Source: Chaetoceros tenuissimus
Taxonomy: Eukaryota > Bacillariophyta > Thalassiosirophyceae > Chaetocerotales > Chaetocerotaceae
Direction: 5' to 3'
DNA: 64,000 nucleotides
NCBI GenBank assembly: GCA_021927905.1
Contig: BLLK01000046.1
Location: 186,001-250,000 of the forward strand
Shown here: positions 1-64,000 of the stretch, piece after piece
Position numbering within the stretch: position 1 is the first letter of the stretch
How the letters are laid out: each line of letters starts with the position of its first letter
Made by a program: the position numbers and the translations under genes
The notes under the pieces: model-generated
What the model was told of the DNA's origin: nothing
What the model saw: the letters and a program-made list of their open reading frames with translations, nothing else
Databases searched by the model: none

Positions 1-34
1 TACGTACATTTATATACAGTTTATCAAATTACAT

Positions 35-912
35 CTACGTCGACAACTTCCTTTTAAAGGTACTGACGAACTTTCTCAATAATTTCACGTTGGTCTTTTT
101 CTTTTTCTTGTCGCTTGTTTCCCCCTTCTCAGTAGATTTATCATTTTGAGTACCACGAGTGCATTCTTGAGTGGATTCCAAAAGAGATGTATAATTACTG
201 CGCTTATGCATTCGTGTCTCGAGCTCGATGCTTGCTTTCGATATAACAGAGGAGTCTCCTTTTCTCAAACGCGATAATTTACTCGACCGTTCCCTTTCTA
301 TGCAAACAATGGTATCGTTTGCAGCTATACCAAGGGTGCCTCTGGCATCTAAAGATAAAAATTCAAAAGTTAGTTAAAATTACATCAGTGAAGTTGGATG
401 CTTAAATAATAACCTAGTCGGATACAATGCTTACCTATTGAATTTAAAGCAGAACGCAACCTGCGCAGCTTTCTACCGTCAAGAAATGTAAGTGAAGAAA
501 ACAAAAGTTCCATTTCCTCCTCCTCAATAGATTCATTGTGGAATTCATCATAATACCTCAACACCTGTTGATATCTTTCTATGCTCTGTGTCAAGAACCG
601 CAACAGATTTTCAATCGTGACACGCACGTTCGATTCTACTAGGAGAATTAGTCGACATTTGTTGTCATCCCTACTTTGCGGTTTTTCTTGAGCGAGATCT
701 TCCACTATCTTTTTGATGAGTTTGATAGCATTTCGAACCCTTCGTTCTTCTCTTTCGTAGAATGGCGCAAGGTTATCGGTTTGACATTGGACGATGCTCC
801 AGAAGGCCTGTTGGTACTTGATTGAGTCATTTTGTGTAAGATACTCAACATCGAACCCATACTCTTTATGGAGAGCTTCATTACATGTTAATACTGTGAA
901 GTTAAGAGACAT
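35..912 (-). CDS. hypothetical protein, weakly SPX-like (paralogue A)
   Basis: Two exons, 435..912 and 35..348, joined by an 86-nt GT-AG intron (349..434, donor GTAAGC, acceptor CTTTAG) give about 263 residues. The start is the ATG at 912; the open frame extends upstream only through a TTG codon. The first exon is helical and charged, with DNLAPFYEREERR and a later LLRFLTQSIERYQ stretch. This is loosely like the helices of SPX domains, which sense inositol pyrophosphates, but the usual N-terminal SPX motif is not seen, so no function is assigned. The C-terminus is basic (KKKKK, FKRK). The gene at 22507..23400 is a clear paralogue that shares the order of conserved blocks, the intron position and phase, and the basic tail. 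Gene reality is well supported; function is unknown. Confidence 0.7.
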
Positions 913-1728
913 ATTTACAAAGTTGTATCTCACGAGGTCTTTCGAGGTCAAGAGAGATTTTTCAGACGGAAGGAAGATTTATCGTAGCCACTGCAGCATC
1001 CAGTGTTGTATTAGTGTATTCTTTAGCTAGCTATCTTTGGAAGGACTAAGAAATAAATTGAATAGAGGTCAAACAGAAGAAACTGATTCCTTCGTCGGTT
1101 TATTGTCCCTTTGAGTTCAGCTATTTGTAGACTTCCTAGTTCGTTTGAGGTGGGTTTATTAAGAGTGTGCTCTGAGTACCGAGAACTCGAACCGCTGACA
1201 TCTGCTTTATTTCAGAAGTCTGCACTTTTTTTATCACTTTTTTAAGCCTTTTTTTACGTAAGTACTTCTATATACTAAAAAAGTCGTAGGTGGAACGTCC
1301 AACTACAAGTTCAACTTGGAGGGAAGGGTGAGCATCCTAATAACAAAATATCACAATTGAAATCACAGCTACGAACGTACTCAATACAGTATTTCTAACA
1401 AGTCAAATGTGTGTGTTGCGATGCACAGCCTTTCTTGGAGGGAGTCGCATGTGGAATGTTCAGAAAGTGCGAACCTCTTGCGAACTGAGACGCAATCGTG
1501 TCAATGTTCCTTCCACACAAGAGAAGCCGAGAACCAAGAACTAGGTTATTGTAGGTACTGAAAGTACTACGAATACTAACTCGACTAAGAACCTTCCTTT
1601 TCCTTCTAGGTATTTCATCCCGTTCATCTTTATTTTTTCAATTTAGTACACTGTAAAAGGTAGTCAAAATTTACATATTGAATATGTAAGAGCAACAAGA
1701 TGATATGACACTTAATGTTATCAATTAA
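913..1728. other. intergenic region, no gene seen
   Basis: About 800 bp between the start of the SPX-like gene and the 3' end of the IDO-fusion gene, both on the minus strand. It must hold the promoter of the first and the terminator of the second. Short frames here lack convincing composition. A TACGTAAGTAC stretch lies near 1255. No RNA gene or long repeat was recognised. Confidence 0.5.
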
Positions 1729-4700
1729 CTAATTATATACATCTTCAGTGGAACTAGATCTGAAAGTTGGTAAAGAATTTCGTCGAAGGAAAGAGCATAT
1801 GTTATTCAAACGCAATTCACTGCTTGATCTCGAAATGATGTAATCACAGAAATTCATTGTCTTGTAATCGTTCCCTCGCCTATCAAATTCTTCCTTGATC
1901 GAATTTAAATCTTTCGGATCGACAATCTTAGAGTTACGCACATTTTCAAAGTCATCTCGAGTTATGAAACCGTCGGAATCTTTATCCAAAGCATCAAATA
2001 TCTTTCGGAGAGACGCGTCATTGTTTAGCCAGCCAGCCATGATCGCATCATCATAATGAACTTTCATGTCCCTCTTAAAGCTCATGCGATCTTTGGAAAG
2101 ATGACTTTCTAAGTCATCCAAGAGATAGAAATCATCATCTATATCACCCAGCACATCTGTATTGATTGTGTCTTGGAATACTTGAGGTATTTGCTTTCCA
2201 TGAAAACTTTTGAATCTAAGAACAAAAGTTTTTCTCTCCAATACTTCGTTCTGAATGACTTTCCAGCCTTTGATGGAAGATGTTGGAAGAGGTTTTGCCA
2301 TACCAACGTAGAATTGTTCAAGTGCACTCACAAGCCGAAAACAAAGTCTATTATGAACAGTTTCCAAGTCTAATGTTGTATTGTATATGGAATCAGATGC
2401 AAATATGATTGCGTCCTTGCAGCGAGCAAAGAAATCTTTGCTGCAATCACGCATGCGTTTTGCAAGGCACTTTTTTTCTTCTACAGTCACACGCCGAAGT
2501 GCATCGCTCATTGCACCAGACTTTTGTTGATGATGCCCTTTTGGCATTTCTGAAACACTATAAAGGCAGTTGGAAATGGCACGCATACGCCCATGAAGGC
2601 AAACATACAATCTCGTGAAGATACGACTTCGAATGCTTATATCCTTCACAAACAACAGCACAATTTTGTAGAATTCTCGACCTAGAACTGTTTCGATAAG
2701 TCTCTGAATTCGACCATAACTATCACATATTGTTTTGAATAAATCATCTTTCTGCTGATACAAAGTGAAGTAATTTTCACAACGAGTGACAAATTCCAGA
2801 TATTCCATAAGTCCATCATCATTAGAATCATCAAATATTCCTATTTGATAAGCATGTATCTGAGAGTATACCATTCGGTCGCGACTATGACCGACAACTT
2901 TCCAAAATGAACTACAGTCAGTGCCTGCAACTAGCTGTAGCATGTTACTCCCACCTGGATGCCATGCTATGTAATCTGTAAAATCGTAGCATTTGCCATC
3001 AATCACAGTCCAATAGTCATTCATTTTGTTATGAGTACAAAGTTCTCTGAGATGAACAACCTTTTCACCCCCTTTTCCTTCAATTTCTCCTCTAGCTTGT
3101 ACTTCAAGATTCAATCTCCCATCACGGACAAGTGAGGGTACCATGCTTGGATCTATTTTATCCAAGGTTGCTCGAACAGTAGTGAAGAACTCACTATTGC
3201 CACATATATAGAACGTCGCCTCTCTACCACCATCTTCTATACTCAAAGCTAGATCTTCTAAGAGTTCAGCTTCTTCAATCATCAGTGCATCAATATATCT
3301 TACTCCAGTCTCATTTCTCAATAGCATCCGATTGCGAGACCTTAAACTGATATTTTCACGACTTAGTTCAACAAAGAGGTTCAATTTACCATAGTTGACT
3401 GCATGCTTAAAATGATCGTCGAGAAGAGGAACTGTATGTTCAGTCCGAAATGCGAGAAAAGCGATCTTTGGATTCACAATGCCATCGTTAAAAATCATTG
3501 GAAGATATGTCCCTATCCCCGAGCCTGCTGCAATGACCACAATTGGTCGGGTTTTGATACGAGGAATGACCAAGTTTGCTCCTGTGCTAATACCAAAAGA
3601 GACATCTTTCCCTTCAGACTCGTGAAGAAATGCTGAACAACCTCCTGGGCCTGTATTTCTTACCAACATATCAAATGAATGAATGGCCTTGTCTTCTGGA
3701 TGCAAAGATGCAAACGAATATAAACGGGGTTCTTCCGGCAGCATTTTATGACAGAGATTAGTAATGTCGACCTTCTGATACGTCCCATGGAGTTTGGCAC
3801 ACATGAGTAAATTGTACACAGTGTAGTCGAGTGATTCAAAATCTAACAGTCTCTTCCATGAAGATGTTAAAGTTCCATCATTAAATGACAAGAAAGTGTT
3901 GAGATTCAAATGATGTTTTGTAGAGAATCGCCAAACTTTGTCATCGCTGTTTTTCATAAGGACAGCAATATGGTCGCCAATATTCAGAAAGATTTTCTTT
4001 TTAGACTCGATTGTAATCATTTTTAGATCACGATCCTCACTGACTCTTTTCACCTTACTAATTCGGCCTTGGAAATGGCACATTTCATAAGATCCTCTAT
4101 CGCTAGTCAATGAAAAGTCTCTCTCTACCCTACTATTTTCAAGCATATCAATAACTTCTTCCCCCGATGCCGAACCTTTATTTGATGATCGTCCAAGATT
4201 TTTTGCTAGCTCAATGAATTGATAGGCTCTGTATTTGTGTCTCCCAAGCCAACCGCGATCTCCACAATAACTGTCCTTCAGAAGAACCCATAAATATTCA
4301 AAATCGAAAGGAACATGTTTGTACAACTTTTTCTGTCTCACGTATTCCAAAAATCTCCTCCAGTTTTTTGGCATGTAGTGCTTTGTCAATTGCAAGTCTT
4401 TGCCCATTACAGATCCCCATTCTTGTCTCCCTATCATAGAATCAACAAGAAAAAAGATCGGACAACCAGCCCCAGATAGCGCTGGGACATTACTTTTTAA
4501 AGGAGCTACCGCATTAGCAAACGCAACATTAAATTCGACAGGATCTATACCTTTCTTTCTGTTACTCTCTGGGACAGCATTTCCTAGGGCACGCGTAAAG
4601 TCTTTTATTGTATGTATGATGCAAGAGATGTACTCCACTTTCCATTCGCCACGACAAAGGGCAAGTATGGCATTAAGCATATCTTTCACATAGATATTGG

Positions 4701-5982
4701 ACTCACAGAACAACCTACTCATGATACTCTCAGCTTTCGTTCCATAAATAGGAGTTAGCATCTCACAATTGTCAATCGCAAAATCTTTTCCTTGCGAAGG
4801 CCTTTGATTATACATAAGATCTTCAGCACTCATGTAAATATCCCTCCGACCAAGCCTTCTGCATATATGTGTCAAAGGAATATACAAAGATGGCGTCTCT
4901 GTAAATTCAATGAAATTTCTTTGACATGCAGCTCTATATGCAATCACCAAATGGACTAGAATCGAAGCTGCAATTTGCAAACATTCGTCAGGGCAAGTTT
5001 CTTTACTTCCGTCTAATACTTCCATTTTATCAATTGCTTCAAGAAATTTATTCTGCTTTAAAAGTCCTTGTATCCTCAATCCCATATCATACCAAATGCG
5101 ACCTTCTGAGTTCATAAGCGAATTCAACGCATGATTGTAATCTGGGCAAAGGAAGCCATATTCTCGACTAAAGTACCCATCAACAGATGGATTACCAAAC
5201 AATTCTCTCTCTTCGATCTCTCCTTGAAACTCATTTTCTGCATTGATTTCGGCCATGACTTTCTCTAGAAGATTAGCATTGACTGAAGCAGCTCCTTGGA
5301 ATACAGGACATTTGCCACTCACAAAAGTTTTCTGAAACTTTTCACGTTCAACATTTTTTTTAAGAGTAGTATCAGTTTGAAGTGACATCCTTCTCCCAAT
5401 CTTATTCCGAGAACGTATTTTTCCTAGTTCAAAAGATGAGAGCGCATTCAAACGTGTTTGTTTCATATATGCTTGAACTTTCAACATTCTATCATCTGAA
5501 TCATGTCTTTTGCTATCGTTTTCCTCATGTTGTAGATCCCCATTACCAGAACCAGAAAATGGACATGTTGATTTGTTTCGATCTCCACTAGTGTGTTGCG
5601 GAGGATGGAATTCAATTTCTTTTACACTATGTGGACATGAAATGTTACTACCCAATTCATCTTGACTTGAATTCTCCGATTTTGGTGATAAGAAGGATTC
5701 TTTGAATTGACCAGAATCATTTTCTTGAGAAACATAATTCTCTGAGGTAGGAATTTCCATTATTCTCACCGACTTTGACCGAGAAGATGAAGATGGCCCA
5801 GTTGGAGTCTTTGAGTATGAAGTTGTGCATTCAACTGCATGAGCTTTTCTTGTGTCTGTTTCAAGTTGACCAATATCCCTCGTTGGGAAAGATGATATAC
5901 TACTACTAGCAGCACTGTTGCTACCATTAGGAGAATTTTGCTTTTTGCTCTTTTTCCTTTTATTTCGCAAGGCTTTCAACAT
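1729..5982 (-). CDS. multidomain IDO-like / FAD-NAD(P)H reductase / cytochrome b5 / EF-hand protein
   Basis: A single exon of 1,417 residues from the ATG at 5982 (the frame opens with GTG three codons earlier). Residues 1-220 are disordered. About 265-620 resemble indoleamine 2,3-dioxygenase: SLYIPLTHICRRLG, a GAGCPIFFLVDSMIG block, YMPKNWRRFLEYV, and a His near 582 spaced like the proximal haem ligand (R-H-x7-I). About 630-965 form a cytochrome P450 reductase-like FAD/NAD(P)H module without the FMN domain: RLYSFAS for FAD, GPGGCSAFL, then AAGSGIGTYLPM and ATFYICGNSEFF for the nucleotide. About 985-1055 is a cytochrome b5 domain with the HPGG haem motif. One canonical EF-hand loop (D-K-D-S-D-G-F-I-T-R-D-D) sits near 1333-1344. 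The order suggests electron flow from NAD(P)H through FAD and b5 haem to the dioxygenase-like haem, possibly gated by calcium. That is inference; the substrate is unknown. Confidence 0.75.
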   Translation of the reverse strand: MLKALRNKRKKSKKQNSPNGSNSAASSSISSFPTRDIGQLETDTRKAHAVECTTSYSKTPTGPSSSSRSKSVRIMEIPTSENYVSQENDSGQFKESFLSPKSENSSQDELGSNISCPHSVKEIEFHPPQHTSGDRNKSTCPFSGSGNGDLQHEENDSKRHDSDDRMLKVQAYMKQTRLNALSSFELGKIRSRNKIGRRMSLQTDTTLKKNVEREKFQKTFVSGKCPVFQGAASVNANLLEKVMAEINAENEFQGEIEERELFGNPSVDGYFSREYGFLCPDYNHALNSLMNSEGRIWYDMGLRIQGLLKQNKFLEAIDKMEVLDGSKETCPDECLQIAASILVHLVIAYRAACQRNFIEFTETPSLYIPLTHICRRLGRRDIYMSAEDLMYNQRPSQGKDFAIDNCEMLTPIYGTKAESIMSRLFCESNIYVKDMLNAILALCRGEWKVEYISCIIHTIKDFTRALGNAVPESNRKKGIDPVEFNVAFANAVAPLKSNVPALSGAGCPIFFLVDSMIGRQEWGSVMGKDLQLTKHYMPKNWRRFLEYVRQKKLYKHVPFDFEYLWVLLKDSYCGDRGWLGRHKYRAYQFIELAKNLGRSSNKGSASGEEVIDMLENSRVERDFSLTSDRGSYEMCHFQGRISKVKRVSEDRDLKMITIESKKKIFLNIGDHIAVLMKNSDDKVWRFSTKHHLNLNTFLSFNDGTLTSSWKRLLDFESLDYTVYNLLMCAKLHGTYQKVDITNLCHKMLPEEPRLYSFASLHPEDKAIHSFDMLVRNTGPGGCSAFLHESEGKDVSFGISTGANLVIPRIKTRPIVVIAAGSGIGTYLPMIFNDGIVNPKIAFLAFRTEHTVPLLDDHFKHAVNYGKLNLFVELSRENISLRSRNRMLLRNETGVRYIDALMIEEAELLEDLALSIEDGGREATFYICGNSEFFTTVRATLDKIDPSMVPSLVRDGRLNLEVQARGEIEGKGGEKVVHLRELCTHNKMNDYWTVIDGKCYDFTDYIAWHPGGSNMLQLVAGTDCSSFWKVVGHSRDRMVYSQIHAYQIGIFDDSNDDGLMEYLEFVTRCENYFTLYQQKDDLFKTICDSYGRIQRLIETVLGREFYKIVLLFVKDISIRSRIFTRLYVCLHGRMRAISNCLYSVSEMPKGHHQQKSGAMSDALRRVTVEEKKCLAKRMRDCSKDFFARCKDAIIFASDSIYNTTLDLETVHNRLCFRLVSALEQFYVGMAKPLPTSSIKGWKVIQNEVLERKTFVLRFKSFHGKQIPQVFQDTINTDVLGDIDDDFYLLDDLESHLSKDRMSFKRDMKVHYDDAIMAGWLNNDASLRKIFDALDKDSDGFITRDDFENVRNSKIVDPKDLNSIKEEFDRRGNDYKTMNFCDYIISRSSSELRLNNICSFLRRNSLPTFRSSSTEDVYN

Positions 5983-6420
5983 TCTAAACACACTATTTGA
6001 AGAACGGACGTGTCAAATGGAATATTAATAATTTGCTATCCGAGGAATAGAATAGAGCCATTTTAGATTTCATCACACTTCTTCATCACTTTTCTTGTTT
6101 TTAGTTTTCTTAGTTGGGTCTTTCAACAAAGCGTACGTACTTATTTCAGTAGGATGGAGCCACACATTTAATAAAAATTCTGGTATCTACCTAGCCGATA
6201 GGGATATTCAAATGTGGGAAAGCCAAAAGTTGACGTGGCGAAGATGAAGATAAAATGGGCCCAATGTTCAAAAAAATGTGCAGCAGTTTCCCGTTCAAAA
6301 GCATATCTGCATGCGCATGATATGGGGATGCATTATTATTGAAAAGTCTGAAGCAGCTCATAAATGAGGAAGTTTATGTCGAACAACTAGTTTGCCGTTT
6401 GCCCACAAAAAAACCTATCA
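5983..6420. other. divergent promoter region
   Basis: About 440 bp between two divergently transcribed genes. It holds the palindrome GTACGTAC at 6133..6140 and TTGACGTGG near 6231. No coding frame or RNA was seen. Confidence 0.5.
6133..6140. promoter_or_regulatory. TACGTAC palindrome in divergent promoter
   Basis: Perfect palindrome GTACGTAC about 150 bp upstream of the IDO-fusion start and 280 bp upstream of the plastid membrane protein. It is one of several TACGTAC-core sites in divergent intergenic regions of this window. A regulatory role is inferred from placement only. Confidence 0.3.
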
Positions 6421-7704
6421 ATGAAGTTAAAAACTAACCTGATCGAAATTATCGCCCTACTGTCTTGCTTTCAGTGCTCTCTTGTGGCTTCTTTCAGTCC
6501 TCTATCCAAAAAAGTTATCAAATTTCCAAGTTTAGAGAAGAATCAAGTCGATATTGCCACCCCTACAGCAAGAAGTCCCATTCAAACAGTAACCAGCACT
6601 TCTCCCTCTCGCCTTTATGCATCAATCTGTGATGAGAAACTTTCAGACATGCAAAGTACACCTCCAGATGGAGAATCTACAGCCTTTACAAAGCTGAAAC
6701 ACATTGGATATGTGGTTGTTTTCACCTTTTGGTGGTACCTTTTTTCATGGTAAGTGGTAATGAAAGCTATACATCATTTCAGTAAAAGTTGAATCATTTA
6801 TTCATTTCAAAACTGACGAAATCATAATATTTTTAGTTATGAATTCTTTGCAGAGCCAAAAGATTTCTTTGGCATCGAAGGCAATCTTTATACTGCACTT
6901 GCAGCATATGTTCCAATGTCTCAACTCTTTACTTATGGCTTTCTTTGGAAATTAATGAATGCCAACACATTAAGAGGGGGACAATTTTGGATCGTTCTCT
7001 GTATTCTCTTTTGTGTTCCAGCAGACAGTATTATTGTTCTATTTGACCCAACTGCAGAAAAAGCTCTTACAGTTTTAGCATTTACACTTGTGACTATTGT
7101 TTATGGAGTACTTCTTTCATATTATCTACGAAGAGCAGCAGAAAGAGAAGTTGGTACCTGTCTTTCACTACTAGAGGAGCCAGATAATAATGGAGTTTGG
7201 GATGAGATTGTGAACTATCGTCCACCAGTCGATATTCAGAATACATACATGTCGACAGATTTTGCACGAGCATTTGCTGCCTTTGTAGTGACACTTGCTG
7301 CTATTCGTGATGAACTCAATTTAGAGGAGTCATCAATTGACCAAAACTTTTTGCCTTTGTATTTTGCATCGTTGAGCTTGATCGTAGCACATTCAGCTTG
7401 GGATATGTCTGTAACTACCTTGTTACCTGGAATCCAATTGAACAAGTACAGATCATATCTTTGGATCCTTTTCTGGGTAAATTTCGTCGAGCTTTTTGCT
7501 TCGAGCGCGATTTCTACCTACGCCATTGCGGAAGATGCAAATTTCTTTGATGATCTAACATATAGTTTCCTTTTTGGAAATGCCGCAGCCGCCTTTGCGG
7601 ATAATGTTTCCGCTCTTTCAGAAGGGATTGACTTTGACGAGATGATTGACTTTAAATCTGTATCGGTTTCACGTCAAAACGAAAGTGAAGAGTGCGAGGT
7701 TTAG
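6421..7704 (+). CDS. plastid-targeted multi-pass membrane protein, unknown function
   Basis: Two exons, 6421..6749 and 6837..7704, with an 87-nt GTAAGT...TTTTAG intron joined in phase 2, give 398 residues. The N-terminus is a hydrophobic signal peptide (LIEIIALLSCFQCSLVA) followed by SFSPLSKK, a serine/lysine-rich region with Phe near the cleavage point. This matches the bipartite presequence of complex plastids. The mature part has about six to eight membrane segments, starting with GYVVVFTFWWYLFSC and including FWIVLCILFCVPADSIIVLF. The C-terminal tail is acidic. An Asn-Thr-Tyr-Met-Ser segment and an Arg-Asp-Glu-Leu segment lie in the central loop. I do not recognise the family. Location in an inner plastid or thylakoid membrane is likely but inferred. 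Confidence 0.75.
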
Positions 7705-8296
7705 AAATATTCAATTTAGGGATGGTTGGAAATCATTAAAATAATAATGTTTTAGGAAATAAATAACTTATTCTCTCATCAGTTATCAGTAAACATACAT
7801 ATTTCTTCAAAACATATTTCAAATTCTCAGATTTTTGTACGCCAATACTCGTATTAGATTTGTGACGAGTATTTCACGGTTAAATACAACGGCTGGGAAT
7901 GCAGAAACACAAAAACAACGATCGAAAACCCAAGTTAAATAATAAATAGCAACAAAAGCAGCAAAGCTTCATCTACGAACACAAAACTGATTCTCCTGTA
8001 CGGAAAGTAAACGCAACATAAAACCATTAAAGTTGATTGTTGCTGCTTCATAAGGTCCAAGAACTCACCTGGTTCGCATTTCCTACCTTTAAAATCCATC
8101 GTGCTCCTGTTAAGGCTACAGTGACCAAGAATAATTTTCGTTGAAGAATACTAAATTACATTCAAGATCGAAAGGTGTTATCTAGTGTATAGTGTGGAGG
8201 ATCTTCACTGTAATCTCTTTTCAATTGCTGCTATAGAGAATAAACCATATAGAAACGGAAACTGATATACGGACTTAAAAGAGAGACTACTACAAC
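7705..8296. other. intergenic region, no gene seen
   Basis: About 590 bp of AT-rich DNA between two plus-strand genes. It should hold the 3' end of the plastid membrane-protein transcript and the promoter and 5' leader of COG3. No distinct motif or RNA was recognised. Confidence 0.5.
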
Positions 8297-11137
8297 ATGT
8301 CCACTCTTTCTCCTATGCGTTCCAATAACATTGCTGGTGCTTCCATCGGTGGAGAAAACAAATCTTTGAATGGAGGTGGTCTGCATAAGCAGAATGCAGA
8401 AGGAAGCAATAGCATAAGAAAAGCAAAACCTGTATCTTATGAGCAATTTGCACCGAGAAGTACAGATATTCGTAGCAAGCTTGCAAAGATACAAGCACTG
8501 ACTGCAGGTCCCATTCATGCACCGAAAACAAAGACAAATGCTACTTCAACAAGCATCGAAAAGATTAACTCTTCATCTGATTCACAAGGAACATTATTTT
8601 TAAGCGCAATGGCTCCATCGACAGATGCCATTATCTCCACGTTCGACTGTGAAACTAGTGACCAGAAGTCATCCTCTAGTGTTGAAAATGACCCTATCAT
8701 CAAGTCCACATTGAAAATAACCACCGAAACATCAAATCATATCGCCAAGATTCTCGATTCAACGTCCAACTTACATAACTCTCTTGCTAAGACTACATCT
8801 TTGGCACAAGCTATTACAAATCGTCATGCATCATTGCTACAACATTCATCTGAACTGTCATTGTCTGCGGAACGGTTGCAACATGAGTCGGATCAACTTG
8901 CTCAACATGCAAAGGAAATTGGACTTCCATTGAAACATTATGATGCAGTGGATAGACTAGGTTTGCAAGTTGGAGTTTTGTTCAAGAATGGTATGATTGT
9001 GAAAGGGCTTGCAAAGGTTAAAGTAGACGATGGGGAATTTTTATCGGTTCTTAATGATGTAGATGAGGCAGTTGGTTTCTTTGCGGATCGCAGTGAAATA
9101 TCTATAGCTCAACAACAACAGCAACAACAGAATGGACAGGAAGATCCGAATCTAAAAGAATCACAGGAAGGGAGTGGGAGTATTGAATATTATAAAAGAT
9201 CACTTGCACTTCAAGAAGCATGTATGGATCTTTTCAAGGATGCGATTGTTGATCGGATTTCTCAAACATCCTCTCAAATCCATAATGCGCTAGATCTAAA
9301 ACGTAAGACTGTTAGCGGTGATACTCTCGAGGCTTCCTTGATTTACACTCGTTTCCATGGAATTTCATCAAGAAGCAATTATCTTCTCAACATAGTCAAG
9401 AAGAGAATGAATGATGGCAAGGTAGTGGTCCCTTCATCAAAATCGCATCGAATTAGTCAGAGTCAGGCTGATATGATATGTCCATATACCGAAATATGGA
9501 ATATATGTAGAAACACTTATATCCAAAATAGATTGGGACTACTAAACATGAGTATCAGGAATCATTTGGATTTCTTGAAGGACAAGCATGGTCTCATTGG
9601 AATGGCAAGATTAGCGAGTGTATTTTTGATGCGATTGTGTACTGCTGAGACTTCATTGTACTTGGACTTTTTCGGGACTAAAACTGAAGAAAACAAGGAT
9701 AATCAAAGCGAGAGCAATACGGAGAAAGATTCATCAAAAGAAACGAATGAGACGAACGGAAGCGGTATGAACCTGAACAACAGAACAAAGAAGGATGCAG
9801 CATCTTTAGCTTCACAAGTAATGTCAAAGGATGGCACGTACTACGATAATGAGTTCCAATCTTTCCTGGACAATCTATGCAACAATTTGCACAGAACGAT
9901 TCGCCGAGGACTTGTTTCAATTATGGAGCTAGATACTCTATGTCAGGTTGTGTCAGTTCTTCGAGAAGAACGAAGTCTTGCAAATGCATCACCAGTTACT
10001 ATGGCAGCTGCGAGAAGTCTGGGGCGTGTTATTGTTGATGCTCAGGAGCGCCTCATCTTTTGTGCAAATGGTGTTTTGGGTAAAGAGGTTGTTAGATTTA
10101 AGGCTACTCCTGCAGATCTGGACTATCCTGATAAGCTGAGGAAGTACAAGGAAGAACCGGATGAGGGAACAGAATGCGAATCTAACAAACCTTCTTCCAG
10201 TGATGATGCTCTAACGTTACAAATGCGGATTTATGAGTCATGGTTTCCTCCAATTAGAAGTGTTTTGAAGGTATTGAGTAAACTTTTTCGTGTAGTTGAA
10301 CCGAAGGTATTTGAAGATATTGCTTTGTCGAGTGTGCAATCTTGTGCGAGAAGTCTGAAAGAAGGTAGTGTCTACATCGAAAGGAAGAATGGTCAACTTC
10401 ATTCCGACCTCTTTCTAGTCAAGCATCTATTGGTAAGTTCTATGATTTAGATCTAAGAAATTTTCATACACCCAGAGCTCATAACACTCTCCAAAAAGAT
10501 TCTTCGAGAGCAGTTGTCTCCATTTGACATTCAACTCCGGTCTGTTGAGCGTCAACTTGATTTCTCCGATGCTGGTAAAGCAGTTTCTCGATTTCTAGCT
10601 AATAGAAATAGAAGGTTGTTTTCAATGAACACTGACAATGCACTTGTTACTTTGTTACGTGAAGGTATGCACACAAAAGAAGCATCAATTGACTCCAAAC
10701 GGGATCTCGAAGATGCATTACGTTCTGCTTGTAATGATTTCATTGAACATACCGCAAGTAGTTTGGCCGGTCCCGTAATTACATTTGTAGAACAGTGTAA
10801 GAGTATTACAGCTACAAAAGCTGAGTTATCCTCACAATCCTTCATGACTGGTGACTATGTAAATGCTGTAGTAAGTAGAACATTAGATCGCTTGGAACCA
10901 CAGATAGGAGAAGTTACAACTCAAATGAGTTTGTACATGGATAATTCTGCGACTAGGAGTATTCTTCTCAAGCCAGTAATAAAAAAGATCATGAGAGTAT
11001 TAGAGGAAACTCGAAGTTATATCGAGGAATGTGCAACCGAAGAGAATGAAGGCTGGGATCAAGATTGCAAAAAGGACGTTCTCAGATGTTTGGGTGAGAT
11101 TGAAACTTTACTTAGGACTCAAACGGGAAAAGTTTAA
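8297..11137 (+). CDS. COG3: conserved oligomeric Golgi complex subunit 3 (Sec34)
   Basis: Two exons, 8297..10432 and 10499..11137, with a 66-nt intron in phase 0 give 924 residues, near the usual length of COG3. COG3 belongs to lobe A of the COG tethering complex, which receives retrograde vesicles at the Golgi. Supporting blocks are the N-terminal coiled region (SLAKTTSLAQAITNRHASLL, then a HYDAVDRLG stretch), LIYTRFHGISSRSNYLLNIV, the QERLIFCANGVLGKEVVRF / ATPADLDYP segment, and the strongly conserved HLLILREQLSPFDIQL, which is formed exactly across the splice junction. The first 75 residues are low-complexity, and a run of Gln codons lies near 9111. It converges with the RND gene, with 70 bp between stops. 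Confidence in the family is high. Confidence 0.92.
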
Positions 11138-11207
11138 AACAATAACACGTTTATTTTCATAAAAATAGTACTTCAATCATTTTTTTCAATAAAATAACAA
11201 ACATATT

Positions 11208-13968
11208 TTATGCATCTGCCTGCAGCTTGAGGTCATCGTCATCATCTTCTTCTTCTGGCATCTCGGCATTATCAAAAGCCTGAGGTCCAAACAAAGAAAG
11301 TAGTACTGGTAGTAGAATTAGACCGTGGACTACTCCAAGTCCTACAGTGAGGGCAAATTGTTTGGAAAGTGTTGTGAACACGTATGACTTCGAAAATAAG
11401 AGTACAACAACTGCCAAAAATGTGGATGTTGCTCCAGATAAAACAGCCGCACCGATATCAGCTAATGCTTCGATTACACGACGATTTTTATCGGATCCTC
11501 CCTTTGTCATGAAACAGTGTCCCACGTGAGCGGAATAATCGATGGATAACCCAACCGCAAGTACAATATTAATGACACTAACACTATCAATAGCGATTCC
11601 TAATGCATACATGAAACCCAAGATTTCAATGATACATGCACTGACATTAAGCGTAATAATGATAGATGTCATGGGACTAGCAACAGTGAAGAAAACAATT
11701 ACTGCAACAGCTGCCAAAGCAAGACCAACATTTGTAAAAAGCTCACGCTTGATTATTTTGAATCCTTCAACTCCAATGAATACATCTGAGTAAGTAGTAA
11801 CAGTTGGATAGTCGTCACCCCAACTCTCCGTCATTTCTCTAGTGGCATCCATTGCCTTGATCTGCTTCTCAGCGTCGTCGATGATATCTCCATTAGCTTT
11901 CTCCTTAGTCAAAGACACATATGCCGATTCAACACGAATAGCTTCAATCATAGTGTTATCTGCGGAAAACACAACATCAGACGCGTAAGGCGACCCGGTT
12001 TGAAATGAAGCAAAGCTTTTCATAGCAGCAATGAAACCAGCTTCGGTATCTGGAAAAAAATCTTCCCCGGTAGTGATACCAGTTAGAGTTTGGCCACTCT
12101 GAAAATAGTCGCGCATTCCAGTCATCACGTTACGGTATACAGAAGATGGATCTGCAATGTATGGTGGCGAAGACTCTTTACCTTCAAGTTCTTCATAAAG
12201 ATTTGCCAAATTTACTCTATTCTTGTAAATTTCAGAACCGTCCTCAAAGATGAAATAGAAAGTATTTCCAGAAGTAGGGTAGAAAGAATCAGCAGTATTG
12301 ATGTACGAAGTCAAATATGAGTCTGAAGGAATGAACGCACGTTGAGTATTCTCAACAGAAAGATTAGATGCCCCATAACCTCCAAAACCGAGAAGTCCGC
12401 CAAACGCGATCAATACAGCAACTTTTCCAGGAATACTAAGAATAGTTGGTGCATGGATATTACGGAAGTACTTGGAGACTCCACTTTCCTCGAACTTGGT
12501 ATCAGCATCAGAGTTATCCTTTTTGCGAGTCATCCAACAAACGCACTCTCTTCTGTTATCTCTCTGACGACGCTCATCGAGAACCAAAGTTGCAGTGAAG
12601 AAAGTGGAAGCAAATGCCCATAGAAATACAATACCCACTGCGGCATATGCACAAAAACTAGCCAATGCTGGTAGACTGGAAGAAGCAGATATACCGAACG
12701 CCACTAAATCAGTCATGGATGTGACAGTGATAGAGGCACCAGCTCGTGCCAATGCACTTGCTGCACGTTTTGTAATAGCTTCGTTGTCCTCTGATTTCCT
12801 AGGAACCTTGCGCTCACGATTGAATGCATTGACTGTAGAAAGGGAAAAGGCATGTAAGTACATGATTATTGGAAAATGAATGTATGAAACAAATAGACTC
12901 ACCAATCACAAATGCGTCATCTACACCAATTCCAAGAAGAATAAAAGGAAGCAAAGAATGAACTGGCCCAAAGAAAAGACCCATTAGCGAAGAGAGTCCA
13001 AAACTTGCCACTGTTGAAATTCCAACAAGAATCAGAGCAGCGAGTGACATTGTCCATCTTGACTCTGGTCCAGGGATGAATTTCCCTAGATTTGCTCCAA
13101 GGAAAACAAAAACAACAATGTATGAAATTTGAACGAGCAATAAATCTCCAGTGATTGCTCCACCAAATTCATCAGCAAAAGATCTTCCAGATAAATAATC
13201 CACTGCAAGATTAGGGTATGATTCTTCGACAGACCGAGTAGCGTTGAGGAATACAGTTTCTTCCCAAGCCTCGTTAATAGGATCTTCCTCTGACCCTTTC
13301 TCGTCTGATCCTGCCTCTTTAGTACGATCATCAATAAAGTATGAAATGGTAAAAGCTTCTGCGGATACTACAGCACCATTTTCAACTACAGGCTTCCCCA
13401 ACAAAGAGAGCAATTTCCCTTGTTCAGGATCGTAGGAGTTAAGGGTAGCCATGTAATCAGCATCATTTTCAAGTTTGCTAACATCATAATCCCACACTTT
13501 CAGAATAGATGACAAAAGACACTGACAAACTCCTTCGAACTCGTTAGCACATGCACCTCCAGCTTTGGTACATAGGTCCACAAGGGTGTAATCTACATCA
13601 TCATAGGTACTGACTTTGTTCTCAATCTGAAGATGTAGGTTCATAGCAGAAATGAGTCTTTGCTTGGTCAAAACATTTCCTCCCTCTTGTGCAGCCTGAA
13701 CAATGATTTGGTTGAAACGAGAGCTACTCGAAAAGTAGCTTTGGTAAAGTTCGGTCTCTGTCTCCGCTTGAGTGTTTTGGGGAACCCATAGCTTATCAGC
13801 TCTGTTCTCAGTAGTCCATGTTGCAAATCCGCCACCACATGCAATAGCAATGAGAATAGAGATTCCGATTGTAATTCTTGGTTTACGAGCAACAAAAGTT
13901 CCTACTGCCAAGAAGTTTCTGGCGATGAAAGATTCAATCGCATTTCCAAAGTTCTGAACCCACCCCAT
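11208..13968 (-). CDS. Patched/NPC1-like RND-superfamily membrane protein with sterol-sensing domain
   Basis: Exons 12903..13968 and 11208..12832, with a 70-nt intron (donor GTGAGT, acceptor CTACAG), give 896 residues. The first membrane helix (ITIGISILIAIACGGGFATW) is followed by a large lumenal loop with several Cys, then a five-helix sterol-sensing-type block containing LGIGVDDAFVIV, which the splice completes. A second extracytoplasmic loop and a second helix bundle follow, with GLSIDYSAHVGHCFM, the signature of the C-terminal half of Patched/NPC1/dispatched proteins. The C-terminus is acidic. Such proteins move sterols or other lipids using ion gradients; the cargo here is unknown. A duplicated RND architecture is complete, and the charged GxxxDD and GLSxDYSxH motifs are intact, so it is probably functional. 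Confidence 0.88.
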
Positions 13969-14152
13969 GACTTATATTCTTCTTCCTTGAGCACTGCTTT
14001 CAAAAAGAAGAGATTCAGGAGTAATGTAGTCACTATCTCCGTTTACCAATAAGCAAGTGAGAAAGATCAGAAGAAATAGAGATTCGCTCTGTGATTGTGT
14101 TGTACGTATGCAATGTTCATGTTCCAGGTTCGAATGATGAGGCGTTGAAAAA

Positions 14153-14160
14153 TGACGTCA
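14153..14160. promoter_or_regulatory. TGACGTCA bZIP/CRE-type site
   Basis: Perfect palindrome TGACGTCA about 185 bp upstream of the RND-protein start. In diatoms TGACGT-type elements are bound by bZIP factors, including aureochromes, and mediate CO2/cAMP or light responses. Function at this site is inferred from the motif and position only. Confidence 0.4.
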
Positions 14161-14182
14161 GAAAGCTTTTGTAAGCAATAGA

Positions 14183-14200
14183 TACGTACGACCCCGTACG
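14183..14200. promoter_or_regulatory. paired CGTACG palindromes
   Basis: TACGTACG at 14183 and CGTACG at 14195 lie close together about 215 bp upstream of the RND-protein start. They belong to the recurring TACGTAC-core set. Confidence 0.3.
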
Positions 14201-14283
14201 ACGGACTTTTTCCTTCTTTGACCGATAAGTATTTTTGCACCCCCCTCATCTTCTTTTCTCCAGCCAGGCTTGCAGCCGGTAGC

Positions 14284-14322
14284 GGTGGGTGATAGCTGGA
14301 ACGGGTGGGAAATAGCTGGGAA
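14284..14322 (+). repeat. left arm of imperfect inverted repeat
   Basis: A stretch of about 39 bp containing GGTGGGTGATAGCTGG and a second AATAGCTGGG. Roughly 80% of bases match the reverse complement of 15670..15707. The two arms bound a 1.4-kb gene-free segment, as terminal inverted repeats of a small non-autonomous transposon would. No target-site duplication was confirmed. Confidence 0.4.
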
Positions 14323-15669
14323 GTCAGTCCCAGGACATTGACTGGCTAATTCTATGTGAATCTTATGTCTTAAATATCAACGGCAACTTACAACGGACAG
14401 ATGTGCAAATAGAAGTTTGCCGTACGTACTACTGGACGTACTTTCACTTCTTATTCTTTTACTTCATTATTTGTTCACGTCGTATTCTGCTTCTACTTAT
14501 ACTTCTATTGCTATGGTTGTCAAACGCCTTTGCTACCCTCACACACCATTGATACCTTGTTTCTCCTATACAATCGGTAGAAACACCAGTTTGATTTGAG
14601 ATATCTATGCCAACAAATCATCCATATTGCTCCTCAATGAGCTTGGTGCCTTTAAGAACAGATTAGTTAGAGTATTGTCTTTATTTCTTTTCACAATCTC
14701 GATTGAGAAACCATGTTGATTGGTATTAGATTCATTCATTATTACTTTTTATAAGTGTCTACTTATTTTCAGATTGTGATCTCTAAGTGAGTAGATGTAT
14801 AAGTGCTTGATTGTTATGGACAGATTGTGATATATATTGAAATGCAATCATGTGACCTGATGTTACAATTCAAATCCGTATGTATACCACATCAATCTAC
14901 ACCTTTCTATGTAACTTGAACTCATTACGATCAGAGCATGAAATATTGAACCGATACTCAAGTCCATCTATAGCGATCATACATGTGTTGTATGCTCTTT
15001 TCCAAACTCGAACATATCTTCAAACTGCTTGTGGTCGACATATAAAAAATGTGTAACCAATGTAGAATCCACTAGTTGTAACAATATATGTGAGTGGCTC
15101 TTCTCCTTCCTCGTCAAGCTAGGTGTTTTCATAGCCTATTTATACGTGTAGCTGTAACTTCATGTCATCCAAGCATGGCTCTATGAAGTATGTAAAGCGT
15201 ATCAATACGTCTATCTGTAGCTCCATGCCGCCAAAGTGTGTCTATCTCTTTATGTTAGTCTAACTCAAGTAGATTCCTAGAGAAACAAAAGGGGAAAGGA
15301 GCTCCTATTCCACATATGAAATCACTTTTCGTTCACAAAAGTTTGATGGTAGTGAAATGGTAACAGCAAAACAAAGTTAAACCCACAATCGACACCGCAT
15401 CCGCCAACCTGTCATACCCATTACGACGCATATACACTATCGCGGGGATTTGCCTGGGTATCGAACAAGCCGCTTAGTGAGGTCTGAAGTCACCAACAGT
15501 CACTAACTATTCATTTGGTAGACTGAAGAGATGTGAGATGTGAGATGTGGAAATTAAGCAACCGTTGGAGGATAAGATCTTTGCAAGACACAACGGAACA
15601 GAAACTTATGTGTACCATCTAAATTAGTTTTTGACAATAAAAAGAGAGGAACTGGAGGGAAATAGCTGG

Positions 15670-15707
15670 TTTCCGGCTATTCTCCACCTTTCCAGCTATC
15701 CACCACC
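15670..15707 (-). repeat. right arm of imperfect inverted repeat
   Basis: Read on the minus strand it gives GGTGGTGGATAGCTGG followed by AATAGCCGG, matching the left arm at 14284..14322 with a few mismatches and one-base gaps. An additional AATAGCTGG on the plus strand at 15661 shows that the core is also locally repeated. Confidence 0.4.
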
Positions 15708-15948
15708 TTGACCCTTGCAGCCATTCATTCTACACCAACGAGTGGTAGGTGATGTTTTCAACAAACCAACAAATGAGAAATAAAAACAGTATTTGCATGT
15801 AAAAAAGTAAAAGTTTGGGAATTCAAAGCAAGACAGCTAAAATTGGATACTATTTCTTTTACTGATATCGACATACTGAAAAAGGATACTCCATTTCAAT
15901 ATCAAAAGTGCATAAAGAAAAAACTGATCATTCATTCAAATTTTAGAT

Positions 15949-17076
15949 ATGAATAAGGTGACATTATTTTCTCTGCTTCTGCTGCCATGTTCATCAATAG
16001 CATACTCTTTTGTAACCCAATCTAATAGACTGGCACTAAATCGCCATCAACAAAAGAGTATATTTGATTCCACAATTCATGCTAGAATATCATCGAGCTC
16101 ATTGTGTATGAAGAAGAAGTAAGTTCCACTTTTGGACCATTTGCAACTCACAAAATTTCAGCTCACATCAACTTATAAACCATGTAGACTTAACAAAAAG
16201 CAGCGAGCTGTAGCAGAATCGCTTCTTAAAAAACAAATCAATGAAGATGGCAAAACTGAAATTCCACAAAATTTGAGAAGAAAAGTGAAAGCATCGAGAC
16301 CATTTCTAGGTCATGTTGTACCTGAAAATGCCAAACGACAGGGTGGAGGCTCATCTGGACCACAATTGAGAGCACAGGGTAGAAAACGTGCTGATAGTAT
16401 TAATAATCCTTCCAACTTGAAAATATTAGGTGGAATTGCAAAAGGACGTAAATTACAATCTCCAGAAGTGTATTTGAGACCTATGATGGGAAAAGTGAAG
16501 GAAGCAGTCTACAGTACTTTTACTGCATTTGGTCTGTACGACGATAGTGTTGCGACAAAACATTTAGACATCTTTTCTGGGTCAGGAAGTGTAGGTCTAG
16601 AAAGTTTGAGTAGAGGAGCAAGTCATTGCACTTTTGTCGATTTGGCACGCGACTGTTGTGAAACTTGTCAGCGTAATATTGATAATTTGGAATTTGGGGA
16701 AGATCCAGAAAAGACAAGGGTTGTAAACGCTGATGCAATTGCTGCTTTGAAAGATCCATATTCTTTTGGTATTCCCGAAGGGTTTACTTACAATCTGGTG
16801 ACACTTTGTCCGCCGTATGAGGAAATTGTATATGCTGACCTTATTGAAGCAGTTGCAAATTCACCTTGTGTCACTGATGATACTGTCATTCTGCTAGAGT
16901 ATCCAGTAGAGCTTGGAACTTTACCACATGTTATCACAAGAGAGGATGGAGGTGCACTTGTTGGAGTAAGAAATCGAAAGTATGGAAGAACAGTGATTGC
17001 AATTTACGTTGTCAACCCAACTGGTCGTTTGGACGAATCTGCTTCAAGTAGACCTGAAGAATTTGTTTCATTATAA
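15949..17076 (+). CDS. rsmD: plastid RsmD-type 16S rRNA (guanine-N2) methyltransferase
   Basis: Exons 15949..16118 and 16188..17076, with a 69-nt intron (GTAAGT...CATGTAG, phase 2), give 352 residues. An earlier AG at 16160 would lead to a stop. The first exon encodes a signal peptide (LFSLLLLPCSSIAYS) followed by FVTQSNR, a bipartite complex-plastid presequence. The catalytic part contains ILGGIAKGRKL, LRPMMGKVKEAVYS, the SAM-binding LDIFSGSGSVGLESLSRGA and TLCPPYEE, then a C-terminal GVRNRKYGRT strand. This is the RsmD family, which methylates G966 of small-subunit rRNA; here it should act on plastid ribosomes. The usual D/N-P-P-Y motif reads C-P-P-Y. The stop lies 29 bp from the convergent TAZ gene. 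Confidence 0.88.
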
Positions 17077-17105
17077 GTAATAAGCAATTCTATTTTAATT
17101 TCCTT

Positions 17106-17603
17106 TCATAACTTTTTTGCATTTTTTTGTTTTGTCATGTATTTTCTCACTGGAGCACACAATTTGCACTTGTAATTTCCAGCAACTTGACATCTATGAA
17201 AGTGACTCAAGACATACCTAGATGAAATACAGTGTGCGTATTCACAGTCTGTCGCTTCACATCTCTCAATATGCCTCCATAATGCCTTCATATCTGCACA
17301 CTGAGAGGTCCTTGAGCACTCTCCTTCAACTACTGTGCATTGGGCTGAATGCTGAAGCAAGAGCAAACGTTTCTGTCGACGAAGTCGAACCTTTTTACTG
17401 GTGGACCTATGATGGAACTTCTTTTGATAAGATCTCTCTGTTGAGTGTTGATTTCCTTGCTGTTCTTTACTTTTTGGATGTTCTTCACAGTCAGAATCTA
17501 CATCAATGTCCATTGGTAAAAAGAATGGACTAGGAAATCCTTCTTCAATTTCTTCTGCATCTTCAGGGATACTTGGCATTACAACTCGTTTCCTATCATA
17601 CAT
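17106..17603 (-). CDS. small TAZ-type zinc-finger protein
   Basis: A single exon of 165 residues from an ATG at 17603. The N-terminus is acidic and disordered. From about residue 78 it has the CBP/p300 TAZ zinc-finger pattern: RLLLLQHSAQC, CADMKALWRHIERC, CEYAHCISSRYVLSHFHRC and a final CKLC. The HCCC ligand sets for three zinc ions are visible. TAZ domains bind transactivation domains. In CBP/p300 they flank a histone acetyltransferase, but no such domain is encoded here or adjacent, so this is a stand-alone TAZ protein. It is probably a nuclear transcriptional adaptor, which is inference. Confidence 0.85.
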   Translation of the reverse strand: MYDRKRVVMPSIPEDAEEIEEGFPSPFFLPMDIDVDSDCEEHPKSKEQQGNQHSTERSYQKKFHHRSTSKKVRLRRQKRLLLLQHSAQCTVVEGECSRTSQCADMKALWRHIERCEATDCEYAHCISSRYVLSHFHRCQVAGNYKCKLCAPVRKYMTKQKNAKKL

Positions 17604-18416
17604 TTTGCAATATTTCTTCGTTCCTATGTTTCATAATATGTACAGTACCGACTCCTAATGAAGGAAGTAGGGTCTTTTCCAAATGCAGTGAAGAGTAGTA
17701 GTCAAGTACCACAGGTGAGTAAAAGATGTTGTAGAATCGGTCGGTTGACCGGAAAGTAATCATGCCAAATTTGAGGAATTAGATTTTGATGGGATTGATA
17801 TGGCTAAAAACCATTGAATGACCCGTCTTTGACATGATTTCACGTTTGGATATGTCGACTTTTCAAATCTGGAAGTAAAAAGATTTTTTGGAAAGGAAGA
17901 TGTATGTAATGGCTTCTAAATCATACAAAGTGTACCAACATCCTGATACTGCAAATTCTTTTGAAATAGTTTGTTTACTCTAGCTAGATATGTACTTTTA
18001 ATCTTTCTTCAGTAGATTTCATGTTTGCTAACAATCAACAGACTAGTTTACGACCAACAAGGTGAAATACGAAGTACGATTGACTTCATACCAACTTTTA
18101 CTGAACCACGTTGATTTGGTAGTTAGTTTGGTACTGTAACTTCGTACCAAAATAGATACGTACGTACCTATTTTTACCATCCCAGAGCCACCAAACAATT
18201 AGCTGAATAGCCAAAAGAGAATCGGAGGAGGGGCGGGCGGGAGGAGGGGAGGATGGAGAGTTCAGAGTGGAGGAGAGCAGAGAGAGAACAAAACTACTAG
18301 AAGACGTGAACTAATCCACAACATCTTGAATCCTCTGGAATTCACACCTGATAAGAAGCAAAAATATTGAGCTGAATGAAGCAATCGATTACTATCAACA
18401 AAAATAGATAACAAAA
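17604..18416. other. divergent intergenic region
   Basis: About 810 bp between the TAZ and DDX46 genes. It contains TACGTACGTAC at 18157..18167 and two nearby GGTAC/CGTACC half-sites. A purine-rich stretch (GGAGGAGGGG type) at about 18220-18260 lies just before the DDX46 leader. No coding frame was supported. Confidence 0.5.
18157..18167. promoter_or_regulatory. TACGTACGTAC element
   Basis: Extended form of the recurring palindrome, about 250 bp upstream of DDX46 and 550 bp upstream of the TAZ gene. Regulatory role inferred. Confidence 0.3.
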
Positions 18417-21400
18417 ATGGAGGATAGTGAAAAAGCAGCAGCAGCGGAAAGAAAGCGCAAAAGATTGGAGGCATGGCGCAAACGCCAGGAAGAAAAGGCA
18501 AAAGCAGCAGAATCGGAAAAAGAAAAGCCAAAAATAACAATGTCAATTGGTGCCAATACTCTTCCAAAAAAGAAGAAAAAGAAGAAGAAGCAAAGGATCG
18601 GATTTGGCAGCTTAGATGAAGATGATACGACGAAAGAAGAGAAAAAATCTCTGGAGCTTTTGGACATTTCTGATATGAAAAGCAAAAGTACTGATGAAAA
18701 AACTCAGAATGAAGGAACCTCACCACCAAAAAAGAAGCGTAGATGGGGAGCGTCTTCTAAGGATGCTTCGAATGTTACTGGGGTTTCTGGGGATAATCGT
18801 GATAGTATTCAAGGTGGCGAAGATGATTTAGATAAATTTATGGATAATTTGAAAGCAGGTGCTATGGGTGAAGTTGTCATTCAAACAAAAGAAGGAATAT
18901 TGTCGGTAGATGTGAGTGGAAGTATGATGAGACATGGAGATTCAAAACCGACGCCTACAGCAACTGATTTGCTAGTCCCATCGAGTGGAGGCGTAATCAC
19001 ACCAGAAGAGCTGGCAAAGCTATCAGGAACAAAAGAGAAATCGAGTAGAAAACCTGATGATGCATATTATGGACCAAGTGATTGGGAAACTTCTGCAAGC
19101 GAGGTAAGCTATAACGTGACGATTCTTTGATTTGTTTTCAAAATACCAGATAAGTCTAACTTTTTCATTTATTCAACAGGCTGAAACTGATGACGAGGAA
19201 GAAGAAAAGGCTCGAAGAAATTTCTTGCAGGCATTGAAACAGAGAACAGCGATGCAAATGGAAGATGTTGAAGAACAAGATGCACCTCAATTGGCTTCTG
19301 AAGTAAAATCTGAAAAACAGCGACGAGAAGAACGATTAGAAATGTTGAAAAGAGAAGCAGAAGAAGCGCAACGTGCGTCGGCGAAGGCTTCCCAACCAGA
19401 TATTGGAAGAATATATTATGACGACGTCGAGTCAGGTGTAATGGAAGAAGCTCAACGAACGTTGGGTGTTGTTAATGCAGCAGCAACTGATGCATTAGAG
19501 GTTTTAGCGGAATTGAATAAAAAGAAAGAGCTAAAAGCTGTTGATCACAGCAAGATTGAATATATCCCGATACGGAAGAATCTATATATAGTTCCTAGAA
19601 GTGTAGCTTCCTTGACTCCAGACCAAATATTGGATAGAAGAGCCAAATTGCAAATTCGTGTAAGGGGGAAAGGAGCACCAAGTCCTGTAGAGTCATTTGA
19701 TGAGTGTGGACTTTCTGAAAGAATTTTGCAGATTTTGAGAAAGATGAAAATAGAGAAACCATTTGCTGTGCAAGCTCTATGTATTCCATGCATCATGGCT
19801 GGACGAGATGTCATTGGTATTGCAAAAACTGGTTCTGGGAAAACATTATCTTATCTGCTTCCAATGTTGAGACACATCGGAGACCAGCCACCATTAGAAC
19901 AAAATGAGTCTGGGCCTATTGGTCTTATATTATGCCCTGCTCGAGAGCTCGCTGTTCAAATTCAAAATGTCACCAAGGCATTTGCAAAGCAACTAGGACT
20001 CAAGTAAGTATCAGGATGAATTATGATAATCATTGGATGATTTGTCTCACAATATCTTCAGATTTAAGACATTTCCTTTGTATTACACTCATTTTTATGC
20101 AAAAAAGAAACATTTCAAATATTTCATACCTTCATATTCTTTCTAACAATGTTTCTTCTTGATAAATAGGTCAACTGCGGTCTATGGCGGAGCTGGGGTC
20201 GCAGAACAAATAGCCGACTTGAAGCGAGGAACTCATATTTGTGTGGCGACACCTGGAAGAATGATTGATATACTAACAATGCAATCAGGGAGGATATTAT
20301 CATTGAGCCGTGTATCATATGTCGTCCTGGATGAGGCTGACAGGTAAGCGCCTTGAGATTCCTTCAATTTTCTAACTTTACCTCTTCCAAAAACCTTACC
20401 AGTTTCCCCCCCCCCTAAAGAATGTTTGATATGGGATTCTCTCCACAAATTGACGCCATTTTGAGCACGGTTCGTCCTGATCGCCAGACTGTTTTATTTT
20501 CAGCAACGTTTCCTAAGACTGTTGAACATTTAGCACGCAAGAGTTTGAAGTTCCCATTGGAAATCCTTGTAGGTGGAAGAAGTGTTGCATCTGATTCTGT
20601 AAAGCAATATGGCGAATTAGTTGAAGAAGAAGACAAATTCCTGAGACTTCTTCAATTATTAGGAGAATACGCTGATGAAGAGAAAAAGGTTATTGTGTTT
20701 GTTGACACTCAATCACGTGCAGATTCAATTTTTGAACAGCTCGTTAGGTGTGGATACCCATCACTCTCCTTACACGGTGGGAAAGAACAAGAAGATAGAG
20801 ATTCAACGATATCTGATTTTAAGAGAATTGATGGTCCAAATGTGTTGGTAGCTACGTCCGTTGCAGGACGTGGTCTCGATGTACCGTCTTGCGGATGTGT
20901 AATCAATTACTCTGCTCCAAACCATCTCGAAGATTATGTTCATCGTGTAGGCCGCACGGGTCGTGCCGGAAACAAAGGCGTCAGTTACACTTTCTGCAAT
21001 TCTGGAGATGAAGAGAAGTATGCACCAATTGTTGTCAGGGCCATGATTGAAGCTGCTCAGTCTGAAAATATTGCCCCGGAGTTAAGGAAGATGTCCGATG
21101 ACTTCAAAAAGAAAGTGGAAAAAGGAGAAGCAAGATATGCAGGAAGTGGCTTTCACGGTAAAGGTTTCACGTATGACTCCTCCGAACTCAACGATGCCCA
21201 GAAACTTGCAAGAGCTGAAAAACGTAAAGCCCTTATTGATGCTGGTATGATTGACCCTGATGAAGATGAGACACCCATTGATTCAGAAGAACAGAAAATT
21301 TTCAGCGGAGAAAATATCCAGGACGAAGCACAGGATTCGAAACCAAGTGCAACCAGTACTCAGGCAAGTACAAGTAATGTTCCGCGCATATCAGCAGATT

Positions 21401-21795
21401 TACTTGCATTACCTGGAATGAAGGAAGCTATGATGAAACGTGCTGGCTATGAACTTCCAGACTCGTCATTGTTAGGTGCAAGTGGTGATCACTTCATGGA
21501 AGAGATTGAGATCAATGACTATCCAAGAGAAGCTAGGTGGAAAGTCACTCAAAAAGAAACGACGAGTAGATTGCAAGACGAATTTCAAATTGCTGTCACC
21601 CTCAAAGGAAAGTTTTATGATTCAAAATCACAACTACCAGAAGGGGAAAGAAAGCTATACCTTCACGTTGAAGCAACGAGTCAAAGAATTCTTCAAACAG
21701 GTATGCAAGAGATTAGGCGCCTGCTTAATGAGGAAACCCTTCGTGTAGGAACAAAAGGATTGGGCGGAGGCCATCGGTACAATGTATTTTCGTAG
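18417..21795 (+). CDS. PRP5: DEAD-box pre-mRNA splicing helicase DDX46/PRP5
   Basis: Four exons (18417..19103, 19180..20003, 20170..20343, 20421..21795) give 1,019 residues in one frame. Intron lengths are 76, 166 and 77 nt; the last has a nine-C tract near its acceptor. The N-terminus is Lys/Glu-rich. The core shows the Q region ([12 protein letters not shown]), motif [11 protein letters not shown], Ia PARELAVQI, Ib ATPGRMID, motif II VLDEADRMFDMGF (completed across the third intron), motif III SATFP, and [12 protein letters not shown]. The [20 protein letters not shown] segment upstream of the helicase and the C-terminal RQEIRR-type KH-like tail are typical of DDX46/PRP5. PRP5 remodels U2 snRNP at branch-site recognition. 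Length matches the metazoan DDX46 range. It acts in the nucleus. Confidence 0.93.
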
Positions 21796-22133
21796 CTAAA
21801 CGCATAATATCATAATAATTTCGTAAAGTGCAAGTGAAAACTTTATATGTGAATCTGTAAAAGCGCAGATTGTGCTTCAAAACTGACAATTTTAATTTTT
21901 CTGTAGTAGTACATCATTGTATTTGAATTTCCCCTTGAATAGGGGGAACTAAGTTGTACCATGAAGCAATTTTTGCGAACACTTCATTCAACGCTCAACG
22001 CCACCATCAAGCGAAGAGCGAAGAGGTTTTATTGATTATGAGTTACAAACCCTTGTGCTATTACTGAGCAGTAACTTGTGCAAGGCTCGCTCTATATTTA
22101 CACGAAGGGAAGAGAATCAAAATTATATTTAAA
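21796..22133. other. intergenic region, no gene seen
   Basis: About 340 bp holding the 3' end of DDX46 and the leader of the next small gene. No motif was recognised. Confidence 0.5.
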
Positions 22134-22400
22134 ATGGCGAGAACAGATGGAAGAAAAATAGTGGGAATTGCGTTTGCTGGAATAATGGGCGCGTTGGGTA
22201 TAGGTCAAATCTACTTGCCATTCATTGCTGATAGAGATAAACTCCGAGGTCTAGCTGAAGAAGAAGATATGCCTGAGCAAGCTAAACGAGAAATGGATAT
22301 GTTGATGAAAGCTGAGATAGCAGCTGCTGAGGCAAGGCAGCAAGGTCAACAAAAGGGTGGAGGAAGTATGTGGTCTAATTTGAGACGGAAGGAAAATTAG
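22134..22400 (+). CDS. small single-pass membrane protein, unknown function
   Basis: A single exon of 88 residues. A short basic N-terminus (MARTDGRK) precedes one hydrophobic helix (IVGIAFAGIMGALGIGQIYL), then a charged Glu/Lys/Ala-rich helix and a Gln/Gly-rich tail. The layout recalls short mitochondrial inner-membrane assembly factors such as SMIM20/MITRAC7, but I see no residue-level match good enough to assign it. Codon usage and clean boundaries support a real gene. Targeting to mitochondria is plausible but unproven. Confidence 0.6.
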   Translation: MARTDGRKIVGIAFAGIMGALGIGQIYLPFIADRDKLRGLAEEEDMPEQAKREMDMLMKAEIAAAEARQQGQQKGGGSMWSNLRRKEN

Positions 22401-22506
22401 CTAGCTGGAAAAAGAGAGTATTATTTTACTTCTTTAATACTCTGCATAGTTCTTGTTTCTTTATCTTAATATAAATCTAGACATGCATATATGCTGAGTA
22501 GTCTGG

Positions 22507-23400
22507 TCAAATTGTAGGAGTTTGTTGCCTTCGTGGTTTACTTTTTCTCTTGAATTTGTTGAAAAAGTTTTTGGCAAATGAATTGGAGCTAGAAAAGTTT
22601 TCCTGACTAGATGCACTGTCTAACTTGGAAAGAATGCTCCTGCTCTGTGTGCTTTGTACTGTGTAATTGTTTACATTTGCAGTAGACATATATTTTCTTT
22701 CATGTGCAGAACAAATGCTACTGTTCCTTGATTTGAGATATTCTTTGACTTGACGGGAAGAGTTCCTTGATCGACCTTTGTCAATACATATTACTCCTCC
22801 ATCCTCCTTTTTCATGAATGATAGAGTTTCTTTTATTTCTTTTTGAATGAAATAGCTGTTAGTAACCGGAAATTCAGGATAAAAGACTACATAAAAACAA
22901 ATGGACTTACTCAATTCATCCAGAAGAGACACCAATTGATTTAATCGCTTTCCATTAATAAAATCGTGGTTTTCCTCTAAGGACTCTAGTTCTTCCTCTA
23001 TTACACTGCTTCCGTGATGCTCATCAAAAGCTTTGATCGCAATTATAAAACGCCTTTTTGATTCAGCGATGAATCTCTTCAAATTGGAAATAGATTTGCG
23101 GATTTCTTTTTCAATCATGAGAATTATTTTGAGGTCATCTTGGTCGTGACTCTCCTCTAACTCATCCTGCTCCGCCATTATTCTCTTGAAACATTTCTTA
23201 ATATGGGAGGTAATTTGTACTAGCTTCCGCTCTTCGTCATGATAAAAGTAATGGAAATTATCCAGTTGACATTGTAATATTGTAAAGAATGTCTGTTTGT
23301 ATCGTAATGAATTGTCGGTTGTTAAGAAGTCTACATCGATGCCGTTCTCTTTATGTGTTTCTTCACCATACTCATGCTGCTTGGAAGAGAACACATTCAT
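22507..23400 (-). CDS. hypothetical protein, weakly SPX-like (paralogue B)
   Basis: Paralogue of the gene at 35..912. Matching blocks include KENGIDVDFLTTDNSLRYKQ, ILQCQLDNFHYFYHDEERK, FDEHHGSSVIEEELESL and FINGKRLNQLVSLLDEL. The frame is open for 297 codons, but a 72-nt segment (22839..22910) has donor GTAAGT, a TTACTAAC branch-like site and a TTCAAAAAG acceptor at the position and phase of the paralogue's intron. Removing it keeps the frame and gives 273 residues with better alignment (TLSFMKKEDGGVICIDKGR against TLGIAANDTIVCIERER). Exons would be 22911..23400 and 22507..22838. The tail is basic (FFNKFKRKSKPRRQ). Helical composition with FYHDEERK is faintly SPX-like; function is unknown. 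Confidence 0.7.
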   Translation of the reverse strand: MNVFSSKQHEYGEETHKENGIDVDFLTTDNSLRYKQTFFTILQCQLDNFHYFYHDEERKLVQITSHIKKCFKRIMAEQDELEESHDQDDLKIILMIEKEIRKSISNLKRFIAESKRRFIIAIKAFDEHHGSSVIEEELESLEENHDFINGKRLNQLVSLLDELSKSICFYVVFYPEFPVTNSYFIQKEIKETLSFMKKEDGGVICIDKGRSRNSSRQVKEYLKSRNSSICSAHERKYMSTANVNNYTVQSTQSRSILSKLDSASSQENFSSSNSFAKNFFNKFKRKSKPRRQQTPTI

Positions 23401-23920
23401 ATTTTGCCCTCTATTATGTTACTCGGTGTAATGTGATTCTACTCGTATAATGTAAGAATACTTCTTATGAAGTAGAGTAGTTATCAGAATATTGCTGTCA
23501 GAATACCGCGTGGGCTTCTTAGCGGAATGCATACAAAGACAGTGGGCTTCTGAGGTGATTCCCTATGTCAAGTCAAACACTTTTTGATGGACGAGGTTGA
23601 AAGGCAGAAAGGATCGTAGGAACGTTCCCAATGAAAGAAGGAAGGAGGAATTCCTATTGATACAAAAGTACGTACCTACCTGTTACTCAGGAATGGGGTA
23701 TCAAAACAGGGACATTTCGACATTTCGTGTTTTTATCCTTCTTGGGTTGGTATTTTCAATTTGAAAAACAGAACACTTTTTGTTCCTTTTTCCTCGGAGT
23801 TGCACGTTGCACGTCTACGTAATCTTTTTCTTCTTTTCTTTCTGAGAAAGAATGCAATACAAATTGGAACTGAAAACAAACAGAATTGTATCTCTCTCTA
23901 GGTGTCTACTATAACTGAAG
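23401..23920. other. divergent promoter region
   Basis: About 520 bp between SPX-like paralogue B and the GH5 gene, with GTACGTACC at 23668..23676. No gene was seen. Confidence 0.5.
23668..23676. promoter_or_regulatory. TACGTAC element in divergent promoter
   Basis: GTACGTACC lies midway between two divergent starts, about 250 bp upstream of the glucanase. It is a member of the recurring motif set; function inferred. Confidence 0.3.
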
Positions 23921-25716
23921 ATGAAAACAGAAAGACAAAAAGAATGGATACGGGGTGTCAACATTGGAGGCTGGCTTGTTCTCGAAAGGTACATAACTCC
24001 ATATTTATTTGTAGTAACAGATTGCGATGTTATTGGCAATTTCCACTATTTTGACAATCAAATTGATGCTCCACCGTCTTCAGATCCAAACTATAAACAA
24101 ATGACAATTGATACTCTCCACAATGATTGCAAACCTGTAGATCCGTTGCCAATCGATGAATGGACTCTAAGTTCTTCGTTTCAAGATAGAGATGTGTTGA
24201 AAAGATATCTGAATGTTCATTACGAGAATTTTGTCAAGAAGGAAGACTTAGTCACATTAAAAGAAAGTGGTATAACCCATCTTCGAGTTCCACTTAGCCA
24301 CTGGATTTTGGGAGATATATCAGATGAAGAACCATATGTCCAAGCTGATGGTTGGAAATATTTCGTAAGAATTGTGGATTGGGCTCGCGAAATAGGCCTT
24401 CAGATCTATGGCGATTTGCATACAGCTCCAGGATCTCAGAACTCTTTTGACAACAGTGGGCACCTTGGAAAGAAAATGACTTGCGATGGATGGGATAGTT
24501 GGGACGATGATAGCATGGTTGGTAATAGTCAGCTCCCAAGAAATGTGGAAAGGACAATTGAGATATTGAATAAAATTACTGCTCGGATTGCTAGTGATGG
24601 TTTAACTGATGTCGTCAAAGGTTTTGGAATCCTCAATGAACCAGCAGGGGACTGCAATATGGATATTGTTCGGAAATATTATGACATTGGCCTAGACATA
24701 GTATGGAATAACATGGGCAGAGAAACTAAGGTATACGTAGGTGACATGTTTGATTCTGCTCGATGGAATGACGGCTTTTGGGCAGACAAATCTTATAGCG
24801 GAACATTTCTTGATTCTCATCTATATCAATCATTTGAAAGTTCTACACGAGCTTTGAGTCCAAAGCAGCATATTGCCCTTGTATGTCAACGAGACCACGT
24901 TGATGTGGTTGATTGCTGTTACAATTATGGGAAACCAACGGGGATTGGACGCATTTTCACAGAGTGGTCAGCAAGTTACGATCAGTCTGTTGGTGATCAG
25001 GTCCCTACTCTAATTAGTGGTATTGTAAAGAATGGAACTGCGGATCGTTTTGATAGAGAATTGTCCCAAGAAAGGAAAGATTTTTTAAGGAATTTCGTTT
25101 CTGCTCAAATGGTTTCCTACGAAGCTGTTGTTCCCGGTGAATCAGCTGGATGGTTCTATTGGAATTTCAAAATGGAAGGAGGTAAGTGTTCTTCCGTTTC
25201 GACTTATTGAAAGAACCCTTCGATCCTAATTATAACAAACGATCTTTAGGGGCCTTTGCAGAGTGGGACTATCTTAGAGGCTGTTCAGAAGGATGGATTC
25301 CTCCTCTACCTAGTCCTAAGATTCCAATGCAAGATATCGTTGGAACATGCTATGATATTCTTGCAACAACCGATGATAATATGAAAGCAATTGATCAGAT
25401 TCCATCTCCATCGGAATCCACTTCTTCTAACCAAGGCAGTGTTATAGATGATGATGTTGTACTATCTCATGGAGATAATTTAGTAAAAGATTCCCAAGGA
25501 AATTGGGAGTTGAGACAAAAGAACTGGCATCGCGATACATTTACAATCGCGAATGTATTCGAGATAATCGTACCATTAGCTATTGTCGCGTGTATGATAT
25601 TGTATTATCGGAAGAGACGTAGAAATTATTACATGAATATTGATGATCTCGAATTAACCAAGGAAGATCTGAAACATGTAGATACAGCGCTTGGTTCGCT
25701 AGATTCAGATGTCTAA
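23921..25716 (+). CDS. GH5 exo-1,3-beta-glucanase-like, C-terminally membrane anchored
   Basis: Exons 23921..25181 and 25250..25716, with a 68-nt intron (phase 1), give 575 residues. The fungal exo-beta-1,3-glucanase (GH5_9-type) features are present: RGVNIGGWLVLERYITP at the N-terminus, HLRVPLSHW, GDLHTAPGSQN, the acid/base Glu in GFGILNEP (about residue 240), SHLYQSF and the nucleophile Glu in IFTEWSASYD (about 348), then GWFYWNFKMEGGAFAEWD across the splice. A Ser-rich spacer leads to one membrane helix (about 526-545, FEIIVPLAIVACMILYY) and a short basic then acidic tail. In a diatom the likely substrate is chrysolaminarin or another beta-1,3-glucan. No N-terminal signal peptide is visible, so an upstream exon could be missing. 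Confidence 0.87.
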
Positions 25717-25842
25717 ATTGTAGATTACAAGCTGGGAAATAGTAGTGTAAATATTTCTTGAAGCGAGTCATGCCTGTTCGAAGATACATAGGTTCAAAAT
25801 AACTAGGAATTACATACAAAATATTAATTACCATCCACAAAA

Positions 25843-27555
25843 TCATCTAATTCGATCGAGTACTTTTTTGTGCCAAAGTTCAAAATTCCACAAGTCTTGA
25901 AAAATGTCGGGACCTGCTTCCGTTTGGGGCTGATAAGTTGCCATAATTTGCATAGGCTGCCCATTTGTAATTTGACTCAAATCCTGCTTACCCAGGACAC
26001 TTCCTAAATTGAGTTCAAACGTTTCAAAATCTATCAGGTGCTGAAGAAACTCGAATGTATACACTTTGTTCGTCGAGAACGTCTCAGACTCGTTGTTGCT
26101 TGCACAAAGTTTATCAAAATTTTTCTTTCTTGTCCTTGTTCTTTTGACTGGATCGTCAGAATTATCTTCTGATGGGATTATTTGTTCGTTTTTATTTCGG
26201 GGTTCTATATGTTCTGCTGCAATGGAAGCACCTGCTTGAAATGTACCACGAGTAGTTAAGGGCCTCGTGGTAATCACTTGAGGCAGTGACCCTAGTGGAC
26301 CAAGGATATAAGGTTTGTCATCATTCAATCTAACTTGGAGTCTTGGTGAGAAAAAATTGACAATTTTGGTTCCTCCCTTTACAATATAAGCAGGCGGAAG
26401 AGTCAAACTCTTTGCAAATCTCTGGCCACTATGACAGTGTATCATCGGTATATTGTTCTTTTTGAATCTCCCTTGAACCACACATTGATAGAAACGGTTC
26501 AAACCATTAAAATACCCCTTGTTTGGTTCTTGATTTTCTTTCAAAACAAGTGATTTTGTATTTCTAATTCTCACATGCAAACTTCCTTGAAATAACTCTG
26601 ATTCAAAATCAATCACTAAAGATTCCTCTTCCGATTCATATCCATTGTTTATTGGAAGGGGCTGACAATTATCACAAAAAGAATCCGCGCTAAGAGCGTT
26701 ATTGATATCCAAATCTTTCCACCACTGCTTTGACAAGTAGTTCGCTTGTCCTGCATGTCGTACTCCAATCACTTTGGTTCCAGAGTTGGGAGTAGGTCGC
26801 AACATGACTGGATATTGAATCCAATCTTTTGGCTCAACACCAAGAAAGGGCTGTTTCCCATCTCGACAATTATCACAATGAAAACTAGCACATTTCCGCC
26901 CTTTTACATCCGATGGCCTAGGTGCAGCATCGTACAACATGGCCACATCATTGACATGCGTCCCCTGTTCAAGAGGAGAGAAGCTACCTACTTGCACCAA
27001 TTTCCCCGAAGTAAAGTGTGAATCATTGTATCCATTGAATTGATTGCAGCCAAAATCATCCTGACAAGATTCGTCATCTTCCTCGACATTCATCTCGAGT
27101 CCATCTTTGAGCTGGTGTTCAAAAACACATTCTATAGATTCTTGAATTATAGGTTCTTCGCACATATTCGTCAACTTTTCAGGATGTGCTTGTTCATCGT
27201 ACATTCTGGATTGAAGTGGAAGAGCAAACTGCATCACGTTGCTGACTGGATTGGACGGTTTGTGTGGTAGGGAATCTATTGCATCTTGACTGTACGAGTT
27301 CTGGACCGAGTTATGTAGGATGGTCATTTCAGAGAGGGATGAGAATAAGGGTATAGTAGATGATGTACTCAAAGCACCTGATGAATTGTTCGACAAGGTA
27401 GATTCAACCTTTGACGAGGGTGCAGGTGAAGGTGACTTCTTCTTTCTACGAAAAGAGAATCCTTTGCTTTGACCTTCATGTTCCCTTGCTTCAGTTGAAG
27501 AGGGTGATGCGTTCTCCTTGTCTCCAATTGAAGAGTTCTTCCTTCTTATCCTCAT
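25843..27555 (-). CDS. DUF1769-like protein
   Basis: A single exon of 570 residues from the ATG at 27555. The first about 200 residues are low-complexity (Ser/Pro/Lys). The C-terminal half carries the pattern of the DUF1769 family known from fungi and algae: VIDFESELFQGSLHVRIRNT, FYQCVVQGRFKKNNIPM, a GQRFAKSLTLPPAYI segment and FFSPRLQVRL followed by PYILGPLGSLPQVI. A CDNCRDGKQPFLG segment and a second CDNC upstream could bind a metal. DUF1769 has no established biochemical role. Family assignment is from pattern memory, so confidence is moderate; gene reality is high. Confidence 0.7.
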   Translation of the reverse strand: MRIRRKNSSIGDKENASPSSTEAREHEGQSKGFSFRRKKKSPSPAPSSKVESTLSNNSSGALSTSSTIPLFSSLSEMTILHNSVQNSYSQDAIDSLPHKPSNPVSNVMQFALPLQSRMYDEQAHPEKLTNMCEEPIIQESIECVFEHQLKDGLEMNVEEDDESCQDDFGCNQFNGYNDSHFTSGKLVQVGSFSPLEQGTHVNDVAMLYDAAPRPSDVKGRKCASFHCDNCRDGKQPFLGVEPKDWIQYPVMLRPTPNSGTKVIGVRHAGQANYLSKQWWKDLDINNALSADSFCDNCQPLPINNGYESEEESLVIDFESELFQGSLHVRIRNTKSLVLKENQEPNKGYFNGLNRFYQCVVQGRFKKNNIPMIHCHSGQRFAKSLTLPPAYIVKGGTKIVNFFSPRLQVRLNDDKPYILGPLGSLPQVITTRPLTTRGTFQAGASIAAEHIEPRNKNEQIIPSEDNSDDPVKRTRTRKKNFDKLCASNNESETFSTNKVYTFEFLQHLIDFETFELNLGSVLGKQDLSQITNGQPMQIMATYQPQTEAGPDIFQDLWNFELWHKKVLDRIR

Positions 27556-28039
27556 AATTACTATTGTATGGTGGGAACTTAGAGTGCAGTATAAATGTGT
27601 ATGGTATGCATAGAAGAAGTGTGGCAGTTATGATTGAAAGATAAATACCACCATAAAGCATCTTCATGAACACATCGTTCTGTTGGTTGGAGCAGTTTAA
27701 AAACAGACATTTTGACGGCGGGATTCATAAATTTATAGGAGATTAGCCCCTTTCACGATTAAATATGTCATCGACAAAGCTGAAGAGCATCGACCGGTCC
27801 AGTTTCAAAAGTCAATAATCAGGAGACTATTGACTATTGTATCAGGAGTGGAGTCGAGTCTTGTATGTTTGGATTGGAATTGAAAAAGAACTTGAACTCA
27901 AGAACAGAAATTGATTTCAAGTCATCTGTACCACAGTCTCTCATTTCTATCCATGAAATAATAGAAGTTTAATGTATCCCTGAATTTCGAAAATCAATGG
28001 AAGAGGCAATGAGAATGGGAATTAATTATGAAATCTATT
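27556..28039. other. intergenic region, no gene seen
   Basis: About 480 bp between two minus-strand genes, holding the promoter of the DUF1769-like gene and the 3' end of the rhomboid-like gene. A short signal-peptide-like frame near 27600 overlaps the DUF1769-like start out of frame and is not supported. Confidence 0.4.
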
Positions 28040-29095
28040 TTAAACTTCCTTCGCTTCATCATTACTTTGTCGTGAAGATGCAAGTAACGCACGTCTCTCA
28101 GCTGCTGCAAGCATAGCTTCTCTGTCTGGTCTGACATTGTTGGATGATGCACTTGGCCTACTTCTTGTAGAAGATGAAGAGGAGCTACCAAGCTTTTGTC
28201 CCGCACTTCCACCGAATGCTGGTGTGGGTCTAGAAGCTGTATTACTGCTGCTATTGTCAGGACTTCGAAATACAGTCGGTGCCCATCCCGACTGACCTGA
28301 TGCGTTGGTACCATTGCCATTATTACTCACAGGTTGTGGAGCAGATTCTACATCGACAAAGTTCCAATCACCACCAGTAGGACCCTGTACGAATCCATGT
28401 CGAGTTGTAAATTTTCTCAATACTCCTGCTTCCATTTGTTTCCGTCTTTCTCCCTTTATTCGAATGAAATCTAGTTTCCCAAAGCCATACAAATATCCTA
28501 CCCCAATGGAAACAACATAAAAAATAGGAATTGAACCTCCACTGAATAATGCAAAGAAGACCAATAGGACACAAGGATAAAACCTAGTTGGTACTTCCAT
28601 GAAGAAGAACCTACGCTTAGATGACGGATCAGCAGGTGCACATTCCGCAGCAATCACTGCCAAGATTAACATCCATACTCCATACGACGGCTGCATCAAC
28701 CACATTGGATTCCGTGTCACAACAAACAACAGTCCACATATTAATATATGGATGACATTGATTATGATTCCAAATGATAATAATAGCGCCCCAAAGTTTG
28801 TACTTCCAATCAAATTTTCAATTTTATTTCCACTTGTGACAAAACTTAGATAGGCAAAAATGAGACTCAGGAGTTGATTGCAAGTAAAGGGGCTAATGAC
28901 GATGCGATATAATTGAAATTTTCCTATTGTGAGTCCAGGAATATTCGCAATCATTAGAGATGGATCATAGAACCAACTTATGAGATATGTTGTTGTTATA
29001 GATGTGAAAACCATTCTCGTGACTAATGGTGTGTTGTTGTAAAATGATTCATAAGCTGAAAGAAATGGGTTTTCAGGTGGCGGTTGGGAAGTCAT
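28040..29095 (-). CDS. rhomboid-like membrane protein, apparently non-catalytic
   Basis: A single exon of 351 residues. Six hydrophobic segments occupy about 20-215. The spacing and sequence resemble rhomboid/UBAC2-type proteins: TPLVTRMVFTSITTTYLISW, then FQLYRIVISPFTCNQLLSLI and NKIENLIGSTNFGALLL. The catalytic GxSG motif and the paired His of active rhomboid proteases are not seen (the corresponding helix reads QPSYGVWML), so it is likely a pseudoprotease. The C-terminal 130 residues are cytosolic, Ser/Gly-rich and end in a helical DREAMLAAAERRALLASSRQ stretch, a placement often used for ubiquitin- or p97-binding in ER-associated members. ER localisation is inferred. Confidence 0.72.
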   Translation of the reverse strand: MTSQPPPENPFLSAYESFYNNTPLVTRMVFTSITTTYLISWFYDPSLMIANIPGLTIGKFQLYRIVISPFTCNQLLSLIFAYLSFVTSGNKIENLIGSTNFGALLLSFGIIINVIHILICGLLFVVTRNPMWLMQPSYGVWMLILAVIAAECAPADPSSKRRFFFMEVPTRFYPCVLLVFFALFSGGSIPIFYVVSIGVGYLYGFGKLDFIRIKGERRKQMEAGVLRKFTTRHGFVQGPTGGDWNFVDVESAPQPVSNNGNGTNASGQSGWAPTVFRSPDNSSSNTASRPTPAFGGSAGQKLGSSSSSSTRSRPSASSNNVRPDREAMLAAAERRALLASSRQSNDEAKEV

Positions 29096-29510
29096 TTTAG
29101 CGGCGCTAGTCAGAAGCTTTAATGCCTATGTTTGCTGTTCTTGTAATGGTGTTGTGTTTTTTGCTGCTCTTTTATATTGGAAAAGAGTAAGGTAGTCGAA
29201 CTATGGTACCAAGTATTCAGAATTGCCGTCTAGTTTTGGTGTGGCTTGTGGCTTGTGGCTTCACATACCTACTCGTATATGAAAAACTAGGACGTCATAG
29301 TTAAGGTACGTCCGCACTACTTTACACTATTTTCAGCGATAGCTAGTGTCTAGCCACTTAGTGCGTAGGGCCTGTAGTAGTAGGAATAGTCTCGAAGTCA
29401 TTGGTCTTCCTAATTCCTAAATGTTCCTATTTCATTTCGACCTCACATTTTTTCAGGGCACTTTCTATTGGTCTTTCATTAAAAATTTAAAAAATTAGAA
29501 CAACTAAAGC
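29096..29510. other. divergent promoter region
   Basis: About 415 bp between the rhomboid-like and oxygenase genes. GACGTCAT at 29291..29298 is one base from a full CRE palindrome, and GTACGT at 29306..29311 lies ten bases further on. No gene was seen. Confidence 0.5.
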
Positions 29511-30332
29511 ATGAATTGGAACGAATTGATAAAAGACGAAGCATGGGTTGTTGAGGAGCTTCTTCTTCCTTCTGAAGCAAAGTACTTTAAGGAAAGAGCA
29601 ATAGAACTTGGAATCCTAAACAAAAAATCAGCTGGAGATGTAAGGCATAGAGATTCTCTTACAATAGCCTTCAAGGATACCAAAATGGCTGATGTACTTT
29701 TTGAAAGAATAAAAACGTATATACCACAAGAAGTCGTAGTGGATGAGAATTGTGATCGTTTAGGTCTTTCATATAGTAAAAATGAATTAATTGGAACGTG
29801 GAAACCATACAAATTAAATGATATGTGGCGTATAGTCTGTTATGATGGAAAAGGACATTTTGGTCCACATAGAGACGGATGCTATAAAATTGATGATCAT
29901 CATAGATCTCTGATTACCATTAATGGTTTCTTGACAGATAGACCTGGAGGTTTTGGAGGGGCAACGCGGTTTTTGAGGGATGATATTAATATAGAACTTT
30001 CGGAAAACGGCATTTTCACAACTGCAGAAGTAGATGTATTGCACAAGGTAGAGGCCGACAAGGCTGGAAAAGCAAGCGTTTTCTTCCATGATTTGATGCA
30101 TGATGGTGAACCACTGAAAGCTGGTTCTCCACCTAAATGGTTATTCAGGACAGAAGTAATGTACGAGAGAGATCCAGAAACAGCACCAAAACTCAGTGAA
30201 GATCAGATAAAGGCTAGGAAGTACCTCGATGAAGCAGAAGATGCAGAGAAGAAAGGAGACATTATAGGAGCCACAAAGCTTTACAAAATGGCATATAGGC
30301 TCGACAGTAGTCTTGACGGTAATCCATCATAA
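29511..30332 (+). CDS. 2-oxoglutarate/Fe(II)-dependent oxygenase, prolyl-hydroxylase type
   Basis: A single exon of 273 residues. The double-stranded beta-helix fold is signalled by WRIVCYDGKGHFGPHRDG, which supplies the iron-binding His-x-Asp, by RSLITINGFL and GGATRFL, and by a distal His and Arg in ASVFFHDLMHDGEPL ... WLFRTEVMYER for iron and 2-oxoglutarate. This resembles P4H-type hydroxylases of algae and bacteria. No signal peptide is evident, so it is probably cytosolic or nuclear. After the catalytic domain, about 40 residues (ARKYLDEAEDAEKKGDIIGA...) form a helical pair like one TPR unit. Substrate unknown. It converges on the C1/C2 gene, with 42 bp between stops. Confidence 0.85.
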   Translation: MNWNELIKDEAWVVEELLLPSEAKYFKERAIELGILNKKSAGDVRHRDSLTIAFKDTKMADVLFERIKTYIPQEVVVDENCDRLGLSYSKNELIGTWKPYKLNDMWRIVCYDGKGHFGPHRDGCYKIDDHHRSLITINGFLTDRPGGFGGATRFLRDDINIELSENGIFTTAEVDVLHKVEADKAGKASVFFHDLMHDGEPLKAGSPPKWLFRTEVMYERDPETAPKLSEDQIKARKYLDEAEDAEKKGDIIGATKLYKMAYRLDSSLDGNPS

Positions 30333-30374
30333 CATAATAGACATTGTTTTAACTAAATACCTAATGAAACATTA

Positions 30375-33300
30375 TTAGTCCTTTTTGATATCCATAGAAG
30401 CATGAAGAACAGCAAGTTCGAGAGAGTCTTTGACCTTGGTATCTTGGGTTAGAAGGGTCACCTTTGTTTGCTGACCACCGATAGTTGAACCTCGACCAAA
30501 AATGCTGATTACCAGAGGAACTTCGTTGGGTTTTAGTTCTCTCATTTCCAATGGCGAAAGTCCAGCCAATCCAGAGTGTCCGGCAAAGAAAATTTGGCCA
30601 CTTGGGTTCTCGCCATCGTCAAAATCTTTCTCACTGTTCCACCAAACAAATCTGTGACCTTGGATGATGCAAAAGATTGATTTCCAGTCCCAACGTCTTC
30701 CGCTTTCTGAAGCAAATGTATTCTGCACTTTCAACTGTACTTTTCCGAACCACTGAGCCTTCCATAGCTTCGTGAGTCTAGTTGAACGTTTGGTCTGTGC
30801 GAGGACCTCTCGCTCCCTTTCACCAACTTGAATTGCTTCCCAGAAGTAGTACCTTCTCAGGTCCTCATCTGTAGGAATTCCAGACAGGAAATTCATTAAT
30901 CTCGTCAGTATTGGATCGTATTCATCATTTTGTTCTACGGTATCTGCATCTATGCTTTGAATCGGGAGGTTACTGTAAAATTCTGCCTTGAATGTAACAC
31001 CATACTGTGCCTGTGATTGGTAGGCAAATGAATTAGTTTCAAATAATTAGAGACTACGAAGTCCAACAAAATTTACTTACCAACCCACCGACTAATATCA
31101 ACACTCTTGTAGGGATGATGCAAAGGATGTACCATAGTATGACACTACAAATCAAGATTAGACCTGATTTCTCCGGACACTTATTGGAAGAATTAGTCGA
31201 TGTCTGAGTGTTGAGAATTAAAAGGTCCACAAGAAACTTACCGTGAAATTAAAGAGATTTTTTATCATTTCAAATTTGTCAAGTGCGTCACCTAGCTGGT
31301 TCTGAATATTTTGAATATTTCCTCGAACACCAGTAACTGTGTTGAAGGTGTTGATAGATGTGCCTAGAAAACCAAGGCCATTTTCCTTCTTTGCTTTAGA
31401 TATCCTGATCAACTGTTCTGCAACTACAACTGAGGTCTCTTTATCAATGTCACTTGCAAGACGAGAATTTGGAAATTTGACTACTGCCTTAAGAAAAATT
31501 GCAGGGCGGACTTCAGAAGCTTCAGGGTCGTTTTCATCTTCAGTTTCATTCATGTTTTCATTTGTACTTGTTTCATCTTCATTCTCCATGAGTTCTGGTT
31601 CTTCGACTGTCCGTAGAGTGCCCTTCTCTAAGACCTGAAACCACCCCTCAACTTTACCATCTGCTGCAATCTTTGAAAAGGGAATTACAACATCTCCAAG
31701 TACTTGATCAAACATGGTCAATTTATTCAAAACATCAGCAAAGCGTACTTGAACTACAAGTGCACCTTTAGATTCTTTCCATGGAAGGATCCTTACATCA
31801 TTATGTGAATCATCTTCTTCTAAATCTTCGACATCGACAGATGAGTTAGTCGCACCTAAAGCAATGGGCTGTAAAACGGGGAATGTAAGTGTTTTTCTGC
31901 TCAGTTTATTTTGCTCTTCCAAAAATTCGCTTTCAGATAGCAAGCTTCCTGAATGAGTTCTGCTCAAGAAATTCTGACTTGGAAGAAGCTGTTTCATACG
32001 CTCCAACTCGTTACTAGGAAGAATTACTCCCCATTCAGGAGAAGATGTAACACCAGAACCCTCTGTTTCGCCAATCGGATAGATAGCTGATGAAGTTGGA
32101 TCATATGTTGTGATAGATGTTTTTGTGCTTTCGTTTGCAAACTTTAAACCATCCCATACAATATTAGCAACTGTTGATCCGACACCAAAGTTGCGACCCT
32201 TTGGTATTGATATTGATATTTGTGCGGCTGGTCGATGTTTTTGATAGTTAATACTAGTTCCTTTGAGCTCTTTCACTTTTTCCTCTGTTTCTTTTTTTAA
32301 AAGGCGCACCTTGAAACCACCATGTTTGCGTCTGGTATGACCAGAGTAAACCATGTAAATTATTAGAAATGCAAATGGCAGACTGGACCAAGTCAAATTA
32401 GTACTAGTTGTATCAAAGAGTAGAGGAAGAATATTTGTATAGCGCTAAACTTACCATCCAGAGTATTCAGCGTTGAATTTTATTGTCAGCGATACAAAAA
32501 GGAGAAGAGAGAGACTTGTAAGAGCTGGATTTTTCCAACTTACAACATATTTGTAAGACTCGGCGAAGTTCTGAAAATCTTCAAAAATTGCTGTCATTCG
32601 CGCTACATGTAACTGAATTAGTTCGACATTAAAGTCGTCTGCTGGTCTTACTGGACATGGTTTAGGATGCGAGAGGGAGTAGAGATCTTTATTCTCTTCA
32701 AAACTAAGATCGACATCAATCCATCCAGAAATCTCCCCTGCCCTCTCAGTCTCAGAAATCTTTGAGGCATTATAAAAATCGAGTCCAAAACCTGTCTTGA
32801 CATTATCTCTAAGCTCGAAGCGAGCAGGTCGTCTTTTCAATTGAAGTGGCTCTTCGTTTAGCAGAGAAGAGAATGAAAGTCCCCATCCAATGTTATCTCG
32901 CTGCCACTGCAATAAACCTTGTGTCGTTAAGAGTTTCGACCCGATACAAAGATCTGTAGACGCATCTATAACTTCAATCTTGAATTCTGTTCCATAATGC
33001 AAAGATGTCACAACTATATCATCGCTGTCAAATATTGGTTTTGCTGATTGGAAGACTGTTTTTGTCCTTCTTGTCTTCTTACTATCTGTCCAAGAAACCC
33101 GGGCGTAATAATCTCCACTGCGAAGTCGATCATTAACTTCTAAAATATGCCGAAGGTCCGTTTCAGGAGGGAAGTGACTTCTAAAAATGCAAGCGCTTTT
33201 GATTCGTATAGTGAATGTTCCCACACCATCTTTCCATTCATTTTTATCTGAATGCTTAGATGACCCCCCTGCGTCTTTATTACTCTCTTGATCTTCCTCA

Positions 33301-36161
33301 GAAAGCTTCTTTGGAGCAACAACCTCGTATATCTTTGCTAAGGATAGCTTTCCTTCGAAACTTTTTTTCACGGCCTCTTTTGCCTTTTCAGATCCACACG
33401 GTAATTCTACGTCAATTCGAAGTTGACAGTCTGTGCAACAGTCTATTCTACAAACCTCACATTGATATCCTTTCAATTTCCATGCAATCATTGTGTTGCA
33501 TATAGCACAATAAGTGGGACGAATAGATGTATAATTTCGAAAGAGATGAGGTTTTGAAGTGAGCCTCTTCATTGTGCCTACAGATGTGACCTTGGTACGG
33601 ACTGAATGCTGGGAAAGGCTGACGTCAGAACTATTATGTGTATCACAACGATTGCGTGTTTCCTCTTTATTTTCGACCTCAGGACTAGGAACATCAAGTG
33701 TTACTGTCGTTTGGTGCTCATTACTGGAGTCTTCACCATTGTGAGATGGTTCAAAGCAAGCTTCCACTAAAAATAATGTAGGCTTCGTCTCCTTCTGTCT
33801 TTCTTCATTCGAATTGTTCTTTGATTTCTTTTCAACGACACACCATCTCCGATGAAAAACTCCAGGCTGACTCATCAATGGTTTGCATGAGAGAAGCATA
33901 GAGCGAACTTCACGCTCAAACATGAGAGCGGACTCTTTCAACTGAATCAAAATGTTTGGAACAGGTGTTTCTTCGCTATTGTATGCATGAACCATTGAGA
34001 TAGTACCGTCCGTGTTGTCATTATCTATTGCAATTTTATTTTCCTTCCCGTTTCTGGGACGATCCCAACGAGCACAAATACCAGCCGCCGAAGGACCTTT
34101 GTAGGAAGATGCTCTTTCAGAACGGACTCGTCCATTCCATGGCTGTAATGAGTAGATTACTTGAAGAGAAGAGTCAACTGAACAAGGTAGATGCTGCGCC
34201 CTCAATACACGCACATGTACCACTCCATGACAGTTCATAGAATGATGAAATGGTGGAACATAATCAGGATCTAAATCATCAATAGATTCATTGTGTTCCC
34301 ATTCTGTAGACCCAGATACTAAATATTCCGATCCTTCGAGCTCTGTCATTGATGTATGATGACTTGAATCTTCTCTATCGTCATAATCGTCATATGTCGA
34401 TGATGGCAGAAAGTCGCCGAAAGTAGCTGTCATGCCTTCTATCGCATTATATTGTTGCTGCTCACTATCATTTGAATCCATCGTAGTATTGACATTTGAG
34501 TCAATTGTGGTATCCATGTTTGCTGCAGTGTTTGCAGTTTGCTGGATTCTGACATCTTGGGTTTCTTCTTTCTCTTTATTTGTATCCTCATTGATAGACT
34601 TTGACCCAGGAAGAATACCATTAAAAAATCCTCCTGATAGAAACGAAGCCTTTGGTGAAGGAGATGATCCTTTTTCGGCCTCTACGGTATCTTCATGGTC
34701 GATGCTTTCAAATTGTTGCATACTTCCAAAAGTATCAACTGAAGTACCTCTAGACATGTCGAGAGATTTGACGGGTAATAAAGCATCCATTGTATCGCTG
34801 CGGTATAACTCATCAGCTTCTTCATCTATTTCCATGTCATCTTCTTTCAATGCAGTAACTGTCATCTTGGAATCCGATCCTTCAACAATTTTATTCTTAC
34901 TGTAAATCTGTTGTGCGCCGAAGTCACTTTCAGATATTGTATCTTGTACAGAATTTCCTTGAGTCATCATAGATTCACTCTTTGTCATAGTTTTCTGAGA
35001 AAGTAATTGTCTTGTTTCGCTCTCTTCCTCCCCTAAAGTATCCCCTCGCATTACTAAATCATTTAATGGTGTAGAAGGCGATGTAGCATTCGCTGATATT
35101 TCTTCTTCAATGTTCATCTCATTATCAGAAATATCATCTTGAAAATTACTACTTTGTTGAGTTATGACTGATTCGGTCTTGGTGTAATTGTTAAACTCTC
35201 TTGTATCCGTTGCTCCATCTATCTTCTCTGTATGATGCTCTAATTGCAACTTATTAGATGATGTTAAAGTTGGTTTTGGTGGCGGTGGTGGTGGTGGAGG
35301 AGATGAGATGTTATTTGGTATCTTGGTTTTACTTCTAGAAGGAGTGGAATTTGCAGAAAGAGGCGGAGGCGGTGGAGGCATTCTTTTCTTTGGCACTTCT
35401 TCAGCAATACTTTGGATAGGATCATCTGATACCAATGATGCTTTTGGTTCTTTAAATTCCACATCGACATTGTCACCTTGTCCTTCTTGCTGATCATCAT
35501 TGTTGGCAGTTAGTTTCTGTACTGGAGCCGGCAATTCCTTTGGAAATACATGTTTGGGTGGCGCAGGCTTCTTGCTGATATTGCTACTGCTAAGACTACT
35601 ACTTTCTCGTATTAATGATGGCAAAGGAACTTTATTCGGAGTAAGTACGGGTTTATAAATCATTGGAGGAGATTTGATTGGCGACACTGGATCATTTTCT
35701 ACATCTTCTGTTGATATTTCTTGATCCACTGTTTCAATTGGATGACGAGGGACATTGTCCGTAGATTGTATCACATTTGATGCATTTGCTTTATAATCTA
35801 AGTTTTGTTCATCATCTGTATCGACATAGGAACTTTCACCATCACTATCATCTTCGTCACTCAAGACATCTCTTAGAACTGGTCGAATCATTCCTGGATT
35901 TGGAAGAGCACCACGAATCCTTGCTCTACCCATGGCATGTAATGAAATATTTACTGGTTGGTTCTGGTCTTCTACTCCATTTGTCAAGGATGAGTTCGAA
36001 GGAATCTGTTCGTTGGTATAAGTCGTCCTAAGATCTGTTATCTCGTCAATGTTGTCATCATATATCTCATCAATGGGTACATCAAATTCCTCCTCTTCAT
36101 CATTTGACTTTGGTAAAAGTACTGAATCTAACACATTATCTATTTTGTTGAGCCAATTCAT
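30375..36161 (-). CDS. giant C1/C2-domain membrane protein with C-terminal PH-like region
   Basis: Four exons join in frame: 32455..36161, 31242..32382, 31081..31179 and 30375..31010, giving about 1,860 residues. Introns are 72, about 62 and 70 nt; the second acceptor could also be 24 bp upstream or 9 bp downstream, both in frame. Residues 1-630 are acidic and disordered, with proline runs. A C2-like strand set starts near 645 (HGVVHVRVLRAQHLP). A C1-type zinc finger lies at about 870-922 (HLFRNYTSIRPTYCAIC ... CCTDC). A C2 domain is at about 980-1090. Paired membrane helices flank the first intron (NPALTSLSLLLFVSLTI and LPFAFLIIYMVYSG). Another C2-like part follows, then a membrane segment encoded by exon 3, and a basic region with FVWWNSEKDFDDGE and FFAGHSGLAGLSPLEMREL. 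It may be a lipid-binding tether resembling MCTP proteins; function is inferred. Confidence 0.75.
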
Positions 36162-36657
36162 GGTGTCTCACTTTATTTTCAATACAAAATTCTTATGTCT
36201 TTCAAAATCAGATTTTTTGTTCATATGTTGGGCTAAAATGCATATCAATGATACGTGGCTCTTTCTAATGGCGTTTTCCTTTTCCTGCCTGCAATCAGTG
36301 AACCGTTCTTTCGTTTGAATGAGTTGCTTTTGTGCTTGGAATATATTGTAATGTTATTTCAAATAGAGAGAAAAGTAACAATGGTCAAGTTTTTGAATGC
36401 AGTCACTTTTTGCTTTGATGATGAGTATTAGTATGATTCAGTACGTACGGGAAAATGAAATCTATTCGTGTTTAGATGATGAGGGACCCTACTTTTTATA
36501 AAACTAAGGTACACTCTAAATTTAAATTGCTATCAGTACTTTTGCGTTTTCGTGTTCCTAATTGAAATTCCTAATGGTAATATTCAATTACTAGTGCGAT
36601 TGCAAATTGAGAATAAACTGAAATTAACAAGCTTGAATCAGAATTGATATATTTAGT
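36162..36657. other. divergent promoter region
   Basis: About 500 bp between the C1/C2 gene and PRP18, with GTACGTACG at 36441..36449. No gene was seen. Confidence 0.5.
36441..36449. promoter_or_regulatory. TACGTAC element in divergent promoter
   Basis: GTACGTACG lies about 215 bp upstream of PRP18 and 280 bp upstream of the C1/C2 gene. It belongs to the recurring motif set; function inferred. Confidence 0.3.
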
Positions 36658-37833
36658 ATGGATCTGCTCAAGAAGGAACTTGAAAGAAAAAGGAAGGCAC
36701 TCAAAGGATATTCAAAGGACATTGCAGCATCGACATCTACAAAAAAGAGGTATCTAAAAGCAGGCGAACTGAAAAAGTTTCAAGAGGAACAGGAAGAGCA
36801 AGAGCGTCAAAAGAGAAAAACGGATCATGGCAATTCGATGGATATGAAACGTCAACGGCGAGAGCCTGATGATAATGAATATACCTCTAGTATTAGTGAT
36901 GAAGGAAAAACAGAGGTGAAAGCAAAGCAAGAGGAAAGTCAAGATGTAGCATCTATACATGTATCGAAAGACGAGGATAATGACAGTACAAAGGATGATG
37001 CAACATCTACGACCAATGCATCTAAAAGCACATTGAAAAATAATATGAGTAGCGAGGAAATCACAAACGCCTTACGAGAGCTAGGTATACCTATTCAATT
37101 ATTTGGAGAAACGACAGATGAACAAAGGTATCAACGTCTGCAAGAAGCTCTTGAAAGTAAAAAGGCAATGATGGCTGGCATTTCGGAAAACGATGATTTC
37201 AAACTAGGTCAAGGACATGGTATTCGCAATCCTTTCCTGGAAAAGGATAAAGATGACGACAACGCTAATGCGAATACGTCCCATAACAGAAAAGATAAAA
37301 TTGAAGAATCTAAAAAGGAAAAGAAGGAAGAGGAAGATATTGATTTAGAAAAGGATCCTCATAGAGGTATCCATAAATTTTTCAAAACACAATTGAAACA
37401 GTGGGAACAAGATTTAGTTGATAGGCCAGATGCTGTCAAGAAATCTCTTTCTGGTAGGAATGAGACAAAAACTCTGAAGCAATGCAAGGATTACATTAGA
37501 CCATTGTTTAAACTTTGTAAGAAGAGAACTCTGGACGAAAATATAACGCTTCATCTCAAAAACATTGTGCTTCACTGTCAGGAAGGTGAATTCGTGAAAG
37601 CCAATGATTCGTATATGGATCTTAGTATTGGTAGAGCAGCTTGGCCTATTGGAGTTACAATGGTTGGAATTCATGCCCGTTCAGGTAGAGCAAAGATTGA
37701 AAGTTCTAATGTGGCTCATGTAATGAATTCAGAAAGTCAAAGAAAATATTTGACCTCTGTGAAACGATTGATGACATATTGCCAAAAGAAGAGGACTGAT
37801 GTTGCTCCTAGTAAAAAGGTAGTGAATTTCTAA
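36658..37833 (+). CDS. PRP18: pre-mRNA splicing factor PRP18
   Basis: A single exon of 391 residues. The N-terminal half is Lys/Glu-rich. A short splicing-factor motif shared with PRP4 (ALRELGIPIQLFGETTDEQR) lies near 140-160. The C-terminal PRP18 five-helix domain is well preserved: FFKTQLKQWEQDL, TLKQCKDYIRPLFKLC, LKNIVLHCQEGEFVKAND and the conserved loop IGRAAWPIGVTMVGIHARS. PRP18 acts with Slu7 in the second catalytic step of splicing to stabilise 3' splice-site docking. Length is close to metazoan homologues (about 340). No intron interrupts it. Confidence 0.93.
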   Translation: MDLLKKELERKRKALKGYSKDIAASTSTKKRYLKAGELKKFQEEQEEQERQKRKTDHGNSMDMKRQRREPDDNEYTSSISDEGKTEVKAKQEESQDVASIHVSKDEDNDSTKDDATSTTNASKSTLKNNMSSEEITNALRELGIPIQLFGETTDEQRYQRLQEALESKKAMMAGISENDDFKLGQGHGIRNPFLEKDKDDDNANANTSHNRKDKIEESKKEKKEEEDIDLEKDPHRGIHKFFKTQLKQWEQDLVDRPDAVKKSLSGRNETKTLKQCKDYIRPLFKLCKKRTLDENITLHLKNIVLHCQEGEFVKANDSYMDLSIGRAAWPIGVTMVGIHARSGRAKIESSNVAHVMNSESQRKYLTSVKRLMTYCQKKRTDVAPSKKVVNF

Positions 37834-38200
37834 CTTTGAGGTAGTATACAATATTAAAAATATAAAATATACATTTCACTGCTTTTTAAACTCATCAAAC
37901 TTCTAGATTCCATTGTTTTGTAATTTCAAAACGCATCGCTGGAATTGCTGGTAACTAATTTAGTCTAATGACTTCTCGTTAAGGTATACTCCGACTCTTA
38001 TGACCCGTCGAAGACTATCGCCAAAAAATTCTCACCACCTTTTGGCGATGAAAACAAAACAATAACATACTACATGATGATACATGTTTCTGTACTACCC
38101 TCACAAATAAATACTATCCACACTCCCAAACTCGACTCACTCGACTCGACTCACCCTATTACAGTCATATCAACGACAAACTAATCAATTTCCTTCGTTG
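37834..38200. other. intergenic region with short CTCGACTCA repeat
   Basis: About 365 bp between two plus-strand genes. At about 38131..38155 there is a small tandem array of CTCGACTCA/CTCGA units, about 50 bp before the peptidase start and possibly in its 5' leader. No gene was seen. Confidence 0.45.
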
Positions 38201-40501
38201 ATGATGAAATTGCAATATTTATTTATCTTCAGTTCACTATTGAGTCTATCCCTGGCGCAAGAACATGTTATCAAATCATCAGTCCAAAGAGATTTAAAGA
38301 AAGATAAAGAAAAGAAAAATACAGGAAAAGAAAATAAAAGCACGCCGTCACCTTCAAAGTCTCCTACTGCTTCACCAAGTTCTTCACCTTCTCAAAAAGC
38401 TGTTTCCTATGCTCGAAGTTCGACAGGAACATGTGTAGATCGGAAGATAGGATGGCACGACAGAGACGGGCCGACGTATAATTGTGCTTGGTATGCAATA
38501 GATGATAGATGTAGAAAGTTTGGTGATCAATATCCTAATTTTGGCTTCACAGCTAATGAAGCATGTTGTTCGTGTGGTAGAATAAATTCAGAAGTCATTG
38601 TTACCACATCTCCTCCAACAAGAGCACCAACCTCAAGTCCAACAATTTCACCTACAAATTTCCCAACGAGAGCCCCGACAAAGGCTCCAACAAGCGCCCC
38701 AACTATGTCACCGTCCCCTGCGCCAACATCAATTCAGAATCAAGGTCAATATGAAAGTTTAGATCAGTGTATTGATATAATAGAAGGATGGCATGATAAA
38801 GACGGTCAGACATACACATGTAGTTGGTATGGACAACAGGACAATTGCAAGAAATTTGGTGATAGTTATTCAAACATGGGCTACACAGCAAATGAAAATT
38901 GCTGCTCTTGTGGTGGAGGAAAGGCTATAAAATCTACATCAAGTCCAACGTCGGCACCATCGAAATCTCAGGACCAAACCTCATCTGAATCCTGTACAGA
39001 TACAGTATTAGGATGGCATGATGCCGACCACTCAATGTACGATTGCGAATGGTATAGTCAAGGTAGCAATTGTGATGTGTATGGAAATTCTGCTCCAAAC
39101 TATGGCTTCACGGCAAAACAAGCATGTTGCAGCTGTGACGGTGGTATTAAGTCAACAAATCAACCTATAGCTCCAACAACCCCGAAAGTAGATACTGGTG
39201 GAATCTGCAGTAACAACGGTGATTGTGAATCTAATTTTTGCAATACTAATACTGGCACTTGCATGCCAAACGCATCCTGTAAATCTCTAGACTCTAGATT
39301 CCCGAAAGGTACAAGATATGATGAGAATACTATCGTTTTGGTATTTGTTGGTTCTGATTTTACAGACAAGACGCAGTTTGCATCAAAAGCAGAAGATGTG
39401 TATGATCAGATGCAAAATTCAGAAATGTTTTCAGATCCAAGTGTGAAACTTCGTTCGTTTTATGTCGATAAGCTGAAAGGGGGATTCTGCGAATATGGAT
39501 GTAATGGCATTGATCGTTTATTATGCTGTGATATTCCAACAGCAAGAGAAATGGCAAACAATTGTTTCCCTGCAAGGTCCACTTTACAAACAATTGTTAT
39601 CCACAATGATAATACATATGGTGGAGCAGGATATGCCAATGAAAATATGGCTGTAATATCGACAAACGCTGTTGGTCCGAAGTTGGCAGTTCATGAACTT
39701 GGACATAGTCTTTTTGAATTAGGAGATGAATATTCATATACTGAAATTGCTACTGCAGAAACAAAAGCTAATTGTGATGTAGAAGGGTGTCCAAAATGGG
39801 CGGACCTTGATGAATATGTTGGTGGTGGTTTGTGTGTGAAACGAGGGTGTAAAGGAAACGGATATTTCGTAGGTAGATCTAGTTTTATGCGAAATATGCA
39901 TTTACCAGTTGGTCTAGTGAATCTTCGTTACACTTGCTGTACGTACAAAGCATTTACGAAGGAATTCCCAGCTTACTGTAACCAATTTGAACCGGTAGGC
40001 AATGGCCTTTTGAATTATTGTCTAAATGATTATCAAGGATATGGAACTGAAACATACTTGGACAACCGCCGTTTGATTAACAAAAACGCAAACAATGAAC
40101 TCAAGACTTCGAAGCACCATGTAATAAAGACTCCAGTTGTCATTGATTTGAATCTCGAAGCGGAAACCTACCATGTAAATGACATTACATCTGAAAATAT
40201 TCATTTATTTAGAAAACATCAAGTCCAGGGAGATTTTAAAGACATGGAAAGTGCCAAGAGCAGCAGAATTGGACATGTATACACTGTTGAGGTACATTAT
40301 GAAACAGTCCCAAGTGATGAATTCATTTTTGCAGAATCTACACCAGTAAGGGTTCCTCAAACGCATTCGTCTCAAAGTAACTTTGATGATACTGATTATG
40401 AACACAAAATTGGTCTCGCAACTAGAAAGACTACGCAGCTAGTCATAGATGGATCATTGGGTAAAGTATCTGATGTTGTAATTAGAAATGTAAAATTGTA
40501 A
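38201..40501 (+). CDS. secreted M64-type metallopeptidase with three cysteine modules
   Basis: A single exon of 766 residues. The start is the first ATG (38201); the frame opens with TTG. A signal peptide (LFIFSSLLSLSLAQ) leads to three modules at about 78-126, 190-238 and 265-312. Each follows C-x-D-x3-GWHD-x-D-x3-Y-x-C-x-WY-x5-C-x3-G...N-x-G-x-TA-x3-CC-x-C. Linkers are PT/AP-rich and likely O-glycosylated, with TRAPT and KAPT repeats. A CSNNGDCESNFC segment follows. The catalytic domain contains LAVHELGHSLFELGDEY (about 495-511), the HExxH zinc signature with the downstream Asp-Glu-Tyr of family M64. It should be an extracellular or cell-wall peptidase. M64 is best known from bacterial IgA peptidases; substrates here are unknown. 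Confidence 0.82.
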   Translation: MMKLQYLFIFSSLLSLSLAQEHVIKSSVQRDLKKDKEKKNTGKENKSTPSPSKSPTASPSSSPSQKAVSYARSSTGTCVDRKIGWHDRDGPTYNCAWYAIDDRCRKFGDQYPNFGFTANEACCSCGRINSEVIVTTSPPTRAPTSSPTISPTNFPTRAPTKAPTSAPTMSPSPAPTSIQNQGQYESLDQCIDIIEGWHDKDGQTYTCSWYGQQDNCKKFGDSYSNMGYTANENCCSCGGGKAIKSTSSPTSAPSKSQDQTSSESCTDTVLGWHDADHSMYDCEWYSQGSNCDVYGNSAPNYGFTAKQACCSCDGGIKSTNQPIAPTTPKVDTGGICSNNGDCESNFCNTNTGTCMPNASCKSLDSRFPKGTRYDENTIVLVFVGSDFTDKTQFASKAEDVYDQMQNSEMFSDPSVKLRSFYVDKLKGGFCEYGCNGIDRLLCCDIPTAREMANNCFPARSTLQTIVIHNDNTYGGAGYANENMAVISTNAVGPKLAVHELGHSLFELGDEYSYTEIATAETKANCDVEGCPKWADLDEYVGGGLCVKRGCKGNGYFVGRSSFMRNMHLPVGLVNLRYTCCTYKAFTKEFPAYCNQFEPVGNGLLNYCLNDYQGYGTETYLDNRRLINKNANNELKTSKHHVIKTPVVIDLNLEAETYHVNDITSENIHLFRKHQVQGDFKDMESAKSSRIGHVYTVEVHYETVPSDEFIFAESTPVRVPQTHSSQSNFDDTDYEHKIGLATRKTTQLVIDGSLGKVSDVVIRNVKL

Positions 40502-40904
40502 AAAGTAGAATTGAATTTTATTTTGTAAAAAAATGCATTGGAAAGCATTGTTTGTCTACTCTCGTGTCTATGACGTCACCTTTCAATACTTACCTACGTA
40601 CTTTAAGATACGGACATACCTACACAGAAGAGAGAAGAGAGAAAAGAGAAAAGAAACATCAAACATCTCACTTCAATTCCATTTTCTGATTGATTGGATA
40701 CTTGGCATCATTTGATATACATCGTGAAGGGTGCCAGTGACTGAATTTGATTTTTATTGGTCTCCGTGTGGAAAAGTTTCAACGGCAATCAATGCATTGT
40801 GGCTCCTAAACTAGGTAGTATCCAACTTCCAAAACAAACATTCCATAGATAGACAGCTAGACTAGGTATACGTGAAAAGTTAAAGTATTTTTATCATTAC
40901 AACT
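40502..40904. other. intergenic promoter region of the SulP gene
   Basis: About 400 bp between two plus-strand genes. It contains TGACGTCA at 40571..40578, TACGTAC at 40595..40601, and a purine-rich AGAGAAGAGAGAAAAG run near 40630. No gene was supported. Confidence 0.5.
40571..40578. promoter_or_regulatory. TGACGTCA bZIP/CRE-type site
   Basis: Perfect palindrome TGACGTCA about 330 bp upstream of the SulP start, with TACGTAC 17 bp beyond it. The same combination of motifs occurs upstream of the RND gene. Function inferred from motif and position. Confidence 0.4.
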
Positions 40905-42938
40905 ATGGAACATCAAAAGAATGAAGATGCAGTCGCGGGATTTCCCCAAGAAGATTTAGAAACTGCAGATGAGTTCAAGCCTTTAGTGAAGAATCATAGT
41001 TTGCTTGCAGGAGAAGGTATGCCTCTCAACACAATAGCAGATAGCATCCGATTGATAAATCGAAGAGACTCAGAGAGGTCTCTTCTCTATCAGCAGAGAA
41101 AACATAGTCCCTGGAGATTAGACTCAATTGTTAAAAGCCCAATGATTAGTAGCCCGCATATCATGGCTTTTCCAGATCTTTCCAAGAGAAGAGAGATGCA
41201 AATTATCAAGCATGAAGATGAGCTCAAAATGAAGAAAATAAATGCAAAGTATGACAAGATTATCAAAGATGTGAAGCGACATCGATCAGTTTCCGTAGGT
41301 GGAGATAATTTTCAATCTCAAAATGAGACATTCATACCTGTTCACACAGAGGAAGAACAGTGGGAGAAGAAGCGGATGCAGAGATTGAAGCAGATCATGG
41401 AACATAGTACAAGTCATGACTCTCTTGCTTTGTCAATTGGATCAAGCGCTAGCGGAGGAGCAACCTCGACAGTGAAATATAGTCCAACTCTTGATTTAGT
41501 ACGAGAACTAAAGGAAGAATTTGCAAAGCAAACGAATCCTCCAAGTGTTTCTATAATGTATGGTATTGTGAATGGGGTCATCGTTTTGCCAGTGATCATG
41601 TCATTTGGAAATATCATCTACCATGATGATTTCTTTCGGCCATATTTACCAGTACTAGTGAAATTGACTGTTGTTTCGGGAGTTGTACATCAGCTTTGCT
41701 TTTCAGCATTCTCCACGCTTCCTTTTGCGGTAGGATCTGTGCAAGATGCTGGGCTTATTTTTCTAGCAACAATAGCTAGTTCCATTGTAGAGTATTGCAA
41801 AGAACAAAATGCGTCAGATGAAGAAATATTAGCAACAACTCTTATAGGTTTAAGTATCTTTACGGCATCTTTAGGATTGGGGTTGTATATAATTGGACAA
41901 TTGAGATTAGCTCAATATGTGCAAAAGTTACCGACTTGTGTGGTGGGAGGGTACCTTGCCTTCATTGGTTTCTTTTGTGGACAAAGTGCGCTGTCTTTAC
42001 TTTCACATATCGGAGTATCGGGAGTTTTGCAATGGTACAAGTTCTTGCATAAAGAATCCCTTGTGTTGATTGCTCCTGGTCTCTTTGGGGGGTGCGGTAT
42101 CTATATTGCGGTGAGAAAGTTGAAACATATGGCAGTACTACCATTTAGCATAGCCTTGATTATCTTGAGCTTTTATGGTGTCCTATATTACACTAACACT
42201 TCATTAGAAGAGGCTAAGGATTTTGGGTGGATGAGCAAGGCCGATGCTCCACCAGCGTGGAATCATACCTGGGACTATATTCGATTTGATAAGGTGGTTT
42301 GGCATGCTTTACCTAGACAAACATTTACAGTTTTGAGTATGATTTTTGTCGTGGCTCTATCCAGTTCTCTTGATATTGCTGCGATAGATCTAGAAGTTCC
42401 AAAGCCTTTAGCTTACAATTATGAACTGAAAATGGTTGGACTTAGTAATTTGATCTCTGGTATGTTGGGAGGTTACACAGGAAGCTACATCTTTTCTCAA
42501 AGCATATTTTCTCTTCGTGCAGGGATTCGATCAAGATTGGCAGGTTTCATTTCAGCATTGTTTGAAGCAGTGACTGTAATAATGCCAATCTCTGTCTTAT
42601 CTTTTGTACCGAACTTCGTCTTCGCAAGCTTACTCATCATGATTTGTGTCGATCTCATGGTTGAGTGGTTATGGGATGTAAGAAAGAAACTTGCAGGTAG
42701 CGAATATTTTATGACGCTTTTGACATTCTCTTTGATTCAAGGATTTGGGGTGGAATATGGAATACTTTTAGGAGTTATTACACATTTTATCCTGTGTCGA
42801 GCAGGCATCCTAATCCCCTCAAAATCAAGTGAGGATGAATCAAAAGTTCAAGGCAGTATCATAAAAGTACCAACTGATGTTGACAAGGCGAATTATACAA
42901 CTTTCAATGATGATAATATCGGTCTATCGCTAGAATAA
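40905..42938 (+). CDS. SulP/SLC26-like anion transporter without STAS domain
   Basis: A single exon of 677 residues. The first about 195 residues are hydrophilic and Ser-rich (likely phosphorylated and cytosolic). About 12 membrane helices follow, beginning SVSIMYGIVNGVIVLPVIMSFG. The family blocks are GGYLAFIGFFCGQSAL, FTVLSMIFVVALSSSLDIAA, and GLSNLISGMLGGYTGSYIFSQS followed by LRAGIRSRLAGFISALFEA. After the last helix only about 40 residues remain, so the STAS domain of plasma-membrane sulfate transporters is absent. This layout resembles the fungal vacuolar branch (YGR125W/Vsb1-like) more than classic sulfate permeases. The substrate could be sulfate, another anion or an amino acid. Confidence 0.85.
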   Translation: MEHQKNEDAVAGFPQEDLETADEFKPLVKNHSLLAGEGMPLNTIADSIRLINRRDSERSLLYQQRKHSPWRLDSIVKSPMISSPHIMAFPDLSKRREMQIIKHEDELKMKKINAKYDKIIKDVKRHRSVSVGGDNFQSQNETFIPVHTEEEQWEKKRMQRLKQIMEHSTSHDSLALSIGSSASGGATSTVKYSPTLDLVRELKEEFAKQTNPPSVSIMYGIVNGVIVLPVIMSFGNIIYHDDFFRPYLPVLVKLTVVSGVVHQLCFSAFSTLPFAVGSVQDAGLIFLATIASSIVEYCKEQNASDEEILATTLIGLSIFTASLGLGLYIIGQLRLAQYVQKLPTCVVGGYLAFIGFFCGQSALSLLSHIGVSGVLQWYKFLHKESLVLIAPGLFGGCGIYIAVRKLKHMAVLPFSIALIILSFYGVLYYTNTSLEEAKDFGWMSKADAPPAWNHTWDYIRFDKVVWHALPRQTFTVLSMIFVVALSSSLDIAAIDLEVPKPLAYNYELKMVGLSNLISGMLGGYTGSYIFSQSIFSLRAGIRSRLAGFISALFEAVTVIMPISVLSFVPNFVFASLLIMICVDLMVEWLWDVRKKLAGSEYFMTLLTFSLIQGFGVEYGILLGVITHFILCRAGILIPSKSSEDESKVQGSIIKVPTDVDKANYTTFNDDNIGLSLE

Positions 42939-43027
42939 TTATAGAAACTTATTTGCTAATTGAGAGAAGAATCTTAACCAACGATCATTGACTATCTAAG
43001 TTTGCTTTGTTCGGTTGAATTATAAAA

Positions 43028-45571
43028 TTATGGAATACGCCAAACGAGATTTTTTACATTTTGTGGCCCTATGGACGGGAAATCTGAGGGCATTGCTGCA
43101 ACTCTTTCAAGTTTAGCATTTGGTATACCAGCATAATCTAATCCTTTTTTACACATACGTGCGAACTTGATAGGGTGGATCTGTTGACTATTTGTAGTAG
43201 TCCAAAGAAGCCCACCTTCTTTGACTAGAGGCGCTGCTAATGACACTAGCTCGTCGTAGTCATTGCGTGCGCTCCACCTCTTCTTCTTCTTTCCAACACT
43301 TGTACTCGGTGGATCTACAATGACAATATCAAACTTATCACCACGTTTACCCAAACGACGAAGCCAATCAAAACAATCGCCATAGATACAATCATGCTTA
43401 TCACTTTCAATGCCATTTGCTTCTAGTTGCGGTTTCACACGGTCAAGCCACTTTTTATCAAGATCCAAACTTACAGTTTCCGCACCTGCTGTCGCTGCAG
43501 CGACACTGAAAGCTCCACAGTGAGAAAAGCAGTTAAGTACCCTTGTCTCTGATGTACAAAATCGTGACAGCCATGATCTTTGGTCCCTCTGATCTAGGAA
43601 AATACCGGTGGAAAGATCGTCAAAGTTCGCGTGATAAATGATACCGTTTTCTTTCACTGGGATCATTTCCGGTGCAACCTTGCCTTCGAGCAGTGCGGGT
43701 TTGATTCCCTTTTTCGAGCCGGTGATAGAACGGTCACGTTCGGTGGCGAAGTAGTAAACACCAGCTGTCTTGTTATCATGGATGGAAGGTAGTGGACCAC
43801 GTTCGTAATTAGGATCATGCTGTACGAATAACCATTGGTCATATCTATCAACAAACCAGCCCGGGAATCCATCAGCAGCACCATTAATCTCACGATATGC
43901 TGTAGTGTGTTCGTTCCCCTGGAGTTCTGCGCGTCCCAAGAAAGATCCTGCAACATATTCATGATTATTTCGGCGATCAGAATAAAGTCTAATGTCTTCA
44001 GCGATATCTACCTCAGTCTCGACAACGTCATCATAATTCAAACTTGATACTGATAATGATGAGCAGTGCACAAGACGGCGACTTGCTCTACGGTCAAGAG
44101 GATTGGCATTTGAGTCTCCCCTAATACCATCAAGTAGTTGGTTCTGACAAACTTGTACTGCATCATTTGTACTTGAAACCCCGTCAGGTATCATTACTTC
44201 GGTCGTGAGGACAATGTCATCATCTCTTCCCTTCCTCAATTTTGCAACCACATCAATTTTAGCATCTGCAATGGAAGCCATATTTCTTGCAGCTACCGGT
44301 GCTTTTTTCTTTCCTTTTGGAGCAATGTACTTGCCATTTCCAACGACTGCAGTATATTTTGCATAATCAACATAAAGGTTATCAACGTTTTCCTTTGGAC
44401 AGATAAGCACAAGCCCAGAATCATCAATGTCGACTGCTCCTGCTACAGCAGTCCAAAATTTTCCGCCTCGGATTGGAATTCCCTCGGATGCTTTCAATTC
44501 TTTTAACCAAGATACAACAGATGGTCTCGACTCAGGTGCAAAAATAGCAGGAGTGTCATTATTTTCCTCGCTTTGAACAGATGTGGATGGTTTGTCTTCA
44601 TTCATTTCTTTCCTAGCATTGTCAACTATAGTTTCGATATCTTCATCTTCATCATATTGTGAAACTGCATCTGAAGCTGCCTTTGCCAGTTCAGCTCCTG
44701 CGTCAGATAATGCCATGCCATCAAATCCTCCTTCAGCTTCAAACTCTGCGATCTCTTCAGGTGTCATAACGGACAGCATATTTAGTTCATCATATTCTAC
44801 TACATCAAATGAGTTCTTCTCCTCGTCATAATATTTTGTTCTTTTCGTGTTTCCTTTTGATTTTGTTGGGCTTTTCTCAACTGCCTCCTTCTTCTTTTGT
44901 TGGGTTTTTGGCTTGCTTTTGTTTGGTTTCTTTTTCTTTCCACCTTCAATTATAGCCCATCCCGCTGGCTTCTCAATAACATACGCAAACATTCCAGACG
45001 AACCACCTTCTTCATCTCCAACTCTCAATTCACCAATTATTCTTGGGTTTTCAGTGGCAATCACTCTATTGAATGAATCGTCACCATCGAGACCAGTTTC
45101 AACAACTGCAAAGGATGCCTCACATGCTTGAAGAGCGGGATTCATTCCCAAGTTACGCGCAATAGTAATTGGACTGTTTTTATCCAAATTTGCTTGAATT
45201 CTGCGCTCGATAACTTCCTTGTCGTCAGTGTCTTCAGCGCTCTCGATTTCCTCGTCCTTATCTACATTCGTGGTTACCACCCCTGATCTTTCCAATTCCT
45301 TTCTTTGAGCTGCATAAAGATATTTCTGCTTTGGTCTATCAACTTTCTTTCTTGTTCTTCTACTCCTTTTCTTTTTGTTCTTTCCATTTTTTGAGTAACC
45401 GTCTGCATCTTTCTTAACCTTTTCCATCAGCTGTTTCACAGTTACGAATTCTTTCTTTTTCCTTGCGTTCAATGATGTGGATGAAGGAAGCCTTGCTTTG
45501 TAAGAAGGCGTAAAACCACTTACTATCGCCAATGCACTTAGGCATGCGTAGAAGGAGAATAATTTATACAT
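43028..45571 (-). CDS. plastid RlmI-type rRNA methyltransferase with pseudouridine-synthase-like N-terminus
   Basis: A single exon. The frame is open upstream, but the ATG at 45571 gives a signal peptide (MYKLFSFYACLSALAIVSG) directly followed by FTPSYKAR, a bipartite plastid presequence; 847 residues. About 545-847 match RlmI-type 23S rRNA m5C methyltransferases: AYREINGAADGFPGWFVDRY, STGIFLDQRDQR, LNCFSHCGAFSVAAATAGA, an acidic SLDLDKK at the SAM-binding strand, and FDIVIVDPPS. About 195-415 look like a split, degenerate RluA/RsuA-type pseudouridine synthase: YVIEKPAGWAIIEGG, a long charged insert, then AVDIDDSGLVLICPK, the counterpart of RLDxxTSG, and YAKYTAVVGNGKY. It should modify plastid large-subunit rRNA. 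Whether the N-terminal domain is catalytic is uncertain because the Arg of RLD is missing. Confidence 0.82.
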   Translation of the reverse strand: MYKLFSFYACLSALAIVSGFTPSYKARLPSSTSLNARKKKEFVTVKQLMEKVKKDADGYSKNGKNKKKRSRRTRKKVDRPKQKYLYAAQRKELERSGVVTTNVDKDEEIESAEDTDDKEVIERRIQANLDKNSPITIARNLGMNPALQACEASFAVVETGLDGDDSFNRVIATENPRIIGELRVGDEEGGSSGMFAYVIEKPAGWAIIEGGKKKKPNKSKPKTQQKKKEAVEKSPTKSKGNTKRTKYYDEEKNSFDVVEYDELNMLSVMTPEEIAEFEAEGGFDGMALSDAGAELAKAASDAVSQYDEDEDIETIVDNARKEMNEDKPSTSVQSEENNDTPAIFAPESRPSVVSWLKELKASEGIPIRGGKFWTAVAGAVDIDDSGLVLICPKENVDNLYVDYAKYTAVVGNGKYIAPKGKKKAPVAARNMASIADAKIDVVAKLRKGRDDDIVLTTEVMIPDGVSSTNDAVQVCQNQLLDGIRGDSNANPLDRRASRRLVHCSSLSVSSLNYDDVVETEVDIAEDIRLYSDRRNNHEYVAGSFLGRAELQGNEHTTAYREINGAADGFPGWFVDRYDQWLFVQHDPNYERGPLPSIHDNKTAGVYYFATERDRSITGSKKGIKPALLEGKVAPEMIPVKENGIIYHANFDDLSTGIFLDQRDQRSWLSRFCTSETRVLNCFSHCGAFSVAAATAGAETVSLDLDKKWLDRVKPQLEANGIESDKHDCIYGDCFDWLRRLGKRGDKFDIVIVDPPSTSVGKKKKRWSARNDYDELVSLAAPLVKEGGLLWTTTNSQQIHPIKFARMCKKGLDYAGIPNAKLERVAAMPSDFPSIGPQNVKNLVWRIP

Positions 45572-45880
45572 GATAACTTCACGGATATGGTTATTGTCAG
45601 CTCTTTGAAAGTGTAATACAATTGAATTCATAATTGATTGGAGATTGATGATGTGCATAGTCTGGCCTTCTTCTGTGGAAAAGAATTAGTGGCTATGGAC
45701 GCTCTGGCTAAATTAATAGAATTTAGTCCGCATTGGCATTTGCATTTCTTGAAATTGTTTTTGTAGATAGAATTGCTTATTATCTGACACGTCTTCTTAT
45801 ATTCAAATATATACAAATTTATGAATTTATTATACATTAGCCCCCCATGTTCATCTGCAACTTTCAGATTGTTGATGATT
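45572..45880. other. intergenic region, no gene seen
   Basis: About 310 bp between two minus-strand genes, AT-rich, with a run of Cs near 45841. It contains the RlmI leader and the 3' end of the sulfotransferase-like gene. Confidence 0.45.
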
Positions 45881-47868
45881 CTACGGCATGGATGTTTTCA
45901 TTCTTCTCTGTTCATCCATGTATATGGTTTCACTCTTGATTCTTCTTTGTTTCACATCTAGTATTAGCCTTTCCATGTGTTGAAACATTTCTGAGTAATC
46001 TTTTTTCGTATTTAAATTCTGAAAAATACCCTTGTTTCTTGATTTCCTTCGCCTTTGCCTTTCTTTTGGTCCGAGAAAATCATTGACTGTGAGAAGTCGC
46101 TCTCCAGATCGAACTTCATCCATCTCGAATTCGAGTTCGCTTCGATGTTCAATTAAGAGATCAACAATGCGATTTGCAGATTCTTTGCGTTGCCATTCTT
46201 CAGAGCTATACTTCGAGATCAATCGGTTTAGTTCATCAATCATTTCTTGCAAAACGTCGACTGAAAAGTGGTATTCAGATTCTATATGATCCGATGTTTT
46301 CTGTAATGCCTTTGGATGTCTTTTATTGAGGATTACTTCTTCCCATAAACAAGTCCATGTTTCTTTCGTTCGTAACCATCTGGTCATCTTCTTATTCTTG
46401 AAAAGAGCATTTGCAATTTTGCTATTCTCGTCTGGCCCTTCGATTTCATCTTGAAGTTTTTCAAAAGAGATTACTGCAATTGGCTCACATCCCGTAGATA
46501 TTTGACCATTGTCAGAATCACAATGAAAATCCGAAGTAGGTACAATCTTTTTATTTCCAATGACAGCGTTGTAATCTACCTCGGCTTTAGTGTAGATCTT
46601 TGGCATCATTAGCATATCCCAATGCTCGCTGGTTGTAATTTTATGGGTGAAGACATCACGCTTTAGTCCTCCTTCCATCCAGTAGTCTATGAACCATCTG
46701 CAGTGATAGCGGAGAGATTAGAGATATCTAAAAATGATGAGAGTCACAGTTATCTCGAAGAAACTTACCCATACCAATGAATCTCCTCTATTAATCTCGA
46801 ATCTCTCCATTCAAGGTATTCTTCAATTGGAAGTTTTTCCGAATATAAATGACTGAGTTGAAGTGACGCATCGACCCATGTTTTAGTATGCGATATATCC
46901 CATAGAATATTATGGTATTCGATCATAGCTGTTCTGATGTTTTTTATCATCAAAATTACTTGGTCTCCAGCATCTGTACAAGAATAATTTGAAAAAGTGT
47001 TAGAGAAACCCGAGGTTAGGCGAGGACGAAAGGATGAAATAGTTTTGCTCACCTTTCCAGCTCCTGTTTTCATGTAATTTGAATGGAAATAATTCGTATA
47101 GTAGTGGATATGGTATGATGGTAGTGGAGCAAAAGTTTAAAAAAGTTAGGAGACGAAAGGTAATCATTACAACCTTGGAACAATACCTAGGCTTGTGAAT
47201 GAATGAGCATCTTTTCACTTACCAGATACCGTCATCATGATGTGGGTAATTCGTTGTGATGAGAGGATGATTTGACATTCCAAGATGTTCAAAGTCTGTA
47301 TCATACCGTATGGTAAAGTGAATCACAAAAATAAATGATGATGTGAGATAAGTTGTGTGTGAATGAATTTGTGTATCAGGAAAAATAGTTTGAGGTGTCA
47401 GCGATTGTAATTTATTCAAAATATTACTCTCATTATAGCACCTACCTTGATCACTCTTTGATTCTATACATGCATCAGAAAAGAAAAGATGAAAGAGTGA
47501 GAAGTCAGCATTGAACAAAACACAAAGTAGGCAAAGGTAATATGTGACGAAGGTAGGAACTTACCGAAACCTATCAATGCTTCCATTAGATGAATCACGT
47601 TGTTTTCTTCTGAAGGAAATCCAGCTACGACTGTCTTATGGAAATCAATATTCTGGGGGACATCATATGTTGGAGTTCTCCATTTGCACTGCGGTCCAAG
47701 GAAAAGGTTGATGGGAGCTAATCGAAGACCGGGCGGGTGTGCTAGTGCTGGGTGGTCCCTAGACACATTTGAATATATTATTGTAGATGAATACAGTATT
47801 GCTCCCAAAACAACAAAAGCTGCAAAAGATATTGCAGCCAATTCCATTCGTAATGAGTAACTTGACAT
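45881..47868 (-). CDS. type II membrane sulfotransferase-like protein, six exons with two microexons
   Basis: Exons 47565..47868, 47446..47463 (18 nt), 47223..47295, 47053..47063 (11 nt), 46769..46973 and 45881..46697 join with GT-AG introns of 101, 150, 159, 79 and 71 nt to a single 475-residue frame. An N-terminal anchor (MELAAISFAAFVVLGAILYS) suggests a Golgi type II protein. VVAGFPSEENNVIHLMEALIG resembles a 5'-phosphosulfate loop, ITTNYPHH a THYP-like motif, and QVILMIKNIRTAMIEYHN a 3'-phosphate-binding helix, as in WSCD-type sulfotransferases. Further conserved-looking blocks are LEWRDSRLIEEIHWYGWFID and VNDFLGPKERQRRR. The gene model is well supported. The enzymatic call is moderate because the loop residues deviate from the consensus. 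Confidence 0.65.
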
Positions 47869-48501
47869 TATCGTTTCAGTATTATGATGTTTTGTGTTAT
47901 TGTAATGTATTGATCCTCTTTTTAATACAGAGACGGTGGCGGTAAAAAATGGATTAGCTCGAAAACAGGTCCACCACGAAGAAGTTGGTCAAGCTTCAAG
48001 CTAATCTCTACGAGAAATGTCATTATATCTAGTCAGATAGCGACATTATGATCGTGTTTCATAGTTTGAGTCACTAACGGGCTAACCACGTGCACAAACG
48101 GAGTAATAGGGTCTCTGTGTTTCCAGGATTGAAAAGAAGAAAAATAGATGGTGCGTGAATGTTTATTTGCCTTGAAAAATAGATAATAAAATGTAATTGG
48201 GAGCATACCAAAAAGAATCATATCATATCTCACGAACGAAGACCTAGTTTCTGCCTAGATCAAACAAGCGAATCAAAAACAAAAAAATATACACATTACT
48301 TCGCAGAGGTACTAGAGATACGAGGCGATGGTCGATATTACCTCTTATTTTTAAAACCACGACTCAAAACAAAAAACTCGCGTAGTAACAACATTTTTGA
48401 AATCAAATAAATGAGATCACTACTAGCGAATCAATCTTCTGCGAGGTGCATGCAAAATGGTAATCATCCATTATTACAAAGTAAGAGAAACAAAAATTTA
48501 T
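47869..48501. other. intergenic region upstream of sulfotransferase-like gene
   Basis: About 630 bp holding the promoter of the minus-strand gene and the terminator of tRNA-Leu. No other gene was supported, and no TACGTAC core was found here. Confidence 0.5.
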
Positions 48502-48584
48502 TGCATCGAGTGGGATTCGAACCCACGAGTACGAGTACACTGCAACTTGAGTGCAGCCCCTTAGACCAGCTCGGGCATCGATGC
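48502..48584 (-). tRNA. trnL-CAA: tRNA-Leu(CAA)
   Basis: Full cloverleaf of 83 nt on the minus strand. The 7-bp acceptor stem is GCATCGA/TCGATGC with discriminator A. The D arm holds TGCCCGAGCTGG (A box). The anticodon stem CTGCA/TGCAG encloses loop CTCAAGT, giving anticodon CAA for codon UUG. A long class-II variable arm (TGTACTCGTACTC) is as expected for leucine. The T arm GTGGG-TTCGAAT-CCCAC doubles as the B box. A T5 run at 48492..48496 just downstream fits RNA polymerase III termination. No intron and no encoded CCA. Confidence 0.96.
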
Positions 48585-48836
48585 TGTCAGCAAAAGTGTC
48601 GGAAAATTGGTATATAAACATCTATTATACAATCAAGAAGCGACATGCATTAAGATTTTCAACAGCTCGTACAAAGATTATTCCTCTCACTCATCTGAAT
48701 CTGCATGCATTTCAAACCGTACCATTCTCTATTCGATGAGGACTGCATCATCAATCATATACAACACTCAGTGATGATAGTTTCATAGTATTAGTGAGGC
48801 TATACTTAAAGAGGCTGAATCATTATCTCTGTAGCC

Positions 48837-50552
48837 ATGGCAGTCCACTTTAGAAACAGTATTATTCTTTCAAAAAGATTGTTTACACTTGTATCACTTG
48901 CATTCTTGGCATACCTTACTGAGGGAAAAGAAAGAATTGCACATCCAAACATTATTATCTTTTTTGCTGACAACCTAGGCTATGAGGATATTGGAGTGTT
49001 TCAGTCAGACAAAAACCCCAAAACTCGAACACCAAATATTGACCAACTTGCTGCAGAGGGATTGAAATTTACAAATTGGAATTCCGCTGCTGCTCTATGT
49101 TCCGCAAGCCGTGCTTCTTTGTTGACAGGCAAGTATCCAGTCCGAACCGGTGTATTTCCAGGCGTCTTTCATCCTGATGCATCAAATGGTCTGTTACCTG
49201 AAGAATTGACTATTGCAGAATATCTGAAAGAAGTTGGATATAATACAAAAATTGTAGGCAAATGGCATCTCGGGCACCAAGAAAAATTCCTGCCTACAAA
49301 TCAAGGTTTTGATTCGTGGTATGGTATTCCGTATCATATGGCTGGTGGGAGTCTTGACAACCATCTATGTGGTTTTGATACCAATAGAACAATTTGGCTT
49401 CCGTTATTTGAAGATACACAAATCATTCAACAACCAGTTGATTTGAGCAATTTGGCAGAGAGATATGTTGAAAATACCAAAGAATTTATAGATATGAGTA
49501 TTCGTGAAGAAAAGCCCTTTTTCCTTTACTTTCCATTCAGTCATGTCCATCATCTCTGTGCGCCGCAACTGGCTACGTGTCAATGGGCCTCAAAACCATT
49601 TTCAAAATATAGTCCCAATGCTACGTTTTATGATGCTGTGGAAGAAATGGATTGGATTCTTGGAGAAATTGTGTCTTATCTCGACCATAAAAATATATCT
49701 GAGGAAACATTTATCCAATTTACTTCCGATAATGGACCAGCATTGGCGCAACAATCCTGCAGTGGATCAAAAGGGCCATTCAAGGGCAAATGGTTTGAGA
49801 AAAATGCACCAGACTCTTGTATCGCTTGCCCAAAAGATTACACCCCAGCCCCAACAGAAGAAAGGCCGCATAGATGTACAGCTGAGCCCTTGAATATGGG
49901 ATTGTATGAGGTTGATGGTGTGCCGTGTGGAGAAGATGTTGGACTTGGAAGCTGTTGGGAGGCAAACAATATTATGCCCGCAGTTGCACGTTGGCCTGGT
50001 ACAATTCCTTCTGGAAAAACAGACGTGATGGTCTCTACCCTTGATATTCTTCCTACAATCTTGGACTTGCTTAGACTTGAAGCTAGACAAGAGATCGATG
50101 GTCAAAGCATTTTGCCATTATTGACTGAAACTGTTGATAGAAATGCAGATCATCGTGATGGAAGAATATTGTATTTTTGGCGAGATGGTTTCGAAGATGG
50201 ACCCCTGCCACCACCCTTTGGAAGATTCGACGTGGTAGCAGCAAAATTTGGGAGAATCAAGGCATGGATTTACACAAAGAGTGCACATTATAACAGCGAT
50301 AAAGAGGTGTTTCATGATCCTCCTCTTTTGTTTGATATCATTGCAGACCCAGCAGAAGAAATTCCTTTAGATCCAGAGGAACACAAGAAAGCGATTGATA
50401 AAATCTTATTTTCCATAGATCAGCACAAGCGCACAATCTCATATGGAAATCCTCTTACCCTTGACAACGATCCCAGAAATTTTCCATGTTTCAATAAAGA
50501 TACAAATTGCAGAACTGACTTTCTCGAGCCAAGACAAACTGAAGAGTCATGA
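48837..50552 (+). CDS. secreted sulfatase (arylsulfatase A-like)
   Basis: A single exon of 571 residues. An N-terminal hydrophobic stretch (LFTLVSLAFLAYLTEG) is a signal peptide or anchor. The S1 sulfatase signature follows: IIIFFADNLGYEDIG, TPNIDQLAAEGLKFTN, and CSASRASLLTGKYPVRTG (Cys about residue 88), in which the Cys would be converted to formylglycine. Then come IVGKWHLGH, FFLYFPFSHVHH, QFTSDNGPAL and GPFKGKWFE. The calcium-binding pair usually reads Asp-Asp and is Asp-Asn here. It would hydrolyse sulfate esters of polysaccharides or lipids outside the cell or in a vacuole. It lies divergently from the sulfotransferase-like gene, with tRNA-Leu between them. Confidence 0.92.
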   Translation: MAVHFRNSIILSKRLFTLVSLAFLAYLTEGKERIAHPNIIIFFADNLGYEDIGVFQSDKNPKTRTPNIDQLAAEGLKFTNWNSAAALCSASRASLLTGKYPVRTGVFPGVFHPDASNGLLPEELTIAEYLKEVGYNTKIVGKWHLGHQEKFLPTNQGFDSWYGIPYHMAGGSLDNHLCGFDTNRTIWLPLFEDTQIIQQPVDLSNLAERYVENTKEFIDMSIREEKPFFLYFPFSHVHHLCAPQLATCQWASKPFSKYSPNATFYDAVEEMDWILGEIVSYLDHKNISEETFIQFTSDNGPALAQQSCSGSKGPFKGKWFEKNAPDSCIACPKDYTPAPTEERPHRCTAEPLNMGLYEVDGVPCGEDVGLGSCWEANNIMPAVARWPGTIPSGKTDVMVSTLDILPTILDLLRLEARQEIDGQSILPLLTETVDRNADHRDGRILYFWRDGFEDGPLPPPFGRFDVVAAKFGRIKAWIYTKSAHYNSDKEVFHDPPLLFDIIADPAEEIPLDPEEHKKAIDKILFSIDQHKRTISYGNPLTLDNDPRNFPCFNKDTNCRTDFLEPRQTEES

Positions 50553-50577
50553 AATATTAAAACTGTAGATTAGTAAC

Positions 50578-53133
50578 TTAGCTATCGGTATTTATTGCAG
50601 GTCGAGTTGTTTTCGGGTCGATAGCAACATATTTTTGATCCCAATTCATGAATCCACGGCAGTTTGTACTGCCGCAATTACATGGGATCCTTTTCGATTC
50701 GTCGAATTCAGGTTCGAATTTATAATCGTATGATAGCTCTTCTCCCTTCCCAATTTTTGTTTTCGCATAAATAGCAATTCTTTTTACCCCATTCACTGTT
50801 ATAATTTGTGTGTGACAATTTGGATTACAGCTAGCATTGATGAATCTGGCAACACAGCCATGATGGGTAGCGTCGCAAACAGTCTCAGAGTCAATCCGAA
50901 ACATGTAGTCAGAACCAATTTTTGCATTTTCATATTCAATTTCACGCCGATCTGCTACAGCATGACCAATGAGTACTCCCCTGTACTCAACAATAAGATC
51001 ACCTGCATTTATTTCTTCGTCCGTGAAAACTCCCCAGCCATGAATAATAGACTTCCCAAAGCGTAGAGCATGTTCGCACCCTTTCATTGTTTCTTTTACT
51101 CCACCAGTCATGAGAAAATTGTCTTTCAGCATACGCCTTTGTTTTGCCCTTGCTGCTCTACCACTAGATTTATCAATATTTCCTTTATTACGAGTCTCTG
51201 TGGACGGTAAAGATCTTCCTCCTCTTTTCATTAATGCTAGAGAACTTCTAGCATGTGCTGCACTATTATTAGCACCTCGAAACAATTTCTTTGAAGGATC
51301 ATATGCTTCTGTTCTAGAACAAGATGGTTGTGAATCCTCTTCTTCATCTTTAGTTCTAGACTCAATTTCGTTTGTTGATGGTTTCGAGTCTTTAGATAGT
51401 TTTGGGCTTTTTCGTTTGCCACTGGTGTTAGACTTTTTCGAATAACTTCTTTTTGGTGATGCTCTAGCCGAGGTCTCTACCTTTGATTGTTTTGGCTTTG
51501 TCACGACGTCTTCAATTGGTTTTGATCTAGGTCTAGAGATTTCTTTTTTCAAATCAAATGGTATTGAAAAATCTGCTGACCCCAATAGGTTCACTAACGC
51601 AGTTGTTGCTGACATGAAATCCATATTCTTTGCGTCGCCCTCATCTAGAAGTTTTTCATTAGAAGAGTCTTTTATTATACAGTGTAGACACGATATTCTT
51701 CTATTCGCTTCAAAATTCTGTGAAAATGTTTCATTTCCAATAGCTTTACAACAAGAGCACTGAGTCTTGATTGGATTATGATGATTGTTCTCGTGTAGTT
51801 CCCTATTTCGGTCATCATTTTCATCCTTATTCTTTGGTGCCTTCTCCCTAGACATAAATGACTGTATTTCTTCACAAGAAGATTCTATTCTAGCTTTTAA
51901 GTGCGTTTGATTTGTATCAATTGATGAAACTTGCCTGCACTGAGGACAATCACATCTACCGACACAAGAGGGACATTGAAATACTTCATCTCTCCGTAGG
52001 ATAAAACCAAGTTTCTTTCTCATATACTTGATACATGGCTTGCACCACCACTTCTTATCACCATCAGTTTCGAGGCAATTCTTAGATTCACATTGCCCTA
52101 TTTTTGTATTGGGTGTCAAAATTCGACACCTGTGACAAATTTTACTTGAAATACTTTGATCTCTACCAACATGTTCAAACTGATTTAAAACTTCATCATA
52201 GATATATCGTATAACAAAGTCACCTTGACTTGAATCTACTTTTCCTTCTGTAGATATTGCCGCACTCTTTCCAATTACGATCAAGTTTTCTATAGGTATG
52301 CTAGATGTAATGGAAGATGAAACAACATCGCTAGAGTCAGTTGCTTTCATTTCGCATAATTCGATGGCGCGATCTCTACAATGACTTATGTGTGGTAGAT
52401 TGCTAGCATATGCCAAAGGTTTAATGCGAACAGTGGCCAATGATCCATTCTTCTTGCCACTTGAATTTGTTTCCACCTCTAGCACTTGACCATAATTCGC
52501 ATTAATGCTACTATGAATATTTTGTTGCATGACCCATCGGACATTTTTCTGTTGCTGTTCCACTGAATCATTGCCATCGCCTAAATAAGAGTCAGGATTA
52601 CTAGGTATACGTTTCCGTATTGCCCATCTGACTGTTTTCTTTGTTTGTATTCGAGGTAATATGATTTTGATCTCACAAGAATCCAACCCTTGAATTTTCT
52701 GTTCTAATTTCCTATTTCGCAATTCACTCTTTTTCAATGCAGACTCCACTATTTCATCTTTCATATATTCTACAGCATTATGCAGTGATATAAATGGTAA
52801 AACATTTGATGACACCAGTAATGAAACTTGCAAATGACTAGATGTATTCTCGTGTATCGCAATGACTTCTCCTTCAAATGTTCGACTGTTTGTATCTTGT
52901 TGCTGCTCACGATTATCTTTGTTCACTTCAGGAGGCAAAATGCATCGAATTTGCTGACCTATCAAGTTCATGGACAAGTCTAGATCGGGAATAGGGTTCA
53001 GCCACTGCCAATGCAGAGTTTTTCGTTTCTTTTTGGCTTCTTGTTCAAAGAATTTGCTTCGGATTGCAACTATGGAGCCTTGTTTGACTCGAAATGGTCG
53101 TATGCGCTTCTTTTTTGTTTTTTCACTGCTCAT
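50578..53133 (-). CDS. SET1/MLL-type histone lysine methyltransferase with zf-4CXXC domain
   Basis: A single exon of 851 residues from the ATG at 53133 (the frame opens with GTG). The C-terminus carries a SET domain close to the H3K4 class: KSIIHGWGVFTDEEINAGD, IVEYRGVLIG, IGSDYMFRID, CDATHHGCVARFINASC, NGVKRIAIYAKTKIGKGEEL and SYDYKFEPE. A post-SET zinc site follows (IPCNCGSTNCRGFMN). About 345-420 is a cysteine-rich domain (CHRCRILTPNTKIGQC, WWCKPCIKYM, CPSCVGRCDCPQCRQ) resembling the zf-4CXXC_R1 domain of CDCA7-type proteins. The middle is basic, Ser/Lys-rich and nuclear-like. The usual NHSC of the cofactor pocket is NASC. Its stop lies 25 bp from the convergent sulfatase stop. Confidence 0.87.
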   Translation of the reverse strand: MSSEKTKKKRIRPFRVKQGSIVAIRSKFFEQEAKKKRKTLHWQWLNPIPDLDLSMNLIGQQIRCILPPEVNKDNREQQQDTNSRTFEGEVIAIHENTSSHLQVSLLVSSNVLPFISLHNAVEYMKDEIVESALKKSELRNRKLEQKIQGLDSCEIKIILPRIQTKKTVRWAIRKRIPSNPDSYLGDGNDSVEQQQKNVRWVMQQNIHSSINANYGQVLEVETNSSGKKNGSLATVRIKPLAYASNLPHISHCRDRAIELCEMKATDSSDVVSSSITSSIPIENLIVIGKSAAISTEGKVDSSQGDFVIRYIYDEVLNQFEHVGRDQSISSKICHRCRILTPNTKIGQCESKNCLETDGDKKWWCKPCIKYMRKKLGFILRRDEVFQCPSCVGRCDCPQCRQVSSIDTNQTHLKARIESSCEEIQSFMSREKAPKNKDENDDRNRELHENNHHNPIKTQCSCCKAIGNETFSQNFEANRRISCLHCIIKDSSNEKLLDEGDAKNMDFMSATTALVNLLGSADFSIPFDLKKEISRPRSKPIEDVVTKPKQSKVETSARASPKRSYSKKSNTSGKRKSPKLSKDSKPSTNEIESRTKDEEEDSQPSCSRTEAYDPSKKLFRGANNSAAHARSSLALMKRGGRSLPSTETRNKGNIDKSSGRAARAKQRRMLKDNFLMTGGVKETMKGCEHALRFGKSIIHGWGVFTDEEINAGDLIVEYRGVLIGHAVADRREIEYENAKIGSDYMFRIDSETVCDATHHGCVARFINASCNPNCHTQIITVNGVKRIAIYAKTKIGKGEELSYDYKFEPEFDESKRIPCNCGSTNCRGFMNWDQKYVAIDPKTTRPAINTDS

Positions 53134-53865
53134 GTCAAGTGCCACGTTGCAATTCCTGAGATTTTATGAATTCCTACTTTTGCACTTCATAAACAACGCA
53201 ATATTGATAGTAGTGAGTATACGCTAAAGAAAATAAATGTACAAAATTGCATTAAATAGTTTGATGTGAAAATGCTAAAAATGAGAGGTGAGGTTTTTCC
53301 CACACAGGCTCCTCTAACATATTCATGTCATCTGGCTAGACAACATAGCCATTTGAATGTACTTCCCGTGGGAAAAATTTCTGTCATTGGTCATTGGACT
53401 TTCATTATCAATTATTCATGAGCAAGAATAGAAGAATATGATATTTAATTTAAGGTACGATGAAATATCTTTCTTAGTGTGGATGGTATGGAAGGCTAAA
53501 ATTGAAAAAAGTAGAATTTTTCAATCGAATATTACCTCGGCAAAACAATACAGCTATGTAGAAAACAGCTCAAAAAGCCAAATGTAGGACACTTGGACTC
53601 CGTGTCTCTTTAAATGTTTGTCTAACCACTTTGGTAGCATATGGCGATGTTCACTTGGAAATCAAGGAATGTATAGAGTATCATAATAGGCAAATCTTCC
53701 GAAGTATACAAAAGAGAAAATCCTTGCGGTGTGAAGAATCGGGATAGATGCCTCGAAGAGGTGGTCTCTGTTACAACCATCACAGTCCTTGAGTTACTGA
53801 TGAGAAGTATAGGAAAAGGATTGGATTTTCCCCCTTCACGTTCGAATTGAGACAATAGCCATGGT
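53134..53865. other. intergenic region, no gene seen
   Basis: About 730 bp between the SET-gene start and the inverted repeat arm. Short frames here are not supported. No RNA or recognisable element was found. Confidence 0.45.
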
Positions 53866-54231
53866 ATTGTGTACCTCAACAAACTAAACGCTGTTTATTC
53901 CTTTATTCTTATTTTATATTCTACTCTCTAGGACTCGGCTTGAGAACTCATTGAAGAAGCATTTGATGCAAGGGGTCCTTTCTTCTCCACATTTCCTTCT
54001 TTCATCCAAGACTTTTCTTCTGCAGCCCACATTATTTTGAATGCAAGAGGGAAGAAGACACACCAAGTGATTGTGATGAGATAAACGATCCAGATACCAT
54101 AAGATTGCTGTAGCTTTCTGTATTTGTCTGCAACTGATGTAAAGTAAATGATTTCTTCGTCGGATGAATGGAGAGTTTTATCTTCGTACCAAACGAAAGG
54201 AAGGATTTTTCCACCAACCACATGAGGTGTA
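53866..54231 (-). pseudogene. truncated inverted copy of the 3' end of the CD36-like gene
   Basis: This 366-bp segment is the reverse complement of 57207..57572 with constant coordinate sum (no indels) and one mismatch spotted (near 53875/57563). It encodes, on the minus strand, the last 98 residues of the CD36-like protein including the C-terminal membrane helix (YGIWIVYLITITWCVFF), the same stop and about 60 bp of 3' flank. It has no start, exon or promoter of its own. It is a gene fragment produced by a recent inverted duplication, or an assembly artefact. Confidence 0.85.
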
Positions 54232-54302
54232 CTGTGATAGACTTATGAATAGGTTGAGAAATGACATATAGTTTTTAGAACCAAAAGATTCAACGCAATT
54301 TT

Positions 54303-54309
54303 TACGTAC
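54303..54309. promoter_or_regulatory. TACGTAC core upstream of CD36-like gene
   Basis: TACGTAC lies about 120 bp upstream of the CD36-like start, just outside the inverted repeat arm. It belongs to the recurring motif set. Confidence 0.25.
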
Positions 54310-54426
54310 ATTCGATTTTTCTCCTCTGACACCTTTCACAATTCTGTGGGCTCTGATTTGAATTCACAAAAAGGCACTTTCGAATCGATCATCTATTTGT
54401 TACTCTTTATTTTATTAGTTTATGAA

Positions 54427-57400
54427 ATGAATTTAATAGTGAGAGGAGTTGCCGGCATCCTGTTTATAACAGGTATTGTCATGAACCGAGTGTTATGGAA
54501 AGGAATGTATATGGATGGGAAAGCCAAGTTATTTGTGGAACTCGCGGGTGGAAATGCAGGTTCAATTCATGCGGTGAGTGTTTTTTTTTCTTTTCCAACC
54601 TAAATTTCTACTCTGCTTTTGCTAACTCCTCCTTTCTCTTATCATTCAGACTTGTGATGCAAATTCCGTCTTACAGAAGCTCAGTGGTCCTGACAAATTT
54701 CAGAAAGAAGGCTCATCAACGTTGCAATACAATTTGTATGATATTCATAACCCCTCTCAGTACTTGAAGGGAGAAGATGCAATTGTCGTGGAAAAGGGAC
54801 CTTACAAATTAAAGTAAGTCCTGTTTGTGTCTCTGTTTCTTTTCAATGGATCATTTCTTACTGTTGTATTTTTGCGTTCCAGGAAACATACATTCAAGTA
54901 TGGCGTATCTTTCAAACAGAGTACATTGACTTCGGATGCATCCAACAGTAATTCAGCTATCGAGTTCAATGAGGGAGATTTGTACATTCCACTCGACCAA
55001 AATACTAATGTGAAGACAACCAAAATGGTGCGCAGTGAATCGGATTTGTCACTGAGTTGGGAGGATGGAACAATCGAAGACGTTGCATCTTACAACAAGG
55101 AGACCCCTGCTCATCTCTCCATGACCGATGAAATTACAAATTTGTCGCCAATTTATCAGTCACTGCTTGGTGAAGTCAACGACGAGCTTTCATTAGCACT
55201 TTCCTTTGTTTGTACACCAGCACAAATTGAAAACATTTTAAGTGCTGATACTAAGGCGCAATGTTTAGAACATGAAATGAACGACATGACAAAGGTTGAC
55301 TGCTCTTGTTGCATGACAAGAGCCATGTATGATACTAAAGGGTCTCCTGCTGGAGTTACAGTCTGCGATGAAATCTTGAAAGATTCTGATGTGATCATGT
55401 CCGACCTCAGTCGTTTGGCTTACTATGATGGTGGAGTTGTTGTGAAGGAAGCAGGAGAAGAAGAATACACTGGAGGTGCTAGCTTTGTTAAAACTTTGTA
55501 CGAGCAAGACAAGATCTATTCTCCAGTTATTCAAACTCATTCTGTTAATGATTGGCTCTTTGGTCATCCATCTGCGTACATGGGAAAAGTTCTTCCATCT
55601 ATTTACATGTCAAAAGCAAAGGAACTTCTTTCTGGTCAGACTTCTGAGAATGAGGATGTTGCAAAAGAAATACTTACCGGTCAACTTGATTCGGAACTTC
55701 CATTTCCACTTGGAGATATTGCAACCTATACAGAGCAAGTAGGGTCTGTAAGTGTGATTTAATTTGAATTGATGCTAATCTTCTTTTCTTCTGTTCTAAC
55801 AATGACTTTATTTCTTCAGGTTTGTGAGGCTCAATGTAAAGAACCAGTTACAAAGAGTGACAATCCTTTGGACTACATGTGCGAAGATACTGCAGATGAA
55901 CGCTATGATTTGGATGATGTCAACAAAGTTCTACTTGGAGGCATTTCATGCAAGCCATACTCGTCTACTTATGCAACTAAGCAAATGTGCATAGATATTG
56001 ATAGTGCATTGGCGGGCGATTCAAGTAAGACTGGCTATGAACAGTGTAAATGCGCCAATGGCGGCGATTACAGTACAAGTGGATGCTGCCTTGCTGCTGG
56101 AATGATTAACGGTAGAGACCTCACTGCAGAAGGATGTCTTTACCCTGTGGAAGGTATTCTAGGTTCTAACTACGCTGGGAACTATGGTTTGTGTCTAGTT
56201 CTGGACCAAATATTGATCTAGGAAAGTCTGCGGAAGCACTTGTGTTGAAAGAAAAAGATAGTGTTAAAGATACAAAGACAACCCAATTTGTTTGCCCAGT
56301 GAAAGCTAGTGCAGAAGTTCCAATCCTTTCAGCAGCTGAGTTGTCAACTTTTGGTCACTATGAAGAATACGAAGGAGTAACAGAGAACGTCATTTATCAC
56401 CACACTGGAAATCCAAGAATGCGCCAGACAGATCATGCAGATGTAACCAAGACTGATGTTACTGCCAAAGTGAAGGCATCTTCGTCCGAGTACTTTAAAC
56501 CTACTGGATTGACTGGATTTTTCGTTGAACACAGTCTCACTAATGGGCATACTCATAAGGGATCTGTTGATATCTTCAAGAAAGAGACAAAGGCGTCCAT
56601 GGCATATACTGAGGACTGGGGAGTCCGAGCTATCCTTTGTGATCCTCGGGATTCAAAAGACTTTTGTCATGTTGTTTCAAGACTTCGCCCATCCAAAACT
56701 GCTTTCAATTTTACTGTTGACGCGAATGTAGGGACTGGATTACCATATGATGGCCTTGAACCAATTGGTTTACTACAGGGACCAACATCAAAGGGACGAC
56801 CTACTTATTTCCACAATCCTCTCTACTTATACGGAGACGATGAGATTCTTTCACAGAAAGACAATAGTCATGTTGACTACAGCCAAGAAGGAAATGGTCT
56901 TAAGCTTTATAGGCCTAATGTTGAAAGTCCTGGAGACTTCAGTGAAGACAGTACTAAATTCGAACTCATCACATCTGAATCTAGGAAAAAACTTGCAGTT
57001 GTCGATGACGAACTTCTTGATCAGCTCGAATTCGAGTCATACATAGATGTTGAGCCTGCAACTGGAACTGGTGTGAGAAGCAATTTCAGACACGGTATCA
57101 GCCATTCTATTTGGGAATGTGATCCAGACACAAATGATAAATGCAAAGTGGCTCAAGAAGGAATTTGCTATGAATCTAAATACCCATGTTCCGCAGCAAA
57201 TGTACTTACACCTCATGTGGTTGGTGGAAAAATCCTTCCTTTCGTTTGGTACGAAGATAAAACTCTCCATTCATCCGACGAAGAAATCATTTACTTTACA
57301 TCAGTTGCAGACAAATACAGAAAGCTACAGCAATCTTATGGTATCTGGATCGTTTATCTCATCACAATCACTTGGTGTGTCTTCTTCCCTCTTGCATTCA

Positions 57401-57510
57401 AAATAATGTGGGCTGCAGAAGAAAAGTCTTGGATGAAAGAAGGAAATGTGGAGAAGAAAGGACCCCTTGCATCAAATGCTTCTTCAATGAGTTCTCAAGC
57501 CGAGTCCTAG
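54427..57510 (+). CDS. CD36/LIMP-2-family scavenger-receptor-like protein
   Basis: Five exons: 54427..54573, 54650..54813, 54883..55747, 55820..56153 and 56222..57510, giving about 932 residues. The last junction is the least certain: a 2-base frame change near 56154-56221 is solved by a 68-nt intron with donor GTATTC. The start is the first ATG in an open stretch that begins with GTG. A helix near the N-terminus (GVAGILFITGIV) and one near the C-terminus (GIWIVYLITITWCVFFPLAF) give the CD36 hairpin topology. YDIHNPSQYLKGEDAIVVEK followed by GPYKLKKHTFKYGVSF is the CD36 family signature. The ectodomain is Cys-rich and almost twice the animal length, with CSCCM and CKCANGGDY segments. Such proteins bind or transport lipids at the plasma membrane or lysosome. 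Confidence 0.82.
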
Positions 57511-57572
57511 AGAGTAGAATATAAAATAAGAATAAAGGAATAAACAGCGTTTAGTTTGTTGAAGTACACAAT
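57207..57572 (+). repeat. right arm of 366-bp near-identical inverted repeat
   Basis: Contains the final coding part and 3' flank of the CD36-like gene. Its reverse complement lies at 53866..54231. The arms are separated by 2,975 bp that include most of the gene. A transcript spanning both arms could form a long hairpin. Confidence 0.85.
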
Positions 57573-57990
57573 CTTGGTGTAGCTACAAACTGCTCAAACA
57601 GCATGACGACGACAAAGACTACCTCATACAGCCAGGTTAGTGCATGGCTCACCATTTCCGTCAATGTGGATGCAGAATCTTCCCTCAAGAGAACGACGAC
57701 GATGAATCGGAGCATGGCGACGACAAAGACCACCTCTTTGAGCGAGAAGACTGCACTGGACTCCATCATCATCCATTTGGATGCAGGTAATACCAGCATG
57801 ATGACGACAAAGACCACCTCGTTGAGCTGCAAGAATGCACTGGACTCCTTCACCATCCATAGGCTACAGGTAAACAAGGAACAATGGTACAACGCTGTCT
57901 AGGAGCATGCTGATGACAAAAACCACGTCTTAGAGCTAAATAGGGACAACGAGGTTTCCTTCGGCACTGATGTAAGTGTAAGTGTACTTG
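57573..57990 (-). pseudogene. decayed Cys/His tandem-repeat gene relic
   Basis: On the minus strand at least four units of the pattern C-x4-A-x-R-G-G-x-C-x2-H-(A/G) are visible: RCPYLALRRGFCHQHA, CILAAQRGGLCRHHA, CSLLAQRGGLCRRHA and CTNLAV(stop)GSLCRRHA. The connectors read DGEGVQC, DDDGVQC and DGNGEPC. The units lie in two frames, with a stop inside the last and a frame break between the first and second, and no start. Comparable RGGLCxxHG repeats occur in tandem in stramenopile and plant proteins. This looks like a degenerate fragment of such a gene, though intact short exons cannot be excluded. Confidence 0.5.
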
Positions 57991-58380
57991 TCAGTTTTAG
58001 CGTCCATTCTTTTTCGAGGTTCGAATATTTTGTAAGACCACTACGAAAAATGATTACAATATGAAACTTCACATGACTAGATCTGTTAAAGATCTAATCT
58101 TCTTACCTATCTGTACTCTTTTGCTGAGTAGGGAAATTCGACCAACTATGCCTGATTTGACAAAATGATCATACAGCTAAATAGACAAGCCAATTGTGAA
58201 ACAGAATCATACTTGGTAATGATTTCCAATGTCACAACCCAAATTTTTCGAGAGGTTCACAAAGATTAAATCCTTCTTGGTGTACATCTATAATTTTACA
58301 TGTTACAAAGGAATTTTACAAGAGTGAACCAGAGAATGGAATATTTAAAAAATATAAAACTATACTACAACAAACAGTCG
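57991..58380. other. intergenic region, no gene seen
   Basis: About 390 AT-rich bases between the repeat relic and the ankyrin gene's 3' end. An AGATCTGTTAAAGATCT imperfect palindrome lies near 58080. Nothing else was recognised. Confidence 0.4.
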
Positions 58381-59403
58381 TCAAGGCATCGGGCATCCAT
58401 TTTCCTCCAAAAATGCCATTATTTCTGCATTACCGGACGCTTCTCCCGCTTCATAAGTTTCCTCATTCCATGGCGCACCGTTGTCTCGGCACCATTTTAA
58501 TATATCTAAATGTCCTTCACAAGCAGCCCAAGTTGAAACGCCTTCATCCCATGGAGCACCGTTTGCTCGTAACCACTTGAGAGTTTCAAATTGTCCATTC
58601 CAGGCAGCATAAGCACAGGCTTTGGCAGTCCACGGACATCCATTTTTTCTTGCCCAATCTAAAACATGTATGTGTCCATTAAGAGCTGCTTGTGTACAAG
58701 TTTCAGCTGTCCAAGAGCACCCATATGCTCTTGCCCATTGTAAAATTTCAAGGTTTCCTCCTTCACTGGCACTCGCACATGTAGTATGATCCCAATCGCA
58801 TCCATTTTTAACAGCATATTTCAAAATATCCAGGTGGTTATTTTTGGCTGCTGCAGTTGCTGTCTTTTTATCCCACTTACAATTTTGCTTCCTGAGCCAT
58901 TTCACAATATGAAGGTATCCTGCTTCTGCAGCTTTTGCTATTGTCACAGGTCCCATCGGACAACTATGTTTAAAAAGCCATTTTACTACATGTCCATGCC
59001 CACATTCAGCTGCAGCACCAATCAACCACTGGTCCCACTTAAAATAAAGACCTTCATCAAAGGACCACTGTAATACATCTATTCTTCCTTGCTTAGCAGC
59101 AGCTTGTAACACAGCTTGAATTTCAAAAGGGGGATCAATGTGGTTCAGTGTATCTGGAATCAATTTTTCTTGTTGATAAATATCGAAACATGGGAGCGAG
59201 TATGAAACTGAATAAACATTTGTTGTGTATAGATATGACCGTTTCCTCTGTATCCTCTCTTCATTTGTCTTTTCTAGCATTTCGCGATATATTCTTCTCC
59301 ATAAGCGACAAGTCCCAGCAATGTATCGATAGTGTTGTTCTCCCAATGTCGCAAATATATGTATAATGAGTTCATCCGGCACTTTTTGTATCTCCATTTC
59401 CAT
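58381..59403 (-). CDS. F-box-like ankyrin-repeat protein
   Basis: A single exon of 340 residues. Residues about 6-45 form an F-box-like motif (VPDELIIHIFATLGEQHYRYI...CRLWRRIYREML). From about 90 to the end there are eight or more ankyrin-type units of about 26-27 residues with the consensus A-A-x-x-G-H-L-x-I-L-K-W-x-R-x-N-G-C-P-W-D, for example AALNGHIHVLDWARKNGCPW. This compact repeat style, with a conserved Trp after the Gly-Cys-Pro, is common in stramenopiles and large DNA viruses. An F-box would recruit an SCF ubiquitin ligase and the ankyrin array would bind a target; both are inferred. Codon use resembles the neighbours. Confidence 0.82.
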   Translation of the reverse strand: MEMEIQKVPDELIIHIFATLGEQHYRYIAGTCRLWRRIYREMLEKTNEERIQRKRSYLYTTNVYSVSYSLPCFDIYQQEKLIPDTLNHIDPPFEIQAVLQAAAKQGRIDVLQWSFDEGLYFKWDQWLIGAAAECGHGHVVKWLFKHSCPMGPVTIAKAAEAGYLHIVKWLRKQNCKWDKKTATAAAKNNHLDILKYAVKNGCDWDHTTCASASEGGNLEILQWARAYGCSWTAETCTQAALNGHIHVLDWARKNGCPWTAKACAYAAWNGQFETLKWLRANGAPWDEGVSTWAACEGHLDILKWCRDNGAPWNEETYEAGEASGNAEIMAFLEENGCPMP

Positions 59404-59988
59404 CTCTTGTGGTCAAATTTTCAACAAATGTATGCCACTAAAGCAATGCAGTACTATTGATGGCAGATAATATGAATATGGTTGGTACGAGCACTAAAGA
59501 AAAAATAATGTATTCCAATGACCAATGACTACCCTTATATGAAGAAAGAGAAAGAAAAGGGTTAAGGAAAGAGACAGTCTGAAGAAAATTGTAGCTTGCC
59601 ATTCTACGTAAGTAAAGTATCTATCTATCGTTCTTCACAATGACATTGAAAAGTGTGAGTTGTCTCTTTTGCGATTACTGTTCTTTTTGAAATCAAATAA
59701 CTGGAAAAATTTTGATGAGAAATCCAAATTTTGCAATTAAATGCACACTCAAGTGAATAATAGGAATATAACTGCAAAAATTTTTTAACTTGTATATTTA
59801 CTTCTGAATCATATATAATGACTTTGTTTTACACTATTAGGTAAATTCTTTCTAATTCTTGACGATTCACTTGATCTATCATACTGAAATATCTGTCCAC
59901 CACAAGAAAAAAACGAAAAATGCTGAAAAGATTTTTAAAGAAATCAGCCTTACTCGACCAACGACGGACTTGATTCGGTTCCAGTCGC
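59404..59988. other. intergenic region, no gene seen
   Basis: About 585 bp between two minus-strand genes, AT-rich. It holds the promoter of the ankyrin gene and the 3' end of the succinyl-CoA ligase transcript. CTACGTAAGTA occurs near 59604. Confidence 0.45.
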
Positions 59989-61132
59989 TTACAGTCCTCT
60001 TTCTGCCATAGCCTTGACCATAGTCTCTCCAAGTTTTGCTGGAGAACGGGTTACGTAAACTCCAGCATCTTCAAGAGCTGCAAATTTCTCCTCAGCTCCA
60101 CCCTTTCCTCCAGCAATGATTGCGCCAGCATGACCCATTCTTCTTCCAGGTGGCGCTGTCATACCTGCGATAAATCCAACAACTGGCTTATTTGGGTCTC
60201 CATGTTCCTTCAACCATTCTGCAGCTTCTTCTTCAGCGCTTCCTCCAATTTCTCCAATCATAATGATCCCTTCTGTCTGTGGATCGTTGGTGAATCTTTC
60301 GAGACAGTCGATGAAATTAGTTCCATTGAAAGGATCTCCTCCGATACCAACACATGTACTCTGTCCCAGCCCAGTAACCGTAGTTTGATGCACAGCCTCA
60401 TATGTCAAAGTTCCAGAACGACTAACAACTCCAATCTTTCCAGGTTGATGAATGTATCCAGGCATAATACCAATCTTACACTCACCCGGTTTGATAATTC
60501 CAGGACAATTAGGACCAATGAGTCTAGTTTTAGTCTGAGATTTGAGTGCATGCTTCACTCTCGCCATATCTTGCTGAGGTACACCCTCTGTAATTGCAAC
60601 AACCAATGGGATCTCATTTTCAATCGCATCAAGGATTGCATTGGCACAGAATGGAGGAGGAACATAAATAACAGATGCATCTGGTTGTACACCTTCTACA
60701 GCTTCCGCCACAGTGTTGAATACTGGAAGTCCTAAATGTTCTGATCCTCCTTTTTTCGGTGTAACTCCTCCAACCATGTTGGTTCCATACTCAATTGCTT
60801 GCTGACTATGGAATGTTCCCTAATGGCGAAAAAAAGATAGAGTATTAGCTTTTGACTTTGAATCTCAATGAAAACATTTAGGAAAACTCAAAGTCAACCC
60901 TTTCTGTGGTAAAGAAGCCTCGTCCCTTGATTTCTCTCATCTTTTGAAACTATTTCTCTATTTCAAAGTGAATACTAACCTGCTTTCCAGTGAATCCTTG
61001 ACAAATGACTCGAGTGTTCTTGTCTACCCAAACCTTTGCCGTGGAAGACATGCCACGGGTTGAATCTCCTTGAGCTCGAGCTATTCTGGGAGCAATTCTA
61101 GAGAGTACACGTGAAGAGCTTGTATTCAACAT
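59989..61132 (-). CDS. succinyl-CoA ligase alpha subunit, mitochondrial
   Basis: Exons 60980..61132 and 59989..60819, with a 160-nt intron (donor GTTAGT, acceptor CATTAG, phase 0), give 327 residues, the usual length. The first about 30 residues are Arg/Ser-rich without acidic residues except one Asp ([20 protein letters not shown]), a mitochondrial presequence. CoA-binding and ligase blocks: [20 protein letters not shown] (formed across the splice), [59 protein letters not shown] and [17 protein letters not shown]. The active-site phosphohistidine lies in [18 protein letters not shown]. It converts succinyl-CoA to succinate with nucleotide triphosphate formation in the TCA cycle, paired with a beta subunit encoded elsewhere. 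Confidence 0.96.
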
Positions 61133-62245
61133 GATATTAATGAATATTTCTAGTTTGGTGTTGCTTTCTTGTTGTAGTTTTTTAATGTCGGAGGAGAAAA
61201 GATACTGGCAGATCAGGTTGATGTTTGTCGGCAGTTTTAGGCTTCTTTTCAGTGATGCGTCGCACTGTTCGCAAAAATCTTTCTTTAGCAGTTGCAGAAA
61301 TCAGCCATCATCATTGACACATTGACATCAACGTTAACTAGTGGTTAATATCAAAGTAGTACTCATTACCTAATTTTTGAATTCAAGACTACAATAGGAA
61401 GACAAAAAAATGTTTGTACGAATAGATACGAGTAGTAAAAGTCATTTTTCCAAGAAGACAAAGTTCGAAATCTGGTCTCATGCTCGTTGATGACTATCAA
61501 GAACGAAATATACTTCTTGTATCGATCACCTCAATGCTATAATTGGTCAACTTTCTTTATTTTATGTAAGATTTGATATGGTAAGGTCAAGATACGAGAT
61601 CCGTATACCCTCAAGCAAATGCAAATAAATACTCCGAAATAAGCTAGAAATTCTTTCTAACTACAGCAGAAAGAGACTGTCTTTTCACCTCGTTTCTTCT
61701 TACAAGAACAAAATAAATCAATTTCGCCTGAAAAAAGTGATAAGGGCAACATAAATTACATAAATGGATCATGGGGGAGACAGACACCCTGTAAACATCG
61801 AAAACGGACAAATAAACCATTCTTGTTTCTTGTTCTCAAATACCGTTATTTCGGTCACGGCTACTAACCTCATTAGATAAAACTTTACGAGGACTTACTA
61901 CTTCTCTGCAAATCAATATCCACACAAGCCTCCATAAAATCCATTCCCCGTCTACGTCCTCTCTGCAAGCACTCCTCCTGCTGCTAGTTTCATCAGAGAG
62001 ACACATCGTCATCAAGCAGCCAGCAGCCAGAAAGAAGCAGGAAGAAAGGAGAGCGAGCCGCCAGAAGAACGCTTTTTCGCTCGCTTCCTCTACCACTACT
62101 CTGTTAGAAGTAGCTACTAAGTCAACTACTTGAAAGCAAATATCCTATAGAAGGGTTGAACATCATAGTGGGAAGAAATCAGAGACTACTAGCTACATGG
62201 GCAGCGGTACAAGATTAGCTGTTCTAGTTTTGTTCTTTTTTTATT
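61133..62245. other. long divergent intergenic region
   Basis: About 1.1 kb between the succinyl-CoA ligase and heat shock factor genes. It probably contains the long 5' leader of the latter; purine/pyrimidine-rich stretches occur near 61960-62090. No gene, RNA or TACGTAC core was found. The frames on the minus strand at 61836-62096 have no supporting features. Confidence 0.45.
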
Positions 62246-64000
62246 ATGACTCCTCCAAAAAGCCACCAGCATAATCGGAAAACTACTCCTGCTACGACAG
62301 CTTCTTGGTCAAGAAGAACAGACGAGGAACAACGAGGAAGTTTGAATACCACAATCAACGTCGGCGATACATATCCCAAGAGTAATAATGATACTAGTAC
62401 TGCTTCCGACACATACCCCAAGAAGAGGAATATTGATAGTAGTACTACTAGTAGTGCTTCTTCAAGCACCAATCACTTTGCGAATCCAGCAACCTGGCTT
62501 GGTTCTTCATCGAACACCAGCATGATCAATGCCACGACCGCCTCTGACGGAAATTGGCAAGAAGGCCACCATCTTCCCTCCTCAAATTGGCAACATGAAT
62601 ATACAGATCAGCAACAAGAAGATCTGCTAGGAGTCGCGAAACACCATCACCAGTTGCAAGAACAGGAAGAAGCAGAGAGAACGCATTATGGTACCACGAC
62701 AGGGCCTGGTAGTAGTACCGGAGCACTCCTCCTCCAGAGAAACGAGGTTGATCTCGAGCATCAGAAGAGGATACAAGGATTTCCATCGCTCGATGCTGGT
62801 ATCCCTAAAGCTCACCATGCTATTGATGTAATGAACTCTTCAGATAGGGATGCAAACTCGACTAAGAATCTACAACTGCTGCCTGATAAGCCTTCACACC
62901 CATATGATTCACAATCCATTTCAAACGTTTCTGAATCTCCGAGAGATATAGAAAAGACATTAAAAGAACAGGCGAAAGAAGCCATCATCGAGAAGATGAA
63001 TGCATATTTCGAATCAAAGTATAATGCACAGGTAGCACACAAATTCCCTCAAAAGGTGAGAGATATTCTACAGTTTGTCTTTTTTATGTTATCTTCTCTC
63101 CGTGTTTTGGATATTCACGATTCGTTTTTGGAAAGCTATTTTATATTGTTGATTCTGGGCAGTATTCACATTTGATTCAATGGAATGATGATGGTGATGC
63201 ATTTCAAATAAAAAATGTAGATGCTTTTGTGAAAGGAGTCCTTTTGCAACTGTTTAGACAGACAAAATTTGAAAGTTTTCATAGAAAGGTGAATCAGCAT
63301 ATCTTTTTTTACTTGTCTTTTTGAAAGCACAACTACTCTTGCTCACACTTTTGAAATCCTTCTAGTTGAACAGGTGGCGCTTCTCGAAAGTCCGCAGACA
63401 AAGACATACATGGAGACACCCTTTCTTTCAAAAAGGACGACTTGATTTATGCACTCGAATCAAAGAAGGTTCCGCTTGGTCCTCATCAGCGCTTATAAAA
63501 AGCAATATTAAAGACGATCATATCAACATGAAACAGGAGATGTTTAAAAATCAACAAGATCAAGGGGATATTGGAATCATGAATCAAACTACTCAGCTAC
63601 CAGGGATCATGATGGACAGGAGTAATCCTACGCATTTGAACGATCATCCTTCCTCCTCAACACTTCCAGTCGCCAATGGTTTCATGCCTTATAGTGCTAG
63701 TGGCGCACCATCTCAACAGGTTTCTGGGAACGCGTATATACCAAGTTCGGCATTGAATCAACACATTTCCAACCAGCCAGTCTTACTGAGTAATACTATC
63801 CAAAACAATATACAATATAACAATAACCAGTCACAGCCAGCGATAAATCAGTGGAATTTCCACCAGCCAACATCATTTACTAATCAAACTTATATCGGTG
63901 CAAATCAAGAGAGGCATAACCTCACTTCCACAAGCAATCTGGGCACTACCGATTATGTCGCTATTCCAGTACAAGCACTGATGGGCAACATGCCAATTGG
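62246..64000 (+). CDS. heat shock transcription factor (HSF), 3' part beyond window
   Basis: Exons 62246..63055, 63136..63288 and 63366 onwards, with 80-nt and 77-nt introns in phase 0; the third runs off the window. The HSF DNA-binding domain is spread over the junctions: AHKFPQKLFYIVDSGQYSHL, IQWNDDGDAFQI, GVLLQLFRQTKFESFHRKLN and RWRFSKVRRQRHTWRHPFF, ending KGRLDLCTRIK. The order and the LFRQTKFxSFxRxLNxxxFxK core are diagnostic. The domain is preceded by about 265 low-complexity Ser/Thr/His-rich residues and followed by a long Asn/Gln/Ser-rich region. HSFs are the most expanded transcription-factor family in diatoms. I cannot see the trimerisation coil of classical HSFs in the visible part. 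Partial at the 3' end. Confidence 0.9.

Follow-up and report, generated by a model that had tools for sequence, protein, structure and literature searches.

A candidate self-sufficient haem oxygenase in the diatom Chaetoceros tenuissimus: an IDO-type domain fused to a flavin reductase and cytochrome b5

A locus in the diatom Chaetoceros tenuissimus raises the question of whether an IDO-type haem domain can carry its own electron supply within one polypeptide and, if so, for which chemistry. We have analysed a window (a stretch of 64,000 nucleotides from contig BLLK01000046.1), the position numbers of which are used throughout.

A fused protein encoded by a single gene

The minus strand of the window contains a frame of 1427 codons without a stop (6012-1732). 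Frame 1 of the plus strand has many stops across the same coordinates, and 20 shuffles of the 64-kb window yielded no frame longer than 220 codons. The single uninterrupted frame of the original prediction is thus upheld, and its strand, left unstated there, is the minus strand. The encoded protein is organized as follows, with numbers in the Pfam scan of the frame corresponding to the protein residue number plus 10.

1732-5982, minus strand: open reading frame of 1417 residues, first ATG at 5982, no intron, stop codon at 1729-1731
5272-5982, minus strand: N-terminal region, residues 1-237, no Pfam family (residues 1-222 scanned), Cys-Pro motifs NISCPH, KSTCPF and SGKCPV
4099-5271, minus strand: IDO-type haem domain, residues 238-628, edges approximate (Pfam, paralogue similarity, PDB profile, hhalign)
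3061-4098, minus strand: flavin reductase module, residues 629-974, edges approximate (motifs and weak profile scores)
3706-3726 and 3625-3645, minus strand: FAD part of the reductase, RLYSFAS (residues 753-759) and GGCSAFL (residues 780-786)
3499-3531 and 3187-3210, minus strand: NAD(P)H part of the reductase, AAGSGIGTYLP (from residue 818) and YICGNSEF (from residue 925)
2827-3057, minus strand: cytochrome b5 domain, residues 976-1052 (Pfam 2.8e-13; PDB cytochromes b5)
2950-2961, minus strand: HPGG motif, residues 1008-1011, with His 1008, which together with His 1032 makes up the cytochrome b5 haem ligands (assigned by motif)
2023-2826, minus strand: C-terminal region, residues 1053-1320, no Pfam family
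1942-2010, minus strand: EF-hand, loop DKDSDGFITRDD at 1951-1986, below Pfam cut-offs
1849-1884, minus strand: next stretch, a potential EF-hand partner, degenerate by eye

Two more genes in the same genome show the IDO-reductase-b5 order. The window protein shares about 25% identity with these paralogues over 468-470 residues (E 4e-30 to 6e-30), and 86 residues separate the proximal His from the FAD motif both in the window gene and in one of them, L008. In the paralogues, GT-AG introns of 70 and 65 nt are predicted to interrupt the AAG/SGI motif of the NAD domain. It is therefore extremely improbable that the fusion is an artefact of adjacent genes joined by assembly or by read-through of a missed intron: although a long intronless frame could conceal an intron in a genome with short introns, the predicted intron splits the NAD domain at both further loci, so that the flanking modules belong to one gene, and no shuffled sequence approached the observed frame. 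We consequently rejected separate genes, in line with the single gene originally proposed. The fused IDO-reductase-b5 protein is real.

The electron-transfer modules differ in how readily profiles recognize them. The predicted cytochrome b5 with HPGG is confirmed, PF00173 matching at 2.8e-13 and 50.1 bits (cut-off 23.7), with both haem His present. The predicted reductase also stands, its motifs being clear though its profiles are weak. An RxYS motif, an NAD(P)H glycine motif and a CG motif follow one another in the order of FNR-like FAD/NAD(P)H reductases, while Pfam reductase scores lie under cut-off in all three genes. When the region was scanned apart, FAD_binding_6 scored 0.004 and 17.9 bits in the window protein (cut-off 21.1); FAD_binding_1 gave 12.2 bits there and 30.7 and 30.6 bits in the paralogues, none reaching 32.3. 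The NCBIfam BenC match (1.4e-5) is far below the BenC cut-off, and the top PDB match is the sulfite reductase flavoprotein 1ddg (E 0.032). As predicted, an FMN domain was not found: Pfam gave no Flavodoxin match in the window protein at E<=10, and no Flavodoxin_1 match in the paralogue exons at E<=1. For comparison, the NOS frames of this genome match it at 1.3e-20 or better.

The fusion is known here from one eukaryote genome and three genes. The C-terminal region (residues 1053-1320) has no detectable similarity to the paralogue C-termini (hhalign probability 0.3). No relative was confirmed among viral contigs and prokaryote genome contigs, in narrow scans keyed to short conserved stretches. 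A human IDO2 stretch used as query retrieved one stand-alone bacterial IDO; among 398 genomes of that bacterium's phylum, itself included, eight had an IDO match (seven above cut-off), and none of the eight had a fusion in one frame. None of the IDO papers listed, mostly open ones, reports an IDO-reductase-b5 fusion, and domain-architecture databases may list it.

The IDO-type haem domain and its active site

The proposed relationship to IDO is borne out at the profile level. PF01231 matches the window protein at 2.9e-8 and 33.4 bits (cut-off 26) and the paralogues at 77.8 and 73.5 bits, the best stretch spanning positions 8-157 (window) or 8-210 (paralogues) of the 412 in the profile. An alignment of the three genes matched IDO2 in a PDB profile search (2.6e-8), and hhalign against six bacterial IDOs gave a probability of 95.8 (E 6.5e-9). 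At the level of the fold, the outcome is divided. The window IDO-domain model is poor (pLDDT 40.8, pTM 0.33); in VIA its five top rows are non-IDO (Z 5.7-4.8), followed by many IDO1 rows (Z ~4.3-4.8, rmsd mostly near 9), so that this comparison is no guide to the fold. A low-confidence model of a paralogue (pLDDT 55.6), in which a bacterial IDO in the input alignment may have exerted a pull toward the IDO fold, matched IDO structures only among the rows listed. The best 50 Foldseek rows are all human IDO (E 2.8e-5, probability 1.00), with a TM by query length of 0.35-0.47, under 0.5, and the best 50 VIA-align rows are all IDO1/IDO2 (top Z 16.0 for IDO2, 306 aligned, rmsd 7.4).

The active site was mapped on nine aligned sequences, the three diatom genes and six bacterial IDOs. 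The latter came from nine bacterial match rows, leaving out L017 and L019 (split frame) and L018 (below cut-off); L011 and L010 are one gene, which entered the alignment as L010. Three codons are concerned.

4237-4239, minus strand: H582, predicted proximal haem ligand, aligned in nine of nine sequences by MAFFT and paired at the same position by hhalign
4516-4518, minus strand: A489, at the position of an Arg shared by all six bacterial IDOs
4708-4710, minus strand: F425, at the position that the distal His takes in the six bacterial IDOs

H582 is the only one of the seven His in the window IDO domain that is common to all nine sequences. A proximal His is therefore present as originally proposed, its ligand role being assigned by comparison. 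The substrate pocket is different. Two adjacent alignment columns hold an invariant Arg in the six bacterial IDOs, whereas the three diatom genes have A/T/T and A/A/A there. Near the carboxylate motif there is no Arg in a 40-residue stretch of L008 and one, before the motif, in a 35-residue stretch of the window protein. We take the Arg column at A489 to be R231 of human IDO1, which binds the substrate carboxylate, and the distal position at F425 to be S167; the distal residue is Phe in all three diatom genes. This mapping comes from alignments at 17-21% identity. Since neither the distal residue nor the Arg that binds the carboxylate is kept, the substrate is probably other than tryptophan, a conclusion that we draw less confidently.

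Electron supply and possible chemistry

We consider it rather likely that the protein is a self-sufficient His-ligated haem oxygenase on an IDO scaffold, which is supported by the single frame, the IDO-reductase-b5 order in three genes, the candidate proximal His, the reductase motifs and both b5 ligands. In such an enzyme, NAD(P)H would reduce FAD, which would hand single electrons to b5, which in turn would convert the ferric IDO haem to its ferrous, O2-binding form. The module set suggests that a single chain could use NAD(P)H to reduce its own catalytic haem, and a relay through b5 to the IDO haem is plausible. This built-in chain would replace the separate cytochrome b5/P450 reductase reported for human IDO1. 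These two proteins are not partners of the whole superfamily, because neither of them activated PrnB, one of its members, according to PMC11791213. An attached electron supply would fit monooxygenation, which needs electrons at each turn, no less than it would fit a dioxygenase primed once.

As for calcium, one EF-hand is indeed present, although it is not fully canonical as had been thought. Its loop DKDSDGFITRDD has Asp rather than Glu at position 12 (standard EF-hand numbering), and its profile scores of 18.5-22.2 bits (20.5-24.8 with the C-terminus scanned alone) lie under cut-offs of 25-30, EF-hand_6 reaching 1.4e-4 and 21.8 bits (cut-off 25). The Pfam scan found no EF-hand in either paralogue. 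Calcium control is therefore no trait of the family, and the case for the control originally suggested is weak, with one sub-threshold EF-hand. The EF-hand may nevertheless add calcium sensitivity to the window copy. Taken furthest, the self-sufficient oxygenase might represent a new class of monooxygenase in diatoms that works in the manner of P450 BM3, with a His-ligated IDO-scaffold haem, an FAD reductase and b5 chain, a non-tryptophan substrate and a calcium-responsive isoform, which we put forward tentatively and regard as somewhat doubtful.

A different use of the same electrons, to which we give a low probability, is a NO dioxygenase or NO/nitrite-handling haem protein, in which an O2-bound ferrous IDO-fold haem would consume cellular NO and the reductase-b5 tail would re-reduce it. 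Constant re-reduction would suit NO dioxygenation, flavohaemoglobin being a precedent for re-reducing ferric haem after this reaction. NO is likely made in this diatom, which has at least three NOS genes that combine oxygenase, flavodoxin, FAD and NAD domains (four NOS-like frames were seen, three of them analysed for domains). Nitrate reductases fused to 2/2 haemoglobin are perhaps a like precedent, such a nitrate reductase-haemoglobin fusion being described for a raphidophyte alga in PMC6128913. However, there is no direct link to NO, a globin in the same genome (135-aa frame) could do the task, and the IDO superfamily is described in PMC11791213 as acting on aromatic substrates.

The original prediction of a self-reducing tryptophan or indole dioxygenase, yielding N-formylkynurenine or another indole product, fares slightly worse and is unlikely. 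The IDO profile, the proximal His and the published activation of IDO1 by b5/P450 reductase are in its favour, but the carboxylate Arg is missing from all three genes and distal Phe stands in each. In addition, we found no TDO match in the genome (a missing match is not proof of absence), where quinolinate synthase (NadA) is present, and a survey paper assigns diatoms the aspartate route to NAD; the search for 3-HAO gave no match, with the control silent as well. Because of the TDO, NadA and aspartate-route findings, a role in the kynurenine pathway to NAD is unlikely and was rejected.

Less probable again is a redox or gas sensor, or a pseudo-enzyme, binding haem or O2 with little catalysis, its redox state set by the reductase and b5, with the EF-hand and Cys-Pro motifs as inputs. 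This would agree with the greater divergence of the window IDO domain in Pfam score, with an EF-hand in the window copy only, and with six Cys-Pro pairs in the window protein, a number reached in none of 5000 residue shuffles. It would leave the conserved electron-transfer motifs needless, as they are for a pure sensor.

What reduces IDO in cells is unsettled, and according to PMC13142367 it is not yet clear whether the known systems act in vivo. If the self-sufficient oxygenase is true, a natural IDO-reductase-b5 fusion would be an evolutionary answer to IDO reduction and an enzyme ready for testing, His-ligated haem oxygenases would extend to self-sufficient enzymes, and diatoms would gain a family of unassigned oxygenases outside the kynurenine pathway.

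Comparison with known systems

The superfamily of His-ligated haem-dependent aromatic oxygenases includes TDO, PrnB, TyrH, SfmD and MarE, as given in PMC11791213. The diatom protein resembles IDO1/IDO2 (PF01231) and this superfamily in its IDO profile above cut-off, its proximal His and the best fold matches of the low-confidence paralogue model, but it is fused to a reductase and b5 and has not kept the carboxylate Arg and the distal residue. The bacterial IDOs found, in contrast, are stand-alone, with frames of <=435 aa in eight of the eight matching genomes. Human IDO1 is reportedly activated by cytochrome b5 and NADPH-P450 reductase, in work attributed to Maghzal in 2008, Vottero in 2006 and Pearson in 2010 and cited in PMC13142367. 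The partner types are alike, but those of the diatom are in one chain, and its reductase lacks an FMN domain.

In self-sufficient P450s of the P450 BM3 type and in flavohaemoglobin, the haem domain precedes a flavin reductase that belongs to it. The diatom protein shares this arrangement with them and with nitric oxide synthase, while differing in its IDO-type His-ligated haem and in b5, which would take the place of FMN as one-electron carrier. Ncb5or is a single chain that joins b5 and FAD/NAD modules to another redox domain. The same combination links the diatom protein to nitrate reductase and to the NR2-2/2HbN of raphidophytes, the latter as described in PMC6128913. Yet the reductase of the diatom paralogues is closer to the P450-reductase/sulfite-reductase type than to that of the nitrate reductase group, and the diatom protein has no Mo domain and follows the order IDO-FAD-NAD-b5.

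Modules of the fusion protein

The window gene occupies a single frame of 1427 codons on the minus strand (6012-1732), with its first ATG at 5982; residues are numbered from the Met of this codon (P0001 numbers are 10 higher). The longest frame across 20 window shuffles was 220 codons. The uninterrupted frame originally noted at 1729-5982, without a strand, is upheld and now assigned to the minus strand. As also noted, Pfam recognizes an IDO-type haem domain (2.9e-8) and a cytochrome b5 (Cyt-b5, 2.8e-13), both above cut-off, the latter also matching solved cytochromes b5 in the PDB (best 6.8e-10). The reductase scores weakly in profiles: Pfam FAD_binding_6 is weak, reaching 0.004 when the reductase is scanned apart, still below cut-off, and NCBIfam BenC matches at 1.4e-5. 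Compared alone with the PDB, it has its best match in 1ddg (0.032), one of the sulfite reductase flavoproteins retrieved alongside ferredoxin-NADP reductases (0.04-0.8) and a few other proteins; its PRLYSFAS, GGCSAFL and AAGSGIG motifs all fall inside the 1ddg alignment. Together with the lack of any flavodoxin domain in the Pfam scan of the window protein, this supports the proposed FAD/NAD(P)H reductase without an FMN domain.

The proposal of a canonical EF-hand with possible calcium control fares less well. The loop, DKDSDGFITRDD, is present with most ligands kept, but its final residue is Asp, Pfam EF-hand models match below their cut-offs, and the only possible pairing partner is a degenerate stretch. 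Since Pfam finds no EF-hand in the exons of the two paralogues (L008 and L009, below), a calcium role is possible for the window isoform only.

Separately, the window protein contains six Cys-Pro pairs, a count reached by none of 5000 residue shuffles; each paralogue has one. The set spans the IDO domain and the N-terminal region (5272-5982, minus strand), which holds three of the six, one of them within SGKCPVFQG, a stretch that resembles a haem-regulatory motif. Other features of the window are as follows.

388-978, minus: predicted protein; sole Pfam match a sub-threshold SIP1 (0.009)
22507-23418, minus: predicted protein of the same unnamed family (36% over 163 aa, E 1.6e-30)
6391-7704, plus: neighbour divergent to the fusion gene, in two frames; by eye, the N-terminus looks targeting-like and some stretches membrane-like; the second frame matches no Pfam family
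48502-48584, minus: tRNA gene, perhaps with a small intron because its 83-nt span exceeds the 71-position model

Paralogues, haem site and fold

Whole-genome searches (41.0 Mb, 68 contigs, GC ~0.39) with the window protein and the IDO profile revealed two further IDO genes outside the window, which itself lies at G000:C33:186001-250000.

C34:3495300-3502400: paralogue L008
C34:3310900-3318200: paralogue L009

Their first exons stop within the NAD domain at predicted GT-AG introns of 70 and 65 nt, respectively, and the joined exons encode 1472 and 1469 aa. Because they share 90% identity and sit ~190 kb apart on the same contig, they look like the product of a fairly recent duplication. Alignments with the window protein show ~25% identity across 468-470 aa (E from 4e-30 to 7e-30, depending on the query) and, in a second alignment, 23% across 313-314 aa (E between 6e-14 and 1e-13). 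Their exons match Pfam IDO (9.2e-22 and 1.8e-20), FAD_binding_1 (2.9e-7 and 3.1e-7, just below cut-off), NAD_binding_1 (0.028 and 0.085, below cut-off) and Cyt-b5 (4.2e-13 and 4.2e-12). In L008 and the window gene alike, 86 residues separate the proximal His from the first FAD-part motif, and a further 204 and 85 residues, respectively, separate that motif from RxYS. A P450-reductase-like connecting insert may have been kept in the paralogues and mostly lost from the window gene.

We aligned the three diatom proteins with six bacterial IDOs (the stand-alone L010 and five from a bacterial genome survey). Among the seven His of the window IDO domain, only H582 is invariant in all nine sequences. 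It sits inside LGRHKYRAY / TRHLEYAAS, and hhalign pairs the same residues (probability 95.8, E 6.5e-9), in agreement with its predicted role as proximal ligand. All these active-site placements depend on alignments of 17-21% identity. The bacterial distal His, at the position of S167 in human IDO1, aligns with Phe in all three diatom genes, and the loop preceding the SG.G.P motif is ~20 residues shorter in the diatom proteins. Bacterial HRVRPWIHGW, whose Arg corresponds to R231 of human IDO1, the binder of the tryptophan carboxylate, is paired with KTVAPVGVSF of L008 and with VAFANAVAPL of the window protein. The apparent absence of this Arg hardly depends on exact register: a 40-residue stretch of L008 contains no Arg at all, and the single Arg within 35 residues of the window protein precedes the motif.

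Structure prediction of the window IDO domain gave a poor model, to which we attach no weight. For the L008 domain (pLDDT 55.6, pTM 0.53), the best 50 of 122 Foldseek matches (E<=0.001) were all human IDO (E 2.8e-5 to 1.8e-4, TM < 0.5), and each of the best 50 in VIA-align was IDO1 or IDO2 (Z 14.8-16.0, rmsd 7.3-7.8 over 286-316 residues). The underlying alignment comprised L008, L009, the window protein and one bacterial IDO, and this last row may favour IDO-only matches.

Metabolic setting and possible chemistry

NadA is present in the genome. A profile search of the genome found no TDO (the profile was positive in 2 of 14 control genomes), and a 3-HAO search gave no match, its control being silent too. 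According to one study, NAD synthesis in diatoms appears to follow the aspartate route, and the IDOs characterised from two of the three main branches work at very low rates (PMC4217691). The genome also encodes at least three nitric oxide synthases with a complete domain set, possibly a fourth, and one globin match.

G000:C16:1642500-1647500: nitric oxide synthase L020
G000:C34:915200-920200: nitric oxide synthase L021
G000:C34:3948500-3953500: nitric oxide synthase L022
G000:C34:3974668-3974820: fourth candidate

L020-L022 are animal-type (1181, 1190 and 1172 aa scanned), with an oxygenase domain at 7.7e-107 or better and flavodoxin, FAD and NAD domains. NOS genes have been described in diatoms before, and many centric species have two transcripts (PMC4648414).

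Electrons would pass from NAD(P)H via FAD and b5 to the IDO haem, with b5 perhaps acting as one-electron carrier in place of the missing FMN domain. IDO dioxygenation needs no net electrons, yet here the supply is permanently attached, which hints at electron-consuming chemistry such as monooxygenation or NO dioxygenation. Given the synthases and the globin match, NO dioxygenation is one possibility. The original observation is confirmed with corrections, its interpretation in part only: judging from sequence, the window protein would be an IDO-superfamily haem domain within a self-sufficient redox fusion, seen here in one genome.

Our searches of the literature on IDO listed no report of an IDO-reductase-b5 fusion. 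Cytochrome b5 and P450 reductase are reported to activate human IDO1. Activation by such partners is not a general rule of the superfamily, since PrnB, another member, was activated by neither cytochrome b5 nor P450 reductase (PMC11791213). In contrast to IDO with its separate cytochrome b5 and reductase partners, the diatom protein has these partner types in one chain.
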